Below are positions 1 through 64,000 of a DNA stretch of 64,000 nucleotides, in pieces (position 1 is the stretch's first letter; the number at the start of each line of letters is the position of its first letter). Under the pieces are notes generated by a model. The model saw nothing but the letters and a program-made list of their open reading frames with translations. It made no database searches and had not been told where the DNA came from. This DNA is from Hyphomicrobiales bacterium. GTDB taxonomy: Bacteria > Pseudomonadota > Alphaproteobacteria > Rhizobiales > Rhodobiaceae. The DNA is taken from NCBI GenBank assembly GCA_002869065.1, contig PKTR01000001.1, positions 115,118 to 179,117 on the forward strand, written 5' to 3'. Made by a program: the position numbers and the translations under genes.

Positions 1-30
1 GGCACCGTCGAACGGGGCTACGGTCGTTAA
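1..30 (+). CDS. C-terminal tail of a gene upstream of ccmE (possibly ccmI/cycH), partial
   Basis: The first 30 bases read as nine codons (GTVERGYGR) followed by TAA in frame 1. A same-strand gene ending 67 bases before ccmE fits the usual order ccmI(cycH)-ccmE-ccmF-ccmH in rhizobia, so this could be the end of ccmI. Nine residues carry no recognisable motif, so the identity rests on position only and the frame itself is not proven. Confidence 0.35.
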
Positions 31-97
31 CCGGGAAGAGGGAGCGGTACGGTCCAAAGATCGCCACCGGCTCCGAAACGGAGAAAGAGTAAGAACA

Positions 98-541
98 ATG
101 TCGCGCAAGCAGCGTCGTTTGACCCTGATCGGAATGGCCGGCCTCGTCGTTGCCGTCGCCGTTGGCCTCGTTCTCTTCGCCCTCGAAGACCAGATCGTGT
201 TCTTCCAGAGCCCGACCGATGTCGCGACGAAACAGATCCCGGCCGGACAGCGCATCCGCCTCGGCGGTCTCGTCGAGGAAGGGTCCGTTGTGCGCGGCGA
301 AGGCGAAGTCATCACCTTCAAGATCACCGACACCGCCAACGTCGTCCCGGTCACCTTCAAGGGAATTCTCCCTGATCTGTTCCGCGAGGGGCAGGGCGTC
401 GTCACCGAAGGCGTGATGACGACAGCTGGAACCTTCGAGGCCGACAGCGTGCTCGCCAAGCACGACGAGACCTATATGCCGAAAGAAGTCGCCGACGCGC
501 TTAAGGAACAGGGCGTGTGGCAGGGCAACGAAACCAACTGA
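98..541 (+). CDS. ccmE: Cytochrome c maturation heme chaperone CcmE (CycJ)
   Basis: Membrane-anchored periplasmic heme chaperone: it takes heme from CcmC/D and passes it to the CcmF/H ligase for attachment to apocytochrome c. The 147-residue product has a short basic N-terminus, one membrane anchor (about residues 8-29) and an OB-fold body. The heme-binding signature LAKHDETY places the covalent heme histidine at His122 and the conserved tyrosine at Tyr126. Length and layout are normal for the family. It opens a ccmE-ccmF-ccmH run on the same strand, and a purine-rich GGAGAAAGAG stretch precedes the ATG. Assignment is firm. Confidence 0.97.
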
Positions 542-652
542 CGTTGCGAGAAGGGTGGCGCATCCGGCCGGGTGCCGCTATTTCCTTGAACCGGGAATGG
601 CGGCCTGATCCGGTCGCGCCTTAACCGGAATGCACGGGAGGACATCGGACCG

Positions 653-2635
653 ATGTTTGTCGAACTTGGCCACTACGCCCTCGTACTTGCCCTGGCGTTG
701 GCGCTGATCCAGTCGATCATTCCGATCTGGGGGGCCGCTACCCGCGACGGGCGGCTGATGGCGATCGCCGGCCCGGTCGCCGGCGTTCAGTTCCTGATGA
801 TCGGCGTTGCCTTTGTGGCGCTGACGCAGGCCTACGTCCTGTCGGATTTCTCGCTGCAGAACGTCTGGGCCAACTCCCACTCGACCCAGCCGCTGCTCTA
901 CAAATACACCAGCGTATGGGGCAATCACGAAGGCTCCATGCTGCTGTGGGTGCTCATTCTGGCGCTTTTCGGGGCGCTGGTCGCCGCCTTCGGCCACAAC
1001 ATGCCGAAGACATTGAAGGCCAACGTGCTGGCCGTCCAGGCCTGGGTGTGCGTCGCCTTCCTCGCCTTCATCCTGTTCACCTCGAACCCGTTCGAGCGTA
1101 TCGCGCAGGCGCCCATCGAGGGACGTGACCTCAACCCGATCCTGCAGGATATCGGCCTCGCCATCCATCCGCCGCTTCTCTACATCGGCTATGTCGGCTT
1201 CTCGATCGCCTTCTCCTTTGCCGCTGCCGCCCTTCTCGAAGGACGGATCGACGCCGCCTGGGCGCGCTGGGTCCGTCCCTGGGTCCTGATTGCCTGGATT
1301 TTCCTCACGCTCGGCATCGCGATGGGCTCCTACTGGGCCTACTACGAGCTCGGCTGGGGCGGTTTTTGGTTCTGGGATCCGGTTGAAAACGCTTCCTTCA
1401 TGCCGTGGCTTGCCGGCACCGCACTGCTCCATTCGGCAATCGTCATGGAAAAGCGCGACGCGCTGAAGGTCTGGACGATTCTGCTCGCCATTCTGACCTT
1501 TTCGCTGTCGCTGCTCGGCACCTTCCTGGTGCGTTCGGGCGTGCTCACCTCGGTGCATTCCTTTGCGACCGACCCGACGCGCGGCGTCTTCATCCTCGGC
1601 ATTCTCGCGCTTTTCATCGGCGGCGCCTTTGCACTGTTTGCCTGGCGTGCGCCCATGCTGCGGCAGGGCGGCCTGTTCTCGCCGATCAGCCGCGAGGGCG
1701 CGCTGGTCTTCAACAATCTGTTCCTGACCGCCTCCTGCGCGGCCGTCCTGTTCGGCACGCTCTATCCGCTCATGCTCGAAGCGACCACCGGCGAAAAGAT
1801 CTCGGTCGGCGCCCCGTTCTTCGACATGACCTTCGGCTTGCTGATCCTGCCGGTGCTGATCGCCACGCCGTTCGGCCCGCTGCTTGCCTGGAAGCGCGGC
1901 GACATCGTCGGCGCGACGCAGCGGCTGTTCGTGGCGTTTGGCCTTGCCATCCTGTCAGCCGCCATCACCGCGTGGCTGGTTGATGGTGGTCCGCTGCTTG
2001 CCGTGATCGGCGTCGGCCTTGCCGCCTGGATCATGATCGGCGCCTTTGCCGAAATGGCCAGCCGCATGAAGCTGCTCCGCGTGCCGTTCGGCCAGTCGCT
2101 GACGCGTCTTGCCGGCATGCCGCGCACCGTCATTGGCACCGCGCTCGCCCATTTCGGCGTCGGCGTCACCGTTCTCGGCATCGTCGTCACGTCCGCCTGG
2201 CAAACCGAGCACATCCTCGTCATGAAGGCCGGCGATACCGCTGACATCGGAGCCTACGAAGTCAAGCTGCTTGGTTCCGAAACCCGCGACGGCCCGAACT
2301 TCAAGGAATACGCTGCCCATTTCGAGCTGAGCAAAGGCGGCGAAATGGTCGCCAAGCTCGATCCGTCGAAGCGCGTCTACACCGCGCGCGGCATGCCCAC
2401 GACCGAGTCGGCGATCTACACCATCGGCTTCTCGCAGGTCTATCTCGCCATCGGCGATCAGCAGGGTGGCGGCGGTCTGGCCGTACGTCTCTACTGGAAA
2501 CCGTTCGTGACCCTCGTCTGGCTCGGGTCTCTGGTCATGGCGTTCGGCGGCGTGATTTCGATGACGGATCGCCGGCTGCGCATCGGCGCGCCCAAGCGGG
2601 CGAAAAAACGCCAGACAGCAGCGGCGGCGGAGTAG
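653..2635 (+). CDS. ccmF: Heme lyase subunit CcmF (CycK)
   Basis: Large multi-spanning inner-membrane subunit of the system I cytochrome c heme ligase, acting with CcmH and taking heme from CcmE. The 660-residue protein is almost entirely hydrophobic helices and carries the tryptophan-rich WWD signature ([19 protein letters not shown], residues 235-253) flanked by candidate heme-ligand histidines such as His172 (IHPPLLY) and His260 (LLHS). A periplasmic domain lies around residues 510-620 before the last helix. GGGAGG precedes the ATG. The stop is followed after four bases by ccmH, so the two are almost certainly cotranscribed. Confidence 0.97.
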
Positions 2636-2639
2636 AATC

Positions 2640-3119
2640 ATGCGACAGATCCTGTTTGCCGTCTTGATGTGTCTCACCGCATTCGTGGTTCCCGCCCACG
2701 CCGTCGAGCCCGACGAGATGCTCGACGACCCCAAGCTCGAGCAACGCGCCCGCGACCTGTCGGCGAAACTGCGCTGCCTCGTCTGCCAGAACCAGTCGAT
2801 CGACGATTCCAACGCCGATCTCGCCAAGGATTTGCGCGTTCTCGTGCGCGAACGGCTGAAGGAAGGCGACACCGACAGCGAAGTGATTGACTTCCTCGTT
2901 GACCGCTACGGTCAGTTCGTGCTGCTGGCGCCGCGCTTCAGCGCCCAGACGGTGCTGCTATATGTCGGCGCCCCGGCGGTTCTGGTGCTTGGCATCATCG
3001 CCATCGTCGTTGGCTACCGTCGGCGCAATACGCAAGTGGCAGCCAAGGATACGGCGGCCCTGTCCGACGACGAAGCGGCCGAACTGGCGCGCGTGATGGC
3101 TGATAAGGAAGAGAAATAG
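2640..3119 (+). CDS. ccmH: Cytochrome c maturation thiol oxidoreductase subunit CcmH (CycL)
   Basis: Periplasmic, membrane-tethered thiol oxidoreductase that presents reduced apocytochrome c CXXCH motifs to CcmF. The 159-residue product has a signal or anchor sequence (residues 1-21), the family motif LRCLVCQNQ with the redox pair Cys46/Cys49, a helical domain, and a second membrane helix (about 105-126) followed by a short charged tail. This is the short rhizobial CycL form without the C-terminal TPR part, which is CcmI in these organisms. It starts four bases after ccmF ends. Confidence 0.96.
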
Positions 3120-3130
3120 AGCATCGCGCA

Positions 3131-3237
3131 GCCAATTGAACCAATTGGCGTCGACAAAGATGCGGCCAAAAAAGCGACGGAGCATTTTGCCGTTTCAACG
3201 TGTAGGCAAAATGCTCGGAGGCCCCTCGTCAGGGCCT
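3131..3237. repeat. Cluster of three inverted repeats downstream of ccmH
   Basis: Three perfect inverted repeats follow one another in the 174-base gap. GCCAATTG/CAATTGGC (3131-3138 and 3142-3149) has a 3-base loop. GAGCATTTTGCC/GGCAAAATGCTC (3180-3191 and 3205-3216) has 12-base arms and a 13-base loop. AGGCCC/GGGCCT (3219-3224 and 3232-3237) is shorter. No clear T-run follows, so this looks more like a dispersed intergenic palindrome cluster, or an RNA-processing or weak termination site, than a standard terminator. Whether it recurs in the genome cannot be seen here. Confidence 0.6.
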
Positions 3238-3293
3238 ATGCCACGACGCATCCTTCGCCAGCTCCAACGGACCATCGCCAACGGAGGGTTTCC

Positions 3294-4529
3294 ATGGCGC
3301 CTCGCATGCAGTCGCTCAGCTTTCCCGGCAGCCACGGCGCAACCCTTGCCGCCCGTCTCGATCTGCCGGCGGGTCCGGTGCGCGCCTACGCGCTGTTCGC
3401 GCACTGCTTCACCTGTTCCAAGGACCTGGCCGCCGCCCGCCGCATCGCCGGTGAGCTGACCCGTCACGGCATTGCCGTGCTGCGCTTCGACTTCACTGGT
3501 CTGGGCTCGTCGGAAGGCGAGTTCGCATCGACCGACTTCTCCTCAAATGTGGGTGACCTGCACGCGGCAATCGACTATCTGCGGCAACATTTCGAAGCGC
3601 CGAGCCTGCTGATCGGCCATTCGCTCGGCGGCGCGGCGGTGCTGGTTGCCGCCCCCGACGTGCCGGAAGTAAAGGCCGTCGCCGTCATCGGCGCGCCGTC
3701 CGACGCCGAGCACGTCATCCAGAATTTCCATTGCCACGTCGAGCGCATCGAGGAAGAGGGCAAGGCCGAGGTAGAACTGGCCGGCCGCACCTTCACCATC
3801 CGCAAGGAGTTCCTCGACGATCTGCGCCAGCAGACCGTGCGCGAGCGCATCGGCCACATGCACAAGGCCCTGCTCGTGTTGCATGCGCCGCTCGACAACA
3901 TCGTCGGCATCGACAACGCGACCGAGATTTTCATCGCTGCTCGACATCCCAAGAGCTTCGTCTCCCTCGACACCGCCGATCACCTGTTGAGCGACGCGGA
4001 AGACGGCGCTTACGCGGCCAATGTGATTTCCGCCTGGGCGTCCCGCTTCATCAAGCCCGAGCCGGAGGTCGCCGGCACTGAGCCGCCCGCCGTGCGCGTC
4101 GTCGAAACGGGGGAGGGCAAGTTTCAGAACCTCGTCCAGGTCGGCCGCCACCGCCTCTTTGCCGACGAACCGGAAAAGGTCGGCGGCCTCGATACCGGCC
4201 CGTCACCCTACGATTATCTGTCCATCGCGCTCGGCGCCTGCACGACGATGACGCTGCGGCTTTACGCCGAGCACAAGGGACTGCCGGTCGAGCGGGTCTC
4301 GGTCGATGTGCTGCACGCCAAGGTGCACGCCGAGGATTGCGGCGACTGCGCCGAAAAGGATCGCGAGCGCGGCGGCCGAATCGACCGTTTCGAACGCCGT
4401 ATCTCGATCGATGGCGACCTCGATGCCGACACCCGCGAACGGATGCGCCAGATTGCAGACCGATGCCCGGTCCACAAGACGCTGACCACGGGGGCGTCGG
4501 TCGTCACGGTGCTTGCCGAGGAAGACTGA
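3294..4529 (+). CDS. Fusion of alpha/beta hydrolase and OsmC-family domain
   Basis: A 411-residue two-domain protein. Residues 1-255 form an alpha/beta hydrolase with nucleophile elbow GHSLGG (Ser110) and plausible acid and base residues Asp201 and His230. Residues about 265-411 form an OsmC/Ohr-like domain with the two conserved cysteines Cys316 (LGACTTMT) and Cys391 (RCPVHKTL), which in this family reduce organic hydroperoxides. The natural substrate is unknown; a role in detoxifying lipid or organic peroxides is an inference from the OsmC half. The start is preceded by CGGAGGG. It stands alone between the ccm genes and a convergent exported-protein gene. Confidence 0.9.
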   Translation: MAPRMQSLSFPGSHGATLAARLDLPAGPVRAYALFAHCFTCSKDLAAARRIAGELTRHGIAVLRFDFTGLGSSEGEFASTDFSSNVGDLHAAIDYLRQHFEAPSLLIGHSLGGAAVLVAAPDVPEVKAVAVIGAPSDAEHVIQNFHCHVERIEEEGKAEVELAGRTFTIRKEFLDDLRQQTVRERIGHMHKALLVLHAPLDNIVGIDNATEIFIAARHPKSFVSLDTADHLLSDAEDGAYAANVISAWASRFIKPEPEVAGTEPPAVRVVETGEGKFQNLVQVGRHRLFADEPEKVGGLDTGPSPYDYLSIALGACTTMTLRLYAEHKGLPVERVSVDVLHAKVHAEDCGDCAEKDRERGGRIDRFERRISIDGDLDADTRERMRQIADRCPVHKTLTTGASVVTVLAEED

Positions 4530-4565
4530 GTCGCAATCGCGTTCACGGCGTCAGAGAAATGCCAA

Positions 4566-4595
4566 CGGCGCACCCGAAGGGAATCGGATGCGCCG
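4566..4595. terminator. Hairpin between convergent genes, possible terminator
   Basis: CGGCGCA (4566-4572) and TGCGCCG (4589-4595) form an inverted repeat in the 92-base space between the hydrolase-OsmC gene and the convergent acidic protein gene; outer bases CCAAC and GTTGG could extend the stem imperfectly. No strong T-run follows on either strand, so terminator function is tentative. Confidence 0.35.
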
Positions 4596-4621
4596 CCGCA
4601 GTTGGTGTTGTCCTCTCGAGA

Positions 4622-5011
4622 TCAATCGTCGCTGTCGTGACCGCCGTCGCTGTCGCTGTCGCTGTCGCCGCCGCCATTGCCACCGCCGTTGCCGCCACCA
4701 TGGCCGCCGCCGTCGCTGTCGTGGCCACCATCGTTTTCCCCGCCGCGACCGCCATCATCACTGCCGCCACGACCACTGTCGTCATTGTCTCCCCGACCGT
4801 CGTTGTCGCGGCCGTTGTCATCGTTGGAGCGCTCGCCGCGATCCTCGTTTTGGGCCATGCGGTCGTCGCTGCGGTTCGTCTCGGTGCGCGAACCGTTGTC
4901 GTAGCCACTGACGGACACCGGGTTCTCGAGGATATTCGCCGCGGTCGCGCCGGTAACGACGGGAGCGAGCAGGGCGAGAGCGATGGCCGTGGTGGTAAGG
5001 AACTTCTGCAT
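4622..5011 (-). CDS. Exported, highly acidic low-complexity protein
   Basis: No family is recognised. From the ATG at 5011, which has AGGAG at good spacing, the product is 129 residues: a clear Sec signal peptide (MQKFLTTTAIALALLAPVV, likely cut after TAA near residue 20) and then a mature part built almost only of Asp, Gly, Ser, Asn and Arg, becoming repeats of (G)GGxGGGD and DSDSDSD toward the C-terminus. It has no cysteine or predicted fold. Such composition suggests a disordered, cation-binding periplasmic or secreted protein, which is inference. An ATG nine codons earlier is less likely because it would precede the signal peptide's positive start. Confidence 0.7.
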   Translation of the reverse strand: MQKFLTTTAIALALLAPVVTGATAANILENPVSVSGYDNGSRTETNRSDDRMAQNEDRGERSNDDNGRDNDGRGDNDDSGRGGSDDGGRGGENDGGHDSDGGGHGGGNGGGNGGGDSDSDSDGGHDSDD

Positions 5012-5348
5012 TGGTGTTCTCCTTCGGTGCGTTTCCATTTGAACGATGACCGAAGGCGTAAAGGACCCACACTGACGAGGGCCTGAGAGGCCCTATCATA
5101 GTTCCGTCAGCTTGCATCAAGTCATTGAAAAGAAATTGGGAAAAAGGAATTTTTGTGCAGTTTCCCGCAGCGCGCGTTGCTCTGCCGGCGATTTTGGCGG
5201 CTCGCTCGACCGCAACATTACCAAGATTTAATGCGCCCGACATGCAGCGGTAAGGCGACGCGAACCATATTTCTTCGCAAGTGGAAGCGATGCCCGACCG
5301 CTTCCCTGTTTTGACTACGGTCAGACTTCCAGAGGAGATATTCACGCG
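5012..5348. promoter_or_regulatory. Intergenic region between divergent acidic-protein and degP genes
   Basis: This 337-base region must hold promoters for both divergent neighbours. It includes an AT-richer stretch around 5118-5155 and another near 5215-5235, and a short AGGCC.GAG.GGCC palindrome near 5081-5093. A good ribosome site (AGAGGAGAT) lies just before degP. I could not pick a convincing -35/-10 pair and see no gene. Confidence 0.4.
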
Positions 5349-6872
5349 ATGAGTGACAATTTGAACCGCAAATACGGCTGGACCGCCCGCTTGATGCCGC
5401 GCACCAAGACGGTGCTGATGGCGAGCGCGCTTGCCATCGGCATGACCGGTGTCATTGCCGGCCAGTCGGTTCTGTTCACCGGCGACAGCGCCCAGGCCGA
5501 GCAGATAATTGCCGCGACCGCGCCGGCGAGTTTCGCCGATTTGGTCGAGACGGTCTCTCCCGCCGTCGTATCCATCCGCGTCAAGGCGCAGGCCAAGACC
5601 GAACAGTCCTTCTTCGAAGGCATGCCCGACATCCCGCGCGGTCACCCGCTCGAGCGTTTCTTCCGCCGCTTCGGCGAGGAAGGCCCGCGCGGTTTCCAGA
5701 ATCATCCGCGCCGCAAGCGTCCGTTCACCCAGGCGCAGGGCTCCGGCTTTTTCATCTCTGCCGATGGCTATGCGGTGACCAACAATCACGTCGTCGAAAA
5801 CGCCGAAGAGGTGACCGTCACCACCAACAGCGGCAAGGAATACACCGCCAAGGTGATCGGCTCCGACGAGAAGACCGACCTCGCGCTGATCAAGGTCGAA
5901 GGCAACGGCGACTTCCCGCATGTGAATTTCGCCGATGAGGACATTCGCGTCGGCGACTGGGTCGTTGCCGTCGGCAATCCGTTCGGCCTCGGTGGCACCG
6001 TCACCGCCGGCATCGTTTCGGCCCGCGGCCGCGACATCGGCGCCGGCCCGTATGACGACTTCATCCAGCTCGACGCCCCGATCAACCGCGGCAACTCCGG
6101 CGGTCCGACCTTCAATCTGAAGGGTAAGGTCGTCGGCGTGAACACCGCGATCTTCTCGCCGTCGGGCGGCTCGGTCGGCATCGGCTTTGCCATTCCCGCT
6201 TCGACCGCCAAGCAGATCATCGACGATCTGAAGGACGACGGTAAGGTCGTGCGCGGCTGGCTCGGCGTCCACATTCAGACCGTCACCGACGACATCGCCG
6301 AAGGTCTCGGCCTTGACGAGGCAAGCGGCGCGCTGGTCTCCGAACCGCAGGCCGGTGGCCCGGCCCGCAAGGCCGGCATCAAGTCGGGCGACGTCATCGT
6401 CTCCGTCGACGGAAAGAAGGTCGACTCGGCCAAGGAACTCGCCCGCCGCATCGCCGGCTACGCCCCTGGCTCCGAAGTCGAGATCGGCCTTCTCCGCGAT
6501 GGTGGCGATACGACCATCACCGTTACGCTCGGCAAGCTGACCGACGCTGGCAAGGGTGGCACTCCTGCCGAGGAGGTCGATCCGTCCGACCTTGATCAGC
6601 TCGGCCTGGTGCTTGCGCCGGCATCGTCCGTCGCCGGCGCCGGCGACGAGGGTGTCGCGGTTACCAATGTCGACCCGTCCGGTCCTGCCGCCGAACGCGG
6701 AATCCGCACTGGCGATATCATTCTCGAGGTCGGCGGCAAGCCGGTTTCGACGCCGGACGATGTCCTCGCCGCCCTTGCGGCTTCCGAGAAGAGCGGCCGC
6801 AACGCGACCCTCCTTCGGGTGCGCACCGGCGACGCCACGCGCTTCGTCGCGCTTCCGGTTTCGCGCGGTTAA
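5349..6872 (+). CDS. degP: DegP/HtrA (Do-family) periplasmic serine protease
   Basis: Periplasmic protease and chaperone that degrades misfolded envelope proteins. The 507-residue protein has an N-terminal signal or anchor sequence (hydrophobic about residues 22-43), a trypsin-like domain with the complete catalytic triad His147 (TNNHVVENA), Asp177 (KTDLALI) and Ser250 (RGNSGGPTF), and two PDZ domains (about 302-385 and 415-500). Length matches the two-PDZ Do family. It precedes a two-component pair and is closed by a strong terminator, so it seems to be its own transcription unit. In rhizobia this gene often follows the ccm/cyc genes, as it nearly does here. Confidence 0.95.
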   Translation: MSDNLNRKYGWTARLMPRTKTVLMASALAIGMTGVIAGQSVLFTGDSAQAEQIIAATAPASFADLVETVSPAVVSIRVKAQAKTEQSFFEGMPDIPRGHPLERFFRRFGEEGPRGFQNHPRRKRPFTQAQGSGFFISADGYAVTNNHVVENAEEVTVTTNSGKEYTAKVIGSDEKTDLALIKVEGNGDFPHVNFADEDIRVGDWVVAVGNPFGLGGTVTAGIVSARGRDIGAGPYDDFIQLDAPINRGNSGGPTFNLKGKVVGVNTAIFSPSGGSVGIGFAIPASTAKQIIDDLKDDGKVVRGWLGVHIQTVTDDIAEGLGLDEASGALVSEPQAGGPARKAGIKSGDVIVSVDGKKVDSAKELARRIAGYAPGSEVEIGLLRDGGDTTITVTLGKLTDAGKGGTPAEEVDPSDLDQLGLVLAPASSVAGAGDEGVAVTNVDPSGPAAERGIRTGDIILEVGGKPVSTPDDVLAALAASEKSGRNATLLRVRTGDATRFVALPVSRG

Positions 6873-6936
6873 CCCGACCCCGAAACCGAAGTACCCAATG
6901 ACCGGGCCTCTAGCCCCCGACCGGTCAGGGTAGACG

Positions 6937-6978
6937 GACGGCAGGCCGCCCCCATCCGGCCTGCCGTCTTCGTTTTTT
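6937..6978 (+). terminator. Rho-independent terminator after degP
   Basis: A perfect 12-base stem GACGGCAGGCCG/CGGCCTGCCGTC (6937-6948 and 6957-6968) with an 8-base loop is followed by TTCGTTTTTT. It sits 65 bases after the degP stop and 16 bases before the response regulator start. Confidence 0.93.
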
Positions 6979-6993
6979 GCTATGGTGGCAATT

Positions 6994-7674
6994 ATGCGAA
7001 TCCTGGTGATCGAAGACGACCGCGAAGCCTCGGCCTATCTCGTCAAAGCCTTGAAGGAAGCGGGACATATCTGTGAGCAGGCCTTCACTGGCGATGAGGG
7101 CTGGCACATGGCGAGCGAGGGCGGTTACGACGTCCTCGTGGTCGACCGGATGTTGCCGGGCCGAGACGGGCTGTCCATCGTCCGCGACCTGCGCGCCAGG
7201 AGCGACGATACGCCAGCGCTGATCCTGTCCGCGCTCGGACAGGTCGATGACCGCGTCACTGGGCTGAGAGCCGGCGGTGACGACTATCTCGCCAAACCTT
7301 ACGCGCTGACCGAGCTGCTCGCCCGCATCGAGGCGCTCGCCCGCCGCCACAAGCCGGGCGAGGGCGAGATGACCTACCGGGTCGGCGATCTCGAACTCGA
7401 CCGCCTGTCACACACGGTGCGCCGCGCCGGCGACGACATTCCGCTGCAACCGCGCGAGTTCCGCCTGCTCGAGTTCCTCATGAAGAACGCCGGCCAGGTC
7501 GTCACCCGCACCATGCTGCTGGAAAACGTCTGGGACTATCATTTCGATCCCCAGACCAACGTTATCGACGTGCACATGTCGCGGCTGCGCGGCAAGATCG
7601 ACAAGGGTTTCGACACACCGCTCATCCACACGGTGCGCGGCGCAGGGTATGTGATCCGTGACGGCGTTCGGTAA
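6994..7674 (+). CDS. OmpR-family response regulator
   Basis: DNA-binding response regulator of 226 residues (an in-frame start four codons earlier is possible; the MRILVIEDD start matches the family). The receiver domain has the acidic pair Glu7/Asp8/Asp9, phosphoacceptor Asp51 (VVDRMLPG) and the lysine in AKPY. A winged-helix OmpR/PhoB domain follows (about residues 125-222), ending LIHTVRGAGYVIRDG. It overlaps the downstream histidine kinase gene by 17 bases, so the two are translationally coupled. The target genes are unknown; rhizobial relatives sit in the same place between degP and glnE. Confidence 0.93.
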   Translation: MRILVIEDDREASAYLVKALKEAGHICEQAFTGDEGWHMASEGGYDVLVVDRMLPGRDGLSIVRDLRARSDDTPALILSALGQVDDRVTGLRAGGDDYLAKPYALTELLARIEALARRHKPGEGEMTYRVGDLELDRLSHTVRRAGDDIPLQPREFRLLEFLMKNAGQVVTRTMLLENVWDYHFDPQTNVIDVHMSRLRGKIDKGFDTPLIHTVRGAGYVIRDGVR

Positions 7675-9067
7675 ACTGTTCCGCACCACCGCGTTCAAGC
7701 TCTCCATCGCCTATCTGGCGGTGTTCTCGGCCTTTGCCGCCTTTCTCATCATCTACATCACCTACAACACCGGCGAGCTTTTGAACCGCAAGCTCCAGGA
7801 GAGCATCGATCAGGAGCTGCTGACGATCGCCGAGCAGTACGAACGCGCCGGCATACGCCGCGTGACGCGCATGATCGACCACATGTCGCGTCGTCCCGGC
7901 GCCGGGCTCTATCTGCTCACCGACATCGCGGGAAATCCGATCGCCGGCAATGTCGAAAGCCTGCCGACCGCCATGCTCGACGATCTCGGCACCAAGTCGC
8001 GCCCGGTGCCATATTCTCGGCTCGATGGCGATGTCGATGATGAGCATTTCGCCATCGCCCGGGTGCTCGTTCTTCCCGGCGGCTGGCGGGTCATGGTCGG
8101 TCGCGACGTCGGCGAGCGCGAGGAATTTCGCGAGATCATCGGCCGTGCCTTCCGCATTTCCGTCGGTGTCATGCTGGCGCTCGGTCTGTTGAGCTGGGTA
8201 TTCGTCAGCCGACGTGTGCTCAAGCGCATCGATTCGATTTCCGACACCAGCCGCCAGATCATGGCCGGCGACCTTTCCGGTCGCTTGCAGATCACCGGCA
8301 CCGGCGACGAGTTCGACCGGTTGGCCGAGGGCCTCAACGCCATGCTCGCGCGCATCGAGCGGCTGATGGTGGGGCTGAAGGAGGTGTCCGACAATATCGC
8401 CCACGATCTGAAGACGCCGCTGACCCGGCTGCGCAACCGGGTCGAGTCGGCGCTGCGTGGCGAGCCGAGCGAACAGAATTACCGTGAGGCGCTGGAGCAG
8501 ACGATCGAGGAATCCGAGCAACTCATAAAGATCTTCGATGCGCTGCTGAAAATCGCCCGTGTCGAGGCCGATGCCCAGCAGTTGGCGACCGAGCCGCTTG
8601 ATCTGGGCGCAATCGTCGACGACGTCGCCGAGCTCTACGAGCCTGTCGCTGAAGAGGCCGGTTTCGCGCTTTCGGCCACCGTCGGAAGCGATCTGCCAAT
8701 GATCCGTGGAAATCGCGAACTGATCGGCCAGGCATTGGCCAATCTCATCGACAACGCCTTGAAATACGGGCAGTCTGCCGCCGACGACGCGCAATCGACC
8801 GTTGCGATCGGGCTCATGCGCCAGGGAGATGAGCTCGTGCTGTCCGTTGCCGACAAAGGGGCGGGGATCCCCGAAACCGAACGCGACCGGGTCGCCGAGC
8901 GGTTCGTACGGCTTGAGGAAAGCCGCACGCAGCCGGGCTCGGGGCTCGGGCTCAGCCTGGTCAAGGCCGTGGCCCAGATGCATGGCGCCGTTCTTGGTTT
9001 TCTCGACAACGGGCCGGGACTTCGGGTCGAGATGCGCTTCAAGGCGACGAACGGGGATGGCGCATGA
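7658..9067 (+). CDS. Membrane sensor histidine kinase, partner of the preceding regulator
   Basis: Inner-membrane kinase of 469 residues, starting at a GTG inside the regulator's last codons. It has a first membrane helix (about 14-36), a periplasmic sensor loop, a second helix (about 165-183), a HAMP linker, a HisKA domain with His249 in NIAHDLKTPL, and an HATPase domain with N box (LANLIDNALKYG), G1 (DKGAGI) and G2 (GSGLGLSLV) motifs. It overlaps glnE by four bases (ATGA), so regulator, kinase and glnE form one operon. The signal sensed is not evident. Confidence 0.93.
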   Translation: MTAFGKLFRTTAFKLSIAYLAVFSAFAAFLIIYITYNTGELLNRKLQESIDQELLTIAEQYERAGIRRVTRMIDHMSRRPGAGLYLLTDIAGNPIAGNVESLPTAMLDDLGTKSRPVPYSRLDGDVDDEHFAIARVLVLPGGWRVMVGRDVGEREEFREIIGRAFRISVGVMLALGLLSWVFVSRRVLKRIDSISDTSRQIMAGDLSGRLQITGTGDEFDRLAEGLNAMLARIERLMVGLKEVSDNIAHDLKTPLTRLRNRVESALRGEPSEQNYREALEQTIEESEQLIKIFDALLKIARVEADAQQLATEPLDLGAIVDDVAELYEPVAEEAGFALSATVGSDLPMIRGNRELIGQALANLIDNALKYGQSAADDAQSTVAIGLMRQGDELVLSVADKGAGIPETERDRVAERFVRLEESRTQPGSGLGLSLVKAVAQMHGAVLGFLDNGPGLRVEMRFKATNGDGA

Positions 9068-12063
9068 ACACGACTGCCGACAAGGACGCCGGGGACACGG
9101 CGCAGGGGCGACCGGACGACCCGCGGCTCTTTACCAGGATCGCGACGCTTCCGCCGCCGTCGGCCAAGGATGACGCCGTCAATCTCCTCACCGACCTGAT
9201 CGAAAAGGCGCGCAAGAGCGAGGGCGGCGAGGAAGTCGCCCGGCTGATCGAGTCGAAGGCTGAAGTGGCCCGCCTGCTCGGCGGCACCTTCACCAATGCG
9301 CCGTTCCTGCGCGACCTTGCCTTCCGCGATCCCGTCACCCTCGGCAAAATTCTGAAGGCCGATCCCACTGACTTCATCGCGCAGCTCTGTGAAGACGCCT
9401 ATGCGCCCGTCGATGACGAGGCCACGCTGATGACGCAGGTGCGTGTCGTCAAGAACAAGGCGGCGCTGACCATTGCGCTCGCCGATATCGGCGGCGTATG
9501 GGGCGTCGACGAGGTCACGCGCGCGCTTTCCGATATCGCCGATGCAACGCTCGGCGCGGCGGTGCGCTTCCTGTTCCGCGATGCCAACCGCCAGGGCAAG
9601 CTGACCCGCTTCAACGAGGACGAGCCGGAGAAGGATACCGGCTACATCGTCATCGCCATGGGTAAGCATGGCGCTCGCGAACTGAACTATTCGAGCGACA
9701 TCGACCTCATCGTTTTCTTCGATCCCGATCTGGCGCCGATCGATGATCCTTACGAGGCGCAGCCTTTCTTCGTGCGCATCACCAAGCGGCTGGTGAAGAT
9801 CATGCAGGAGCGCACCGGCGACGGTTACGTGTTCCGTACCGATCTGCGCCTGCGGCCCGATCCGGGCGCAACGCCGATTGCTGTATCGGTGCCTGCCGCG
9901 CTGACCTATTACGAGTCGCTCGGTCAGAACTGGGAGCGCGCGGCGCTGATCAAGGCGCGCGCCTGTGCCGGCGATATCGCGGCCGGCGAAGCCTTCCTGA
10001 AGGAAGTCGCGCCCTTCATCTGGCGCAAGTTCCTCGACTTCGCGGCGATCTCCGACATTCAGTCGATCAAGCGTCAGATTCACGCCCACAAGGGCTTTGC
10101 GGCGATCGGCGTTGCCGGTCACAATGTGAAGCTCGGCCATGGCGGCATCCGCGAGGTCGAGTTCTTCGTCCAGACGCAGCAGTTGATCGCCGGCGGGCGC
10201 GAGCCCGACCTGCGCGGCCGCCGCACCCTCGACATGCTCGACATGCTCGTCACCCACGGCTGGATCACCGGCGAGGCGCGCGATGAGCTCGCCGAGAGCT
10301 ACCGCTATCTGCGCGGCATTGAACACCGCATTCAGATGGTCAACGACGAGCAGACCCAAACGCTACCGGAAAACGAAGACGCACTCATGCGGGTTGCCCG
10401 GCTTGCAGGCTATGCCGACTACGACGGGTTCGCCACGGCGCTGAAAAGCCGTTTGATGGCCGTCCGGTCCCACTACGCCGAGCTTTTCGAGGCGGAGCCG
10501 GAACTCACCGCAACGCTCGGAAACCTCGTTTTCACGGGCACCGAGGACGACCCCGACACCATCGAGACGCTCGCATCGCTCGGCTTCCGCAAGCCCGAAG
10601 ATGTGACCAAGGCGGTGCGTGCCTGGCATTTCGGGCGCTATCCGGCTGTTCGATCCGCCCGCGCCCGCGAGCAACTGACCGAACTGACGCCGCTGCTCAT
10701 TCAGGCGATCAGCGAGGCGGAGAACTCGGACGCCGCGTTCCTCGCCTTTGACCGGCTGGTCGCGGGGCTACCCACCGGGGTGCAGTTCTTTTCCATCCTG
10801 CGATCCAATCCCGGTCTGCTCGACCTGCTGATCACCATTCTGTCGGCGGCACCGCGGCTCGCCCAGACCATCAGCCGCCGTACGCGGGTGCTTGATGCGC
10901 TGCTCGATCCGGCCTTCTTCGGTACGGTCCCCGACGCCGACGAACTTGCTGAACGATTGACGCGCTCGCTCGGTGAGGCGCGCGACTACGAGGACCGCCT
11001 CGACCGGGCGCGCATTTTCGGCCAGGAGCAGATGTTCCTGATCGGCGTGCGTATCCTGACCGGAACGCTGTCGGCGAGCCAGGCGGGCGATGCCTACGCC
11101 AACCTTGCCCGCGTCATCGTCCGAACACTGCTCGACGAGGCGCGTGCCGAATTCGAGCTGACGCACGGCAAGGTGCCCGGCGCGAAGCTCGCGGTGCTGG
11201 CGCTCGGCAAGCTCGGCGGACGCGAGATGACGGCAAGTTCCGATCTCGATCTGATCCTGCTCTACGATTGCGACGACACGGTCACCGCATCGGACGGGCC
11301 GCGCGCGATCACGCCGAGCCAGTATTTTATTCGCCTGACCCAGCGTCTCGTCGCGGCCCTTTCCGCCCCGACCGCGGAAGGCACCGTCTATGAGGTCGAC
11401 TTCCGCCTGCGCCCGTCCGGAAATGCCGGGCCGCTCGCGACCCGCCTCTCGGCCTTCACCCATTACCAGGCGAAGGAAGCGTGGACCTGGGAACACATGG
11501 CGCTGACGCGCGCCGAGGTGATCGCCGGCGATGCCGATTTCGTGCCTGCCGTTCAGGAAGTCATCGGGGAAGTGCTATGCCGTGAGCGTGATCTCGAAAC
11601 CCTGCGCGCCGATGTCAGCCAGATGCGCGGACGGATCGAGAAGGAGAAGGGGACGACAGACCCCTGGGATATCAAGCAGGTCGCCGGCGGCCTCGTCGAC
11701 ATCGAGTTTATCGCACAATATCTGCAGCTTGCGTATGGGCGCAGCCATCCCCAGATATTGAACAGCAACACGGGCGAGATGCTGAACAGAGCTGCCGCCG
11801 AGAAACTGCTGGGACCCGAAGAGGTCGACATACTAATCCCGGCGATCCGGCTCTATCACAACATCACCCAGGTCTTGCGGCTCGCGATCGATGGGCCGTT
11901 CAACAAGGCCGAAGCGCCAAAAGGGTTGAAGGATGTGCTCGCGCGCGCTGGCGAATTGCCGGACACTGAGCGTCTGGAAGCGCATCTGAAGGAGACACAG
12001 GCTGCCGTGCGAAGGATCTTCGAAACGGTGGTCGGTGCGGTCGCGACAGGCGGTGGGCAATAG
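9064..12063 (+). CDS. glnE: Bifunctional glutamine synthetase adenylyltransferase/deadenylyltransferase
   Basis: Cytoplasmic enzyme that adenylylates glutamine synthetase to turn it off and removes AMP to turn it on, under PII control. The 999-residue protein has two nucleotidyltransferase domains: the N-terminal (deadenylylating) one with the GKHGARELNYSSDIDLI segment near residues 200-216, and the C-terminal (adenylylating) one with GKLGGREMTASSDLDLI near 716-733. Each domain keeps its metal-binding DxD, and a helical regulatory region lies between. Full family length. It is cotranscribed with the two-component pair upstream, an arrangement seen in rhizobia. Confidence 0.97.
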   Translation: MNTTADKDAGDTAQGRPDDPRLFTRIATLPPPSAKDDAVNLLTDLIEKARKSEGGEEVARLIESKAEVARLLGGTFTNAPFLRDLAFRDPVTLGKILKADPTDFIAQLCEDAYAPVDDEATLMTQVRVVKNKAALTIALADIGGVWGVDEVTRALSDIADATLGAAVRFLFRDANRQGKLTRFNEDEPEKDTGYIVIAMGKHGARELNYSSDIDLIVFFDPDLAPIDDPYEAQPFFVRITKRLVKIMQERTGDGYVFRTDLRLRPDPGATPIAVSVPAALTYYESLGQNWERAALIKARACAGDIAAGEAFLKEVAPFIWRKFLDFAAISDIQSIKRQIHAHKGFAAIGVAGHNVKLGHGGIREVEFFVQTQQLIAGGREPDLRGRRTLDMLDMLVTHGWITGEARDELAESYRYLRGIEHRIQMVNDEQTQTLPENEDALMRVARLAGYADYDGFATALKSRLMAVRSHYAELFEAEPELTATLGNLVFTGTEDDPDTIETLASLGFRKPEDVTKAVRAWHFGRYPAVRSARAREQLTELTPLLIQAISEAENSDAAFLAFDRLVAGLPTGVQFFSILRSNPGLLDLLITILSAAPRLAQTISRRTRVLDALLDPAFFGTVPDADELAERLTRSLGEARDYEDRLDRARIFGQEQMFLIGVRILTGTLSASQAGDAYANLARVIVRTLLDEARAEFELTHGKVPGAKLAVLALGKLGGREMTASSDLDLILLYDCDDTVTASDGPRAITPSQYFIRLTQRLVAALSAPTAEGTVYEVDFRLRPSGNAGPLATRLSAFTHYQAKEAWTWEHMALTRAEVIAGDADFVPAVQEVIGEVLCRERDLETLRADVSQMRGRIEKEKGTTDPWDIKQVAGGLVDIEFIAQYLQLAYGRSHPQILNSNTGEMLNRAAAEKLLGPEEVDILIPAIRLYHNITQVLRLAIDGPFNKAEAPKGLKDVLARAGELPDTERLEAHLKETQAAVRRIFETVVGAVATGGGQ

Positions 12064-12113
12064 CCCGGTCGTGACACTCGCGTCGGGGGCAACGATGCGA
12101 AGGGAGCAAGATT

Positions 12114-12941
12114 ATGAAGACATTCACAAAGGTCGCACTGCTCGGTGGCGGCATCGCGGTTCTTCTGAGCGGCGCTGCCATGGCATTCGACGGTTATCGC
12201 TGCGGCCCGGGAGGTATGGGCCCCGGCTATGGAATGAGCGATTGGGGCGGTCCCGGCATGGGCGCCTCTGGCATGGGCGGTTGGGGCGGTCCGCGAATGG
12301 GACGCCATCACCGCTGGCACAAGGGCTGGCATAGGGGCGGCCGGCGTGGCATGGGCCCCGGCGGCATGGCCTATATGTTCGATCGTTTCGATGAGAACGA
12401 CGACAACGCGGTCAGCCTCGAAGAGTTTCTTGCCGGCACCCCGGGTGCCAAGCGTTTCGCCGCCTTCGATGCCGACAAGGACGGCAAGGTGACGAAGGAT
12501 GAGATCGACGCGCTGCTCGCCAAACGCATGGCAACGAGGCGCGACCGCATCGTCAGCCGCTTCGACACCGATGGCGACGGCATCATCACCAAGGAAGAGT
12601 TCGACAAACCCCGCACCGAGCGCTTCGGCATGCTCGATCGCAACGACGACGGCAAGGTGGAGCGTCAGGAGCTGCCGATGATGGGCGGCCCGCGCGGCGG
12701 TTGGGGTGGTCCCGGCATGGGTCGGGGTGGACCTGGCGGCGGCTGGGGCGGACCCGGGGGTGGTTGGGGAGGCCCTGGCATGGGTTGGGGCGGTCCCGGT
12801 GGTGGCTGGGGCGGTCCTCCGCCCATGGGCTGGCGTGGCCCCGGCTGGGGTGGTCCTCCGCCGATGGGGTGGGGTGGACCGGGCGCAATGCCTCCGGCAG
12901 CCGGCCAGCCTCAACAGGCCCCGCAAGCCCCTGCTCAGTAA
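12114..12941 (+). CDS. Exported EF-hand protein with Gly/Trp/Pro-rich tails
   Basis: A 275-residue exported protein. A signal peptide (residues 1-24, ending AMA) is followed by a Gly/Met/Trp-rich stretch, then four canonical calcium-binding loops: DENDDNAVSLEE (93-104), DADKDGKVTKDE (119-130), DTDGDGIITKEE (151-162) and DRNDDGKVERQE (175-186). From about residue 193 the C-terminus is an array of GGWGGPG-type repeats ending in a Pro/Gln/Ala tail. Function is unknown; calcium buffering or sensing in the envelope is inferred. GGGAGC precedes the ATG and a strong terminator follows. Confidence 0.88.
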   Translation: MKTFTKVALLGGGIAVLLSGAAMAFDGYRCGPGGMGPGYGMSDWGGPGMGASGMGGWGGPRMGRHHRWHKGWHRGGRRGMGPGGMAYMFDRFDENDDNAVSLEEFLAGTPGAKRFAAFDADKDGKVTKDEIDALLAKRMATRRDRIVSRFDTDGDGIITKEEFDKPRTERFGMLDRNDDGKVERQELPMMGGPRGGWGGPGMGRGGPGGGWGGPGGGWGGPGMGWGGPGGGWGGPPPMGWRGPGWGGPPPMGWGGPGAMPPAAGQPQQAPQAPAQ

Positions 12942-12977
12942 GCAGCGAGGCGCGTGAACCTCACGCCTGAAACCAGT

Positions 12978-13010
12978 AGAGCCGCGCAATCGCGCGGCTC
13001 TTTCTTGTTT
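12978..13010 (+). terminator. Rho-independent terminator after the EF-hand gene
   Basis: A 10-base perfect stem AGAGCCGCGC/GCGCGGCTCT with a 4-base loop is followed by TTTCTTGTTT. It separates the EF-hand gene from the convergent PleC-like kinase gene. Confidence 0.92.
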
Positions 13011-13036
13011 CTCTCGATGGTGTTGAACCGAAATGC

Positions 13037-15382
13037 TCAGGCGGCGTCGGATGCATCCTGCTGCCGCGGACCGGCGAGCGGCAGCGTGAAGGAAACGATC
13101 GTGCCTTCGCCCTTGGTCGAGCGAATGCGCATCTCGCCCTCATGCAGTTCGACCAGCGAGCGCGAGATCGCAAGACCGAGGCCGGCGCCACGGTGACTTT
13201 TGGAGAACTGGTTCTCGACCTGAACGAAAGGCTGGCCGAGGCGGGCGAGATCGGCATCGTCGATGCCGATACCTGTGTCCTCGATTTCAACCGACAGCAT
13301 GTTGCCGCGCGTCGTGGCGCGCAGCGCGACATAGCCGCCTTCGGGGGTGAACTTCACCGCATTGGACAGCAGGTTGAAAAGGATCTGTTTCATCGCCCGC
13401 GGATCCGCCGTCAGCGCGGCGTCGCCGGCTATCTGGCTCTCGATGTCGATTGAGCGGGCCTTGGCCTCGGGCTCCATGATGCGCACGGATTCCGCGACAA
13501 TCGGCGCGAACTCGATATCTTCCGGTGCGATCGTCAGCCGGCCCGTTTCGATCTTCGACATGTCGAGAATGTCGTTGATGACGGACAGCAGGTGACGCCC
13601 GCTTTCGTGGATGTCGACCGCGTATTCCTCGTATTTGACCGAGCCGAGATCGCCGAACATGCCCTGGCGCATGATTTCCGAGAAGCCGATGATGGCGTTG
13701 AGCGGCGTGCGCAGCTCATGAGACATGTTGGCGAGGAACTCGGACTTGGTCCGGTTGGCCTCTTCGGCGCGGGTCTTTTCTTCCGAATAGTTCTCGGCGA
13801 GCTCGACCAGTTGCTGTGCCTGCACTTCCAGCTTCTGGCGCGAATGGCGCAGATCGGCGACCGTCGCCATGAGCTGGCGTTCGCTCTCCATCAGGTTTTC
13901 TTCGTGGTGCTTGATCGGCGTGATGTCGGTGCCGACGGAAACGAATCCGCCGTCCTTGGTGCGCCGTTCGCTGACCTGCAGCCAGCGGCCGCCGTCGAGT
14001 TGAGCCTCGTAGGAGCGGGCGCCGCCCCGGTTGGTGCCGTCATCCACCATGCGCGTTGTGATGATCGGTTCCTGCGCCGCCGCCATGATGTCGTCATAGG
14101 AGGCGCCGGTCCTCATCAGCGTTTCCGACAGATTGTGGAACTGGCGGTACTTCGAGTTGCTCATCACCAGCCGGTTGTCCGCATCCCACAGCACGAACGC
14201 TTCCGAGATCGTCTCGATCGCGTCGCGCAGGCGCAGATCGGCGGTGGCGGTGTTTTCCGCAAGAGTTTTTTGTTCCGTGACGTCGACGGCAATGCCGATC
14301 AGGTGCGGCGCGCTGCCGTCGGCCGTTTCGCACAGTTCGGCGCGCGCCTGGATCCACAGCCAGGAGCCATCGGCATGGCGCATGCGGAAGGTGTGGTCGA
14401 TGCCGCCGCCTTCGCGCAGAAGCATCTCGGCGATGTCGTAGAGATTGCCGTCTTCAGGATGGATCAATGCCTCGACCTCGCCGAAGCCGATCAGATCGCG
14501 ACGTGGCGGCATACCGAGAATGTCGTACATCGAGGTCGACCAGAACATCCGTCCACGTGCGAGGTCCCAGTCGAGCAGGCCGCAGCGGCCGCGCTGCAGG
14601 GCCGCGTCGATGCGGGTCGTCATTTCGGCGTGAATGGCGTCGGCTTCACGCGCGCGTGCGCTTTGCGCGAAATAGGCATAGACGAGGACGATCAGCGTGC
14701 CTGCGGTACACACGAACAGCGTCACCGATGCCGACAACAGCGAGCGCCAGCTTGCCAGCGCCGCTTCTTTTGGCTGGGTGATCGCGACCATGCCAAGCTT
14801 GCCGTCAAGGTGGTGGACGGTTGCGAATACGGTCTCTTCCGAGGGCAGGGTGAGTTCCATCACGCCGGCGCGCGCGCCGAATGTCGTCAGCGGCTGCGCT
14901 GGCCCGAGCAGATCGGACAGTGAGCGGCCCTCAAGCATCGCCTTCATGGGGGCGGTGGCGGTTACGGCGCCGTCCTTGTCGGTGACGAGGATCTGACGAT
15001 TCCGGCTGGTGGCGCGCGGCGGCAGCACCTCGGCCAGAACGTCCTGCAGGGCGGTCGCCAAACCGGTCTCGGGCAGGGTTGCCTCGCGGCGCTGCATTTC
15101 TGCCGACAGGACGGTCGCGATCATCGTCAGATCATCCTGGGCGTCGATGACCATCGCTTCACGATCATAATAGAGGTAGACGCCGCGAACGGTGGCGAGC
15201 GTTATGATGAAGAGGACGATAAGAACCGGGATGGAGCGCTGAAATATCGGCTCGGCCAGAAGAAGACGTTCATAGGCCGGCGCTGCAATGAGCTTGATGT
15301 GCCCGCCAAGGTCCTTGTGTTCTGCGACGGAGCGAAAGAAGAGTCGCCCAAAACGTCGCGGCGCTTCGGTTGCGCCAGCCAT
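13037..15382 (-). CDS. pleC: PAS-domain sensor histidine kinase of the PleC/DivJ type
   Basis: Membrane-bound hybrid-free kinase of 781 residues. It has two membrane helices (near residues 38-58 and 215-235) around a periplasmic region, two PAS/PAC regions in the middle, a coiled-coil linker, a HisKA domain with His555 (MSHELRTPLN) and an HATPase domain ending in FTLPLAG. The segment after the histidine (KYEEYAVDIHESGRHLL) is typical of PleC/DivJ/PdhS kinases, which act on DivK-like regulators in cell polarity and division control. The position near glnE and pepN fits the rhizobial pleC locus as I recall it. The start at MAGATEAP is chosen because GGGGGA precedes it; an upstream in-frame ATG would add 51 atypical residues. 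Confidence 0.85.
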   Translation of the reverse strand: MAGATEAPRRFGRLFFRSVAEHKDLGGHIKLIAAPAYERLLLAEPIFQRSIPVLIVLFIITLATVRGVYLYYDREAMVIDAQDDLTMIATVLSAEMQRREATLPETGLATALQDVLAEVLPPRATSRNRQILVTDKDGAVTATAPMKAMLEGRSLSDLLGPAQPLTTFGARAGVMELTLPSEETVFATVHHLDGKLGMVAITQPKEAALASWRSLLSASVTLFVCTAGTLIVLVYAYFAQSARAREADAIHAEMTTRIDAALQRGRCGLLDWDLARGRMFWSTSMYDILGMPPRRDLIGFGEVEALIHPEDGNLYDIAEMLLREGGGIDHTFRMRHADGSWLWIQARAELCETADGSAPHLIGIAVDVTEQKTLAENTATADLRLRDAIETISEAFVLWDADNRLVMSNSKYRQFHNLSETLMRTGASYDDIMAAAQEPIITTRMVDDGTNRGGARSYEAQLDGGRWLQVSERRTKDGGFVSVGTDITPIKHHEENLMESERQLMATVADLRHSRQKLEVQAQQLVELAENYSEEKTRAEEANRTKSEFLANMSHELRTPLNAIIGFSEIMRQGMFGDLGSVKYEEYAVDIHESGRHLLSVINDILDMSKIETGRLTIAPEDIEFAPIVAESVRIMEPEAKARSIDIESQIAGDAALTADPRAMKQILFNLLSNAVKFTPEGGYVALRATTRGNMLSVEIEDTGIGIDDADLARLGQPFVQVENQFSKSHRGAGLGLAISRSLVELHEGEMRIRSTKGEGTIVSFTLPLAGPRQQDASDAA

Positions 15383-15587
15383 GCCGTGTCCCCCAATATT
15401 TAAAATTCGCACTTCACCGTTTCGGGAACGCAGCACATCCGAATCACTGCTATTTGAATCGACTGGAATCGTCTTGTCTACCGGAAATATGCGGAATATT
15501 CGCCGGTTTCGGGTTGAGCCCGAGAATGCGTGCAAAATGGCGTGATTCTGCCGTTGCGGAAGCCCGCCGCAGCGGGTTTGGCAAGCG

Positions 15588-18227
15588 TTATTGCAGGCTG
15601 CGGGTGACGATATCCAACACGTCCGGCGAAAGTTCCGGCGCGGTCGCGATCCGCGTCAATTCCTTCTCCGCGGCGGCCTTGCGCGCCGGTTCCAGTGCCC
15701 GCCACGAGCGGAACGCCGACAGAAGCCGCGCCGCGACCTGCGGGTTGGTCTTGTCGAGCTTCAGCACCACGTCGGCGACGAAGGCAAAGCCCTTGCCGTC
15801 GGAGCGGTTGAACTGGGTCGGGTTGCCGGTCGCGAAGCTGCCGACGAGCGAGCGCACACGGTTCGGATTGGCGAACGAGAAGCGTTCGTGCTCGGTCAAT
15901 GCCTGCACGCGGGCGAGGGTCTTCGGCGCGGGCGCCATGGCCTGCACGGAAAGCCATTTGTCGTAGACCAGCGCGTCGCCCTCGAAACGGCGGTAGAAGA
16001 TGTCGAGCGCGGCATCGGCTTCATCCGCTCCGTGCATGACCAACGAAGTCAGCGCTGCCATGCGGTCGGTCATGTTGTCTGCGTCTTCGACGGTCGCCAG
16101 CAACATGGGCGCGATAGCCGCTGGATTGGCGATCAGCCGGTAGTCCAGTGCGACATTGCGCAAGCCGCGAACGCCGGCGGCGGTCGCATCCGGGGAATAG
16201 GGGCCATCGCTGCCGTTTTCGGCGAGTTGCCCGAACACCTCGACAAGGCCGGTCGCAATATCGCCACGCAGCATCGTGCGCGCCTGTGCGATGGCGTCGG
16301 GATCGACATCCTCACCGATCTCGCGCGCGATGTCGTTCTCGCTCGGCATCTGCAGGCAGAGTGCGCGGAAGGCCGGCTCGAGGCTATCGTCACCGGCAAT
16401 GCTGCCCAACGCATCGATCAGCACCGCATCGGCATGGATCGTCTCGCCGGCGCCGGTCATGGCTGTTGCCGTGACGAGATAGTCCATCGCCAGCGTCTGC
16501 ATCGCCTGCCAGCGGTTGAACGGATCGCTGTCGTGGCGCGACAGGAAGACGAGGTCGTTGCGGCCCTGATTGCTGAGCAGCTTCACCGGCGCGGAAAAGC
16601 CGCGCAGCAGCGAGGCCGCAGGCCGCGCCGCGACACCCTCGAAGGTCACCGTCTGGCGGCCCTCGACGAGATGCAGGACGCCGTCCTTGATCGCCGCCCC
16701 CTCGACCGCGTCGAAGGGCAGGTCGGCGCCGTTCGGGCCGACAAGGCCGAAGCGGATCGGAATGTGCATCGCCTTCTTCACCGCCTGACCCGGCGTCGGC
16801 AAATGCGCCTGTTCCAGTTCGAGCGTGAAACGCTTCGCCGTTTCGTCATAGCTCGCCGAGGCGGTAACCGCCGGCGTGCCGGACTGCGCGTACCACAGCG
16901 CGAACTGGGTGAGGTCGAGGCCGCTTGCCTCGGCAAAGCATGCGAGGAAATCCTCGATGGTGACGGCTTCGCCATCGTGTCGGTCGAAATAGAGATCCAT
17001 GCCGGCGCGGAAATCGGTGTCGCCGACCACCGTCTTCAGCATGCGCACCACTTCGGCGCCCTTTTCGTAGACGGTCGCGGTATAGAAGTTATTGATTTCA
17101 TTATAGACGGTCGGTCGCACCGGATGGGCGAGCGGGCCGCCATCCTCGGGGAACTGGTGCGCCTTCAACAGCCGCACATCGCCGATCCGCTTGACCGGCC
17201 GCGAGCGCTGGTCGCTGGTGAATTCCTGATCGCGGAACACCGTCAGCCCTTCCTTCAGGCAGAGCTGGAACCAGTCGCGGCAGGTGACCCGGTTGCCCGA
17301 CCAGTTGTGGAAATACTCGTGCGCGATGATCGCCTCGATATTGGCGTAGTCCTGATCGGTCGCGGTGTCGGGATTGGCGAGGATGTAGCGGTCGTTGAAG
17401 ACGTTGAGGCCCTTGTTCTCCATCGCCCCCATGTTGAAGTCGCCGACGGCGACGATCATGAAGATGTCGAGGTCGTATTCCCGCCCGAAGGCTTCCTCGT
17501 CCCAGCGCATGGAGCGCTTCAGCGCGTCCATCGCATAGCCGCAGCGGTCTTCCTTGCCCTTCTCGACATAGATGCGCAGATCAACGACGCGGCCGTTCAT
17601 CGTCGTGAAGCTGTCCCGCACCATGGCGAGGTCGCCCGCGACCATGGCGAACAGATAGCTCGGCTTCGGGAACGGGTCGTGCCACAACGCGAAATGGCGC
17701 CCGCCATCGAGGTCGCCGGCCTCGATCGGATTGCCGTTGGCCAAGAGCACCGGTGCCTCGGCCTTGTCGGCGGAAATCCGCACCGTATAGACCGACAATA
17801 CGTCCGGACGGTCGAGGAAATAGGTGATGCGGCGGAAGCCCTCCGCCTCGCACTGGGTGCAGTAATTGCCGCTCGAGCGATAAAGCCCCATCAGCGCGGT
17901 GTTTGCTTCGGGCGCGATCCGCGTGACGATTTCGAGTGTGAACGGGCCCGCCGGCGGCGCCTTGATCGTCAGCCGGTCCGGCGTTGCCTCATAGGCGTCC
18001 TCGCCGAGCGCAGCACCATCGAGCAAGACCGAAACCAGATCCAGCCCGTCGCCGTCGAGGACGAGCGCCGTGCCCGCCTTGATGCCCGCGCGCCGCTCGA
18101 AAACGAGCTTCGCCACCACCGTCGTCTTTGCCGGATCGAGATCGATGTCGAGGTCGACCGTCGCGATCGCGTAAGGTGTCGGCGTGTAGTCTGAAAGGCG
18201 GACGGGCTTGGCCGTATCGGTGCGCAT
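15588..18227 (-). CDS. pepN: Aminopeptidase N (M1 metallopeptidase)
   Basis: Zinc aminopeptidase that removes N-terminal residues from peptides in the cytoplasm. The 879-residue protein has the substrate-anchoring GAMEN motif and the zinc site HEYFH (His303, Glu304, His307) followed 19 residues later by the third ligand Glu326 in LKEGLTVF. This is the gluzincin M1 signature, and the E. coli PepN-type C-terminal helical domains (DUF3458-like) are present. AGGA precedes the start. It is separated by 205 bases from the downstream kinase gene on the same strand and may be cotranscribed with it. Confidence 0.97.
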   Translation of the reverse strand: MRTDTAKPVRLSDYTPTPYAIATVDLDIDLDPAKTTVVAKLVFERRAGIKAGTALVLDGDGLDLVSVLLDGAALGEDAYEATPDRLTIKAPPAGPFTLEIVTRIAPEANTALMGLYRSSGNYCTQCEAEGFRRITYFLDRPDVLSVYTVRISADKAEAPVLLANGNPIEAGDLDGGRHFALWHDPFPKPSYLFAMVAGDLAMVRDSFTTMNGRVVDLRIYVEKGKEDRCGYAMDALKRSMRWDEEAFGREYDLDIFMIVAVGDFNMGAMENKGLNVFNDRYILANPDTATDQDYANIEAIIAHEYFHNWSGNRVTCRDWFQLCLKEGLTVFRDQEFTSDQRSRPVKRIGDVRLLKAHQFPEDGGPLAHPVRPTVYNEINNFYTATVYEKGAEVVRMLKTVVGDTDFRAGMDLYFDRHDGEAVTIEDFLACFAEASGLDLTQFALWYAQSGTPAVTASASYDETAKRFTLELEQAHLPTPGQAVKKAMHIPIRFGLVGPNGADLPFDAVEGAAIKDGVLHLVEGRQTVTFEGVAARPAASLLRGFSAPVKLLSNQGRNDLVFLSRHDSDPFNRWQAMQTLAMDYLVTATAMTGAGETIHADAVLIDALGSIAGDDSLEPAFRALCLQMPSENDIAREIGEDVDPDAIAQARTMLRGDIATGLVEVFGQLAENGSDGPYSPDATAAGVRGLRNVALDYRLIANPAAIAPMLLATVEDADNMTDRMAALTSLVMHGADEADAALDIFYRRFEGDALVYDKWLSVQAMAPAPKTLARVQALTEHERFSFANPNRVRSLVGSFATGNPTQFNRSDGKGFAFVADVVLKLDKTNPQVAARLLSAFRSWRALEPARKAAAEKELTRIATAPELSPDVLDIVTRSLQ

Positions 18228-18351
18228 TGTTCTTGTTGTCCTGCGGGCTTGGGGAGGCGAGTCATCGCGTCAGGCCCTGTGTACCCTTTGCCGGGAAAGC
18301 GGGGAAGGGGGCAGCACCGGTGAACTCGTGCCGCCCGGAAAAGATGCGCAT

Positions 18352-19446
18352 TCAGGCGTCGGGCGCCAGAAGACCGAGGATCCTGACCAGCAATTCACTC
18401 TGCCGGCGCGTTCCTGTCTTCGCGTACATCGATTGCAGCCGGTTGCGGACTGTGTTGCGCGAAAGGCCCAAAATGTCGGCGGCGGCGGCGAGTTCGGCCC
18501 AGGTCGCGAGCACCTCGGCCAGTCTCTGTTCCGCGTCGGTGAACCCATAAAGGCGACCAAGCACCGGACCGACCGCTTGCGTGCCGTCGAGTGTGCTGCG
18601 GACATACATCACTGCCGCGACGCGAGGCGCGGCGAGAACACCGTGCGGGTCGACCGGGAGCACCTGAACGACAAGGGGCGCGCCTCCCGGGACCTGCTTG
18701 ATGAGCGTTTCCGAGGGGCTGCCGGCGAGCGCGGAACGGATCGCGGCTTGGAGTCCGATGTCCGAATGCCGCTCGATCGCACGCGGCGTGTCGAGTGAGA
18801 TTTCAATGGCACTACGGCGACCGACCATGGTCCGGGCCGGGCGGTTCATGCCGGTGACCGTTCCGGCAGGCGACAGGGCGATCACGCCCCATGGCAGGTG
18901 GTCAGGCAGCCAGGTTTGGACGTCCGATGCGTCGCCGTTCTCGCGCGTGCGCCGACGCAGCCGCCACGCATCGCCAACCGCCGGTGCCAGCCGCTTGAAG
19001 GCCTCGATCTTGTCGCTGTCCGGATGCCCGTGATGTTTGGAAAACTCGATCGAAAAGAACAGCGATGTGTCGCCGGCATCGTAGACCCGGGACCCAAGGA
19101 AATAGCGTAGTCCCGCCCGACCGTTCAGCCAGTCGTAAAACTCGTGGCGGTCGATGGCGCGCTCGCTGAGGAAGCGGCCCTCATAGGCAATGTGGCCGGG
19201 CGCGTGGCGCAGCGAAAACCGCATGCGCGGATTGATGGAATTGATGTGCTCGTTATAGCCGTCGTCGCCCATGATCAGGGTCGGCGTCGCCCAGTCGAGG
19301 AGCCGGCCGGTCTTGCGGTTGAGTTCGAAGGCAATGCCCCCGCCGCCGCCGAACCACTGGACTGCGGTTTCGATCGCGGCATCGAAAGATTTTTCACCTG
19401 CCGAGGCGGAAATCAAATCCCGATAGATTGGGTCGGGGGAATGCAT
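18352..19446 (-). CDS. LuxR-type helix-turn-helix transcriptional regulator
   Basis: A 364-residue regulator with a long N-terminal region that may bind a ligand or be PAS-like (about 190-290), and a C-terminal LuxR/GerE DNA-binding domain (about 298-358) containing LTDAEQRLAEVLATW and the recognition stretch ILGLSRNTVRNRLQSMYAKT. No receiver domain is seen. The gene is divergent from the PAN-domain gene, and a perfect GGGTAC-N4-GTACCC palindrome lies between them. Its effector and targets are not known. Confidence 0.85.
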   Translation of the reverse strand: MHSPDPIYRDLISASAGEKSFDAAIETAVQWFGGGGGIAFELNRKTGRLLDWATPTLIMGDDGYNEHINSINPRMRFSLRHAPGHIAYEGRFLSERAIDRHEFYDWLNGRAGLRYFLGSRVYDAGDTSLFFSIEFSKHHGHPDSDKIEAFKRLAPAVGDAWRLRRRTRENGDASDVQTWLPDHLPWGVIALSPAGTVTGMNRPARTMVGRRSAIEISLDTPRAIERHSDIGLQAAIRSALAGSPSETLIKQVPGGAPLVVQVLPVDPHGVLAAPRVAAVMYVRSTLDGTQAVGPVLGRLYGFTDAEQRLAEVLATWAELAAAADILGLSRNTVRNRLQSMYAKTGTRRQSELLVRILGLLAPDA

Positions 19447-19625
19447 GGCATCGGCCTCGCGGGTGGCAACCGGGGCAACGAAAATGGTCGCAAGCCAGTA
19501 CTTTTCTCCCGGTTTTCGAAAAATACAATCGGAAACATTCCGGCCAAAGGACGCGCCGGCTTCGAGAGCGCTGCTCGTCCCCCGGCCAGTCGCTGCCTCA
19601 ACGTCACCTGTCGCGCTGACGAAAG

Positions 19626-19641
19626 GGGTACAAACGTACCC
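19626..19641. promoter_or_regulatory. Palindrome in the LuxR/PAN divergent region, candidate operator
   Basis: GGGTACAAACGTACCC has perfect 6-base arms around a 4-base centre. It lies 75 bases before the PAN-domain gene and 179 bases before the LuxR-type gene. Location and symmetry suggest a regulator site; binding by the neighbouring LuxR-type protein is only a guess. Confidence 0.4.
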
Positions 19642-19716
19642 TGTGCCGCTATTGCCAATTCCGTGCGGGTGAAATCCAGTTGCTTGGAGGAAATCGCCAC
19701 GGGGAAGGGCAAGATC

Positions 19717-20619
19717 ATGATTTCATGGGCATTTGAAAAACGTGGGCAGGGTCGGGATCACGCTCGTTCGGTGCGCGCGGCGCTTGCAGCAGTGCTCGGC
19801 CTCGGTTTCGCCGTCGGCACCGCGGTTGCAACTGATGCAAGGGCCGAGGGCCGCTACGAACTCGCTGAGGTTCTCGCCGTCAATGCCGACAAGACAAGGC
19901 CGGCGCAGTGGGAAAAGAAGGGGGCCGAAATCAACGTCCGCTTCGATCACGCCTTCGGATCCGCGAGCTGTATCGGTCAGTATCACGTCCGCTTCATGTT
20001 CGACCGCGATCCCGATGTCATTCCCGATGATGTCCAGTTTTCGGTGCGGATACGCAAGGTGGTTGCCCTCGTGCCGCCATGCGCCGGCGGGATGCGGCCC
20101 GCGATGGTCATGGGCGCTAACAACTTCCCGCTGCCGAGGCATCCGCGCGTGCCGCAGGGCTACGAGTACAACGGCAACATCCAGGTGATCGGCGGGACGG
20201 CGCTGCAGCTCCAGGAGCGCACCGCATCTGAAACGTCGATGACGGTGCAGGTGAAGACATTTCGTCCCACGCCGTATTCCAAGCTGACCCTTGTCGGCGG
20301 CGACGAAAATGCCCTGCACATGATCTATCGCTACGTCGAGGGCGCAAGCGCGCCCGTCGCAAGTAAGCCGGCCGCGACGCCGGCCGAACCGCCGTCGCGC
20401 CGGGAAGAGGGCACCGATCGGCCGGGCCTCGACTATCGCGATTTCGATCAGGCGCAGGACGATCCGGGGATCTGTGAAGCCGCGTGCAACGAGGATTCGC
20501 AGTGCCTTGCCTGGACCTGGGTCCGCCCTGGTCTGCAAGGGCCGAGCTCCCGCTGCTGGCTGAAATACGACATCCCGCCGGCGGTGAAGTCCGACTGCTG
20601 CGTGTCGGGCACGCGCTGA
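19717..20619 (+). CDS. Exported protein with C-terminal PAN/Apple-like domain
   Basis: A 300-residue protein. The start MISWAFEKRG is chosen because it directly precedes a long-n-region signal peptide (hydrophobic about residues 20-42, likely cut after ARA). The body (about 45-210) is unrecognised. After a Pro/Ala-rich linker, the C-terminal ~60 residues hold a cysteine-rich PAN_4-like module (DYRDFDQAQ, CEAAC, CLAWTW, CWLK, CCVSG), typical of protein- or carbohydrate-binding Apple folds. The mature protein is expected in the periplasm or outside. No enzymatic motif is visible. Confidence 0.8.
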   Translation: MISWAFEKRGQGRDHARSVRAALAAVLGLGFAVGTAVATDARAEGRYELAEVLAVNADKTRPAQWEKKGAEINVRFDHAFGSASCIGQYHVRFMFDRDPDVIPDDVQFSVRIRKVVALVPPCAGGMRPAMVMGANNFPLPRHPRVPQGYEYNGNIQVIGGTALQLQERTASETSMTVQVKTFRPTPYSKLTLVGGDENALHMIYRYVEGASAPVASKPAATPAEPPSRREEGTDRPGLDYRDFDQAQDDPGICEAACNEDSQCLAWTWVRPGLQGPSSRCWLKYDIPPAVKSDCCVSGTR

Positions 20620-20653
20620 CACCACACGCCTGAGATCAGGGAGGGCGTCGATC

Positions 20654-20830
20654 GTGCGACGCGGGATTTCGATACTTCTGGCAATCGTGATCGCGGGCTT
20701 CGTGGTCTACCTGATCAAGCAGGATGCCCGCGACGCCCGTAACAAGCAGGCGATCGAGCGGGCCATGTCGGGCAATCCGGCACGGCCCGCCGCGCCGCCC
20801 CGGCCGAAGCTGCAACTGCCGACGCAGTGA
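20654..20830 (+). CDS. Small single-span membrane protein with GTG start
   Basis: A 58-codon gene with a good ribosome site (AGGGAGGG) nine bases before a GTG start. The product starts RRGISILLAIVIAGFVVYL, one membrane helix, and continues into a basic, helical and then Pro-rich cytoplasmic tail (ending PRPKLQLPTQ). It lies 34 bases after the PAN-domain gene and may be in its operon. No family is recognised. Start and frame are supported by the ribosome site and composition only. Confidence 0.6.
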   Translation: MRRGISILLAIVIAGFVVYLIKQDARDARNKQAIERAMSGNPARPAAPPRPKLQLPTQ

Positions 20831-21106
20831 CTGGGCTGAAAGTGGCTCGGGGAAGGGGGCAGACGGTTGGTCGCAGCCAATGCCGCCCGGGACGAACCGT
20901 TTTCGCGGTATAATACGGGGTATCGGGGTCCGGGCCTGCCACCGTGAGCCAAACGACCCGGAACCCGCCGCAATTCGGCTTTGAGCGGGACGAAAAGCCC
21001 GGCTCCGATTGCCAATGAAGGTGAATACGGCAGTCCGGAATGCCGCAGCCGCACGATCACGGAAATTGCCGCGACGCGTCCCGCGACAACACGGGAGGCG
21101 AATGTG

Positions 21107-21736
21107 ATGCGTGGAACATTCTGGATCTTGGCATCCGCACTGCTGGCCGCGCTGGTCTGGGCGATGCCGCCCGCCGCGTCGGCCAATGGTCCGGCCCCCG
21201 AAGTGCCGGACGAAGTCACGGCGCTCGAAGGCACCTACACCGGCTCATGGACCATGTACGGCATCGACGCGGATGGCGTCGTCGCCCCGAACATGGCCTG
21301 GACGGACACGATGACGGCGAGCGGCGCGACGGTCGAGGGCGACCGCGCCTTCGTCGTGACCAAGGATGAGATGGTGTTCGAGGGCGGCCATATCCCGCCC
21401 TATACGGTTGACGGCAAGGAAGGCTATGTCCTCGCCGCCGACGGCAGCCTTGCGGGCTACTTCATCGAGACCTACGGCCAGACCTACCGCATGGTCGAGC
21501 TGGCCGAGAACGTCTGGACCTACACGACACCGGCAGCGGGCGAGGAGCTGGCCCGGCTCGGTTTCCCGCCGGATGCGTCCGGCGTGCATGTGGTGGTCAA
21601 GGTGGTGAGCGACGAGGCGGGCGTTGAAACCCACCGCATCACCCGCGTCACCACGGTGAGCTGGAAGGGAGCCGACGGCGCCGAGCGGGTGCTTCAGTTC
21701 ACCAGCTTGAAGGGTGTCCACAAACGGCAGCAATAG
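21107..21736 (+). CDS. Exported protein of unknown function
   Basis: From the ATG after CGGGAGG, the product is 209 residues: a signal peptide (MRGTFWILASALLAALVWAM, cut near ASA-NG) and a mature domain rich in beta strands with Thr/Gly-Trp patches (LEGTYTGSWTMYG). No cysteines, metal motif or known domain is visible. It looks like a lipocalin-sized soluble periplasmic protein, but that is only an impression from length and strand pattern. The 276 bases before it hold no recognisable gene. Confidence 0.7.
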   Translation: MRGTFWILASALLAALVWAMPPAASANGPAPEVPDEVTALEGTYTGSWTMYGIDADGVVAPNMAWTDTMTASGATVEGDRAFVVTKDEMVFEGGHIPPYTVDGKEGYVLAADGSLAGYFIETYGQTYRMVELAENVWTYTTPAAGEELARLGFPPDASGVHVVVKVVSDEAGVETHRITRVTTVSWKGADGAERVLQFTSLKGVHKRQQ

Positions 21737-21775
21737 GCGCGGATTGACCGTCTGTGGACGCTGGGCGTGTCGCGC

Positions 21776-23107
21776 TCAGAAATACCGCAACCACAGATAA
21801 AGGTTCGAGATCGCCAGCGTCAAAAGCATGATCGGGAAGGCGACGCGCACGAAGTCCATGAAGTGGATCGGCTGCTTGGCCTTTTCGGCGAAGGCGGCGA
21901 CGGTCAGATTGGCGCTGGCGCCGAGCAGCGTACCGTTGCCGCCGAGACAGGCGCCGAGCGCCAGTGACCACCACAGCGGCTCGATCGCGTCCGGTCCGCC
22001 GAATGTGCCCGCCGTCGACTCGATCAGCGGGATCATCGTCGCCACGAACGGGATGTTGTCGAGAATGGCCGACAGGATGCCCGATGCCCAGAAGATCAGG
22101 AACGACGTGGCCATCAGGTCGCCGTCGGTCAGTTCGAGTATCTTGGCCGCGAAGAACTCCAGTAGCCCAACATGCTCGACGCCGGCGACGAGGATGAACA
22201 GCCCGCCGAAAAAGAAGATCGTCACCCACTCGACCTCGGCGAGGATGCGGCGCACGCAGTCGCCCTGCTTGTCGCCGCGATGATGGCCGAAGGCGAGCAG
22301 CATCAGCAGTGCGGCGCCGGCCAGGGCCGATGTGCCCGGCTGGATGCCGTAGCCGTGGCCAAGCGTGAAGCCGAGCAGGACGAGGGCAAGCACCGACAGC
22401 GACTTGATCATCAAGGGCGTGTCGGTGATCGCCTCGTTCTCGCGGAATTTCATTATCCGGTCGCTGGCCGATTGCGGGATCGTGCTCAGTTCCTTGCGGC
22501 TCAGCAGATAGATGATGACGATCACGACGGCGAGGCAGATCGCTGCGATCGGCCCCAGATTGAACAGGAACTGGTTGAAGCTGAGGCCCGCCGCCGAACC
22601 GATGATGATGTTCGGGGGGTCACCGATCAGCGTCGCCGTGCCGCCGATGTTCGAGGCGAGGATTTCGGCAATGAAAAACGGATAGACCCGGGTCTCCAGC
22701 GCCTCGGTGATCAGCAGGGTGATCGGCGCGATCAAAAGAACCGTCGTCACATTGTCGAGGAAGGCGGAGAACACCGCGGTGATCAGCGTAAGCATGATCA
22801 GGATGCCGGTCGGCCGCGCCTTGACGCTCTTCGCCGCCTTGATCGCAACATACTGGAACAGACCGCATCTGCTGGTGATGCCGACGATCACCATCATCCC
22901 GATCAGCAGGGCGAGCGTGTTGGCGTCGATGCCGGCAACCGCCTGTTGCTGATTGATGATGCCGAACAGCACCATCAGCGCGGCGCCAAGCATGGCGAGG
23001 ATCGCGCGATTGACCTTCTCACTGATCAGCAGCGCGTAGACGGCGACGAGAATTCCCGTCGCGATCCACAAGGGGTCTACGCCGAGCAGGTCGGGAACCG
23101 AGAGCAT
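21776..23107 (-). CDS. ArsB/NhaD-family ion permease
   Basis: Inner-membrane transporter of 443 residues with about 11 hydrophobic helices. The signature ATLIGDPPNIIIGSAAG and the helix pattern place it in the ArsB/NhaD branch of the ion transporter superfamily, whose members export arsenite or exchange Na+ for H+. The substrate cannot be told from sequence alone; no arsR or arsC gene is nearby, which favours a cation or anion role other than arsenic. The start (MLSVPDLLG) lies 29 bases after a CBS-domain protein gene on the same strand, suggesting the CBS protein regulates the permease. Confidence 0.88.
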   Translation of the reverse strand: MLSVPDLLGVDPLWIATGILVAVYALLISEKVNRAILAMLGAALMVLFGIINQQQAVAGIDANTLALLIGMMVIVGITSRCGLFQYVAIKAAKSVKARPTGILIMLTLITAVFSAFLDNVTTVLLIAPITLLITEALETRVYPFFIAEILASNIGGTATLIGDPPNIIIGSAAGLSFNQFLFNLGPIAAICLAVVIVIIYLLSRKELSTIPQSASDRIMKFRENEAITDTPLMIKSLSVLALVLLGFTLGHGYGIQPGTSALAGAALLMLLAFGHHRGDKQGDCVRRILAEVEWVTIFFFGGLFILVAGVEHVGLLEFFAAKILELTDGDLMATSFLIFWASGILSAILDNIPFVATMIPLIESTAGTFGGPDAIEPLWWSLALGACLGGNGTLLGASANLTVAAFAEKAKQPIHFMDFVRVAFPIMLLTLAISNLYLWLRYF

Positions 23108-23136
23108 TGCGCCCCCGTGCGGCAGTGTCTGATCCG

Positions 23137-23652
23137 TCAAAGCGTTTCGTCGCCTTCGGGGGCATCGCTGAGAACGTGGTCCAGCAGGGAGTTGGGACTC
23201 ACGGTTCCGACAAAGCGATTGGTCTCGGGATCGACAAGGATCACATGTCGCTTGAATTTGTAAATGAGGAAAATCCCCTCCATCACCGGCGTGTCGGGCG
23301 CCGCGATGGGTATGTTGTCGGGATTGGACATGTAGTCCGACACTTTTTCGTTCTTCAGTCGCGCCACCTGCGCGTTGAAGTCTTCTTCCGACAGGCTCAT
23401 GAAGCACAGGCTGGCGATCTGGCCGCGCGAACTCTCGCCGTCCATGCCTATGGTTGCCGCCTTCGGCAGGATGAGCTTGAGCAGCGTCGGCGCGGTGAAA
23501 ACGCCGGCATAGGTTCCGTCGGCGTTGACCACGGGCAGGAACCGCGCCTTGCTGCGCTTGATGATGTTGAACGCGGTCGCAACGCTTTCGTCAGGCAGGA
23601 TCGTGTGCTGGTGATCCGGCTCCACCATGACATCGCGGCATGTCAAACCCAT
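23137..23652 (-). CDS. CBS-pair protein upstream of the permease
   Basis: A 171-residue protein made of two CBS motifs (about residues 5-60, with VMVEPDHQHTILPDES, and about 105-165, with VSDYMSNPDNIPIAAP). CBS pairs bind adenine nucleotides and commonly gate or sense for transporters. The start MGLTCRDVM is preferred because GAGGT precedes it; a longer in-frame start adds 22 Arg-rich residues. It is followed after 29 bases by the ArsB/NhaD-type permease gene, the likely partner. That functional link is inferred from operon layout. Confidence 0.85.
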   Translation of the reverse strand: MGLTCRDVMVEPDHQHTILPDESVATAFNIIKRSKARFLPVVNADGTYAGVFTAPTLLKLILPKAATIGMDGESSRGQIASLCFMSLSEEDFNAQVARLKNEKVSDYMSNPDNIPIAAPDTPVMEGIFLIYKFKRHVILVDPETNRFVGTVSPNSLLDHVLSDAPEGDETL

Positions 23653-23769
23653 TGCAAACCTCACGCGCTCGGCTTGCGGCGCACGCAGTCGGTCGAGTGC
23701 CGAAAGGCGCCGCCGCACGGACGACTGAGCTCAATCCATTCCACTCTTTGGCGCGTTTGGCCAGCCGTT

Positions 23770-25905
23770 TTACGCAAGCGGCAGCCGGTCGTATGTTTTG
23801 CCGGTCGCCGCTTCAAACGCATTGCAGACGGCTGGGATCAGCGTCGGGATGCCGATCTCGCCAACGCCGAACGGTTCGTCGGCGCCGCTGTCGTCCATCA
23901 GTGCGATATCGAGCGACGGCATCTCGCTGACGTCGAACATCGGATAGTCGGCGAGGCTCTCCACTTCAGCGCGGCCATCTGCGTAGGACAGACGCTCGGT
24001 CAGCGCCATCGACATACCCCACCAGACCGCGCCCTCGATCTGCGCCAGAACGGCATCGCGGTGGACGACGCGCCCGACATCGGCGGCGATCCAAAGGCCG
24101 GAGATGCGGTTTTCCCGCACCTCGGCAACGGTCGCGATGGCCGAGCCGCGAAAGCTCATTACGCCGAGACCGAGCGCACGGCCCGGTTCGCCCCAGCGGG
24201 CGTTTGCGGCGGCGCGTTCCATCACGGCGACGAGACGCGGCTCGTCGATATGTGCACGGCGCCAGGAAAGCGGGTCCTGGCCCGCCTTGCGCGCCAGCCG
24301 CTCGACCGTCGTCTCGACCGCCCATACCGTGTAGCCGGCCGAAACGCTGCGCAGGAAGCCGGGCGCGGGGAGGGATTCCACCCGGGTCCAGCGGATGCGG
24401 TCATGGGCGACGCGGTAGGGGTGATAGGCACCGTCGGTCGCGGTGTTGTCCTCGTCACCGTTCGGGCCTTTCAGCGATCCGGGCAAATGGGTCGCGAGCG
24501 TGCCGTCGGAGGCAATCGCGTGATCCCAGCCGGCGAGCATGCCGTTGTCGTCGAGATGGGCGCGGATGGACTGCGCCGCCGGCGGGCGGATCTGGCCGCG
24601 TTGCAGCTCGTCGAGCATCGGGCGGATGATCTGAACGGGCCGGCCGACAGCCTTGGCGACCAGCGCCGCGTCGCGCACCGCATCGTTCAGCACCCGCCGG
24701 CCGAACGCACCGCCGCACGGCGCACCGACGGTCTCGACCGTGAACGGCGCGGTCTTCCAGGTCTTTGCCGCGTAGCGCATGTCGAGGTCGAGCGATTGCG
24801 TTGACCCGCTGATCGCGACGCCGAGACCGGCATGGGTTGGCCGTGCGGTCGCGTTGAGCGGCTCCATGATGACGTGCTTCAGCGCCGGCGCCGTGAACCG
24901 GGCTTCGAGAGTCGCGGCACCGGACGCGATGCCGCTGTCGCGCAGGGGAACCCAGGCTCGGGTCTCGTCGGCAAGAGCGTCGGCGAGGCGTGCCTCGTCG
25001 GACACCGTGCTGAAATCGCCCGGCGCGGACCACTTGATGCTCAAGGCATCGCGGCCCTTCAGCGCCGACCATGTGTCGCGCGCAACGACGGCGACCGCGT
25101 CGTCGAGCCGTACGATCTCTTCAACACCGGCGACGGCGCGTGCCGCCGCATCGTCGAGGGTCGCGACGGTACCGCCGAGATGCGGGCTGCGGACAAGCAC
25201 CGCGACCAGCGTATCGGCCTCGCGCCGGTCGACGCCGTAGCGCTTGGCACCGGTCACCTTGTCAATGAGATCCGACGGCGCAGGGCTCTTGCCAAGCAGG
25301 TCAAAAGCCTCCGGATTCTTGAGATCCGCTTCGCTCGCGGCACCCGGCATGACGAGGCTGCCGCCGGCGGCGATTTCGGCAAAATCGGCGCGCGCGCCAG
25401 AGGGCTCATGAATGACCGCGTGGCCGCGTGCGACGCAGTCCGCTGGCCCCCAGCCGTGCGCCCGGCAGGCGGTTTCGATGAAGGCGCGGCGAGCTTCGGC
25501 TCCCGCCAGCCGCAGCGGCTGATAGTAGCCGCGCGTGGTCTTGGAATCCGCCGTCACCAGATGGCCGTCGAAGATCGGGTTGCCATAGGTCGAGGCGTCA
25601 CGCGGCGCGGCGATGATGTCGATGCGCGAAAGGTCGGCGCCGGCTTCCTCTGCGACGATCATGGCAAGCGCCAGCGGTGCGCCCTGACCGAGGTCCTGCG
25701 CCGGGCAGACGATTTGCAGCTGCCCGTCTTCCAGCAGCGAGACGAAGGCGTTGATCTCGCGTCCCGACAGCGGCGAGGGGACCTGCGTCAGCGCATATCC
25801 GCCACCGACCGCGACGGCCACCGTGGCCGCTCCGGCGCTGGCGAGAAAGGCCCGCCGCGACAGGCGGAAACGGGCCGGCTTTTCGGTTTTGCTCGTCCCG
25901 GTCAT
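23770..25905 (-). CDS. iorB: Molybdenum hydroxylase large subunit (IorB-like), Tat-exported
   Basis: Molybdopterin-binding large subunit of a xanthine-oxidase-family hydroxylase or aldehyde oxidase, 711 residues. It starts with a twin-arginine signal ([13 protein letters not shown], Arg17/Arg18) and carries molybdopterin-family segments such as [22 protein letters not shown] and the C-terminal FGVGEIG with its catalytic-type Glu. The IorB type lacks an FAD subunit and usually donates electrons to a cytochrome c. It overlaps the [2Fe-2S] subunit gene upstream by four bases. Substrate is unknown; isoquinoline, nicotinate-like or aldehyde substrates are all possible. Confidence 0.88.
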
Positions 25906-26378
25906 TGGGCTGCCTCCCTGGCGATCTCGGCGGCCCGCCCGACGGCTTTGAGGATGCGCTGACCGGTGCCGCAACGGCACAGATTGCCGGACATGGCGTC
26001 GGCGATGGCGTCCGCATCCGGTTCCGGCGCTCCGGAAAGGAACGCGGCGGCCTGCATGATCTGGCCGGACTGGCAGTAGCCGCATTGCGGCACCCGGTGC
26101 TCGATCCACGCCTGCTGCACCGGGTGGGAGGCATCGGCAGAGAGCCCCTCGATGGTGGTGACGGAGCTTCCTTCGACCGCGCTTGCCGGCGTGATGCACG
26201 ACCGCGTCGCCTGACCGTCAACATGAACCGTGCAGGCGCCGCACTGGCCCTCAAGGCATGCATATTTGGTGCCGGTGAGGCCAAGCTTCTCGCGCAGGAG
26301 GAAGACGAGCGGCATCTCCGGGTCGTCGAGCGTCACCGAGATATCTTCGCCATTCAGTCTGAAATTCACCTTGGTCAT
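25902..26378 (-). CDS. iorA: Molybdenum hydroxylase [2Fe-2S] small subunit (IorA-like)
   Basis: Electron-transfer subunit of 158 residues with two [2Fe-2S] clusters: a plant-ferredoxin-type cluster bound by Cys41, Cys46, Cys49 and Cys61 (CLEGQCGAC), and a second in the C-terminal helical domain bound by Cys99, Cys102, Cys134 and Cys136 ([13 protein letters not shown]). It has no signal peptide; such subunits are exported with the Tat-tagged large subunit. Its gene is the first of the pair. Two repeated 18-base palindromes lie just upstream, between it and the divergent TetR gene. Confidence 0.93.
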
Positions 26379-26393
26379 CGCATGGCTCCTTTT

Positions 26394-26411
26394 CCGTAAT
26401 TATGTGTACGG
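26394..26411. promoter_or_regulatory. TetR-type operator, site 1
   Basis: CCGTAATTATGTGTACGG has inverted arms CCGTA/TACGG around 8 bases. It lies 15 bases upstream of the iorA-like start and 56 bases before the TetR gene. A near-identical copy follows 28 bases away. Inferred to be bound by the divergent TetR regulator. Confidence 0.75.
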
Positions 26412-26421
26412 TTGTTTTTAG

Positions 26422-26439
26422 CCGTAATGTTGTGTACGG
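26422..26439. promoter_or_regulatory. TetR-type operator, site 2
   Basis: CCGTAATGTTGTGTACGG matches site 1 at 16 of 18 positions, with the same inverted arms. It lies 28 bases before the TetR start codon and has the same orientation as site 1. Twin copies between divergent starts suggest control of both genes. Confidence 0.75.
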
Positions 26440-26467
26440 ATGTTGTCAAGCTGGTTCGGGAGAGGTC

Positions 26468-27067
26468 ATGAAGGACGACGCCAAGGCCGAGCGGCATAGC
26501 CGGATTGCCGCCGCGGCCTACGAGGTCATCGAGGAAAAGGGCTATCTCGGCACGTCGATGCTGGCGATTGCCCGCCGCGCAAAGGCCTCGAACGAAACGC
26601 TCTACAACTGGTACGGCGACAAGGCCGGCCTGTTCCGCGCGCTTATCGACGATAACGCCGAAATCGTCCGCGAGAGGATCGTCGCGAGCCTTGAAGAGGG
26701 CGACGATCTCTATTCCGCGCTCGCGGCCTTCGGGCCGGTGCTGCTCGGCATGCTGTTGGGAAAACGCGCTGTTGCGCTCAACCGTGCCGCCGCCGCCGAC
26801 CCTTCGGGGGAGCTCGGCGGGGCAATCGCGCGCGGTGGCCGCGACGCCGTTGCCCCGCTGCTGGTCGGTCTTTTCGCCCGTCACGGAACGGGCGCTTTGC
26901 GCACGGCAGAGGAAGCCGCCGGGACCTATATCGCGCTGCTCGTCGCAGACCGGCAGATCCGGCGGGTGATCGGCGCAATGCCCGAGCCCACAGCAGAGCA
27001 ATGCGCGGAGTGGTCCACGTCCGCGCTCGCGACGCTCAAGATACTGATGGCCGGGAGCCCTTCCTGA
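26468..27067 (+). CDS. TetR-family repressor divergent from iorAB
   Basis: A 199-residue regulator with an N-terminal TetR helix-turn-helix (RIAAAAYEVIEEKGYLGTSM, then ARRAKASNETLYNWYGDKAGLF) and an all-helical C-terminal ligand-binding domain. The start MKDDAKAERH is chosen because AGAGG precedes it and the homologous domain begins there; an upstream in-frame ATG lies inside operator site 1. It is transcribed away from the molybdenum hydroxylase genes, and twin palindromes sit between the start codons, so it probably represses iorAB and itself. The inducer is unknown. Confidence 0.9.
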   Translation: MKDDAKAERHSRIAAAAYEVIEEKGYLGTSMLAIARRAKASNETLYNWYGDKAGLFRALIDDNAEIVRERIVASLEEGDDLYSALAAFGPVLLGMLLGKRAVALNRAAAADPSGELGGAIARGGRDAVAPLLVGLFARHGTGALRTAEEAAGTYIALLVADRQIRRVIGAMPEPTAEQCAEWSTSALATLKILMAGSPS

Positions 27068-27085
27068 GCGGGCAATCCGCCTCGC

Positions 27086-27913
27086 TCAGCGCAGTCCCGC
27101 GATCCGCACGATCTCGTCGACCATGCTGCTCTGCGGGTCGGCAAGCGGCGCGATCACCGTGAAGTGGTTCGCGTCCTTGATGAGTTCGAGCTTGGTCGAG
27201 GCTCCGCCACGGGCCCAGAAATCGACGATCACCCGGCTCTGGCGGATGAACTCTTCGGACTCCGCGCTTCCGACAGCCGCCGTCAGCGATGTGCCGCCGG
27301 GGACGCCCATGGCGAGCGGCGACGCCTTGATCGCCTCCGATTGCGTCATGCCCATCGCGTCGTTGATGCTGGTCCCGACCAGCGGCACGAGATCGAACAG
27401 GCCGGAGATGGCATAGCCCGCCGGCACCAGCCGGTAGGGCAGGCCCCGCGCCGGCCAGTCGGTCGACATGGTTGCCGCCGTCAGATGTCCGCCCGCCGAG
27501 TGGCCATAGAGCAGCAGCGGCTTGCGGAAACTCTCCCACAGGAATGCACACAGCACGCGGATCTGCTCGATGATGTCGCCGATACGAACCTGTGGACAAA
27601 GATCGTAATTGGCCACAACGACCGTCATTCCGCGCGCATTCAGCCCGCGCGCCATGTGGCTGAAGAACGACGAATCGAGCGCCTGCCAGTAGCCGCCATG
27701 GATGAAAACGGCGAGCGGCGCGTTCGGCGCTACGGCGTCGGGATGAAAAATATCGTAGGTGCAGCGGGTGGCGATGTCGTAGCGCACGCCGGTCTCGCAG
27801 CGCGCGGTTTCGCGGTAGGAAGCGGCGTCGCGCGCCCATCCAGCTATGATCTCGGGATGGTCTGGTACGCGCTTTCGGTTGTTGTATTGTGCTTCGTAAT
27901 CGATGAAAACCAT
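27086..27913 (-). CDS. Arylformamidase-like alpha/beta hydrolase
   Basis: A 275-residue serine hydrolase with the oxyanion motif HGGYW (from His72), nucleophile elbow GHSAGG (Ser139) and a likely catalytic His250 (DANHFT). HGGYW is typical of kynurenine formamidase-type and related carbamate or ester hydrolases. No kynurenine pathway genes are adjacent, so the substrate stays open. The gene is convergent with the TetR gene and divergent from the glutaryl-CoA dehydrogenase operon, with 130 bases between the two starts. Confidence 0.82.
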   Translation of the reverse strand: MVFIDYEAQYNNRKRVPDHPEIIAGWARDAASYRETARCETGVRYDIATRCTYDIFHPDAVAPNAPLAVFIHGGYWQALDSSFFSHMARGLNARGMTVVVANYDLCPQVRIGDIIEQIRVLCAFLWESFRKPLLLYGHSAGGHLTAATMSTDWPARGLPYRLVPAGYAISGLFDLVPLVGTSINDAMGMTQSEAIKASPLAMGVPGGTSLTAAVGSAESEEFIRQSRVIVDFWARGGASTKLELIKDANHFTVIAPLADPQSSMVDEIVRIAGLR

Positions 27914-28043
27914 GCCGTGATCCTTGGCGCCGGCTCGTGCGGGGCAGCGTGCGCGATGGTCGAAGAGGGGCTACTCCGTCTTTCCCACGTCGGCGAAGAT
28001 ATTTAGCCTATACAACAATGCTGCGAGAATGGGAGTGATCCAA

Positions 28044-29270
28044 ATGGCGGAAGCCGCGATCGACATGAATGCGAAGACCGCGCCGGCCGGCGGTGGTCGG
28101 TTCGTCTGGGAAGATCCGTTCCTGATGGAACAGGACCTGCAGGAAGACGAACGCATGGTGATGGAGGCCGCTCGCGCCTATGCGCAGGAGAAGCTGCAGC
28201 CGCGCGTGATCTCCGCCTATCACGACGAACGCTTCGACCGTGAGATCATGACCGAGATGGGCGAGATGGGCCTGCTCGGTTCGACCATCCCCGAAGCCTA
28301 TGGCGGCGTCGGCGCCAACTACGTGACCTACGGTCTCGTCGCCCGCGAGGTCGAGCGCGTCGATAGCGGCTATCGCTCGGCGATGAGCGTGCAGTCCTCG
28401 CTCGTCATGCACCCGATCTATGCCTATGGCTCGGAAGAACAGCGCAACAAGTACCTGCCGAAGCTCGCTTCCGGCGAATGGGTCGGCTGCTTCGGTCTGA
28501 CCGAACCGGACCATGGCTCGGATCCGGGCGGCATGAAGACCCGCGCCGAAAAGGTCGCCGACGGCTACAAGCTGACTGGCGCCAAGATGTGGATCACCAA
28601 CGCGCCGATCGCCGACGTCTTCGTCGTATGGGCGAAGTCGGCCGAGCATGACAACGCCATTCGCGGCTTCGTGCTCGAAAAGGGCATGGCTGGCCTGTCG
28701 GCGCCGAAGATCGAAGGCAAGCTCAGCCTGCGCGCCTCGATCACCGGCGAGATCGTCATGGATGGCGTGATCGTGCCGGAAGAGAACCTGCTGCCCAACG
28801 TCTCCGGCCTCAAGGGCCCGTTCGGCTGCCTCAACCGCGCCCGCTATGGCATCGCCTGGGGGGCGCTCGGCGCCGCCGAATTCTGCTGGCACGCCGCGCG
28901 CCAGTACACGCTCGACCGCAAGCAGTTCAATCGCCCGCTTGCCGCCACCCAGCTCGTGCAGAAGAAGCTCGCCGACATGCAGACCGAGATCACGCTCGGG
29001 CTGAATGCCGCGCTGCGCGTCGGTCGGCTGATGGACGAGGGCCGCGTCGCGCCGGAAATGATCTCGCTGATCAAGCGCAACAATTGCGGCAATTCGCTCG
29101 ATATCGCCCGTCAGGCCCGCGACATGCATGGTGGCAACGGCATCTCCGAGGAGTTCCAGGTGATGCGCCACATGTCCAATCTGGAAACGGTCAACACCTA
29201 TGAGGGCACCCACGACGTGCACGCCCTCATCCTCGGCCGCGCCCAGACCGGCATCCAGGCGTTCTTTTAA
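28044..29270 (+). CDS. gcdH: Glutaryl-CoA dehydrogenase
   Basis: FAD enzyme converting glutaryl-CoA to crotonyl-CoA and CO2 in the last steps of lysine, tryptophan and glutarate breakdown. The 408-residue protein has the acyl-CoA dehydrogenase layout: helical N-domain, FAD-binding beta domain ([34 protein letters not shown]), and a C-domain with the GCDH-type catalytic Glu387 in [17 protein letters not shown]. The start MAEAAIDMN is chosen because GGGAG lies eight bases upstream. It leads an apparent operon with a LysE-type exporter and a CoA-transferase, which supports the glutarate assignment. Confidence 0.94.
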
Positions 29271-29324
29271 GCAAATGGTGTCGGCGCCCCATGCGGGCGC
29301 CGCTGCCTGCGCCCGCGTGGGAAC

Positions 29325-29954
29325 ATGGTCATGAGCCTCGAAGTCTGGCTTGCATTCGTCGCGACCGTCGCCGTCCTCGTCGCGCTGCCGGGGCCGACGG
29401 TGCTGCTTGTCGTCGCCTATGCGCTCGGGCAGGGGCGGCGGGTCGCCTTTGCCATGGTCGCCGGCGTGGCGCTAGGCGACCTTGTCGCCATGACCGTCTC
29501 GCTCGCCGGGCTCGGCGCGATCCTTGCCGCGTCGTCGGAACTCTTCACTGCAATGAAATGGCTCGGCGCGGCCTATCTCGTCTTCCTTGGCATCAAGCTG
29601 TGGCGCGCCGATCCGCAGGTGCCGCGCGTCGACAGCGACGTGCCGGAAGTGCCGCTGAAGACCGCCTTCGGGCACGCCTTCATGGTCACGGCGCTCAACC
29701 CCAAGGGCATCGCCTTCTTCGTTGCCTTCGTGCCGCAATTCGTCAATGCGGGCGCGCCGGTGATGCCGCAGATGGCGATCCTCGTCGCCACCTTCGTCTC
29801 CATCGCTATCATCAATTCCACCATCTACGCGCTGCTCGGCGACCATCTGCGCGGCCGCATGACGCGCCCGTCTGTGCTGCGCTGGTTGAACCGGGCCGGC
29901 GCCTCGTGCCTTGTTGGTATGGGAGCTGCGACGGCGGCCATGCGTTCGAGCTGA
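29325..29954 (+). CDS. LysE/RhtB-family amino acid exporter
   Basis: Inner-membrane exporter of about 209 residues with six hydrophobic segments and the family's early PGPTVLLVVAYALGQGRR loop. Members export amino acids such as lysine, threonine or homoserine. Its place between glutaryl-CoA dehydrogenase and a CoA-transferase gene suggests export of lysine or a catabolite, but that is inferred from position. The start may be two codons later (MSLEVW). It begins 54 bases after gcdH and ends 16 bases before the CoA-transferase gene. Confidence 0.9.
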   Translation: MVMSLEVWLAFVATVAVLVALPGPTVLLVVAYALGQGRRVAFAMVAGVALGDLVAMTVSLAGLGAILAASSELFTAMKWLGAAYLVFLGIKLWRADPQVPRVDSDVPEVPLKTAFGHAFMVTALNPKGIAFFVAFVPQFVNAGAPVMPQMAILVATFVSIAIINSTIYALLGDHLRGRMTRPSVLRWLNRAGASCLVGMGAATAAMRSS

Positions 29955-29970
29955 ATACGGAAAACGAAAA

Positions 29971-31200
29971 ATGGAACAGGCGGAAAACCGCGCACCGCTC
30001 GCCGGCGTCAAGGTCCTGGAACTCGCCCGCATTCTCGCCGGTCCCTGGGCCGGTCAGATCTTCGCCGATCTCGGCGCCGAGGTGATCAAGGTCGAAAGCC
30101 CGCACGGCGACGACACCCGCGGTTGGGGCCCGCCCTTCATCGAAGGACTCGACGAGGACAAGCCGACGGCCGCCTATTTCCACTGCTGCAATCGCGGAAA
30201 GCAGTCGATCGCCATCGACTTCGGCGATCCGCGCGGCCAGGAGATCATCCGCAAGCTCGCGGCCGAGGCTGATATCCTCATCGAGAATTTCAAGGTCGGC
30301 GGGCTGAAGAAGTACGGCCTCGACTACGAGAGCCTGAAGGCGGTCAATCCGGGTCTCGTCTATTGCTCCGTCACCGGCTTTGGTCAGGACGGGCCGTACG
30401 CCCAGCGTGCGGGCTACGACTTCATGATCCAGGGCATGGGCGGCATCATGGACCTGACCGGTGCGCCCGATGGCGAGCCAATGAAGGTCGGCGTTGCCTT
30501 TGCCGACATCTTCACCGGACTTTACGGCGTCATTGGCGTTCTCGCCGCGCTCCGCCATCGTGATGCTACGGGCGAGGGGCAGCATGTCGACATGAGCCTG
30601 CTCGACGCGCAGGTCGGTGTGCTCGCCAATCAGGCGCTCAACTATCTGGCCTCCGGCAAGGCGCCGACCCGCATGGGCAATTCCCACCCCAATATCGTGC
30701 CCTATCAGGTGTTCCCGGCAAGCGACGGCCATCTCATCATCGCGGTCGGCAGCGACGCGCAGTTCGTCAAGCTCTGCGCGATCCTCGGCACGGACCCGCT
30801 CGCCACCGATCCTGCCTTTGCGACCAACGCCGCGCGGGTCAAGAACCGCGACGCGCTCGTCGAGCAGCTGGCCGAGAAGACGGCGACCTTCACCCGCGAC
30901 GATCTGTTGGCCAAACTTGCCGCCGCCCATGTGCCGGCGGGGCCGATCAACTCGGTTTCCGACGTGTTCGACGATCCGCAGGTGATCCACCGCGGCATGC
31001 GGGTCGATCTGCCGGCTGCTGACGGATCGTCGACGGTGCCGGGCGTGCGCACCCCGATCACCCTTTCGGAAACGCCGCTCTCCTACCGGCATGCCGCGCC
31101 CACACTCGGCGCCGACACGAATTCGGTGCTTGAGAGCCTCGGATATGGCGCCGACGAGATCGCCGCGCTGAATGCCGACGGGATCATTGGCAAACGCTGA
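29971..31200 (+). CDS. Class III (CaiB/BaiF) CoA-transferase, probably acting on glutarate
   Basis: Cytoplasmic CoA-transferase of 409 residues. The likely catalytic aspartate is Asp179 in GVAFADIFTG, matching the active-site position of formyl-CoA transferase-type enzymes. Family landmarks LELARILAGPWAGQIFADLGAEVIKVE and GYDFMIQGMGG are split over the N-domain. Standing 16 bases after the exporter and in one run with gcdH, it could be a succinyl-CoA:glutarate CoA-transferase (SUGCT-type) that activates glutarate for GcdH. The family call is firm; the substrate is inference. Confidence 0.9.
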   Translation: MEQAENRAPLAGVKVLELARILAGPWAGQIFADLGAEVIKVESPHGDDTRGWGPPFIEGLDEDKPTAAYFHCCNRGKQSIAIDFGDPRGQEIIRKLAAEADILIENFKVGGLKKYGLDYESLKAVNPGLVYCSVTGFGQDGPYAQRAGYDFMIQGMGGIMDLTGAPDGEPMKVGVAFADIFTGLYGVIGVLAALRHRDATGEGQHVDMSLLDAQVGVLANQALNYLASGKAPTRMGNSHPNIVPYQVFPASDGHLIIAVGSDAQFVKLCAILGTDPLATDPAFATNAARVKNRDALVEQLAEKTATFTRDDLLAKLAAAHVPAGPINSVSDVFDDPQVIHRGMRVDLPAADGSSTVPGVRTPITLSETPLSYRHAAPTLGADTNSVLESLGYGADEIAALNADGIIGKR

Positions 31201-31394
31201 CGGGCTACGGCCGGTAGTGCGTGCTGCCTGGGTGAAAAACGCTCTGAAGACGCTTGCCGTGGAGAATTTCCACCCCATTTGCGGGAAAAGCCTGCCGCCG
31301 GTGCGCATTTTGTGCTGTAACAGGGGGCAAGGGCGACAACAGACAAGAATCGGGACGTATTGAGCCCGCCGCCAATTCAGGTGCTCCTTTACGC

Positions 31395-32228
31395 ATGCAG
31401 CATCATACAGAGTCGTTGTTTCTCCGTTTCTGGGGCGTTCGTGGGTCGATCCCGGCGCCCGGCAAGGATTTCGTGCGCTATGGCGGCGAAACCACCTGCC
31501 TTGAGGTCCGCGCCGGCGAGCGAACGCTGATCGTCGATTGCGGCTCCGGCATCCGCGCCCTTGGCAACAAGCTCGAAGCCGACGGCGTGCGCGAAGTCGA
31601 CGTGCTGCTCAGCCACACCCATCTCGACCACATCTACGGCCTGCCGTTCTTCCGTCTCGCCTATGATCCGAACTGCTCGGTGCGGTTCTTTGCTGGCCAC
31701 CTGGAAGACGGGCGGGGCCTTCGAGAGGTGCTCGAGCGCATCATGACGCCGACGCTCTATCCCGTTGCGCTCGAAGAGCTGCTCGGCTCGGCCTTCGAGA
31801 CGTTCCGAGGCGGCGGACAGCTCACACTCGCTCCCGACCTGACCATCGACACGATGCGCCTGAACCATCCCGGCGGCTGCATCGGCTACCGGATCACGCG
31901 CGGCGGCCGCAGCGTCTGCATCATCACCGACCACGAGCACGGCAACGCGATGATCGACGCCGAACTGCACACCTTCGTGCGCGGTGCTGACGTGATGATT
32001 TACGACGCCATGTTCGACGACAGCGAATATGCCCGCTACGAGGGCTGGGGCCACTCAACCTGGCAGAAGGGGCTGAAGCTCGCGATCGAGGCCGATGTGC
32101 GCACGCCGATCCTGACTCACCACGATCCCTCGCGCACCGACGAGGATCTCGACCGCCTGTCGGAAGAGATTGCGCGTCAGCACCCCGGCGCCATCGTTGC
32201 CTGGGAAGGTCTCGAAGTTTCTATCTGA
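31395..32228 (+). CDS. Metallo-beta-lactamase-fold hydrolase
   Basis: A 277-residue MBL-fold metal hydrolase. It starts with the family hallmark FWGVRGSIPAPG (residues 12-23) and has the metal-binding HTHLDH motif (His74, His76, Asp78, His79), a downstream histidine in NHPGGCIGYRI, the Asp in TDHE, and a late histidine in LTHHDPS. Relatives include cyclic-phosphodiesterase and phosphonate-pathway enzymes, but no substrate can be assigned. It stands alone after a 194-base gap in which I see no gene, and ends 16 bases from a convergent gene. Confidence 0.88.
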   Translation: MQHHTESLFLRFWGVRGSIPAPGKDFVRYGGETTCLEVRAGERTLIVDCGSGIRALGNKLEADGVREVDVLLSHTHLDHIYGLPFFRLAYDPNCSVRFFAGHLEDGRGLREVLERIMTPTLYPVALEELLGSAFETFRGGGQLTLAPDLTIDTMRLNHPGGCIGYRITRGGRSVCIITDHEHGNAMIDAELHTFVRGADVMIYDAMFDDSEYARYEGWGHSTWQKGLKLAIEADVRTPILTHHDPSRTDEDLDRLSEEIARQHPGAIVAWEGLEVSI

Positions 32229-32244
32229 ATATCTTGTGCGCGCT

Positions 32245-32580
32245 CTACTGCTCGATGCAGTTGGCGTCACCCATGCGCTGTGCCTGCTTGCCGTTGACCG
32301 TCACATTGGCGCTGCCGGCGGTAAGGCAGGTGCTCTTGCCGGCCTGACCCGACCGCAAATGCGCCACCGGCTCGCCGCCGATCATCACATTCGGCGAGAC
32401 TTCCACCAGTTCCGGCGGACATCCGGCAAGGTCTGAAACCCGGTAGGCCGGTCGCCCGCCGATCATCACGCTCATCGCGCCGGTTTTCGCGCAGGCCGGA
32501 ATATCGCCGGCGCGCGCCGGCGTGCTTTGGGCGATCAGGGCGAGGCCGAGCACGGCAGCCGCAAGAGCGATCTTTTCCAT
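32245..32580 (-). CDS. Exported PAAR-like protein
   Basis: A 111-residue protein with a signal peptide (residues 1-24, ending ARA) and a mature domain of three PAAR-type beta-hairpin repeats: MIGGRPAYRVSD (39-50), MIGGEPVAHLRS (66-77) and TVNGKQAQRMGD (94-105). Four cysteines (30, 54, 85, 108) could pair in the periplasm. PAAR proteins normally cap type VI secretion spikes from the cytoplasm and lack Sec signals, so this is an unusual form. No type VI genes are in the window. It is followed on the same strand by nothing close and is preceded by the FliK/FlhB-like pair. Confidence 0.78.
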   Translation of the reverse strand: MEKIALAAAVLGLALIAQSTPARAGDIPACAKTGAMSVMIGGRPAYRVSDLAGCPPELVEVSPNVMIGGEPVAHLRSGQAGKSTCLTAGSANVTVNGKQAQRMGDANCIEQ

Positions 32581-32586
32581 TGTGGA

Positions 32587-32868
32587 TTATCCTTTTTGGC
32601 GCGACGGCAACTGGCCGGATTGGCGCAGGACGAATCCTATGACCTCGGCGACCGCGCGGTAAAGCGCTTCCGGGATTTCCGTTTCCAATTCCACCGAGGA
32701 AAGCGCCTCTGCGAGAAGCGGGTTTTCCTCGATATGGACGCCGTGCTCCTCCGCCGCCTCGACGATGCGGTCGGCAACGGCCCCACGCCCCTTGGCGGTG
32801 ACGGTCGGCGCACCTTCGCCATCATAGTGCAGGGCGACGGCGACCGAGGGTTTTTCGGTTTCGCTCAT
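32587..32868 (-). CDS. Stand-alone FlhB C-terminal domain protein (FhlB-like)
   Basis: A 93-residue protein matching only the cytoplasmic C-terminal part of FlhB/EscU export switch proteins: VAVALHYD, TAKGRGAVADRIVEAAEEHG, ENPLLAEALSSVELETEIP and LYRAVAEVIGFV. The autocleavage motif NPTH that begins this domain in FlhB is absent; the protein starts with SETEKPSV at the place just after the usual cut. It lacks membrane helices. Its start overlaps the FliK-like gene by four bases, so the pair is translated together, as in other bacteria carrying extra FlhB-C/FliK partners. Confidence 0.88.
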   Translation of the reverse strand: MSETEKPSVAVALHYDGEGAPTVTAKGRGAVADRIVEAAEEHGVHIEENPLLAEALSSVELETEIPEALYRAVAEVIGFVLRQSGQLPSRQKG

Positions 32869-35285
32869 GTCGATCTGTCCACCAGTGCGCCGCTGCGCTG
32901 TTTCGGCGTCGCCGGCTTGCCGCTCCAGCAACGCACGTCGTCGATGTTGAATTCGGCGCGCGCCAGCCCGTCGCGCAAATCGGAGATCTTTTCGGAAAAC
33001 AGCGCCGCCGTTTCCGTCCGCTCCGCCCACAGCGTCACGTCGACGGCTTCGCCGCGCATGGTGATCAGCGAATGCACCGGCCCGAGCGGCTCCATGTCGA
33101 CGGCGAAACGCACCCGCCACACGCGCTCCGCCGGGTCGACGTCCGTGTCCTTGCCGTCGCGCTCGATTTGGAACTGCGCGATCGCGGTTTCCCGGCCAAG
33201 CGCCAGCGGCAGTTCGAACGTGTAGGACGGACCGCCGGCAGGCCGCTGCACGGAGGTGTCGGCATCGTCGGACAGCGATGCGAACTGGGCGAGCCGCAGC
33301 CGGGAGAGGGCGGCTTCGCTCTGCTGATGCAGCATGCGGCCGGTGTCCGCGGCCTTGGCGCCGGACGCGGCTGTGTCGATTGTCGGCGTCGCTGGTTTCT
33401 GCCCTTCCGGAAGGGCGCCGCGCTTCGGCGCTGCTGGTTTCTTGGCGGCTGCCGTGCCCGCAAGCGCCGCCTGCGAAAGTGCATCGTCGCCGTCGCCAAC
33501 CCAGCTTTGCAGCAGGTTGCGCAGCATCAAGAGCGCGGCCTTCATGTCCGGCGAGGAGGTCGGTGTTTGTGCTCCGCTTGCCGTCGGCATCAGCCCAGAC
33601 TGAGCAAGTGCCGCCTGCGCGGTCTCCGTGCCGCCACCCTTGGCGAGATTGGCTTCGAGGAAAAGGCCGGACTGCGAAATCGCCTTTTGCACGCTTGCTG
33701 CATCGACATTGCCGTCGGCGGAAAAACGCAGGCCCAACAATTGCGCCGCTGCCTGCAGGATCGCATTCGGCATCGCCTGCGCGAGCTGCGTGCCGGGCAG
33801 AGCGGAGAGATTGGCAAACAGAGGCGCCATGCTGTCCTGCCGGGTGACCGCGGTGCGGATCGCCTGGCTGAGCGCGGTGGCGGGGGTTTGTGCAGGAGTG
33901 GGGTTTGTCGTGCCCGCTGCGGCTTGCGCCGTCGTCTGAGTGGCAGAGGGGGCGGAAGTTGAAGAAGATGATGCAGTCGCTGGCGCGCCGCCCGATGCCG
34001 CAGCAGCCAGAGACGCTGACGATGAGGCGAGCGTTGCTGCCGAGCCCGGTGCGCCTGTTGCGGCGGCCGTGGCTGCTGTGCCTGTGGGCGTAGCTGCAGA
34101 GGCGTTTGCCGTGACTGCCGGCCCTTGCGCAGGTGCTGTCGACCCACCCGGCGCTGGCGTTGTCTGCGCCGTCGCACCGGCTGGCGCGGGCGATCCGCCC
34201 TGAGCGCTGTTGGCTGCGGTGGCTGTCTGCGAAGCGGATGATGCGGGCAGGGGAGCGGTTTGCCCCGAGAGAGCGGGTGTCGAAGCTGTCTGGCCCGCAG
34301 CACCCGGAGCTGTCGTCGTCTGACCCGTCACCGTTTGACCGGACGTCGCCGGGGATGCCGCGCCTTGCGGGCCCGCGGATTGACCGGCCGGTGCGGGCGG
34401 CGTTGACGTAAGCGGTGCCGAGCCTGTCGAGGCCGCCGGCGAGGCCGTTGCCGGTTGAGCCTGTGTGCCTGCCGGCTGAGCTTGCCCTGATGTCGGCGCG
34501 ACTGCCGTCTGCCCGGCTGCGCCGCCACTCGCGGCGGGCGGTGCACTGCCGCTGACGGACTGTGCCGCGCCTGTGTTCGAAGCTCCGGCAGGAAGGGGAG
34601 TCGAAGCGGTTCCGCCCTGCGTGCTGACCGGGCCGCTCTGTGTTGCCGGGGCGCCCGCGCCTGCCGTCGAACCAGCGCTCGCCGCCGCTGCATTCGGCGT
34701 ACCCGCAGGAGTTCCCTGCGCCGTCGATGTCTGTGTCTGCGCGGCCGTCAGCGCTGCGGGCGAAACGGACCCGCGGGGAGCTGAGGCGGTTGGCGCGCCG
34801 CCGCCACCCGGCGAGGTGGAGAGGACGGACGAAGCGATCTGTCCTGCCGCTGTCTGCCCGGATGTGGTCGGCAACGGCTGCCCGGTCGCCGGCTGTCCGG
34901 TCGAAAGCGGTGCCGAGCCCGTACCGGCCGGTGTTGAACCTGATGTCGGACTGCCGGCCGTTCCCGCCAATGTCGGCAGGCGGGTTTCGGCGGCGATCGT
35001 GCGGGCGAGGTTGGCTGCCTCCTTCGAGGCGTTGTCGGGCAGTTGCACGTTCAACAGAAGCTTTGGTTCCGCGCCGCCCTTTTCAACCTCGAGCCGAACA
35101 TTGGTGCCTACCGGCAGTGGCGTCGAGGGGCGGACCTGCACCGTGCCCTCGCGGGTGGCGAGCTTCACCGTGCCGTCGCGCGCCACGTCGACGACCTTTC
35201 CCTGCAGAACCTGTCCGGTACGCAGCGTCGCGTCGCCCGAAAGCGACGCGCTCGTCATCTGCGCCTGTGCCGTAATGCCGTTCAC
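32865..35285 (-). CDS. FliK-like hook-length control / type III export protein
   Basis: An 806-residue protein. The N-terminal ~95 residues form a small domain (TGQVLQGKVVDVARDGTVKL). About 450 residues of Ala, Pro, Ser, Thr, Gln and Gly follow, predicted disordered, then a folded C-terminal region (about 690-795) with the Flg_hook pattern (LPLALGRETAIAQFQIERDG, WRVRFAVDMEPLGPVHSLI). FliK measures hook length and flips FlhB specificity. No other flagellar genes are in the window. It is coupled to an FlhB-C homologue, which supports an export-switch role, perhaps in a second or reduced system. Confidence 0.85.
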   Translation of the reverse strand: MNGITAQAQMTSASLSGDATLRTGQVLQGKVVDVARDGTVKLATREGTVQVRPSTPLPVGTNVRLEVEKGGAEPKLLLNVQLPDNASKEAANLARTIAAETRLPTLAGTAGSPTSGSTPAGTGSAPLSTGQPATGQPLPTTSGQTAAGQIASSVLSTSPGGGGAPTASAPRGSVSPAALTAAQTQTSTAQGTPAGTPNAAAASAGSTAGAGAPATQSGPVSTQGGTASTPLPAGASNTGAAQSVSGSAPPAASGGAAGQTAVAPTSGQAQPAGTQAQPATASPAASTGSAPLTSTPPAPAGQSAGPQGAASPATSGQTVTGQTTTAPGAAGQTASTPALSGQTAPLPASSASQTATAANSAQGGSPAPAGATAQTTPAPGGSTAPAQGPAVTANASAATPTGTAATAAATGAPGSAATLASSSASLAAAASGGAPATASSSSTSAPSATQTTAQAAAGTTNPTPAQTPATALSQAIRTAVTRQDSMAPLFANLSALPGTQLAQAMPNAILQAAAQLLGLRFSADGNVDAASVQKAISQSGLFLEANLAKGGGTETAQAALAQSGLMPTASGAQTPTSSPDMKAALLMLRNLLQSWVGDGDDALSQAALAGTAAAKKPAAPKRGALPEGQKPATPTIDTAASGAKAADTGRMLHQQSEAALSRLRLAQFASLSDDADTSVQRPAGGPSYTFELPLALGRETAIAQFQIERDGKDTDVDPAERVWRVRFAVDMEPLGPVHSLITMRGEAVDVTLWAERTETAALFSEKISDLRDGLARAEFNIDDVRCWSGKPATPKQRSGALVDRST

Positions 35286-35521
35286 CGTTCTGCCTCGCTG
35301 GCTGCTCGCGGCGATTTTAGGCAGCGAATGGTAACCGAACGTTTACCCGTTGGCGCCTATGCGCGCGCCGCTCGACGGGGCCGGCAACAGGGCTTGACGC
35401 CGTCGCCGCGTGCTGCGACACCCGTTTCAGCCCGGTCCGACAAACCGGAAATCGAAACAAGCAGCTGCGTTCGAACCAGGGCGCTGCGCACAAGACAAAC
35501 AGCCGGCAGGCGGAGGAAACG

Positions 35522-36289
35522 ATGAAACTGGATTCGACGATCAGCGCAGTGGTCACCGGCGGTGCTTCGGGGCTTGGCGAAGCAACCGCGCGCATGCTCG
35601 CCGCCGAAGGCGTCAAGGTCGCCATCTTCGACATGAGCGACGACCGCGGCCGCGCCGTTGCCGAGGATATCGGCGGCATCTTCGTCCATGTCGACGTGTC
35701 CTCGACCGAGAGCGTCGAGGCCGGTTTTGCCGCCGCCCGCGCCGCCCATGGCCAGGAGCGCATCCTGATCAACTGCGCCGGCATCGCCCCGCCGGCCAAG
35801 ACCGTTTCGCGCGGCGCGCCGCACTCGCTCGACCTGTTCCAGAAGGTCGTCGACGTCAATCTGGTAGGCAGCTTCCGCTGCGCCGCCATTTCCGCCGCCG
35901 GCATGATCGCGACCGATCCGGTCACCGAGGATGGCGAGCGCGGCGTTGTCGTCTCCACCGCCTCTGTTGCGGCTTTCGAAGGCCAGGTCGGCCAGGTCGC
36001 CTATGCGGCCTCGAAGGGCGGTATCGTCGCCATGACCCTGCCGATCGCGCGCGACCTGATGACCTATGGCGTGCGCGTGAACACCATCGCGCCGGGCATC
36101 TTCGAGACCCCGATGCTCCTCGGCCTGTCGCAGGAAGTGCAGGATTCGCTCGGCAAGCAGGTGCCGTTCCCGTCGCGCCTCGGCAAGCCGTCGGAATACG
36201 CCTCGCTGGTTCGCCAGATCTGCGAGAACCCGGTGCTCAACGGCGAAACCATCCGCCTCGACGGTGCCATCCGCATGGGCCCGCGCTAA
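35522..36289 (+). CDS. Short-chain dehydrogenase, HSD17B10-like 3-hydroxyacyl-CoA dehydrogenase
   Basis: NAD-dependent cytoplasmic oxidoreductase of 255 residues. The Rossmann motif TGGASGLGE (residues 12-20) and the catalytic set Ser148, Tyr161 and Lys165 (AYAASKGG) are present. The sequence resembles human HSD17B10, a 3-hydroxyacyl-CoA dehydrogenase acting on short branched acyl-CoAs, for example in isoleucine breakdown. It is a single gene with GGAGGAAAC before the start, divergent from the FliK-like gene and convergent with the histidine kinase gene. Substrate is inferred from overall resemblance. Confidence 0.88.
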   Translation: MKLDSTISAVVTGGASGLGEATARMLAAEGVKVAIFDMSDDRGRAVAEDIGGIFVHVDVSSTESVEAGFAAARAAHGQERILINCAGIAPPAKTVSRGAPHSLDLFQKVVDVNLVGSFRCAAISAAGMIATDPVTEDGERGVVVSTASVAAFEGQVGQVAYAASKGGIVAMTLPIARDLMTYGVRVNTIAPGIFETPMLLGLSQEVQDSLGKQVPFPSRLGKPSEYASLVRQICENPVLNGETIRLDGAIRMGPR

Positions 36290-36302
36290 GCGCAGCGCTG
36301 GA

Positions 36303-37307
36303 CTACCGTTCCCGGTCGCAAAAGCTGATCTGAAAAGTCGGCGGGTCGCTCTTCAATAGAGCGACCGTGCCGCCGGCTGAGCGCAGCAGCGCGGCGACGA
36401 TGGCAAGGCCGAGCCCGGTGCCGCCATCCTGACGTCGCGTGGTGACGAAGGGCTCGAACAGCGTGTCCGCCACCGCCGGCCCGATCGGCGCACCGTCATT
36501 GGCAATCTCCAGAACACCATCCGCGAGGAGCTTCAGGCTCAGATTCGTCGCGCCGTGCTTCACGGCGTTGTCGGCGAGGTGATGGAGGGCAAGGGCGCCG
36601 GTCTCCCGTGTGAGCGGCAGCATCTGACCCGCCGGTCCTTTGCTCGAAATCGCGAGACCCGGGAAGGCCTCGGCAACGTCGGTCGTGAGGTCGGTGAGCG
36701 ACACCGTCCCGCTGCCCGATCCCATATCGGCGCGGGCGAGATCGCGCAGCCGGCTGCCGAAGGTCGACAGATGGTCGACGTCAGCGACGATATTGGACAG
36801 GAAGCGTTCGCGCTGGGCCGGCTCCATCGTTTCCCACTCGTCGCGCAGCAGCTCCGCCGCCCCCTTGATCGAGGTGAGCGGCGATTTCAGCTCATGGGCG
36901 AAATGCGCCGACATCGTTTCGAGATAGGCCGAGCGCTTCTGCAGCCGGGCGACCAGCACGGCGAAACTGTCGGCAAGCCGCGCCACCTCGTGCGTGCCAT
37001 AGGGGCCTTCGGTCGCAAACGGCGCGGGCGCACGGGCGACCTTGTCGGCTTCGTCGGCGAGCTTACCGAGCGGGCGCGACAGGAAACGCCAGAAGACGAA
37101 GGCGGTGATGCCGGTTGCGATCAGGACAGCAATAAGGGCGAGCGCGATCTTCCCCCAGTTGGCTTCGAGGCTGGCGACAAGCACGTCCGGCGAGCGCGAA
37201 ACGGCGACCACCAGCGCCATCGCAAGCGTCGGCAGCACGAGAACCAGCCCGACAAAGCCGGTGACGATAAGGGCGAGCGGCGGCCGCCATTTCAACGGCA
37301 CGCTCAT
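36303..37307 (-). CDS. Sensor histidine kinase of the DUF4173 operon
   Basis: A 334-residue membrane kinase: two membrane helices (about 11-36 and 53-75) with a very short periplasmic loop, a HAMP-like linker, HisKA with His138 (HFAHELKSPLTSIKG), and an HATPase domain with N box (ALHHLADNAVKHG) and GTGLGLAIV. The short loop suggests it senses through the membrane or a partner protein. It overlaps its regulator gene upstream by four bases, which in turn overlaps the DUF4173 gene, so the three are one operon. The layout is like CreBC, without a CreD gene. Confidence 0.92.
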   Translation of the reverse strand: MSVPLKWRPPLALIVTGFVGLVLVLPTLAMALVVAVSRSPDVLVASLEANWGKIALALIAVLIATGITAFVFWRFLSRPLGKLADEADKVARAPAPFATEGPYGTHEVARLADSFAVLVARLQKRSAYLETMSAHFAHELKSPLTSIKGAAELLRDEWETMEPAQRERFLSNIVADVDHLSTFGSRLRDLARADMGSGSGTVSLTDLTTDVAEAFPGLAISSKGPAGQMLPLTRETGALALHHLADNAVKHGATNLSLKLLADGVLEIANDGAPIGPAVADTLFEPFVTTRRQDGGTGLGLAIVAALLRSAGGTVALLKSDPPTFQISFCDRER

Positions 37308-38026
37308 GACTGCCTGCCCGTGACGCCGGAGCCGGCGCTACACGGCCCGAGCCGGAAACCGAGCCGCGGCACGGTCTCGATGGCATCCCTGCAGCCGGCG
37401 GCGGCAAGCTTGGCGCGGAGATTGCGGACATGGCTGTCTACGGTGCGGTCGGACACCGTCGCGACGCCCTCATAGGCGAGTTCGATGATGCGCGTCCGGT
37501 CGAACACGAAGCCCGGCCGGGCGAGCAGAACGCGCAGAAAGGCGATCTCCTGCGCGGTGAGGGTCACCGGCGTCCCGGCGCAGGATACCATCGCCCGGTC
37601 GAGATCGAGCGCGACGGCGCCATGCGCCAGAACGCCTTTTGCCGGTTCCGTGCTCGGAGATCGGCGCCGCAGAATTGCCGCGACCCGCGCGGTCAGTTCG
37701 CGCGGGCTGAACGGCTTCGTCACATAGTCGTCGGCGCCCATTTCCAGCCCGAGAACGCGGTCGATTTCCTCGTCGCGCGCGGACAGAAACAGGATCGGCA
37801 GATCGGCGAACCGCGCCTCCGCCCGCAGCGTCCGGCAGACCTCGAGGCCGTCTCTCCCAGGCAGGCCGACATCGAGCACCACGAGGTCGGGCCCCGCCGT
37901 TTGGGCCAGCGTCAGAGCATCCTCGCCGTTCTGCGCCTGCACCGTGCGATGGCCCGCTCGTTCGAGCGCGAAGGTGACGACCTCGAGGATATGCGGGTCG
38001 TCATCGACGACGAGGATCGTTGTCAT
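37304..38026 (-). CDS. OmpR-family response regulator of the DUF4173 operon
   Basis: A 240-residue regulator with a receiver domain (acidic residues in VVDDDPH, phosphoacceptor Asp52 in VVLDVGLPG, lysine in VTKPFSP) and a C-terminal winged helix (about 130-228, with RTVDSHVRNLRAKL). It is translationally coupled on both sides by 4-base overlaps, to the DUF4173 membrane protein gene before it and the kinase gene after it. Tandem GTGCAGG boxes far upstream of the operon are candidate binding sites. Confidence 0.92.
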   Translation of the reverse strand: MTTILVVDDDPHILEVVTFALERAGHRTVQAQNGEDALTLAQTAGPDLVVLDVGLPGRDGLEVCRTLRAEARFADLPILFLSARDEEIDRVLGLEMGADDYVTKPFSPRELTARVAAILRRRSPSTEPAKGVLAHGAVALDLDRAMVSCAGTPVTLTAQEIAFLRVLLARPGFVFDRTRIIELAYEGVATVSDRTVDSHVRNLRAKLAAAGCRDAIETVPRLGFRLGPCSAGSGVTGRQS

Positions 38027-39639
38027 GGAGTGGCCGGATCCTGGCTCGTGTGCGGGGCTTCATCTGCGTTTGCATCATGCTTGCGGAGTGTTTCCAAGCC
38101 GTCAAGGATGCGCGCGCCGCGCCACGACCACGACCGCCAGTCGGATTGCCGCTCGATCAATTTGCCTTCGAGGTTCGCCATGCAGCCCTCGAGCCAGGTG
38201 GTCGGCCCGCCGGCGGCGCCGAGTTCGTCGAGATGGGTCGCGATGGGAATGAGCGCATCGCTGCCGAGATGGCAGAGATGGACGGCGTCGACGCGCCACA
38301 TGGCGAAGGCCCCCGGCGGGATCACCTCGGCATAGTGGGCGCGGGCGATGTTCCGCGCGCCGATGAAGCCGTTCACATTGGTGACGCCACAGCCGAACGC
38401 GGTGATCGCGATGGCGATCAGGCTTTGCCGGATGAGCCAGCCATTGGTCTTGCCGCGAGACAGACGCCAGATGACCAGAACGAGGCCGGCGCCGATCAGC
38501 CCGATGCCGACGAAGGTGTAGAACCGCAAATGCGTCAGGCCATAGGCGTCGACATAGAGGTCGAGGCGCACGGTGGCCGAGGCGAGCAGCAGCAGCGTCT
38601 GCGCGATCCAGGCGACGACGAGCACGAGCGTGATGCGCGGCGGGTCGCTCCGTTGCAGCGTGGTCAGAATGATGAGGGCGGCAAGCACGGTGGCGACGAG
38701 CAGCGGATAGGCGCCGGCCTTGGCGAATTCCGCGTAGGTCATGCCCTCCGGCAACAGGGTCGAGGCGGGGCCGGTGCCGAGCACGATCGGCCACAGATTG
38801 AGCAGATCGGCAATCGTCTGGAGGAGGAACACGGCGTTGAAAAGGGAAAGCCCCGGCGTGGTGCCGCCGGTGATCTCGTAGAGTTGGGAAAAGCGGCGGG
38901 CGGCGGCCTCGCCACCCTCCGTCGGCTGGTCTGCCGGGCGGTCGAGGGCAAGCAGCGGCCACACCGCTAGCCCGACCGCGACCCACAGGCCGACGGTCAC
39001 CGGCTCAGGGATCGCCACCCAGCGCAGCGGATTGAGGAAGTCGAGCGACAGCGCCAGCCAGGGATTGGCCGGCACGAACAGCGCAAGAAACGCTGCCGTA
39101 AGCACCAGCGGCAGCGACCATTGGCGGAACGCGGTCCGCCAGCGCGACTGCGTGCCGATCCCGCGGCCGGAATCGCGCAGGCTGCGGGCAATGCCGAGCG
39201 GCGCGCGCAACGGCCCGAGCAGATAGGTGTCGGCGAAGGTGAGCCCGAGGCGGATGTCGTCATGCGACGGCCATCCCGCCCGTCCGAGCGCGTAGAGGCC
39301 GAGAAGGACGAGCGCGAGCGCGATGGAGACCGGCTCGGCGGCCTCCACGACGAGCGCGATAGCCGCGAGACTCGCCGCGCCGCGGACATAGGCGTTGCCG
39401 GCGCCGAGCCGCCATGTGGTGAGGACGAAGAGGCCGAGAAAGAAGAGCCCGAGACCGAGCCCGACCGCATGGTTGAACACAAGAAGCTGCGCCGTGACGA
39501 GGATGCCGAAGAGCAACGCCAGCCGCAGGGCCGCGCGCGCTGGCGGCTCGGCGGACACGGCGGGTTTGGCGGTCTCGCCCGGTTCAGAGGCGGCTTGCGT
39601 CGGGTCGAGCGGGGAAGGGGAGGATGTTGGATCGGTCAT
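38023..39639 (-). CDS. DUF4173/DUF4153-type multi-pass membrane protein
   Basis: A 538-residue inner-membrane protein with a Pro/Ser/Ala-rich cytoplasmic N-terminus (about 40 residues), roughly 12 hydrophobic helices, and a soluble C-terminal segment from about residue 460 (HYAEVIPPGAFAMWRVDAVH through LDGLETLRKH). This matches DUF4173-type proteins, whose function is unknown. The start MTDPTSSPS is chosen over an Arg-rich upstream extension. It leads an operon with a response regulator and kinase, so it may be their sensory partner or main target. Confidence 0.82.
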   Translation of the reverse strand: MTDPTSSPSPLDPTQAASEPGETAKPAVSAEPPARAALRLALLFGILVTAQLLVFNHAVGLGLGLFFLGLFVLTTWRLGAGNAYVRGAASLAAIALVVEAAEPVSIALALVLLGLYALGRAGWPSHDDIRLGLTFADTYLLGPLRAPLGIARSLRDSGRGIGTQSRWRTAFRQWSLPLVLTAAFLALFVPANPWLALSLDFLNPLRWVAIPEPVTVGLWVAVGLAVWPLLALDRPADQPTEGGEAAARRFSQLYEITGGTTPGLSLFNAVFLLQTIADLLNLWPIVLGTGPASTLLPEGMTYAEFAKAGAYPLLVATVLAALIILTTLQRSDPPRITLVLVVAWIAQTLLLLASATVRLDLYVDAYGLTHLRFYTFVGIGLIGAGLVLVIWRLSRGKTNGWLIRQSLIAIAITAFGCGVTNVNGFIGARNIARAHYAEVIPPGAFAMWRVDAVHLCHLGSDALIPIATHLDELGAAGGPTTWLEGCMANLEGKLIERQSDWRSWSWRGARILDGLETLRKHDANADEAPHTSQDPATP

Positions 39640-40091
39640 GATCGCGCTGTCCTTGGCAGGGTGCGGCAAGCGGCGGACGCGGGCCGGACCGGCCTTCGTC
39701 TGAGAGCCACCAGCCGTCATTGGCGAGGCGTTCGGGCAGAGCGATGCTCGGCCCGGCGGGACGGGAAAGCGGGAACGGGATGATCCGGGCGCTCTGTCGC
39801 CCAAACGGGTAGGGCTGCGCATCAGGGGCGAGGCGCGAAGGGCTCAGGTCCGGTCGTGTCGTGTGCTTTTCCCTGCCCGCGACCCTGCCGGGTCGAAATG
39901 GACATCACGCGGCGCAATCGTGCAGGCAATCGGGATTTGTGTGCAGGTTCTGTGCAGGAGGGGAGATTGAAAGGGGTGCTCAATTTCGCCACTTTCTGCT
40001 CGGTGGGATAGTGCAAGTGTTGTCGAAAGAACAATCCAAATATATCGTAGTCGCGACTCTTGATTCGCGATAAAGTTGTGGCAATCCCCCT
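39640..40091. promoter_or_regulatory. Intergenic region between DUF4173 operon and the AT-rich island
   Basis: This 452-base gap has two halves. Up to about 39955 it is GC-rich host DNA and should carry the promoter of the leftward DUF4173 operon. From about 39960 the composition drops sharply and runs into the ATPase gene, so the island edge lies here. I see no gene in it; no clear direct repeat marks the junction. Confidence 0.5.
39920..39958. promoter_or_regulatory. Tandem GTGCAGG boxes, candidate OmpR-type regulator site
   Basis: GTGCAGG occurs three times with starts at 39920, 39941 and 39952, i.e. spaced 21 and 11 bases. The last two lie in TGTGCAGGTTCTGTGCAGG. Direct repeats one or two helical turns apart are typical of OmpR/PhoB-type regulator sites. 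The site is about 280 bases upstream of the DUF4173-regulator-kinase operon; the link to that regulator is inferred. Confidence 0.35.
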
Positions 40092-41402
40092 ATGAGAAAT
40101 GACAGGCCAGCTAAATTTGCGGTTTTCGCGGAAAATTTCCGCGGAATGCCAAATGGATGGCATAATATATTGGCGTGCAATTTCCTCGTTGGAGAAAACA
40201 GCACTGGCAAAACAAGTTTTATGCAACTGATTGAAATAATTGATTCTCGGCAGCATCAATTGTTGTTTGAAATTTGTGGAATTGTTGAAGGAATTAATAC
40301 TGCATTTGATGTTTGTTCGCGGCATGATGTAAAGAATGAGGTTACTGTTGGATTTTTGACGAAAGAGGTCGGCGAAGAAAAGGCGCATGGAAAAGACGGT
40401 GTCTTTGGTCGACTGGTAACCTATAAGGTTATTCGAGGTGAACTTGCAGTAAAAAAGGTAACGATAGTATCGGGTAGAAGAATCATTACGCTAAAGAGAG
40501 AGCCCAAAGGGGTGTATTTTAAGCTGGGTTCTTTTTTTTATGACGACGGCGAGGCGCATGCGGAAAATGGAGATAGGCTACTCCGCGCTCATATTAGAAA
40601 GGGGCGCAGATTTAAAATTGCAAAAGAAGTGAAGTGGCCAGACATCGCCTCTAATGTTGTTTGGTTTGCAGTGTTCACCTCTATAGCCACGAGTAGTGAT
40701 GAGGAGCGCGGTACTGCTTTCATGGATTTGAATCCGCCGCTTCATTGCCTGCAATATGCTCCGCTTCGCGCAAAAACACGACGTCTCTATCATAGCTCTA
40801 AGGGTGATTTCAGCCCTACTGGCGAACACGTTCCCTATATTTTGAGGGGTGTTGGGGGCGAAAATAGTGATCTGCGAGATGTGGTTGTCAAATTTGGAAA
40901 AGAAAGCGGTTTATTCGACGATATTAAGGTTGTATCTGTAAAGACATCACTGAAAGATAAGCCATTTGCCCTTCAGATTAAAAAAGGGGGAGGCTATTTT
41001 TATGTCGATGAGTTGGGCTTCGGGGTGGGGCAAGTTCTTCCAATCATCGCGGACATTGCATTCTCGGCAAAAACATACACATTGCTGATACAGCAGCCCG
41101 AGTTGCATTTGCACCCCAAAGCTCAAGCCTCGCTCGGTGAGGTCTTCCTTAAAGCTACGGAAGAAGGGGGGACTTTCATTGTGGAGACTCACAGTGACTT
41201 TATTGTTGATCGCTTTCGTTTGCGATTAAAACAATCAAAGGCTGTAGTGGCGGCGCAAATTATCTATTTCGAAAATGATGAAAAAAATGGGAATCTTTGT
41301 CATGAGATATTGCTCGACAAAGAGGGGGAGCTGGTCGGCGTTCCTGATGGGTATAGGCAGTTCTTTTTAAACGAGAGCTTGGATCAGTTCGAGAATATGT
41401 GA
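40092..41402 (+). CDS. OLD/RecF-like AAA ATPase, likely defence-module sensor
   Basis: A 436-residue ABC-type ATPase with Walker A GENSTGKTS (34-42), Walker B LLIQQPELHLHP with catalytic Glu337, and the H-loop histidine His367 in ETHSDF. The layout and the stretch YVDELGFGVGQVLPII resemble OLD-family and DUF3696-type ATPases found in anti-phage systems, where they sense infection or nucleic acids and control an effector. Codon use is AT-rich, unlike all neighbours, showing recent transfer. Its stop (TGA) shares a base with the start of a PIN-like nuclease gene, so the two proteins probably act together. Confidence 0.85.
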   Translation: MRNDRPAKFAVFAENFRGMPNGWHNILACNFLVGENSTGKTSFMQLIEIIDSRQHQLLFEICGIVEGINTAFDVCSRHDVKNEVTVGFLTKEVGEEKAHGKDGVFGRLVTYKVIRGELAVKKVTIVSGRRIITLKREPKGVYFKLGSFFYDDGEAHAENGDRLLRAHIRKGRRFKIAKEVKWPDIASNVVWFAVFTSIATSSDEERGTAFMDLNPPLHCLQYAPLRAKTRRLYHSSKGDFSPTGEHVPYILRGVGGENSDLRDVVVKFGKESGLFDDIKVVSVKTSLKDKPFALQIKKGGGYFYVDELGFGVGQVLPIIADIAFSAKTYTLLIQQPELHLHPKAQASLGEVFLKATEEGGTFIVETHSDFIVDRFRLRLKQSKAVVAAQIIYFENDEKNGNLCHEILLDKEGELVGVPDGYRQFFLNESLDQFENM

Positions 41403-41857
41403 TGCTAGAATTCATTCTCGATGTGAATGTTGATTGTAAACCCAAGAGTGAAGGGTATCCAAAATATTTGTTTGATGATTTGAGGTCGGCAAAAAGAGTC
41501 CGGCTCGTTCTCGGTGGGACAAAATATCGTGATGAAGTCAAGAAAAAGAAGGGTATGGTGGAGCTTTTTTCTGAGTTTTATCGTAGTGGAAAAGTGCGAG
41601 CTTGTGACGATGCAAGTGTAAATAAGAAAGAGGCTGAAATTAATAAGAAGATTGTTGAGAAATTACGGGTTTGTCCGTCGGAATGTGACGATCAACACAT
41701 TCTGGCGATGTCACTCGTGAGCAATTGTCGAAATGTGGTTACAAAAGATATGCGAATGGCGGCATGCAGGGATAAAATTCGTGGAAAGGTCGGGCATGAA
41801 TTCTGCCCTGACATAAGGCTTGTCACGACCGAGAAAATTTATAGGGAGACGACGTGA
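41402..41857 (+). CDS. Small PIN-like nuclease, probable effector of the ATPase
   Basis: A 151-residue protein not matched to a named family. The spacing of acidic residues fits a PIN-type RNase active site: Asp7 and Asn9 (ILDVNV), Glu45 (YRDEVKK), Asp96/Asp97 (ECDDQHILAMSLV) and Asp116 (VVTKDMRM). The DDxxILAMS helix followed by an xVVTKD strand is especially PIN-like. The ATG overlaps the ATPase stop (TGATG), giving translational coupling. By analogy with ATPase-effector defence pairs it may cut RNA when released or activated, killing or arresting the host. This role is inferred. Confidence 0.72.
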   Translation: MLEFILDVNVDCKPKSEGYPKYLFDDLRSAKRVRLVLGGTKYRDEVKKKKGMVELFSEFYRSGKVRACDDASVNKKEAEINKKIVEKLRVCPSECDDQHILAMSLVSNCRNVVTKDMRMAACRDKIRGKVGHEFCPDIRLVTTEKIYRETT

Positions 41858-42197
41858 AAACTCTCCGTTCTCCTGTCGTCTCCCGGTAGCGTGGGAGCCG
41901 GGGCCGCGGCCTTTTACGCTATTGCAGGTTTTTTCAACAGCATCGCCAGCGCGTTTTCGAGCATGCGGTAGCCGGCCTCGTCCTCGAGCGTCATGATCGA
42001 TTCCGGGTGAAACTGCACCGCCGCGATGGGCTCGGACTTGTGCTCGATGGCCATGACGATGCCGTCGTCAGCCGTCAGTATCCTTGCGTGAGAAAATCAG
42101 GCAGCCTTGCAATTTTTAGGCGCATATAGTTGTCTCTTAATCCGCTGGTTCACTTCAGGCATTTTGTTCTTCTGCTTGCCTTGTCGGGGGCATCGTC
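41858..42197. other. Non-coding junction around the trp fragment
   Basis: This 340-base gap contains the trpE(G) 3' fragment (listed separately). Before it lies a GC palindrome with a short T-run (GGCCGCGGCCTTTT, 41901-41914) that may end PIN-gene transcription. The 114 bases between the fragment and the next gene show no recognisable gene. The region marks where island and host DNA meet. Confidence 0.5.
41914..42083 (-). pseudogene. Displaced 3' fragment of a second trpE(G) copy
   Basis: Read on the minus strand, this encodes the last part of anthranilate synthase: 45 residues from [14 protein letters not shown] to ENALAMLL are identical to the intact gene's end at 42862. The DNA differs at seven positions in six codons, all synonymous. 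The ending also differs (KKPAIA versus GR before the stop). The upstream side runs into a stop codon and has no start, so it cannot be expressed. Synonymous-only divergence means both copies were functional before this one was cut, which points to a relative's trpE(G) rather than a decayed local duplicate. Confidence 0.9.
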
Positions 42198-42722
42198 ATG
42201 ATGGGTATTGAACGTCCGAGCGAAACGCGGCTGATCGTCTACGCGTCGAGTGGTCAGCGCTATTTGCTGTTTGCGCTCTCATTGGTCCTTGGCATCGTCG
42301 TCGGATTCTCTCTCTTTACCCCTGCAAACGAGGGCCTTTGGGATTTCCTGCTTTCGCACGCAGTGGTGAGCCCGTTGATGCTGGCCGGCTTCGTGCTGGC
42401 GTTTTTTGGTTTCTCGCTGATCTATCGCACGGAGATCGACAAGGATGCGGGTGAAGCCTCGAACGAGTTCCTGATGATTGTTTCCCATGCGCGCCAAAAC
42501 CGGCCGCTCGGCAAGATGGAGAAGATCGTCCTTCGCAGTCGCCCGAGCCTTTTTCGCACGCGGATCGAGGCGCGTGTCGACGGGATGAGCTGGCAGCTTG
42601 GTCCCGACTATATCCTTTTTCCCCGGCATTGCCGGCTTGCCCGGGAGATCGCTGATTTTGCTGGCGTGCCGCTCGTCGATCAGCGTGGACGCGGAATCGG
42701 ACATTCGGTGCAGGCGCACTAA
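42198..42722 (+). CDS. Orphan two-span membrane protein
   Basis: A 174-residue protein not assigned to a family. Two membrane helices (about 22-43 and 54-77) form a hairpin after a short N-terminus. A soluble C-terminal domain (78-174) follows, with the pattern KMEKIVLRSRPSLFRTRIEARVDG that looks beta-rich. It resembles small inner-membrane proteins with a cytoplasmic domain, function unknown. It lies between the two trpE(G) 3' ends, so it was either present before the island arrived or moved with it. No ribosome site is strong. Confidence 0.6.
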   Translation: MMGIERPSETRLIVYASSGQRYLLFALSLVLGIVVGFSLFTPANEGLWDFLLSHAVVSPLMLAGFVLAFFGFSLIYRTEIDKDAGEASNEFLMIVSHARQNRPLGKMEKIVLRSRPSLFRTRIEARVDGMSWQLGPDYILFPRHCRLAREIADFAGVPLVDQRGRGIGHSVQAH

Positions 42723-42790
42723 AACGGCGGGAGTATCTCGATAGTGCATTTGAAAACAGAGCGCGGGTTTTGCTTCCCGCACTCCGCGTC

Positions 42791-42811
42791 ATCCCGGCCT
42801 TGAGCCGGGAT
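42791..42811. repeat. Palindromic dispersed repeat (REP-like)
   Basis: ATCCCGGC-CTTGA-GCCGGGAT within CGTCATCCCGGCCTTGAGC is a perfect 8-base-arm palindrome. The same motif, GTCATCCCGGxxTTGAxCCGGGATCC, is a widespread intergenic repeat in many Hyphomicrobiales. It lies between the orphan membrane protein and trpE(G). Only one copy was noticed in this window. Confidence 0.75.
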
Positions 42812-42861
42812 CCATTGTCGATTTCGGAACGGTATGCCGGCCGCTGATCGCGACCGACGCC

Positions 42862-45021
42862 CTACCTCCCCAACAGCATCGCGAGCGCGTTTTCGAGCAT
42901 CCGGTAGCCGGCCTCGTCCTCCAGCGTCATGATCGATTCCGGGTGGAACTGAACCGCCGCGATGGGCTCGCTCTTGTGCTCGATGGCCATGACGATGCCG
43001 TCGTCGGTCTTTGCCGTCACCGCGATGTCGGCGGGCAGGGTTTCCGGCAGCGCGAACAGCGAGTGATAGCGCCCGACGGTGACCTTCGGCCCCATCCCCT
43101 TGAACAGGCCGCTGTTCGGTTCGACGCTGATCGAGGACGGCTTGCCGTGCATCGGCACCGAGAGCTGGCCGAGCGCGCCGCCGAAGGCCTCGGTGATCGC
43201 CTGCAGGCCGAGGCAGACGCCGAAGACGGGCAGGTTGCGCGCGCGCGCCTTGGCGATCGTGTCGGCGCAGGCGAAGTCGGTCGGCCGGCCCGGGCCGGGC
43301 GACAGCACCACCATATCCGGCTTCACCGTGTCGAAGGCGTCGTCGGCGATCGGCGAGCGCAGCGTGACGACCTTCGCGCCGGTCTGGCGGAAATAGTTGG
43401 CGAGCGTGTGGACGAAGGAGTCCTCGTGGTCGACGAGGAGCAGGGTGGCGCCTTCGCCGACCTTGTGGCGCTCGTCGGCGGTTGCGGTCTGTCCGGCCTT
43501 GGCCGCATCGCGCACCGCGCCGCGCATGGCGGACGCCTTCAGTTCGGTCTCGGCTTCCTCGTCCTCGGGCACGGAATCGTAGAGCAGCGTCGCGCCGGCA
43601 CGCACTTCCGCCACGCCGTTCTTGATGCGGATCGTGCGCAGCGTCAGGCCGGTGTTGAGATCGCCGTTGAAATGCACCATGCCGACCGCGCCGCCATACC
43701 AGGCGCGCGGGCTCTTCTCGTGGTTCTCGATGAATTCCATCGCCCACATCTTCGGCGCACCGGTCACCGTCACCGCCCAGGTGTGCGACAGGAACGCGTC
43801 GAGCGCGTCGAGATCGTCGCGCAGGATGCCCTCGATGTGATCGACGGTGTGGATCAGGCGCGAATACATCTCGATCTGGCGCCGGCCGATGACGCGCACC
43901 GAGCCGGGCACGCAGACGCGGCTCTTGTCGTTGCGGTCAACGTCGGAGCACATCGTCAGCTCCGCCTCGTCCTTTCTGGAATTCAGCAGCTTGCGGATCT
44001 GCGCCTCGTCCTCGATGGCGTTCTTGCCGCGCTGGATGGTGCCCGAGATCGGGCAGGTCTCGACCCGCTTGCCGCCGGTCACGCGGACATACATTTCCGG
44101 CGAGGCGCCGACCAGATACTCCTGCTCACCGAGATTGATGTAGAACGAGTAGGGCGAGGGGTTTACCTCGGTCAGACGGCGCGAAATCGCCGACGGCGGG
44201 GTGATGCACTTCTCGTAGAACACCTGACCGGGAACGACCTCGAACAGGTCGCCGCGCTCGAAATAGGGCAGCGCCGTGCGCACCAGTTCGGCGTATTCGC
44301 CCGGCGCGTGGTCACCGCGCCCCGGCGTCCCTTCGGCAAAGGCGAAGGGTTCGGTCTTGCCGCCGCGCTCCAGGCCCTCGGTGGAGGTGTCGCCGACCGT
44401 GAAGTCGTAGTGGAAGACGGTCGCCCGGCGGCCGTAATGGTCGACCATCAGCACTTCATCGGGCAGATAGAGCACGATGTCGCGCTGGTCTTCGGGGCGC
44501 TCAAGCTTCAGCTCGATCGGCTCGAACTGGAAGGCGAGGTCGTAGCCGAAGGCGCCGTAAAGGCCGAGCGGTTCGTCCTCCTCGAAGCCGAACAGCTTGA
44601 CCAGGTGGCGCACGACGGAGAACACCGTCGGCTGGCGCGAGCGGTCTTCTTCCGAAAACGTGCCTTCCGGCTGCTTGATGGTCAGCATCACGCCGGTCTT
44701 TACCGCCGCGAACCGGCTTGCCTCGGGCATGTCGCGCAGCGCGTCTACGATTGCCGGCAGCAGCACCATGCCGCGGTCGTTGAGCGCGACGATCTCGACC
44801 TCACGCCCCTTGGTCGAAATGGCCAGCGGCGGATTGACGAAGGCGACGTCCCAGCGGGTATAGCGGCCGGGATATTCGTAGTTGGACGAGAACACCGCAC
44901 CACGGCATTCGTCGAGGCGTTCGACCCAGCGGGCCGTGGCGCCTTCATACGGGATTTCGCTCGTCGTGCGCGAAATCCCGATGCCGCCATTGGTGGTCAG
45001 CTGCTTGTCGGTGGTGGTCAT
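42862..45021 (-). CDS. trpE(G): Fused anthranilate synthase TrpE(G)
   Basis: First enzyme of tryptophan synthesis, chorismate + glutamine to anthranilate. The 719-residue protein joins the TrpE chorismate-binding component (about residues 1-510; motifs [35 protein letters not shown]) to a TrpG class I amidotransferase (about 525-719) with catalytic Cys603 (FGVCLGL), His693 and Glu695 (FHPES). This fusion is typical of rhizobia and relatives. The start MTTTDKQL is preferred over one 18 codons earlier. Upstream lie a Trp-rich leader peptide and an attenuator, so expression responds to tryptophan. Confidence 0.96.
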
Positions 45022-45077
45022 CGATCCTGGCTCCCGTTGTCGTTCCGCCTGCCGGACGCGCCACCGTGAAAACAACG

Positions 45078-45107
45078 AAGGCCGCCCGGGTGTCCCGCGG
45101 CGGCCTT
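45078..45107 (-). terminator. trp attenuator terminator hairpin
   Basis: On the minus strand AAGGCCGCC and GGCGGCCTT form a perfect 9-base stem around a GC-rich loop, followed by CGTTGTTTT. It lies between the Trp-rich leader peptide and trpE(G), the expected place for an attenuator terminator. The T-run is interrupted, so strength is uncertain. Confidence 0.8.
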
Positions 45108-45148
45108 TTCGTCATCTCCTGAGTACGGACGTGTGACGGCCTCCGCGA

Positions 45149-45196
45149 TTATGCGGACCACCACCACCAGCTCGTGCTCAGCGCTGTCTGTTTCAT
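45149..45196 (-). CDS. trpL: Tryptophan leader peptide TrpL
   Basis: A 15-residue peptide, MKQTALSTSWWWWSA, with four Trp codons in a row. Ribosome stalling on these codons when charged tRNA-Trp is short would let an antiterminator form and allow trpE(G) to be read. It sits 42 bases before the attenuator hairpin and about 128 bases before the trpE(G) start, on the same strand. The four tandem UGG codons make chance very unlikely. Confidence 0.95.
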   Translation of the reverse strand: MKQTALSTSWWWWSA

Positions 45197-45203
45197 GCCT
45201 CTG

Positions 45204-45232
45204 CCATAGCCGAGCCTCGCCCGCCGCGCAAG
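45204..45232 (-). promoter_or_regulatory. Candidate trp promoter
   Basis: Reading the minus strand, CTTGCG (45232-45227) and CTATGG (45209-45204) are separated by 17 bases, resembling the alphaproteobacterial housekeeping pattern CTTG.. / CTATAT. The -10 lies eight bases upstream of the leader-peptide start codon, which would make the leader transcript nearly leaderless, so the true promoter could lie further up. Confidence 0.4.
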
Positions 45233-45326
45233 AGGGCCGTGCGCCCTTGTGACGAATCGCTATGTTGCGTCGCGAAAAATGCTAGTCTTTGCTTCGATGC
45301 GAAGACAGGAATCGGGAGTTCGGAAC

Positions 45327-45542
45327 ATGGCCGACGACAAAGCTGCGGCACCTCTCACGATCGATGCAGAGCTGGCCGGCGCCCACGTCGATACGATGGC
45401 CGCGATGCTCGGGCTTGAGATCCGGCCGGAATGGCGCGACGCGGTGGTGACGAATTTCGCCACGACGGCGCGTGCGGCGGCCGACATCCTGGCCTTCGAT
45501 CTCGACGACCATTGCGAGCCGGCGGAGACCTTCAAGCCATGA
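45327..45542 (+). CDS. atzG: AtzG-like small subunit (DUF4089)
   Basis: A 71-residue helical protein resembling AtzG, the small partner of the amidase AtzE; in 1-carboxybiuret hydrolase the two form a complex. It contains the conserved end FDLDDHCEPAETFKP. CGGGAG precedes the ATG, and its stop overlaps the AtzE-like start by four bases. It is divergent from the trp operon. Small size and pairing make the call good; direct evidence for biuret chemistry is lacking, as no cyanuric acid genes are nearby. Confidence 0.85.
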   Translation: MADDKAAAPLTIDAELAGAHVDTMAAMLGLEIRPEWRDAVVTNFATTARAAADILAFDLDDHCEPAETFKP

Positions 45543-46954
45543 GTGCTTCCCATATCGATCCTCTTCTCGGCTCCGTCCGCGAAATCGCAAGCGCCGTGCA
45601 CGAGGGCGAACTGACCGCCCGCGACCTGGCGATCCTGGCGCTCGATGCCGTTGACGCGCTCAACCCGAAGATCAACGCCTTTACCGACGTGCTGGCCGAG
45701 CGGGTTCTGGCCGAGGCCGACGCGCTCGACGAACGCTACGACAAGGGCGAGGACCTGCCGCCGCTGTCGGGCGTGCCTTATGGCGCCAAGAACCTGTTCG
45801 ACATCGCCGGTCTGCCGACGCTGGCCGGCTCCAAGATCAACGCCGACCATCCGCCGGCAGCGCACGATGCGACGCTGATCGCGCGCCTTCAGCAGGCCGG
45901 TGGGCTGCTCGTCGGTGCGTTGCACATGGGCGAATACGCCTATGATTTCACCGGCGAAAACGCCCATGACGGCAATTGCCGTAACCCGCACAACACCGCC
46001 CACATGACCGGCGGTTCGTCGTCCGGGTCGGGAGCCGCGGTTGCAGCCGCCATGCTGCCCTTTGCGCTTGGCACCGACACTAACGGCTCGATCCGCGTTC
46101 CGTCGTCGTTCTGCGGCCTGTTCGGGTTGAAGCCGACCTTTGGGCGGCTGTCGCGTGCCGGCACGTTCCCCCTCGCGCCAAGCCTCGACCATGTCGGCCC
46201 GCTCGCCCGCTCGGTCGGCGATCTTGCCTATGTCTACGATGCCTGCCGTGGATACGATCCGCGCGATCCCGCCAATATCGAAATGCCGAGTCCCGCGCTG
46301 ACGCCGGAGATCGAAAAGGGCATCGACGGGCTGCGCGTCGCGGTCGCCGGCGGCTGGTTCCGCAAGAACGGCTTCCCGGAGGCCTATGCGGCCACCGATC
46401 TGGTCGCCAAGGCGCTTGGCGCCGACCAGGAAGTCGAGATCCCGGAAGCCGGTCGGGCCCGCGCCGCGGCTTATGTGATCACCGCCGCCGAGGCCGGCAG
46501 TTTCCATCTCGACCGCCTGCGCACGCGCGCCGAGGATTTCGATCCCGACACCCGCGACCGGCTGCTGTCCGGCGCCATGCTGCCGGCGGCCTGGCTCGAT
46601 CAGGCGCAACGTTTCCGCAGCTGGTATCGCGAAAAGGTCGCGCGACTGTTCGAGGCCGTCGACCTGATCATCGCGCCGGCAACGCCGTGCCACGCGCCGA
46701 AGATCGGCCAGAAGACCTTCGTGCTCGATGGCGTGAAGCTGCCGACGCGGCCGAATATCGGCATCTATACCCAGCCGATATCGTTCATCGGTCTTCCGGT
46801 CGTCGCCGTGCCGCTGTGGCTGCAGGGCGCGCGCCTGCCGATCGGCGTGCAGATCATCGCCGCCCCCTGGCGCGAGGATCTGGCGCTGAGAGCCGCCCGC
46901 GTGCTCGAGGCGAACGGGGTCGCGAAGGCGCCGACGGCACTGATCGCCGGCTGA
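45539..46954 (+). CDS. atzE: AtzE-like amidase (amidase-signature family)
   Basis: A 471-residue amidase-signature hydrolase. The catalytic Lys84 (PYGAKNLFD), the cis-Ser in TGGSSSGSG (about Ser160-Ser161) and nucleophile Ser184 (TDTNGSIRVP) are all in place. AtzE enzymes cleave 1-carboxybiuret to urea-1,3-dicarboxylate with AtzG. Other members use amides of unknown nature, so the physiological substrate is uncertain. It is coupled to the AtzG-like gene and ends about 14 bases before a promoter for the next, unrelated sigma factor gene. Confidence 0.87.
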   Translation: MSASHIDPLLGSVREIASAVHEGELTARDLAILALDAVDALNPKINAFTDVLAERVLAEADALDERYDKGEDLPPLSGVPYGAKNLFDIAGLPTLAGSKINADHPPAAHDATLIARLQQAGGLLVGALHMGEYAYDFTGENAHDGNCRNPHNTAHMTGGSSSGSGAAVAAAMLPFALGTDTNGSIRVPSSFCGLFGLKPTFGRLSRAGTFPLAPSLDHVGPLARSVGDLAYVYDACRGYDPRDPANIEMPSPALTPEIEKGIDGLRVAVAGGWFRKNGFPEAYAATDLVAKALGADQEVEIPEAGRARAAAYVITAAEAGSFHLDRLRTRAEDFDPDTRDRLLSGAMLPAAWLDQAQRFRSWYREKVARLFEAVDLIIAPATPCHAPKIGQKTFVLDGVKLPTRPNIGIYTQPISFIGLPVVAVPLWLQGARLPIGVQIIAAPWREDLALRAARVLEANGVAKAPTALIAG

Positions 46955-46968
46955 ATTTTCGCCCGCCC

Positions 46969-46993
46969 GGAATAAAACGCCCGTTGCTGCGTA
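46969..46993 (+). promoter_or_regulatory. ECF sigma promoter upstream of the sigma gene
   Basis: GGAATA (46969-46974) and CGTA (46990-46993) are separated by exactly 15 bases, 54 bases before the sigma factor start. The same pattern and spacing recurs upstream of the NTF2-like gene at 48337. This suggests autoregulation by the adjacent ECF factor. An inverted repeat CGCCCGTT/AACGGGCG (46979-46986 and 47005-47012) overlaps it and may act as the amidase gene's terminator or an operator. Confidence 0.72.
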
Positions 46994-47047
46994 TATGCTG
47001 CGGTAACGGGCGTGTGTCGGCATGCGCCCTGAGCATGTGAGAGGGCG

Positions 47048-47560
47048 ATGTCGCGCAAACAATCCCTGCTGATCGCGGAAATTCCGCACCTGCGCCGTTA
47101 TGCGCGGGCGTTGACGCGCGACGTGGATGCCGCCGACGATCTGGTGCAGGCGTGCCTGGAGCGGGCGCTGTCGCGCTGGCATTTGTGGCAGTCGCATCGC
47201 AAGCTCAGAAGCTGGCTGTTCGCCATCCTGCATAATCTGCATATCGACACGGTGCGCCACCGCTCGGCCCGCGCGACGCATCTGGTGCTCGCCGACGAGA
47301 TCGATCTGCCGTCGAGCGATCCGGGGCCGGACAGCGGGCTTGCCGTCGCCGGCCTGATGGCCGCGATCGAGCGGCTCCCCGCCGATCAGCGCGATGCCGT
47401 GCTGATGGTCGGGGTCAACGAGCTTAGCTACGCCGAGGCCGCAGAGGCGCTCGGTATTCCCCTTGGAACTTTGATGTCGCGGCTGCACCGGGGGCGGGGG
47501 CGGCTGCGCGAACTTCTCAACATGACCGGTGAAAAGCCGGCGATCCGGCGGGTGAAATGA
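47048..47560 (+). CDS. ECF RNA polymerase sigma factor
   Basis: A 170-residue group 4 sigma factor with region 2 (HLRRYARALTRDVDAADDLV, LRSWLFAILHNLHID) that reads the -10 element, and region 4 (LPADQRDAVLMV, SYAEAAEALGIPLGTLMSRL) that reads the -35. GAGAGGG precedes the start. The gene overlaps the anti-sigma gene by four bases. A GGAATA-N15-CGTA promoter lies in front of it and in front of the gene after the anti-sigma gene, defining at least a three-gene regulon. The inducing stress is not evident. Confidence 0.93.
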   Translation: MSRKQSLLIAEIPHLRRYARALTRDVDAADDLVQACLERALSRWHLWQSHRKLRSWLFAILHNLHIDTVRHRSARATHLVLADEIDLPSSDPGPDSGLAVAGLMAAIERLPADQRDAVLMVGVNELSYAEAAEALGIPLGTLMSRLHRGRGRLRELLNMTGEKPAIRRVK

Positions 47561-48321
47561 CAATGAACGACAAACCCGAAACCGTTTTGTCCGAGGACGA
47601 CCTGCACGCCTATGTCGACGGCCAGCTGGACGAAGAACGCCGCGCCGAGGTCGAGGCCTATCTTGCCGCCAATCCGCAGGCCGCCGCCGAAGTCGCCGAC
47701 TACCGCCGCATCAATGCGGCGCTCGGTGAGGCCTTCGATGGCGTGATGGACGAGCCGATCCCAGCCTCCCATGTCGCCGCCGTCAAGGCGCGCGGCTGGC
47801 GTCCGGCGCTGCCGATGGCCGCCGCGCTCGTTGGTCTGCTGATGGGCGGTGGCATCGGCTGGGGCGCGCATGGTTTTGCCGAACGCGATCCGACCAATCT
47901 GATTGCCGCCTCGAGCGCTGCCTATGACGTCTTTTCGGTCGAGAAACGCCACCCGGTCGAGGTCGCGGCGACGGAATCGGATCACCTGCAGAAGTGGCTG
48001 TCGAACCGCATGGGCATGCCGTTGAGCATTCCGCGTCTGAACGATCTCGGCTTCAGCCTCGTCGGCGGGCGATTGCTGGTCGGCGAGAACGCACCGGCGG
48101 CGCTGCTGATGTACGAGAACGGCGAGGGCCGGCGCATGGTGCTCTATGTGCGCAACGATCTGCCGCCCGCGCGGGCCAATGATTTCGCCTATGCACGCTC
48201 GAATGAGACCGGCGTCGTCGCCTGGTCGCACGGCAATGTCGGCTTCGGTGTGGCCGGCGGATTCTCCGAAAAGGAACTCGTTCCCGCCGCCCATCTCGTG
48301 CGTGCGCAGCTTTCTTTGTAA
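47557..48321 (+). CDS. Transmembrane anti-sigma factor
   Basis: A 254-residue protein: a cytoplasmic N-terminal helical domain (SEDDLHAYVDGQLDEERRAE) typical of anti-sigma factors, one membrane helix (about 84-105) and a periplasmic domain of about 145 residues that could sense the signal. It lacks the HxxxCxxC zinc motif of ZAS-type anti-sigmas, so release is probably by another route such as proteolysis. It is translationally coupled to the sigma gene, the standard layout. ATG starts at codon 1 or 3 are both possible. Confidence 0.88.
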   Translation: MTMNDKPETVLSEDDLHAYVDGQLDEERRAEVEAYLAANPQAAAEVADYRRINAALGEAFDGVMDEPIPASHVAAVKARGWRPALPMAAALVGLLMGGGIGWGAHGFAERDPTNLIAASSAAYDVFSVEKRHPVEVAATESDHLQKWLSNRMGMPLSIPRLNDLGFSLVGGRLLVGENAPAALLMYENGEGRRMVLYVRNDLPPARANDFAYARSNETGVVAWSHGNVGFGVAGGFSEKELVPAAHLVRAQLSL

Positions 48322-48336
48322 ACACGTTTTTGTGAG

Positions 48337-48361
48337 GGAATACAGAGAGTTAGAAAACGTA
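48337..48361 (+). promoter_or_regulatory. ECF sigma promoter upstream of the NTF2-like gene
   Basis: GGAATA (48337-48342) and CGTA (48358-48361) with a 15-base spacer match the sigma gene's own promoter exactly in motif and spacing. The start codon follows 36 bases later. The NTF2-like gene is therefore a predicted direct target of the ECF factor. Confidence 0.75.
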
Positions 48362-48397
48362 ATTCCGGTGTAGTCAAACTTCAACGGAGTTACGGAA

Positions 48398-48829
48398 ATG
48401 AACAACTCGCTTCGCATAGCCGCCCTTGCCGCCGTGATGCTTGGAACCACCTCGCAGGCCTTCGCCGGTGTTGGCAGCGACATGGCGCAGGCCCATTTCG
48501 AAGCCATCGGCGCCGGTGACGTCGCCGCGATTTCTTCCGCCTACACCGACGCGTCGGTGTTCCAGTGGGTCGGCGGCCCGCTCGACGGCGAGTATCGCGG
48601 CAAGGACGCGATCGCCGGTGTCTGGCAGAAATTCACCAAGGCGCAGGGGCCGATCGAAGTGACGGTCGGCGAGGTCGTGGAAAACGCCAATCCGAAGGGC
48701 GTCACGGTGACTGCGGACGTGACCTTCAAGGGCAAGGCGACTGTGCCGGTTCGCTACGTGCTGACCTATCGCGGCGATGCTCTGGTCAGCGAAATCTGGC
48801 AGATCGACCCGAACCTCGGCAAATACTGA
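48398..48829 (+). CDS. Exported NTF2/SnoaL-like protein, predicted ECF target
   Basis: A 143-residue protein with a signal peptide (residues 1-23, ending AFA) and a mature NTF2-like cone fold (MAQAHFEAIGAGDVAAISSAY, YRGKDAIAGVWQKF, PVRYVLTYRGDALVSEIWQID). Such folds bind small hydrophobic ligands or act as enzymes; no catalytic residues can be assigned. CGGAG precedes the ATG. Its promoter matches that of the upstream sigma factor gene. A strong bidirectional terminator follows. Confidence 0.85.
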   Translation: MNNSLRIAALAAVMLGTTSQAFAGVGSDMAQAHFEAIGAGDVAAISSAYTDASVFQWVGGPLDGEYRGKDAIAGVWQKFTKAQGPIEVTVGEVVENANPKGVTVTADVTFKGKATVPVRYVLTYRGDALVSEIWQIDPNLGKY

Positions 48830-48935
48830 ACCGAGAGAAGTTCCTGAAGCAGCAAGCGCGGTCATCCGGGACCTTGGCGGACAATCCGGACGCGAGTGCC
48901 CGCGCTGCTTCGGTTCCACCTCTGACCCAGGTGGC

Positions 48936-48967
48936 AAAACGCCCGCGCTTTGCGGCGCGGGCGTTTT
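48936..48967. terminator. Bidirectional terminator
   Basis: AAAACGCCCGCGC (48936-48948) and GCGCGGGCGTTTT (48955-48967) form a 13-base perfect stem with a 6-base loop. T-runs occur on both strands, serving the NTF2-like gene and the convergent EncFtn-like gene. Confidence 0.93.
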
Positions 48968-48992
48968 CGTCTTGGATCGGGAAAGCCGTCGC

Positions 48993-49283
48993 TTAGTCGT
49001 GGTGCGCGATTGGCTTGTCGGTGAACACGTAGTCGCGCAGTTCCTTGTCGAAGGTCGGATCCTTGCGGCGGATCCATTCGAGAACCATCGCGGCGTGCTC
49101 TTTTTCCTCGTCACGATTGTGCGCGAGAATGGCCTTGAGTTCGTCGTCCTTGCAGGCGTCGACACGCTGGTTGTACCAGTCGACGGCCTCAAGCTCCTCC
49201 ATCAGGGAAACGATGGCGCGGTGCATGTCGCGCGTCTCGTCGGAAAGCTCCGAAATCGGTTCGTGATAGCCTTCACTCGCCAT
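48993..49283 (-). CDS. Encapsulated-ferritin-type (EncFtn) protein without cargo tag
   Basis: A 96-residue two-helix ferroxidase very close to the Rhodospirillum EncFtn family: AIVSLMEELEAVDWYNQRVDA and ILAHNRDEEKEHAAMVLEW. Metal-binding candidates are Glu29/Glu32 in the first helix and Glu59, Glu62 and His63 in the second; EncFtn forms a decamer with the iron site at a subunit interface. It ends at KPIAHHD and so lacks the C-terminal peptide that targets EncFtn into encapsulin. No encapsulin gene adjoins it. It is divergent from a DUF2325 gene with a Fur-box-like palindrome between them. Confidence 0.9.
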   Translation of the reverse strand: MASEGYHEPISELSDETRDMHRAIVSLMEELEAVDWYNQRVDACKDDELKAILAHNRDEEKEHAAMVLEWIRRKDPTFDKELRDYVFTDKPIAHHD

Positions 49284-49463
49284 GGGAAACTCCTTTCGCT
49301 GAAAGCGTCTCGGGAAGATGTCCCTCTGTGTCTACCACCCGGGATGGCGGCGGAAAAGGGACGTAGATGGGCGGAACGTCGCGGCCCCGCAGGCGCGACG
49401 AAGTTCATAAGGGAAAGCTAGTTCGCGGGGGCGTTTCGGCAATCTCTTGGCTCTAATTGACAA

Positions 49464-49478
49464 TGCAAATCATTCGCA
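49464..49478. promoter_or_regulatory. Fur-box-like palindrome
   Basis: TGCAAATCATTCGCA, within AATGCAAATCATTCGCAATA, matches alphaproteobacterial Fur/Mur-type boxes and resembles the classical Fur box centre. It lies 41 bases before the DUF2325 start and 180 bases upstream of the EncFtn start. Iron (or manganese) control of one or both genes is inferred. Confidence 0.65.
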
Positions 49479-49518
49479 ATAAGACTCCAGCGTGACACGG
49501 ACAGCAGGGGGAAGGCTC

Positions 49519-50703
49519 ATGTGCGAATGTGAGGCGAAGACGGTACCGGGCAGCGCCGATGCTGCTGGCGGCCGGCTCAAACTGTGGGAATTCACCGATC
49601 GCGCGCACTGTTCGGTGATCGGAACCTGTCTCTCCGCAGTAGACCTGAGAAAGCTGGCCGCGAAGCTCCGCCTGACCTTTGACGACGATGCCAACGACTA
49701 TGACGTGCACGCCTATTTCGTGAAGGCCGCAGCCGACGACAGTCAGGAAGCCCGCGCGATCCACAAGCTGCTGGACACCCGTTTTGCCGGCATCCTGCGC
49801 ATCGTCGCCCGCCTGCGCGGGGATCGGGCGTTGGCGGAGCGTTGGGAAGAGATGAAAGCGAAGGGGCAGATCGCCGGCGCCTTTTGGGCGCTGATGACCC
49901 ATCGCCACGTTTCAACGGAGATCCGCGCACGCATTTTCGGCGACGTCCACATGCTCTCCCACGAAGTGGGCGCGGCACATGGCCGCCAGGGACGGGAACT
50001 TGCCGGCCTGAAGTCGCAGCTCGAAGATCTGGAAAAACGCCGGGCGCGCGTCGAAGCCGGTCTGCGCGCCAGCATCGCCGAGCGCGATGACCGCATCACT
50101 GGTCTGGAATCGGCGCTGACTGAAGCCCGCGCCAAAGGTGACAGCGGCAGCGGACCCACGACTGAGCACACCTCACGTCGGCGCCGCCACGACGAGAGCA
50201 AGATCCAGCGGGCACTTGAAAGCGCGCGCTACCGGGCACGTGTCGCCGAGGCCGAGATCCGTCTGTTGCGCGATATGCTTGCCCGCGCGCAAGAGGGCGG
50301 TCGCACCGCGCCGCGCACCGTTACCGTCGAGAACTCTGCGTCCGGCCGCGATGTCATGGCCGATGCCCGCCGCCTCGACGGCCACAGCTATCTCTATATC
50401 GGTGGCCGCGACAACCAGTTCGCCTATCTGCGCGATGTCGCCGGGCTTTTCGGCGTCGAGCTGATCCACCACGATGGCGGGCTGACCGATGCGATCACCC
50501 GCATCGACGATGTGCTGCCCTCGGTTGAATGCGTGTTGTGCCCGATCAATTGCGTCAGCCACGATGCCTGCCAGCGCGCAAAGAGCGGCTGCAAGAAGCA
50601 CGGCAAGACTTTCATGCCGCTGCGTAGTGCGAGCAAGACCTCGCTGCGCGACGCGCTGATTTCGTTGATGGTTGGCCCCGGCGGGCCTGGCGCGGCCGAA
50701 TAG
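49519..50703 (+). CDS. DUF2325 protein with coiled coil, probably iron-regulated
   Basis: A 394-residue protein. The N-terminal half (about 1-150) is helical and unrecognised; about 150-265 is a predicted coiled coil rich in Arg/Glu; the C-terminal ~105 residues form a DUF2325 domain (YLYIGGRDNQFAYLRDVAGL, HHDGGLTDAITRIDDVLP) with cysteines in ECVLCPINCVSHDACQRAKSGC. The function of DUF2325 is not established. The ATG at MCECEAK is preferred for GGGGGAAGG upstream. A Fur-box-like site precedes it and an EncFtn gene is divergent, suggesting an iron or metal role. Confidence 0.82.
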   Translation: MCECEAKTVPGSADAAGGRLKLWEFTDRAHCSVIGTCLSAVDLRKLAAKLRLTFDDDANDYDVHAYFVKAAADDSQEARAIHKLLDTRFAGILRIVARLRGDRALAERWEEMKAKGQIAGAFWALMTHRHVSTEIRARIFGDVHMLSHEVGAAHGRQGRELAGLKSQLEDLEKRRARVEAGLRASIAERDDRITGLESALTEARAKGDSGSGPTTEHTSRRRRHDESKIQRALESARYRARVAEAEIRLLRDMLARAQEGGRTAPRTVTVENSASGRDVMADARRLDGHSYLYIGGRDNQFAYLRDVAGLFGVELIHHDGGLTDAITRIDDVLPSVECVLCPINCVSHDACQRAKSGCKKHGKTFMPLRSASKTSLRDALISLMVGPGGPGAAE

Positions 50704-50742
50704 ACCCGGATCGAAACGAGCCTGCGGAACGAGATGTAACCG

Positions 50743-51231
50743 TCAGCCGAGCGGCCCGGCCTTGTCGGTGCGCTCGAACCCGCGCATGGGGACGCGGCTC
50801 AGCCGGTTCGCCGCTTCCGTAGCCTTCTTGAGAAGTCCGATGAAGATCTCCCGTTCCTCCGCCTCAAGGCCGTTGAGCAACAGCTCCTGAGCGTGTTGAA
50901 GCACCGGGCCGATGAGTTCGAGCGCCTTTTCTCCATCCGGCGTCAGGAACAGCTCCCGCGCCCGGCGGTCGGTGACGCTGACGCGGCGCGAAAGCAGGTC
51001 TTTCTGAACCAGCCGGTTGACCACTCCCCCGACAGTGACGCGATCATACGCGATGGCGCCCGCAAGTCGTGCCTGATCGATGCCGGGGTGGTTCTTGACC
51101 GCAACGAGCGCGGCGAACTGAACCGGGGTCAGGTCGTAACCGATCTTGCTGACTTCTTCGAGAAACAGGGACACGGATATCTGATGCATGCGACGGATCA
51201 GATGTCCGGGCATCTCTAGGAATTCCAGCAT
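50743..51231 (-). CDS. MarR-family transcriptional regulator
   Basis: A 162-residue winged-helix regulator: helical dimer region, then LTPVQFAALVAVKNHPG, recognition helix DRVTVGGVVNRLVQKDLL and the wing SVTDRRARELFLTPDG. MarR proteins sense small aromatic or oxidising compounds. The start is uncertain, since the first ATG lacks a good ribosome site; ATGs at codons 7 and 15 are alternatives. It is divergent from the AceE/transketolase-like gene, with a 506-base gap that may hold its operators. Confidence 0.9.
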   Translation of the reverse strand: MLEFLEMPGHLIRRMHQISVSLFLEEVSKIGYDLTPVQFAALVAVKNHPGIDQARLAGAIAYDRVTVGGVVNRLVQKDLLSRRVSVTDRRARELFLTPDGEKALELIGPVLQHAQELLLNGLEAEEREIFIGLLKKATEAANRLSRVPMRGFERTDKAGPLG

Positions 51232-51737
51232 TGTATAGTTCTCTTTTAGGAGTGTTGCCGCATTCTATGCTGGTACGAGGTGAGCAATATCAACCATTCG
51301 CGACCAGCCAATTCCAGTGTAGTGCCTTCAAAGAGAGACTTGATAGGATGTTTTTCATACTAAAATAGTTGTGGGTGCAACCTGTCAATAGGTACTACCC
51401 GCAGATGAGGCTGGTGTGTAAAGAAGACGCAGGCGTGTATCGTGCGGCAAGACTGTCATCATCTGGTCGTCAAGTGCGTTGGGGGAACTGTCGCGCGGTT
51501 CTCGCGACGTGATTTCCAAGGAATGCGTGTGAAAATTCCCCCGGCTGCATCGCAAAGATATTTCAAAAGCGCCGCGTTTTTTCTCTCCGCCATCCAAATA
51601 TCCGGCAATTAAGGAACGTCTTTTCCGAGCGGCTGGTGCTACCGTAACCTCGTTTGAGACCGCGCCGTTGTCGATTGGAACCCCGGGGCAGAACCGGGGC
51701 GTTGCGACGCCGGTAAAGAGGAAACGGGAGGGGCACC
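51232..51737. promoter_or_regulatory. 506-base intergenic region, MarR to AceE-like gene
   Basis: The left half (51240-51400) is noticeably AT-richer than the surroundings and includes repeated TACTAAAATAG/ATAGGTACTA-like tracts that could be regulator sites. Close to the right end, CCCCGG.GCAGAA.CCGGGG (51681-51697) is a small hairpin before the ribosome site GGGAGGGG. I see no convincing gene on either strand. Confidence 0.4.
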
Positions 51738-54122
51738 ATGGACGCCGCGAACATGGAGCTGCTGCGAGCCATCGAGAAGCAGATTCTCTGGCTCTCATGC
51801 TGGACGATTCACAACGCCAACCACCTGCGCGAGAAGGGCGAGGTCAAGGTCGGCGGTCATCAGGCGTCGTCGGCCTCGATGGTGTCGATCATGACGGCAC
51901 TCTATTTCCATGCGCTGCGGCCGCAGGACCGCGTTGCCGTCAAGCCGCACGCCTCGCCGGCGTTCCACGCCATCCAGTACCTGATGGGTAACCAGACGCG
52001 CGAGAAGCTGGAGAACTTCCGCAGCTATGGCGGCGCGCAGTCCTATCCGAGCCGCACCAAGGATATTGACGACGTCGACTTCTCGACCGGCTCGGTCGGC
52101 CTTGGCGTCGCGGTCACGGCCTTTGCCTCGCTGATGCAGGACTACCTCGCCGCCAAGCCGTGGACGGCTGAGCGTCGGGAAGGGCGGATGGTGGCGCTCG
52201 TCGGCGACGCCGAGCTCGACGAAGGCAACATCTACGAATGCCTGCAGGAAGGCTGGAAGCACGATCTACGCAACACCTGGTGGGTGATCGACTACAATCG
52301 CCAGAGCCTCGACGGCGTCATCCGCGAGAGCCTGTGGAAGCGCATCGAAGGCACGTTCCGCGCGTTTGGCTGGGATGTGGTGATCCTGAAATACGGCGCG
52401 CTGCAAAAGGCCGCCTTTGCCGAACCGGGCGGCGACCGGTTGAAGGAGTGGATCGATACCTGCCCGAACCAGCTCTATTCCGCGCTCGCCTATCAGGGGG
52501 CGGCGGCCTGGCGCAAACGCCTCGAGGACGAGATGGGCGATCAGGGGCCGGTCAGCGCGCTGATCGCCAGGCGCTCGGATGAGGAACTGGCCGCGCTGAT
52601 GAACAATCTCGGCGGCCATTGCGTGGAAACGCTGGTCGAGGCCTTCGACGCCATCGACCACGACCGCCCGACCGTGTTCCTGGCCTATACGATCAAGGGC
52701 GCGGGAACGCCGCTCGCCGGCCACAAGGACAATCACGCCGGCCTCATGACCCCGGCGCAAATGGCGTCCTTCCAGACAGCGATGGGCGTTGCCGCCGGAA
52801 CGGAATGGGAGCCGTTCTCGACGATTGCTGACGCCGAGCCGGTCAAGAAGTTCCTCGGACGTGTGCCGTTCTTCAGCGAAGGCACGCGCCACTTCAAGGC
52901 GGACAAGGTGGCGACGCCCGGTCCGGTGTTCCTCGACGACCGCGAACTCTCGACCCAGGCCGGCTTTGGCAAGATCCTCGACGCGCTGGCCAAGGCAAAG
53001 GGGCCGATTGCCGACCGCATCCTGACGTCCGCGCCGGATGTGACGGTGTCGACCAATCTCGGACCCTGGGTCAATCGCCGGGGCCTGTTCGCGCGCAATC
53101 CGCTCGCCGACACCTTCCGCGACGAGCGGGTGCCGTCGGCGCAGAAATGGCAGTTTTCCCCCGAGGGTCAGCACATCGAGCTCGGCATCGCCGAGATGAA
53201 CCTGTTCCTGCTGCTCGGCGCGGCGGGGTTGTCGCATTCGCTGTTCGGCGAGCGCATCCTGCCGGTCGGCACGGTCTATGACCCGTTCATTTCCCGCGGT
53301 CTCGATGCGCTCAACTACGCCTGCTACCAGGACGCCCGCTTCATGATCGTCGGCACCCCGTCCGGCGTGACGCTGGCGCCGGAGGGTGGTGCGCATCAGT
53401 CGGTCGGTGCGCCACTGATCGGCATGAGCCAGGACGGGCTGGCGAGCTTCGAGCCGGCCTTCCTCGATGAACTGTCTATCATCATGGACTGGGCCTTCGA
53501 CTACATGCAGCGCGATGGCGACGGCGATCCTGACGAGCGCACCTGGTTGCGCGACGAGACCGGCGGCTCGGTCTATCTGCGCCTCACCACCCGTCCGCTG
53601 GAGCAGCCGATGCGGCGCGAGAGCGACGCTTTCCGGCAGGGTGTGATCGACGGCGCCTACTGGCTGCGCGAGCCGGGCGCCAATGCCGACGTCGTGCTCG
53701 TCTATCAGGGCTGCGTCGCACCGGAAATCATCGCCGCCGCTGGCCGCATCGCCGACAGCCGTCGCGATATCGGTGTGCTCGCCGTCACCTCCGCGGATCG
53801 CTTGAACGCCGGCTGGACAGCGGCTCAGCGCGCCCGCAAGCGTGGCAACTCCGGGGCCAAGGCACATATCGAGACGCTGCTCGAGAATTTGCCGCGTCAT
53901 TGCCAGCTCATCACCGCAATCGATGGTCATCCCGCCACGCTCGCCTGGCTCGGCGGCGTCGCCGGCCACAAGACGATCCCGCTCGGTGTCGAACATTTCG
54001 GCCAGACGGGCACGATTGCCGACCTCTACAAGCACTATGGCTTTGACACGAAAAGCATCGTGCGCATGGTCTCGGAACTGACGCCGGGCCGCAGCACCAA
54101 CGAGTTGCGCCTGCCGGCCTGA
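51738..54122 (+). CDS. AceE-like thiamine diphosphate enzyme (transketolase superfamily)
   Basis: A 794-residue ThDP-dependent enzyme with domains in transketolase order. The cofactor-binding stretch GDAELDEGNIYECLQEGW starts near residue 156 and is followed by IDYNRQSLDG and FRAFGWDVV, as in homodimeric pyruvate dehydrogenase E1 (AceE). The pyrimidine-binding and C-terminal domains follow from about residue 430. No E2 or E3 genes are adjacent, and it is somewhat shorter than AceE, so it may act on another 2-oxo acid. GGGAGGGG precedes the ATG. The divergent MarR gene may regulate it. Confidence 0.82.
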   Translation: MDAANMELLRAIEKQILWLSCWTIHNANHLREKGEVKVGGHQASSASMVSIMTALYFHALRPQDRVAVKPHASPAFHAIQYLMGNQTREKLENFRSYGGAQSYPSRTKDIDDVDFSTGSVGLGVAVTAFASLMQDYLAAKPWTAERREGRMVALVGDAELDEGNIYECLQEGWKHDLRNTWWVIDYNRQSLDGVIRESLWKRIEGTFRAFGWDVVILKYGALQKAAFAEPGGDRLKEWIDTCPNQLYSALAYQGAAAWRKRLEDEMGDQGPVSALIARRSDEELAALMNNLGGHCVETLVEAFDAIDHDRPTVFLAYTIKGAGTPLAGHKDNHAGLMTPAQMASFQTAMGVAAGTEWEPFSTIADAEPVKKFLGRVPFFSEGTRHFKADKVATPGPVFLDDRELSTQAGFGKILDALAKAKGPIADRILTSAPDVTVSTNLGPWVNRRGLFARNPLADTFRDERVPSAQKWQFSPEGQHIELGIAEMNLFLLLGAAGLSHSLFGERILPVGTVYDPFISRGLDALNYACYQDARFMIVGTPSGVTLAPEGGAHQSVGAPLIGMSQDGLASFEPAFLDELSIIMDWAFDYMQRDGDGDPDERTWLRDETGGSVYLRLTTRPLEQPMRRESDAFRQGVIDGAYWLREPGANADVVLVYQGCVAPEIIAAAGRIADSRRDIGVLAVTSADRLNAGWTAAQRARKRGNSGAKAHIETLLENLPRHCQLITAIDGHPATLAWLGGVAGHKTIPLGVEHFGQTGTIADLYKHYGFDTKSIVRMVSELTPGRSTNELRLPA

Positions 54123-54294
54123 CCGCTTGGCCCGTTGAACTCCATGGCGGCTATCACCTCAGTGCATAGCCGCCATCGACGGGCGTGCGGCTTTGTGCAT
54201 TTCATCGCCCTGTCACTTGCTCTAAGAGGGGAAAACACCTCGCAAACAGTTACCGGCCAGGCACCAGCACCAGCCCGGCTGAAAGGCATGCGAC

Positions 54295-55533
54295 ATGGCG
54301 GATGTGATCGTACTCGGCGCTGGCATGGTCGGCGTTGCGACGGCTCTTCAATTGCAGAAGCGCGGCCTGTCGGTCGCGCTCGTCGACCGAACGGCGCCGG
54401 GTCGCGAAACCAGCTACGGCAATGCCGGCATCATCCAGAGCGAGGCGGTCGAGCCCTACGCGCTGCCGCGCAATCTGGCGACCCTGCTGGCGATCGCGCT
54501 CGGCCGCTCCAACGACGTCAATTACCATTGGTCGGCGCTGCCGTCCTTTGCCGGGCCGCTGCTGCGCTACTGGTGGCATTCCGCGCCGGCCCGCCATGCC
54601 CGCGTCTCGAAAACCTATGCCGAACTGATCGCCATCGCGATTGCCGAGCACGCCCCCTTCATCGATGAGGCTGGCGCGGGCGATCTGATCGCGAAGAAAG
54701 GCTTCCGCCAGCTCTACCGGAGCCAGCAGGCGTTCGATGAAGACGTTGCCGACGCCCGCCGTATCCATGAACGCCACGGCGTACCGCTGGCGATCCTCGA
54801 CCCGGATGAGATGCGCGCGGCCGAGCCCGCCCTAAAGACCGGCGGAGTAGGGGCAATCCACTGGACCGGTACGTGGACGGCCAGCGACCCCGGTGGTCTC
54901 GTCGAGGCCTATGCCGACTTGTTCGCGCGTTCGGGCGGAACATTGGCGACTGGCGACGCGACGACGCTCGCCGAACGTTCCGGCGGTGGCTGGCGGGTCG
55001 CGACGGATGACGGACCGCTTGAAGCCGAACGCGTCGTTGTCGCGCTCGGGCCGTGGTCGCCGCAACTTCTCGAACGTTTCGGTTACAACATCCCGATGGT
55101 GAGGAAGCGCGGCTACCACCGCCACTACCGCCAGCTCGCACCGGTCGATGCCCCGTTCATCGACATGGAATGGGGCTACGTCGTTGCGCCGATGCGGGCC
55201 GGCCTGCGCATTACCACCGGTGCCGAGATCGCCGCTCAGGACGCGCCGCAAACCCCCGTCCAACTGGCGCGCTGCGAAAAGGCGCTGGGTGAACTCATCG
55301 ACCTTGGCGCGCCGGTCGAAAACCGGCCCTGGATGGGTGCGCGGCCCTGCATGCCCGACATGCTGCCCGTCGTCGGTGAGGCGCCGCGCCACAAGGGTCT
55401 GTGGATGCATTTCGGCCATGGCCATCAGGGCTTCACGCTCGGCCCGGCGACCGGCCGCATGCTCGCCGAACTGATGACAGGCGAGACGCCGTTTGAGGAT
55501 GCCACGCTGCTCAGTGCCGCACGCTTCGGCTGA
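54295..55533 (+). CDS. FAD-dependent D-amino acid dehydrogenase-like oxidoreductase (DadA type)
   Basis: A 412-residue flavoprotein of the DAO family. It begins with the dinucleotide motif VIVLGAGMVGVATALQLQKRG (about residues 4-24) and carries the C-terminal MGARPCMPDMLPVVGEAPRHKG and GHGHQGFTLGPATGR signatures. DadA-type enzymes oxidise D-amino acids to 2-oxo acids and pass electrons to the respiratory chain. Its neighbour upstream, an AceE-like 2-oxo acid enzyme, could use the product, though that link is speculative. The 172-base gap before it and the 137-base gap after it hold no gene. Confidence 0.9.
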   Translation: MADVIVLGAGMVGVATALQLQKRGLSVALVDRTAPGRETSYGNAGIIQSEAVEPYALPRNLATLLAIALGRSNDVNYHWSALPSFAGPLLRYWWHSAPARHARVSKTYAELIAIAIAEHAPFIDEAGAGDLIAKKGFRQLYRSQQAFDEDVADARRIHERHGVPLAILDPDEMRAAEPALKTGGVGAIHWTGTWTASDPGGLVEAYADLFARSGGTLATGDATTLAERSGGGWRVATDDGPLEAERVVVALGPWSPQLLERFGYNIPMVRKRGYHRHYRQLAPVDAPFIDMEWGYVVAPMRAGLRITTGAEIAAQDAPQTPVQLARCEKALGELIDLGAPVENRPWMGARPCMPDMLPVVGEAPRHKGLWMHFGHGHQGFTLGPATGRMLAELMTGETPFEDATLLSAARFG

Positions 55534-55670
55534 CAGCGGCGCACACGTGTCCTTGCGCCTCGACGCGCCGCTCCTCTGCCGATAGGCTGACGGGAAAGGC
55601 CGCATGCTGATCGTATGGCCTCGATCAATGCGGGGCCGGTGAAGATCGCGTAGGATGAGAAACACTACTG

Positions 55671-56012
55671 ATGCACGAAATGGCGATCTGCGAGAGTATT
55701 CTCGACATTCTCAAGGAGCAGGCCGTCGCGCAGAAGTTCTCGCGTGTCACCCGCGTTTGTCTGGAGATCGGCCCGTTTTCGGGCGTCGAGATCGAGGCGC
55801 TGAAATTCGGGTTCGATGTCGTCATCAACGGCTCGCTCGCCGAAGGGGCGGCCCTTGAGATCATCGAGACGCCGGCCACGGCCTGGTGCATGGCCTGCGC
55901 CCGTTCGGTGAGCGTGAAGGAACGTTTCGATCCGTGCCCGCATTGCGGCGAGCATCAATTGCAGCTTACCGGCGGCGAGGAACTTCGGATCAAGGAACTG
56001 GAGGTCGACTGA
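55671..56012 (+). CDS. hypA: Hydrogenase nickel insertion protein HypA
   Basis: Nickel metallochaperone of 113 residues for [NiFe]-hydrogenase (and often urease). It has the invariant N-terminus MHEMAIC, with His2 as nickel ligand, and a zinc site of two CxxC pairs: Cys73/Cys76 (CMAC) and Cys89/Cys92 (CPHC). It opens the hyp operon and its stop shares a base with the hypB start. The 137 bases upstream show no clear sigma-54 or FNR site. Confidence 0.96.
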
Positions 56013-56962
56013 TGTGCAAGGTTTGCGGATGCGGTGAGGGGGAAGTCCGCATCGAGGGTGCGGCCGTGGACCATGATCATGGTCATCACCATGACCAAGG
56101 ACACGAGCACCATCACCACCATGAACACGAGCATGGGCATCATCACCATCACGAACATGGCCATGATCATCATCATGGAGACCATGATCACGGCCACGGG
56201 CACCAACATCACGAGGATGGACTGCACGATTACGGGCAAGGACCGGCTGGCGGCGTGGTGCCGGGCATGAGCCAGGGCCGGATGATCCAGATCGAGCAGG
56301 ACATCCTGTCGAAGAACAACGCCTATGCGGCGGCCAATCGCGGCTTCTTCGCCGATCATGGCGTGCTGGCGCTGAACCTCGTCTCGAGCCCTGGATCCGG
56401 CAAGACCTCACTGCTGGTCAAGACCATCGAGATGCTGGCCGAGCGCCGCAAATGCTACGTCATCGAGGGCGATCAACAGACCTCGAACGACGCCGACCGC
56501 ATCCGCGCCACCGGCGCCCCGGCGATCCAGGTTAACACCGGCAAGGGCTGCCACCTCGACGGCCACATGGTCGGCCACGCCATCGACCATCTGACGCCGC
56601 AGGACGGCGGCATCGTCTTCATCGAGAATGTCGGCAATCTCGTCTGTCCGGCCGGCTTCGACCTTGGCGAGGCGCACAAGGTGGCGATCCTCTCGGTCAC
56701 CGAGGGCGATGACAAGCCGCTGAAATATCCCGACATCTTCGCCGCGTCCGGGCTCGTTCTGCTGAACAAGATCGATCTTCTGCCCTATGTCGATTTCGAT
56801 GTCGACGCGGCCATCGCCAATGCCCGCAAGGTCAATCCGGCGATCAAGGTGCTGAAAGTGTCGGCGCGCAGCGGCGAGGGCATGGAAAACTGGATCGCCT
56901 GGATCGAGGCGGCCCGCGCGATGGAGCTTGCCGGCCACGCGCTCGGCAACGCGGCGGAATAG
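56012..56962 (+). CDS. hypB: Hydrogenase nickel incorporation GTPase HypB
   Basis: GTPase that drives nickel delivery with HypA. The 316-residue protein starts [11 protein letters not shown], the N-terminal cysteine nickel site, then has a remarkable histidine-rich stretch (about residues 24-75, roughly 30 His), a nickel store as in rhizobial HypB. The G domain follows: P-loop [11 protein letters not shown], the metal residues in [23 protein letters not shown], and the NKID motif [10 protein letters not shown]. It overlaps hypA by one base and is followed by hypC after 10 bases. Confidence 0.97.
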
Positions 56963-56972
56963 GGAGCGGCCC

Positions 56973-57227
56973 ATGTGCCTTGCCATTCCGGCCCGCGTGG
57001 TCGCGCTCGAAGCTGACGATATGGCCGTTGTCGCGCTCGACGGCGTGCGCAAGCGCATCTCGGTCGCGCTGCTAGACGAGGTGTCGGAAGGCGACTATGT
57101 GCTCATCCATGTCGGCTATGCGCTGCACACGCTGAGCCCGGAAGAGGCGCAGCGCACGCTTGAGCTGATGGCCGAAGCCGGCCTCCTGAAAGAGAGCCTC
57201 GACGAGTTCGCAGGAGGCGCGGCATGA
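56973..57227 (+). CDS. hypC: Hydrogenase maturation chaperone HypC
   Basis: An 84-residue chaperone starting MCLAIPARVV. Cys2 carries the Fe(CN)2CO precursor and hands it with HypD to the hydrogenase large subunit. The sequence keeps the family's small beta-barrel core (VALDGVRKRISVALLDEV) and HVGYALHTLSPEEAQ. The ATG at MCLAIP is clear, with AGGGAG before it. It overlaps hypD by four bases. Confidence 0.96.
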   Translation: MCLAIPARVVALEADDMAVVALDGVRKRISVALLDEVSEGDYVLIHVGYALHTLSPEEAQRTLELMAEAGLLKESLDEFAGGAA

Positions 57228-58378
57228 AATATGTCGACGAGTTCCGCGACCGGGCGCTCGCCGAAACGCTTGCCGCCGCAATCGCCAGGGAAGCCGACAC
57301 CGGCCGCGACTATCATCTGATGGAGTTCTGCGGCGGCCACACCCATGCGATCTTTCGCTATGGCGTGCAGGATCTGATGCCGGAAAATGTCGACTTCGTG
57401 CATGGCCCCGGCTGCCCGGTCTGCGTGTTGCCGGTGCGCCGGCTTGATGATGCGGTCGAGCTCGCCGAACGCCACGGCGTCATCCTGTGCTCCTATGGCG
57501 ACATGATGCGCGTGCCGGGCACCAAGCAGCGCAGCCTCATCAAGGCGAAGGCCGACGGCGCCGACGTCCGCATGATCTATTCGACCCTCGATGCGCTGAA
57601 GATTGCCCGTGAGAACCCCGACCGGCAGGTCGTGTTCTTCGCTATCGGCTTCGAGACGACAACCCCGCCGAGCGCGGTCGCGATCCGTCAGGCCGAGGCC
57701 GAGGGGCTGACGAATTTCTCCGTCTTCAGCAACCACGTGCTCACCCCGGCGGCGATCCGCCATATCCTCGATTCACCCGAGGTGAAGGACTACGGCACGG
57801 TGCAGATCGACGGCTTCTTCGGTCCGTCCCACGTCAGTTCGGTGATCGGCTCGAAGCCCTACGAGCCCTTTGCCGAAGCCTTCGAAAAGCCCGTCGTTAT
57901 CGCCGGGTTCGAACCGCTCGACGTGATGCAGTCGGCGCTGATGTTGATCCGCCAGATCAACGACGGACGCCACGAGGTCGAGAACCAGTACACCCGCGTG
58001 GTCACCCGCGAGGGCAACCGGAAGGCGCAGGCACTAGTTGACGAGGTGTTCGCGACCCGTGAGACCTTCGAATGGCGCGGCCTCGGTTTCGTGCCGAACA
58101 GCGCGCTGCGCATTCGCGACCGCTACGCCGCCTTCGACGCCGAAAAGCGCTTCGAAATCTCGGAAAAGGCCTCGCGCGAGGTGAAGTCCTGCGAGTGCCC
58201 GGCGATCCTGCGCGGGGTGAAGAAGCCGACCGACTGCAAACTGTTCGGCACCGTGTGCACGCCGGACAACCCGATGGGCTCGTGCATGGTGTCGTCGGAA
58301 GGGGCCTGCGCCGCCTACTGGACCTATGGCCGCTTCCGCGACGGCGCCAACCGCAGCGCGGAGGTGCCGGCGGCATGA
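57224..58378 (+). CDS. hypD: Hydrogenase maturation factor HypD
   Basis: Iron-sulfur scaffold of 384 residues on which the Fe(CN)2CO unit is assembled with HypC. It has the family motifs MEFCGGHTHAI, GPGCPVCVLP and GFETTTPPSAVAI, and a C-terminal set of cysteines (CECPAILRG, CKLFGTVC, MGSCMVSSEGACAAY) that hold the [4Fe-4S] cluster. Coupled on both sides to hypC and hypE by 4-base overlaps. Length is normal. Confidence 0.97.
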   Translation: MKYVDEFRDRALAETLAAAIAREADTGRDYHLMEFCGGHTHAIFRYGVQDLMPENVDFVHGPGCPVCVLPVRRLDDAVELAERHGVILCSYGDMMRVPGTKQRSLIKAKADGADVRMIYSTLDALKIARENPDRQVVFFAIGFETTTPPSAVAIRQAEAEGLTNFSVFSNHVLTPAAIRHILDSPEVKDYGTVQIDGFFGPSHVSSVIGSKPYEPFAEAFEKPVVIAGFEPLDVMQSALMLIRQINDGRHEVENQYTRVVTREGNRKAQALVDEVFATRETFEWRGLGFVPNSALRIRDRYAAFDAEKRFEISEKASREVKSCECPAILRGVKKPTDCKLFGTVCTPDNPMGSCMVSSEGACAAYWTYGRFRDGANRSAEVPAA

Positions 58379-59412
58379 CCGCTCACGACAAGGCTTTGAC
58401 CAAACGCTCAGGCGCCGTCGACATGACACATGGCGGCGGTGGCCGCGCCATGGCCGACCTCATCCGCGATCTGTTCCAGCGCCATCTTGGCAACCCGATC
58501 CTCGATCAGGGCAACGACGCCGCGCTCGTCGAGGTGCCGCCCGGACGGCTGGTGATGTCGACGGACGGACACGTCATCGCGCCGCTGTTCTTTCCCGGCG
58601 GCGATATCGGCTCGCTCTCGGTGCACGGCACGCTGAACGATGTCGCGATGGCCGGCGCCCGCCCGCTCTATCTCACCGTCGGTTTCATCCTTGAGGAGGG
58701 CTATCCGCTCGCCGATCTCGAACGCATCGTGATGTCGATGGCCGAGGCCGCGACCAGGGCCGGCGTGCCGATTGTCACCGGTGACACCAAGGTGGTCGAA
58801 AAGGGCAAGGGCGACGGCGTATTCATCACCACGACGGGCCTTGGCGTGGTGCCAGATGGCGTGCGCGTGTCCGCCGACCGTGCCGTGCCGGGTCAGGCGA
58901 TCCTCCTGTCCGGCTCGATCGGCGACCATGGCGTCGCCATCCTGTCGAAGCGCGAGAACCTCGAATTCGAGACCGAAATTTGTTCCGACAGCGCCGCACT
59001 CCACACCCTCGTCGCCGACATGATCGCCGCCGTGCCTGACATCGCGGTTCTGCGCGATCCGACCCGCGGCGGGCTTGCCGCGACGCTGAACGAGATCGCC
59101 CGCACCGCCCGCGTCGGCATGATGCTCGACGAGACGGCCATCCCCGTGAAACCCGACGTCTCGGCGGCCTGCGAATTGCTCGGCCTCGATCCGCTCTATG
59201 TCGCCAATGAAGGCAAGCTCGTCTGCCTGTGTGCAGCCGACGATGCCGACAGGCTCGTCGACATCATGCACGCCCATCCGCTCGGCCGCGACGCTGCCGT
59301 GATCGGTTCGGTGATCGAGGATCCGCACGGCCTCGTGCAGATGCGCACGTCGTTCGGTGGCGCCCGCGTCGTCGACTGGCTGTCCGGCGAGCAGCTTCCG
59401 CGGATCTGCTGA
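58375..59412 (+). CDS. hypE: Hydrogenase maturation factor HypE
   Basis: A 345-residue PurM-like enzyme that dehydrates a carbamoyl group on its own C-terminal cysteine to thiocyanate, the source of the cyanide ligands. It begins with MTHGGGGRAM and ends exactly in PRIC, so the essential terminal Cys345 is intact. ATP-binding parts HGTLNDVAMAGARPLYLTV and DTKVVEKGKGDG are present. It overlaps hypD by four bases and is followed by hypF after five. Confidence 0.97.
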   Translation: MTAHDKALTKRSGAVDMTHGGGGRAMADLIRDLFQRHLGNPILDQGNDAALVEVPPGRLVMSTDGHVIAPLFFPGGDIGSLSVHGTLNDVAMAGARPLYLTVGFILEEGYPLADLERIVMSMAEAATRAGVPIVTGDTKVVEKGKGDGVFITTTGLGVVPDGVRVSADRAVPGQAILLSGSIGDHGVAILSKRENLEFETEICSDSAALHTLVADMIAAVPDIAVLRDPTRGGLAATLNEIARTARVGMMLDETAIPVKPDVSAACELLGLDPLYVANEGKLVCLCAADDADRLVDIMHAHPLGRDAAVIGSVIEDPHGLVQMRTSFGGARVVDWLSGEQLPRIC

Positions 59413-59417
59413 AAGCG

Positions 59418-61736
59418 ATGGCAGGCGGATTGGATCCCACAGTCGGCCGCCGTATCCGCGTGCGCGGCCTCGTGCAGGGCGTCGGCTTTCGCCCGCACGT
59501 CTGGCGGCTCGCTCATTATGAAAACCTCTGCGGCCATGTGCTGAACGATGGTGCCGGCGTCGAGATCGTCGCCTGGGGTAAAGAGCCCGCGCTCGAACGT
59601 TTCCTCGACCGGCTGAAGATCGAAGCGCCGCCGCTGGCGCGCGTCGACGGCATCGACTGGACGCGGCTCGCCGAGGACCCGCAGCGGGACGATTTCATCA
59701 TCGCCGAAAGCGGGGAGGGGGCCGTCTCGACAGGCGTTGTGCCCGACGCCGCGACGTGCCCCGCGTGCCTTGCCGACACACTCGATCCGGCCAACCGCCG
59801 CTATCGCTATCCTTTCACCAATTGCACCCATTGTGGCCCGCGGCTCTCCATCGTGCAGGCGATCCCTTATGACCGTGCGTCGACCTCGATGAGCGTCTTT
59901 GCAATGTGCGAGGACTGCGCGCGGGAATATGGCGACCCCGCCGACCGCCGCTTCCACGCCCAGCCGAATGCCTGCCCGGTCTGCGGCCCGCAGATCTGGC
60001 TTGAAGACGGCGAGGGCAACCGCGTCGAGGGTGACACCATCGACGTCACCGCGCGGCTGATCGAAGAAGGCCGCATCGTCGCGATCAAGGGTATCGGCGG
60101 CTTTCATCTCGCCTGCGACGCGACCAGCGGCGAAGCCGTCGCCGAGCTGCGCCGCCGCAAGCGCCGCGACGCCAAACCGCTCGCCGTGATGGTGCGCGAT
60201 GTCGAACAGGCGCGGCGCTACTGCCATGTCGTACCGGAGGAAACCGAGCTGTTCGCCGGCAAGGCCGCGCCCATCGTGCTGCTCTTCGCCGAAGGGGGAG
60301 CGCTGGCCGACGGCATCGCGCCGCGTCAGGACCAGATCGGCGTCATGCTGCCTTACACACCGCTGCACCATCTGCTGATGCGCGCGCTCGACCGGCCCAT
60401 CGTGCTGACCTCCGGCAATCTTTCCGAGGAACCGCAGGTTATCGACAACGACGCGGCACGCGAACGCCTTGCCGGCATTGCCGATTCCTGGCTGATGCAT
60501 GACCGCGATATCGTCAACCGGCTGGATGACTCGGTGGTGCGGCTCGATTCCGGAGGGCCAACGGTGCTGCGCCGGGCGCGCGGCATGGCGCCGGAGCCGT
60601 TGCGCCTTGCCGAAGGTTTTGCCGACGACGCCCCCGTACTCGCCATGGGTGGCGAGCTGAAGTCGACCTTCTGCCTGATGAAGGACGGACAGGCGATCCT
60701 GTCGCAGCATATCGGCGATCTGGAAGAGGCCGGCACCCACGCCGACTACCGCAAGATGCTGGCGCTCTATCGCGATATCTTCCGCTTCGAGCCGGAGGTG
60801 ATCGCGGTCGATGCTCACCCGGATTATCTCTCGACCCAATGGGGCGAGGCGCTGGCGGCGGAGACCGGCGCGCGCCTCGCGCGGGTCCAGCATCACCACG
60901 CCCATCTCGCCTCCGTTCTCGCCGAGCATGGCATCGAGCCCGGCGACGACCGAACGCTCGGCATCGTGCTCGACGGTCTCGGCCTTGGTGACGACGGCAC
61001 GCTGTGGGGCGGTGAACTGCTGGTCGGCGCCTATTGCAGCAGTGAGCGGGTCGGTCATTTCGCGCCCGTGCAGTTGCCGGGCGGCGCGCAGGCAATGCGC
61101 GAGCCCTGGCGCAACACTGTCGCCCACCTCCATGCGCTCCACGGCGAGGCGTTCCCGGCTGTTCTCGACGGCACGGCGCTTGGCGCGCGCCTTGCCGGAA
61201 AGCCGCTCGGCGTCATTGCTCGGATGATCGCCCAGGGGATCAACGCGCCGCTGTCGTCGTCGGCCGGACGGCTGTTCGATGCGGTGGCTGCTGCGCTTGG
61301 CATCTGCTTCGACCGGCAGAGCTATGAGGGGCAGGCGGCGATGGAGATGGAAGCGCTGGCGCGGCCGCATCTGGCGCATGCCGGTGCCTATCCGCTCGAC
61401 CTCGGCGAAGGGAGCCCGCTGGTGATTTCGTGGGCGCCGCTCTGGGACGCGCTGATCGGCGACCTGAAGGCAGGGGTCGAGCCCGGCATCATCGCCGCCC
61501 GGTTTCATGCAGGTCTCGCCGACGGGCTTGCCACGGCAGCGGGCCGGATCGCCGGCGAAAAGGGGCTTCGCCGCGCGGCCCTGTCAGGCGGCGTGATGCA
61601 GAACCGCATTCTGCTCGCGATGCTGAGCGACAAGCTCGCGCGCGCCGGGCTAGAGGTGCTTGTGCACAATCAGGTGCCGGCCAATGACGGCGGCCTCGCG
61701 CTCGGCCAGGCCGTCGCGGCCCTCAGTCACGGCTGA
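59418..61736 (+). CDS. hypF: Carbamoyltransferase HypF
   Basis: A 772-residue enzyme that makes carbamoyl-adenylate from carbamoyl phosphate and loads HypE. Domains in order: acylphosphatase (RVRGLVQGVGFRPHVWR), two zinc fingers (CPACLADT with NCTHCGPR; CEDCAREYG with ACPVCGP), a YrdC-like domain (KGIGGFHLACDATSG, KPLAVMVRD), and a Kae1-like C-terminal domain with HHHAHLASVLAEHG and the late GGVMQNRILL. All signature motifs are intact. It ends the hypABCDEF operon, nine bases before the convergent purU gene. Confidence 0.96.
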   Translation: MAGGLDPTVGRRIRVRGLVQGVGFRPHVWRLAHYENLCGHVLNDGAGVEIVAWGKEPALERFLDRLKIEAPPLARVDGIDWTRLAEDPQRDDFIIAESGEGAVSTGVVPDAATCPACLADTLDPANRRYRYPFTNCTHCGPRLSIVQAIPYDRASTSMSVFAMCEDCAREYGDPADRRFHAQPNACPVCGPQIWLEDGEGNRVEGDTIDVTARLIEEGRIVAIKGIGGFHLACDATSGEAVAELRRRKRRDAKPLAVMVRDVEQARRYCHVVPEETELFAGKAAPIVLLFAEGGALADGIAPRQDQIGVMLPYTPLHHLLMRALDRPIVLTSGNLSEEPQVIDNDAARERLAGIADSWLMHDRDIVNRLDDSVVRLDSGGPTVLRRARGMAPEPLRLAEGFADDAPVLAMGGELKSTFCLMKDGQAILSQHIGDLEEAGTHADYRKMLALYRDIFRFEPEVIAVDAHPDYLSTQWGEALAAETGARLARVQHHHAHLASVLAEHGIEPGDDRTLGIVLDGLGLGDDGTLWGGELLVGAYCSSERVGHFAPVQLPGGAQAMREPWRNTVAHLHALHGEAFPAVLDGTALGARLAGKPLGVIARMIAQGINAPLSSSAGRLFDAVAAALGICFDRQSYEGQAAMEMEALARPHLAHAGAYPLDLGEGSPLVISWAPLWDALIGDLKAGVEPGIIAARFHAGLADGLATAAGRIAGEKGLRRAALSGGVMQNRILLAMLSDKLARAGLEVLVHNQVPANDGGLALGQAVAALSHG

Positions 61737-61745
61737 CGGAGTAAT

Positions 61746-62630
61746 CTACCCCATTCGCTCGGATGCGTACGCCCCCGGTCCGGCCGGGAATACCACCGTC
61801 TTGTTGCCATTGAGGAAAACGCGGTGGTGGATATGCGCGTGGATGGCGCGGGCGAGCACCTGGCTTTCCACATCGCGCCCGAGCGAGACATAGTCGTCCG
61901 GGTTCTGCGCATGGCTGACCCGAACGATGTCCTGCTCGATGATCGGCCCTTCGTCGAGATCGGCAGTCACATAGTGCGACGTCGCCCCGATCAGCTTCAC
62001 GCCGCGCTCATAGGCCTGCTTGTAGGGGTTGGCGCCCTTGAAGCTCGGCAGGAACGAGTGGTGGATGTTGATGATGCGCCCGGACATCTTCTGGCACATC
62101 GCATCCGACAGCACCTGCATGTAACGCGCAAGCACGACCAGCTCGGCGCCGGTCTCTTCGATGATCGCCATCTGCTGCGCTTCGGCCTGCGGTTTCGTGT
62201 CCTTGGTCACTTTGATGTAGTGGAACGGGATGTCGTGATTGACGACAACCTTCTGATAATCGAGGTGATTGGAGATCACGCCGACGATGTCGATCGGCAG
62301 CGCACCGATCCGCCAGCGATAGAGCAGATCGTTCAGGCAGTGGCCGAAGCGCGAGACCATCAGCAGCACTTTTATCCGCTGCGAGGCGTCATGGAAGGTG
62401 AAGTCCATATCGAACTTTTTCGCAGTTTCGGCGAAGCCCTCGGTCAGCGTTTCCGCAGTCGCGCCGGTTTCGCTCTTGAAGCCGACCCGCATGAAGAAAT
62501 TGCCGGTGCGAAGGTCGTCGAACTGCGCACTGTCGATGATGTTGCAGCCATTGTCGGCAAGATAGGCCGAGATTGCTGCAACGATGCCGCGCGTCGTCGG
62601 GCAGGTGACCGTAAGGGTGTAGGACGTCAT
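61746..62630 (-). CDS. purU: Formyltetrahydrofolate deformylase PurU
   Basis: Cytoplasmic enzyme cleaving 10-formyl-THF to formate and THF, balancing one-carbon pools for purine and methionine synthesis. The 294-residue protein has an N-terminal ACT domain (LTVTCPTTRGIVAAISAYLA) and a formyltransferase domain with NIHHSFLPSFKGANPY and SHYVTADLDEGPIIEQ, holding the catalytic His and Asp residues. The start MTSYTLTV has AGCCTCCC (GGGAGGCT) before it on the coding strand. It is convergent with hypF and divergent from the methyltransferase gene. Confidence 0.96.
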   Translation of the reverse strand: MTSYTLTVTCPTTRGIVAAISAYLADNGCNIIDSAQFDDLRTGNFFMRVGFKSETGATAETLTEGFAETAKKFDMDFTFHDASQRIKVLLMVSRFGHCLNDLLYRWRIGALPIDIVGVISNHLDYQKVVVNHDIPFHYIKVTKDTKPQAEAQQMAIIEETGAELVVLARYMQVLSDAMCQKMSGRIINIHHSFLPSFKGANPYKQAYERGVKLIGATSHYVTADLDEGPIIEQDIVRVSHAQNPDDYVSLGRDVESQVLARAIHAHIHHRVFLNGNKTVVFPAGPGAYASERMG

Positions 62631-62808
62631 GGGAGGCTCGCGTCTTCGTCTGGGAGGCAGGAAAGTGCAGCGCACGGAGCGAGCCGTCAAGCCTGCGATG
62701 GGACTTCGCGGTGACGTGCATTTATCTGCTTGCGCGGACACATTTTGCGCTAGATTGCCGGTAAGAAGAAACACGCTGCAACAAAAGAGCCGCACTGCGA
62801 GTACAGCC

Positions 62809-63432
62809 ATGGTCGCTTCCGCCGCCCCGAAACCTTTCAATCAGCGCAAGCGCCTGATCGTCGTCCAGACCCTGAGCGTGCTGATCGTCATCGCGCTGTT
62901 GTTCGCCCAGCCGGGATGGGACGAGAATTCGACCATCCATGAGTTCATCGAGATGGCCGGCCTTGCGCTGATCCTCGCCTGCGTTTTTGGCCGGCTGTGG
63001 AGCATCCTTTTCGTCGGCAGCCGCAAGAACAAGGAACTGGTGACCGACGGGCCGTATTCGATCACCCGCAACCCGCTCTATCTGTTCTCGACCATCGGTG
63101 CGGTCGGCATCGGCCTGACATTCGGGTCGCTCATCGTTGCGGCGCTTCTCGGAACGCTGATCTACGCCGTTTTCCACATGACCGCGCGCAAGGAGGAAGC
63201 CTTCCTGCGTGGCCAGTTCGGCGCCGAATACGACGCCTATGCGGCCCGCACGCCGTTGTTCTGGCCCAACTTCCGTGCCTATCGCGATGCCGGCGAAACC
63301 ACCTTCTCGCCGAAGGCGGTCGTCAAGACCTTCTTCGATGCACTCTATTTTCTCGCCGCGTTCCCGGCGATCGAGCTGGTCGAATATCTCCACGAAACCG
63401 GCGTGCTGCCGACGCTCTTCCACGTATTCTGA
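62809..63432 (+). CDS. Isoprenylcysteine carboxyl methyltransferase-like membrane protein
   Basis: A 207-residue integral membrane protein with about five hydrophobic helices. It carries the ICMT/PEMT signature: VTDGPYSITRNPLYLFS, then KEEAFLRGQFGAEYDAYAAR, which bind S-adenosylmethionine and the acceptor at the membrane. Bacterial members methylate lipids or unknown small molecules; the substrate here is unknown. The start MVASAAPKP is chosen at the front of the first conserved part; no strong ribosome site is seen. Confidence 0.82.
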   Translation: MVASAAPKPFNQRKRLIVVQTLSVLIVIALLFAQPGWDENSTIHEFIEMAGLALILACVFGRLWSILFVGSRKNKELVTDGPYSITRNPLYLFSTIGAVGIGLTFGSLIVAALLGTLIYAVFHMTARKEEAFLRGQFGAEYDAYAARTPLFWPNFRAYRDAGETTFSPKAVVKTFFDALYFLAAFPAIELVEYLHETGVLPTLFHVF

Positions 63433-63767
63433 TCGCCCCTGTGGTCGTGACTGTCGATCGGCGTAGGCGCCGGCTTGGCGCGGCGGTGGGCCACCTTCCG
63501 GGGCAGGTTTCCGCACGCTGCCAAAGACGCCGTCGCGGCCTGTTCCGAGCAAAGCCGCCCGGTTTTCAGCTTCGCTGACGAGCGTGCGACGCGGCGTGGA
63601 TTCCCGGAAGTTTGCAATATCTTACAACGGCTTGAACGGACCGGGTCCGACGCCGCGCGACGTCAGTAGCCCGGTTTTCCGCTTCCAAAATAGTAATAAA
63701 AAATAATTATTATTGACTATTATTAATGAAGTGCACAATATTGCCGAAACAGCGGAGACCGGGGCAG
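63433..63767. promoter_or_regulatory. Intergenic region with AT-rich MarR promoter/operator
   Basis: The first 250 bases of this 335-base gap are GC-rich with no gene seen. From 63686 to 63730 the DNA is almost pure A/T and forms an imperfect inverted repeat (AATAGTAATAA facing TTATTATTGACTATT). TTGACT (63713-63718) and CAATAT (63736-63741), 17 bases apart, make a plausible promoter for the following MarR gene, with the inverted repeat as autoregulatory operator. Confidence 0.5.
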
Positions 63768-64000
63768 ATGCGCATCGCGAAGACGAGGACGGACGAAAGC
63801 AAGGGTACGCCGGAGGAAGGCGTTCTCCGTGAGTTCGTTGGCTACAACGTCAAGCGGGCCTACATGGCGCTGCAGCCGGCCGCCCAGGCGGGCATGGCCG
63901 AATACGACCTGCGCGTCCCGTCCTTCAGCTGTCTGTCGGTTATCGTCGCCAATCCGGGCATCGCGCCGTCCGAACTCGCGGAATGCCTGAAGATGGAGCG
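63768..64000 (+). CDS. MarR-family regulator, N-terminal part (cut by window end)
   Basis: An open reading frame begins at ATG after GGGGCAG and runs off the window. The visible 77 residues include a helical N-terminus (REFVGYNVKRAYMALQPAAQ) and the start of a MarR winged helix (EYDLRVPSFSCLSVIVANPG, then SELAECLKMER). The AT-rich inverted repeat just upstream fits autoregulation. The ligand-binding and C-terminal parts are outside the window. Confidence 0.82.
   Translation, partial: MRIAKTRTDESKGTPEEGVLREFVGYNVKRAYMALQPAAQAGMAEYDLRVPSFSCLSVIVANPGIAPSELAECLKME

Follow-up and report, generated by a model that had tools for sequence, protein, structure and literature searches.

Comparative genomics of a tag-less EncFtn protein argues against family-1 encapsulation and places part of its class in an aerobic-type rubrerythrin cluster

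The gene at positions 48993-49283 of the window, the 64,000-nucleotide stretch of DNA analysed here, encodes a ferritin-family protein of the EncFtn type and is a confirmed further member of the known tag-less class (s-FLP, or Non-EncFtn). Presence, absence and adjacency patterns across genomes argue strongly against s-FLP encapsulation by family-1 shells. In a part of the class, the s-FLP gene is located in or beside an aerobic-type rubrerythrin cluster, and this partial operon association is new. On balance, we favour the view that s-FLP-class EncFtn is independent of a shell and serves as a free ferroxidase in peroxide and iron stress rather than in bulk storage. The features of the gene are as follows.

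48993..49283, minus strand: tag-less EncFtn (s-FLP), 96 aa; ligands E30, E60 and H63; entry site E29/E32; conserved C44
48996..49025, minus strand: C-terminal tail FTDKPIAHHD; shelled relatives have about 20-40 extra residues here, mostly with a GSL-type targeting peptide at the end
49290..49296, minus strand: Shine-Dalgarno-like AAAGGAG, 6 nt before the ATG, assigned from the sequence

The reading frame opens with ATG. It is not a chance frame, since it is conserved among related genomes: 61 were searched, and the gene was found in five others at 78-86% identity and in one at 35%. Genome contigs contain at least 586 related stretches, and in each of the best 80 the encoded protein is 94-101 aa long. 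The closest homologue is gammaproteobacterial, and its 94% identity fits either horizontal transfer or strong conservation. The G+C content of the gene is 58.4%, versus 64.2% for the whole window. EncFtn relatives were detected on 7 of 72,556 plasmid records (41-79% identity); phages and viral contigs gave no EncFtn match. Upstream of 143 homologues, the strongest enrichment was of Shine-Dalgarno-like words. The same motif search found no iron or stress box shared by the homologues, and a common upstream regulatory motif was discarded as a candidate, as only these words and coding words from the 3' end of a neighbouring oxidoreductase gene (RFO, below) were recovered. A sigma-70-like promoter was looked for at the window gene and none was found.

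Family membership was determined by profile and alignment. The protein scored 152.4 bits with the EncFtn-like profile PF22277 (cut-off 27) and 140.2 bits with TIGR04535 (cut-off 125); PF00210, the profile of classical ferritin, Bfr and Dps, gave no match at E 0.01. In the alignment, E30/E60/H63 correspond to the ferroxidase residues E32/E62/H65 of Rhodospirillum rubrum EncFtn, and E29/E32 correspond to its entry-site E31/E34, with all ligands and the ExxE pattern kept. An earlier sequence-only reading had described an EncFtn core with ferroxidase ligands. The profiles and the three ligands bear this out, the motifs that it quoted (EELEAVDWYNQR and NRDEEKEHAAM) are exact, and the ligand loss that would have counted against it is not seen on alignment. 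The five ferroxidase and entry-site positions are invariant in 66/66 thinned clade-A tag-less rows and likewise in 18 tagged rows. Two other positions separate the groups: position 44 is Cys in 63/66 clade-A tag-less rows versus 5/18 tagged rows, and position 71 is Ile in 62/66 versus Leu in 18/18.

The best solved relative is 3k6c (E 1e-49), the structure of NE0167 of Nitrosomonas europaea, a protein of 95 aa. NE0167 is similarly tag-less, has the same iron ligands, and is 84% identical over the modelled part; it differs at one aromatic position, where its W36 is Leu in the window protein. The predicted model of the window protein contains two long helices and one short helix, versus the four-helix subunit of classical ferritin. 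Its best fold match is also 3k6c, but the superposition is loose, with a TM of only 0.71 and an rmsd of 5.5. The core family and the ferroxidase and entry-site ligands are shared with R. rubrum EncFtn (Rru_A0973, 5DA5, TIGR04535). Unlike that protein, the window gene has neither a tag nor a family-1 shell. The GSL-type targeting peptide is absent and the chain stops at residue 96 with FTDKPIAHHD, just as the earlier reading had stated. A tag-less EncFtn is not a novelty, as the class is already named, widespread and represented by the crystal structure 3K6C. The tag-less homologue group was called Non-EncFtn by He 2016 (PMC5012862). Eren 2024 (PMC11202242) named the class s-FLP and reported that 3k6c forms decamers.

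The same review left unclear whether the s-FLP tail is an encapsulin-binding sequence, and considered encapsulation possible. Only the family-1 shell profile PF04454 was used throughout, and the statements on encapsulin cover family 1. The sequence-only reading had proposed a search of the genome for encapsulin and for a second, tagged EncFtn. PF04454 had 0 matches in the genome (7 contigs, 99.19% complete), while 3/14 control genomes were positive, and the window protein is the only EncFtn encoded. Sample A comprised 397 genomes of the phylum, 25 of them with EncFtn over the cut-off. Both genomes with tagged EncFtn (G184 and G278) have it adjoining encapsulin. Among the 23 tag-less carriers, encapsulin was present in two (G101 and G121), both of a divergent clade and with the genes unlinked, and in 0/19 carriers of the other two clades.

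Sample B comprised 248 genomes from the class to which G278 belongs and overlaps somewhat with sample A (e.g. G278, G412). EncFtn exceeded the cut-off in 73 genomes: a tag-less copy is present in 59, tagged copies alone in 11, and partial matches in three (G499, G519, G565), which were excluded from the 59 and the 11. The protein of G412 (122 aa, Ala/Lys-rich tail, no GSL-type motif, no encapsulin) was counted as tag-less; all other tag-less proteins are 91-105 aa. Encapsulin was found in 15 genomes, and in 15/15 the distance to an EncFtn gene is no more than 170 bp or the two are fused (G656). These shell-adjacent proteins are 116-134 aa with GSL/GPL/GDL/GNL-type ends, except L222, which has no clear motif, and the fusion L225. 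Encapsulin is absent in 55/59 tag-less carriers. The four carriers with encapsulin (G506, G656, G688, G697) each encode a tagged or fused copy as well, and the tag-less gene is located elsewhere than the shell locus. Similarly, only one of the 50 genomes of the closest homologues has encapsulin, and that genome also encodes a tagged EncFtn for it (L086).

These data bear directly on the possibility raised in Eren 2024, namely that s-FLP is loaded into a family-1 or other shell by an undefined signal in its short tail. The window core shares about 60-67% identity with tagged cargo, the tail is conserved, and the absence data cover family-1 shells only. However, no family-1 shell is present here, in 49/50 closest-homologue genomes or in 55/59 tag-less carriers, and wherever a shell exists, its own tagged or fused partner is present. 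Cryptic cargo is thus very improbable. For family-1 shells, the question left in print by Eren 2024 receives a negative answer by comparative genomics. The database name "encapsulin-associated ferritin-like protein" is misleading for many of these genes.

A tree of 95 rows and 89 columns required 5 label changes between tagged and tag-less (bootstrap 4-5), which suggests that the tag was lost or gained several times; the forks are poorly resolved and the root is uncertain, and the tree is not used as proof. Two unusual tagged or fused forms were observed. One tagged, encapsulin-adjacent EncFtn (L166, G547:C86) resembles the tag-less class in its N-terminal half and the tagged class in its C-terminal half. 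In L225 (G656:C227), from a genome of G278's class, the EncFtn core is fused in frame to encapsulin; fusion-FLPs are described as commonly archaeal, and this fusion is an exception.

The link to rubrerythrin was found in the gene neighbourhoods. Among the 80 closest homologues, most lack a conserved neighbour, and the largest neighbour group, besides frames over EncFtn itself, covered 12/80 loci. This suggested an orphan gene, until the rubrerythrin link appeared in other members. The shared 3' end of one common protein was found upstream of several s-FLP genes, with ferritin-domain matches nearby. When the flanks were fetched and clustered, four genes proved to share one strand: rubrerythrin (about 139 aa), the Fe-S oxidoreductase RFO (about 450 aa, carrying a CCG domain), s-FLP, and DUF3501 (about 195 aa). 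The 123 distinct loci, counted after removal of duplicate contigs (L070=L231, L083=L135), contain the order rubrerythrin-RFO-s-FLP-DUF3501 14 times, RFO-s-FLP-DUF3501 three times, rubrerythrin-RFO-DUF3501-s-FLP twice, and, in one locus, a rubrerythrin-like gene alone. Since 39 gamma loci were partly chosen for a nearby match, 19/123 is not an unbiased rate; the unbiased rate is 17/59, the tag-less carriers of sample B with DUF3501 within 1 kb of s-FLP. All 17 pairs are on the same strand, they span 15 families, and in 16 the gap between matches is below 270 bp. None of the 15 encapsulin genomes of this sample has a tagged copy near DUF3501. Same-order relatives of the window organism (G153, G458, G497) also have s-FLP inside the rubrerythrin cluster.

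Co-occurrence follows the same direction. DUF3501 is present in 116/248 sample B genomes, in 43/59 tag-less carriers versus 73/189 others (Fisher p 5e-6, without correction for kinship), and in 31/50 closest-homologue genomes. It is absent from 16/59 tag-less carriers of sample B, from 5/5 clade-A carriers of family f42, and from G234, G316 and G408. The existence of carriers without the trio indicates that the partnership between s-FLP and rubrerythrin is optional, not obligatory. A DUF3501 structure model (pLDDT 91) was dropped as a functional clue, as its sole match was 3fjv, a DUF3501-like protein without known function.

The RBR-RFO-DUF3501 cluster was described by Cardenas 2016 (PMC5114695), whose available text does not contain the word "encapsulin" and whose Figure 3 includes unnamed "hypothetical protein" genes. 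Ferriperoxin was described by Sato 2012 (PMC3317640) as an NADPH/FNR-dependent peroxidase. The rubrerythrin system is given three components in the Acidihalobacter paper (PMC7760498) and in the Andalucia paper (PMC7050145), in the portions available. In these descriptions, as far as the available portions go, s-FLP is not a named member. A literature search, with most subscription journals outside its coverage, returned no paper joining tag-less EncFtn to the aerobic-type rubrerythrin system.

The window organism itself has the trio. On contig 4, irr-rubrerythrin-RFO-DUF3501 occupies L245 4903-8286, with the trio at 5624-8286 and irr, an iron regulator gene, directly upstream. The profile scores are 109 bits for PF02915, 38.5 for PF02754 and 207 for PF12007. 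The s-FLP gene stands alone on contig C1, and the trio on C4 has no s-FLP. Both other sampled genomes of the same genus have s-FLP and no DUF3501. The s-FLP gene is thus a module able to stand alone; from the trio and the relatives, we infer a partnership in this organism. The window neighbours DUF2325, MarR, ECF/anti-sigma and SnoaL were rejected as partners, being conserved in none of 11 loci (5 genus/order relatives). tRNA genes near s-FLP (4 predictions in 3/50 loci) showed no pattern.

The sequence-only reading had asked where the oxidised iron goes, taking as its premise that EncFtn by itself is unable to store iron. The premise agrees with He 2016 (PMC5012862), in which R. rubrum EncFtn oxidises iron without storing it and binds at most 10-15 irons per decamer. 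The question itself is sharpened by two results: recurrent membership of s-FLP in the aerobic rubrerythrin cluster, which speaks for redox defence and not for storage, and a comparison of ferritins. Within sample B, 40 of the 59 tag-less carriers and 40 non-carriers were compared, with a "strong" PF00210 match defined in this analysis as E < 1e-15 and the lists scored by eye. A strong match to ferritin, Bfr or Dps is missing from 13/40 carriers versus 12/40 non-carriers, and ferritin presence was rejected as a correlate of s-FLP. None of these 13 carriers has a family-1 encapsulin. Handing Fe3+ to a ferritin cage therefore cannot be the general answer.

The hand-off is one rival explanation. 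In that explanation, the free ferroxidase detoxifies Fe2+ and passes Fe3+ to a classical ferritin cage, with no special tie to rubrerythrin. The window genome does encode a ferritin-family protein of 170 aa (L002, PF00210 133 bits), and carriers without the rubrerythrin trio exist. However, the near-equal counts show ferritin to be neither required nor replaced, and the operon is left unexplained. We regard the hand-off as unlikely. In another rival explanation, s-FLP is a redox enzyme rather than an iron handler, with a di-iron site that retains its iron, is re-reduced by RFO, and reduces O2 or peroxides as rubrerythrin does. The insertion of s-FLP between RFO and DUF3501, together with the many carriers lacking a strong ferritin match or a shell, fits this explanation. 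The entry site E29/E32, kept in 66/66 tag-less clade-A rows, is instead as expected for an iron substrate, and the relative from R. rubrum was inactive as a peroxidase in one assay, with o-phenylenediamine (He 2016, PMC5012862). A purely redox role is judged to be quite improbable.

The shell-independent ferroxidase that we favour can be outlined as follows. By analogy with 3K6C, the window subunit most likely forms an open D5 decamer; iron-dependent assembly of this ring from dimers, and its ferroxidase activity, would be as in the relatives 3K6C and 5DA5. Fe2+ would enter via E29/E32, reach the two-fold ferroxidase centre and be oxidised there. An open ring lacks a cavity, and s-FLP is therefore most likely a transient catalyst rather than a store, binding iron briefly as a defence against peroxide and ferrous iron. 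About 10-15 Fe3+ ions might be held per ring, the number measured for R. rubrum EncFtn, and then be re-reduced or passed on. The ring would act alongside the aerobic-type rubrerythrin system, with rubrerythrin as the peroxidase, RFO as the Fe-S electron carrier, and DUF3501.

A more specific proposal can be advanced only tentatively. The rubrerythrin system may have tag-less EncFtn as a fourth, optional component that has gone unrecognised. In this scheme, the ring would deal with the ferrous partner in the Fenton pair and rubrerythrin with the peroxide, and RFO would re-reduce the bound iron, with no storage shell needed. If true, a member of the ferritin family would be working in redox cycling rather than storage. 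The operon context provides a concrete, testable pathway for a cage-less ferritin-family protein that often lacks a partner cage.

Several further observations were made. The divergent DUF2325 gene (49492-50703, plus strand) has the near-palindrome TGCAAATCATTCGCA directly upstream, at window positions 49464-49478. The pattern has 2 matches in the window (both strands of one site) versus 0.51 expected, and it resembles alphaproteobacterial Fur-type boxes. The hydrogenase maturation genes hypA, hypB, hypD, hypE and hypF are located at window positions 55671-61736. A divergent tag-less EncFtn-like clade of the same order (L107-L110, genus code g8) is about 40% identical, with proteins of 104 aa; it has no HNRDEEKEH motif and reads NAQSEEFKH or similar. 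Relatives at 43-46% identity are also carried on Bradyrhizobium and Rhodopseudomonas plasmids.
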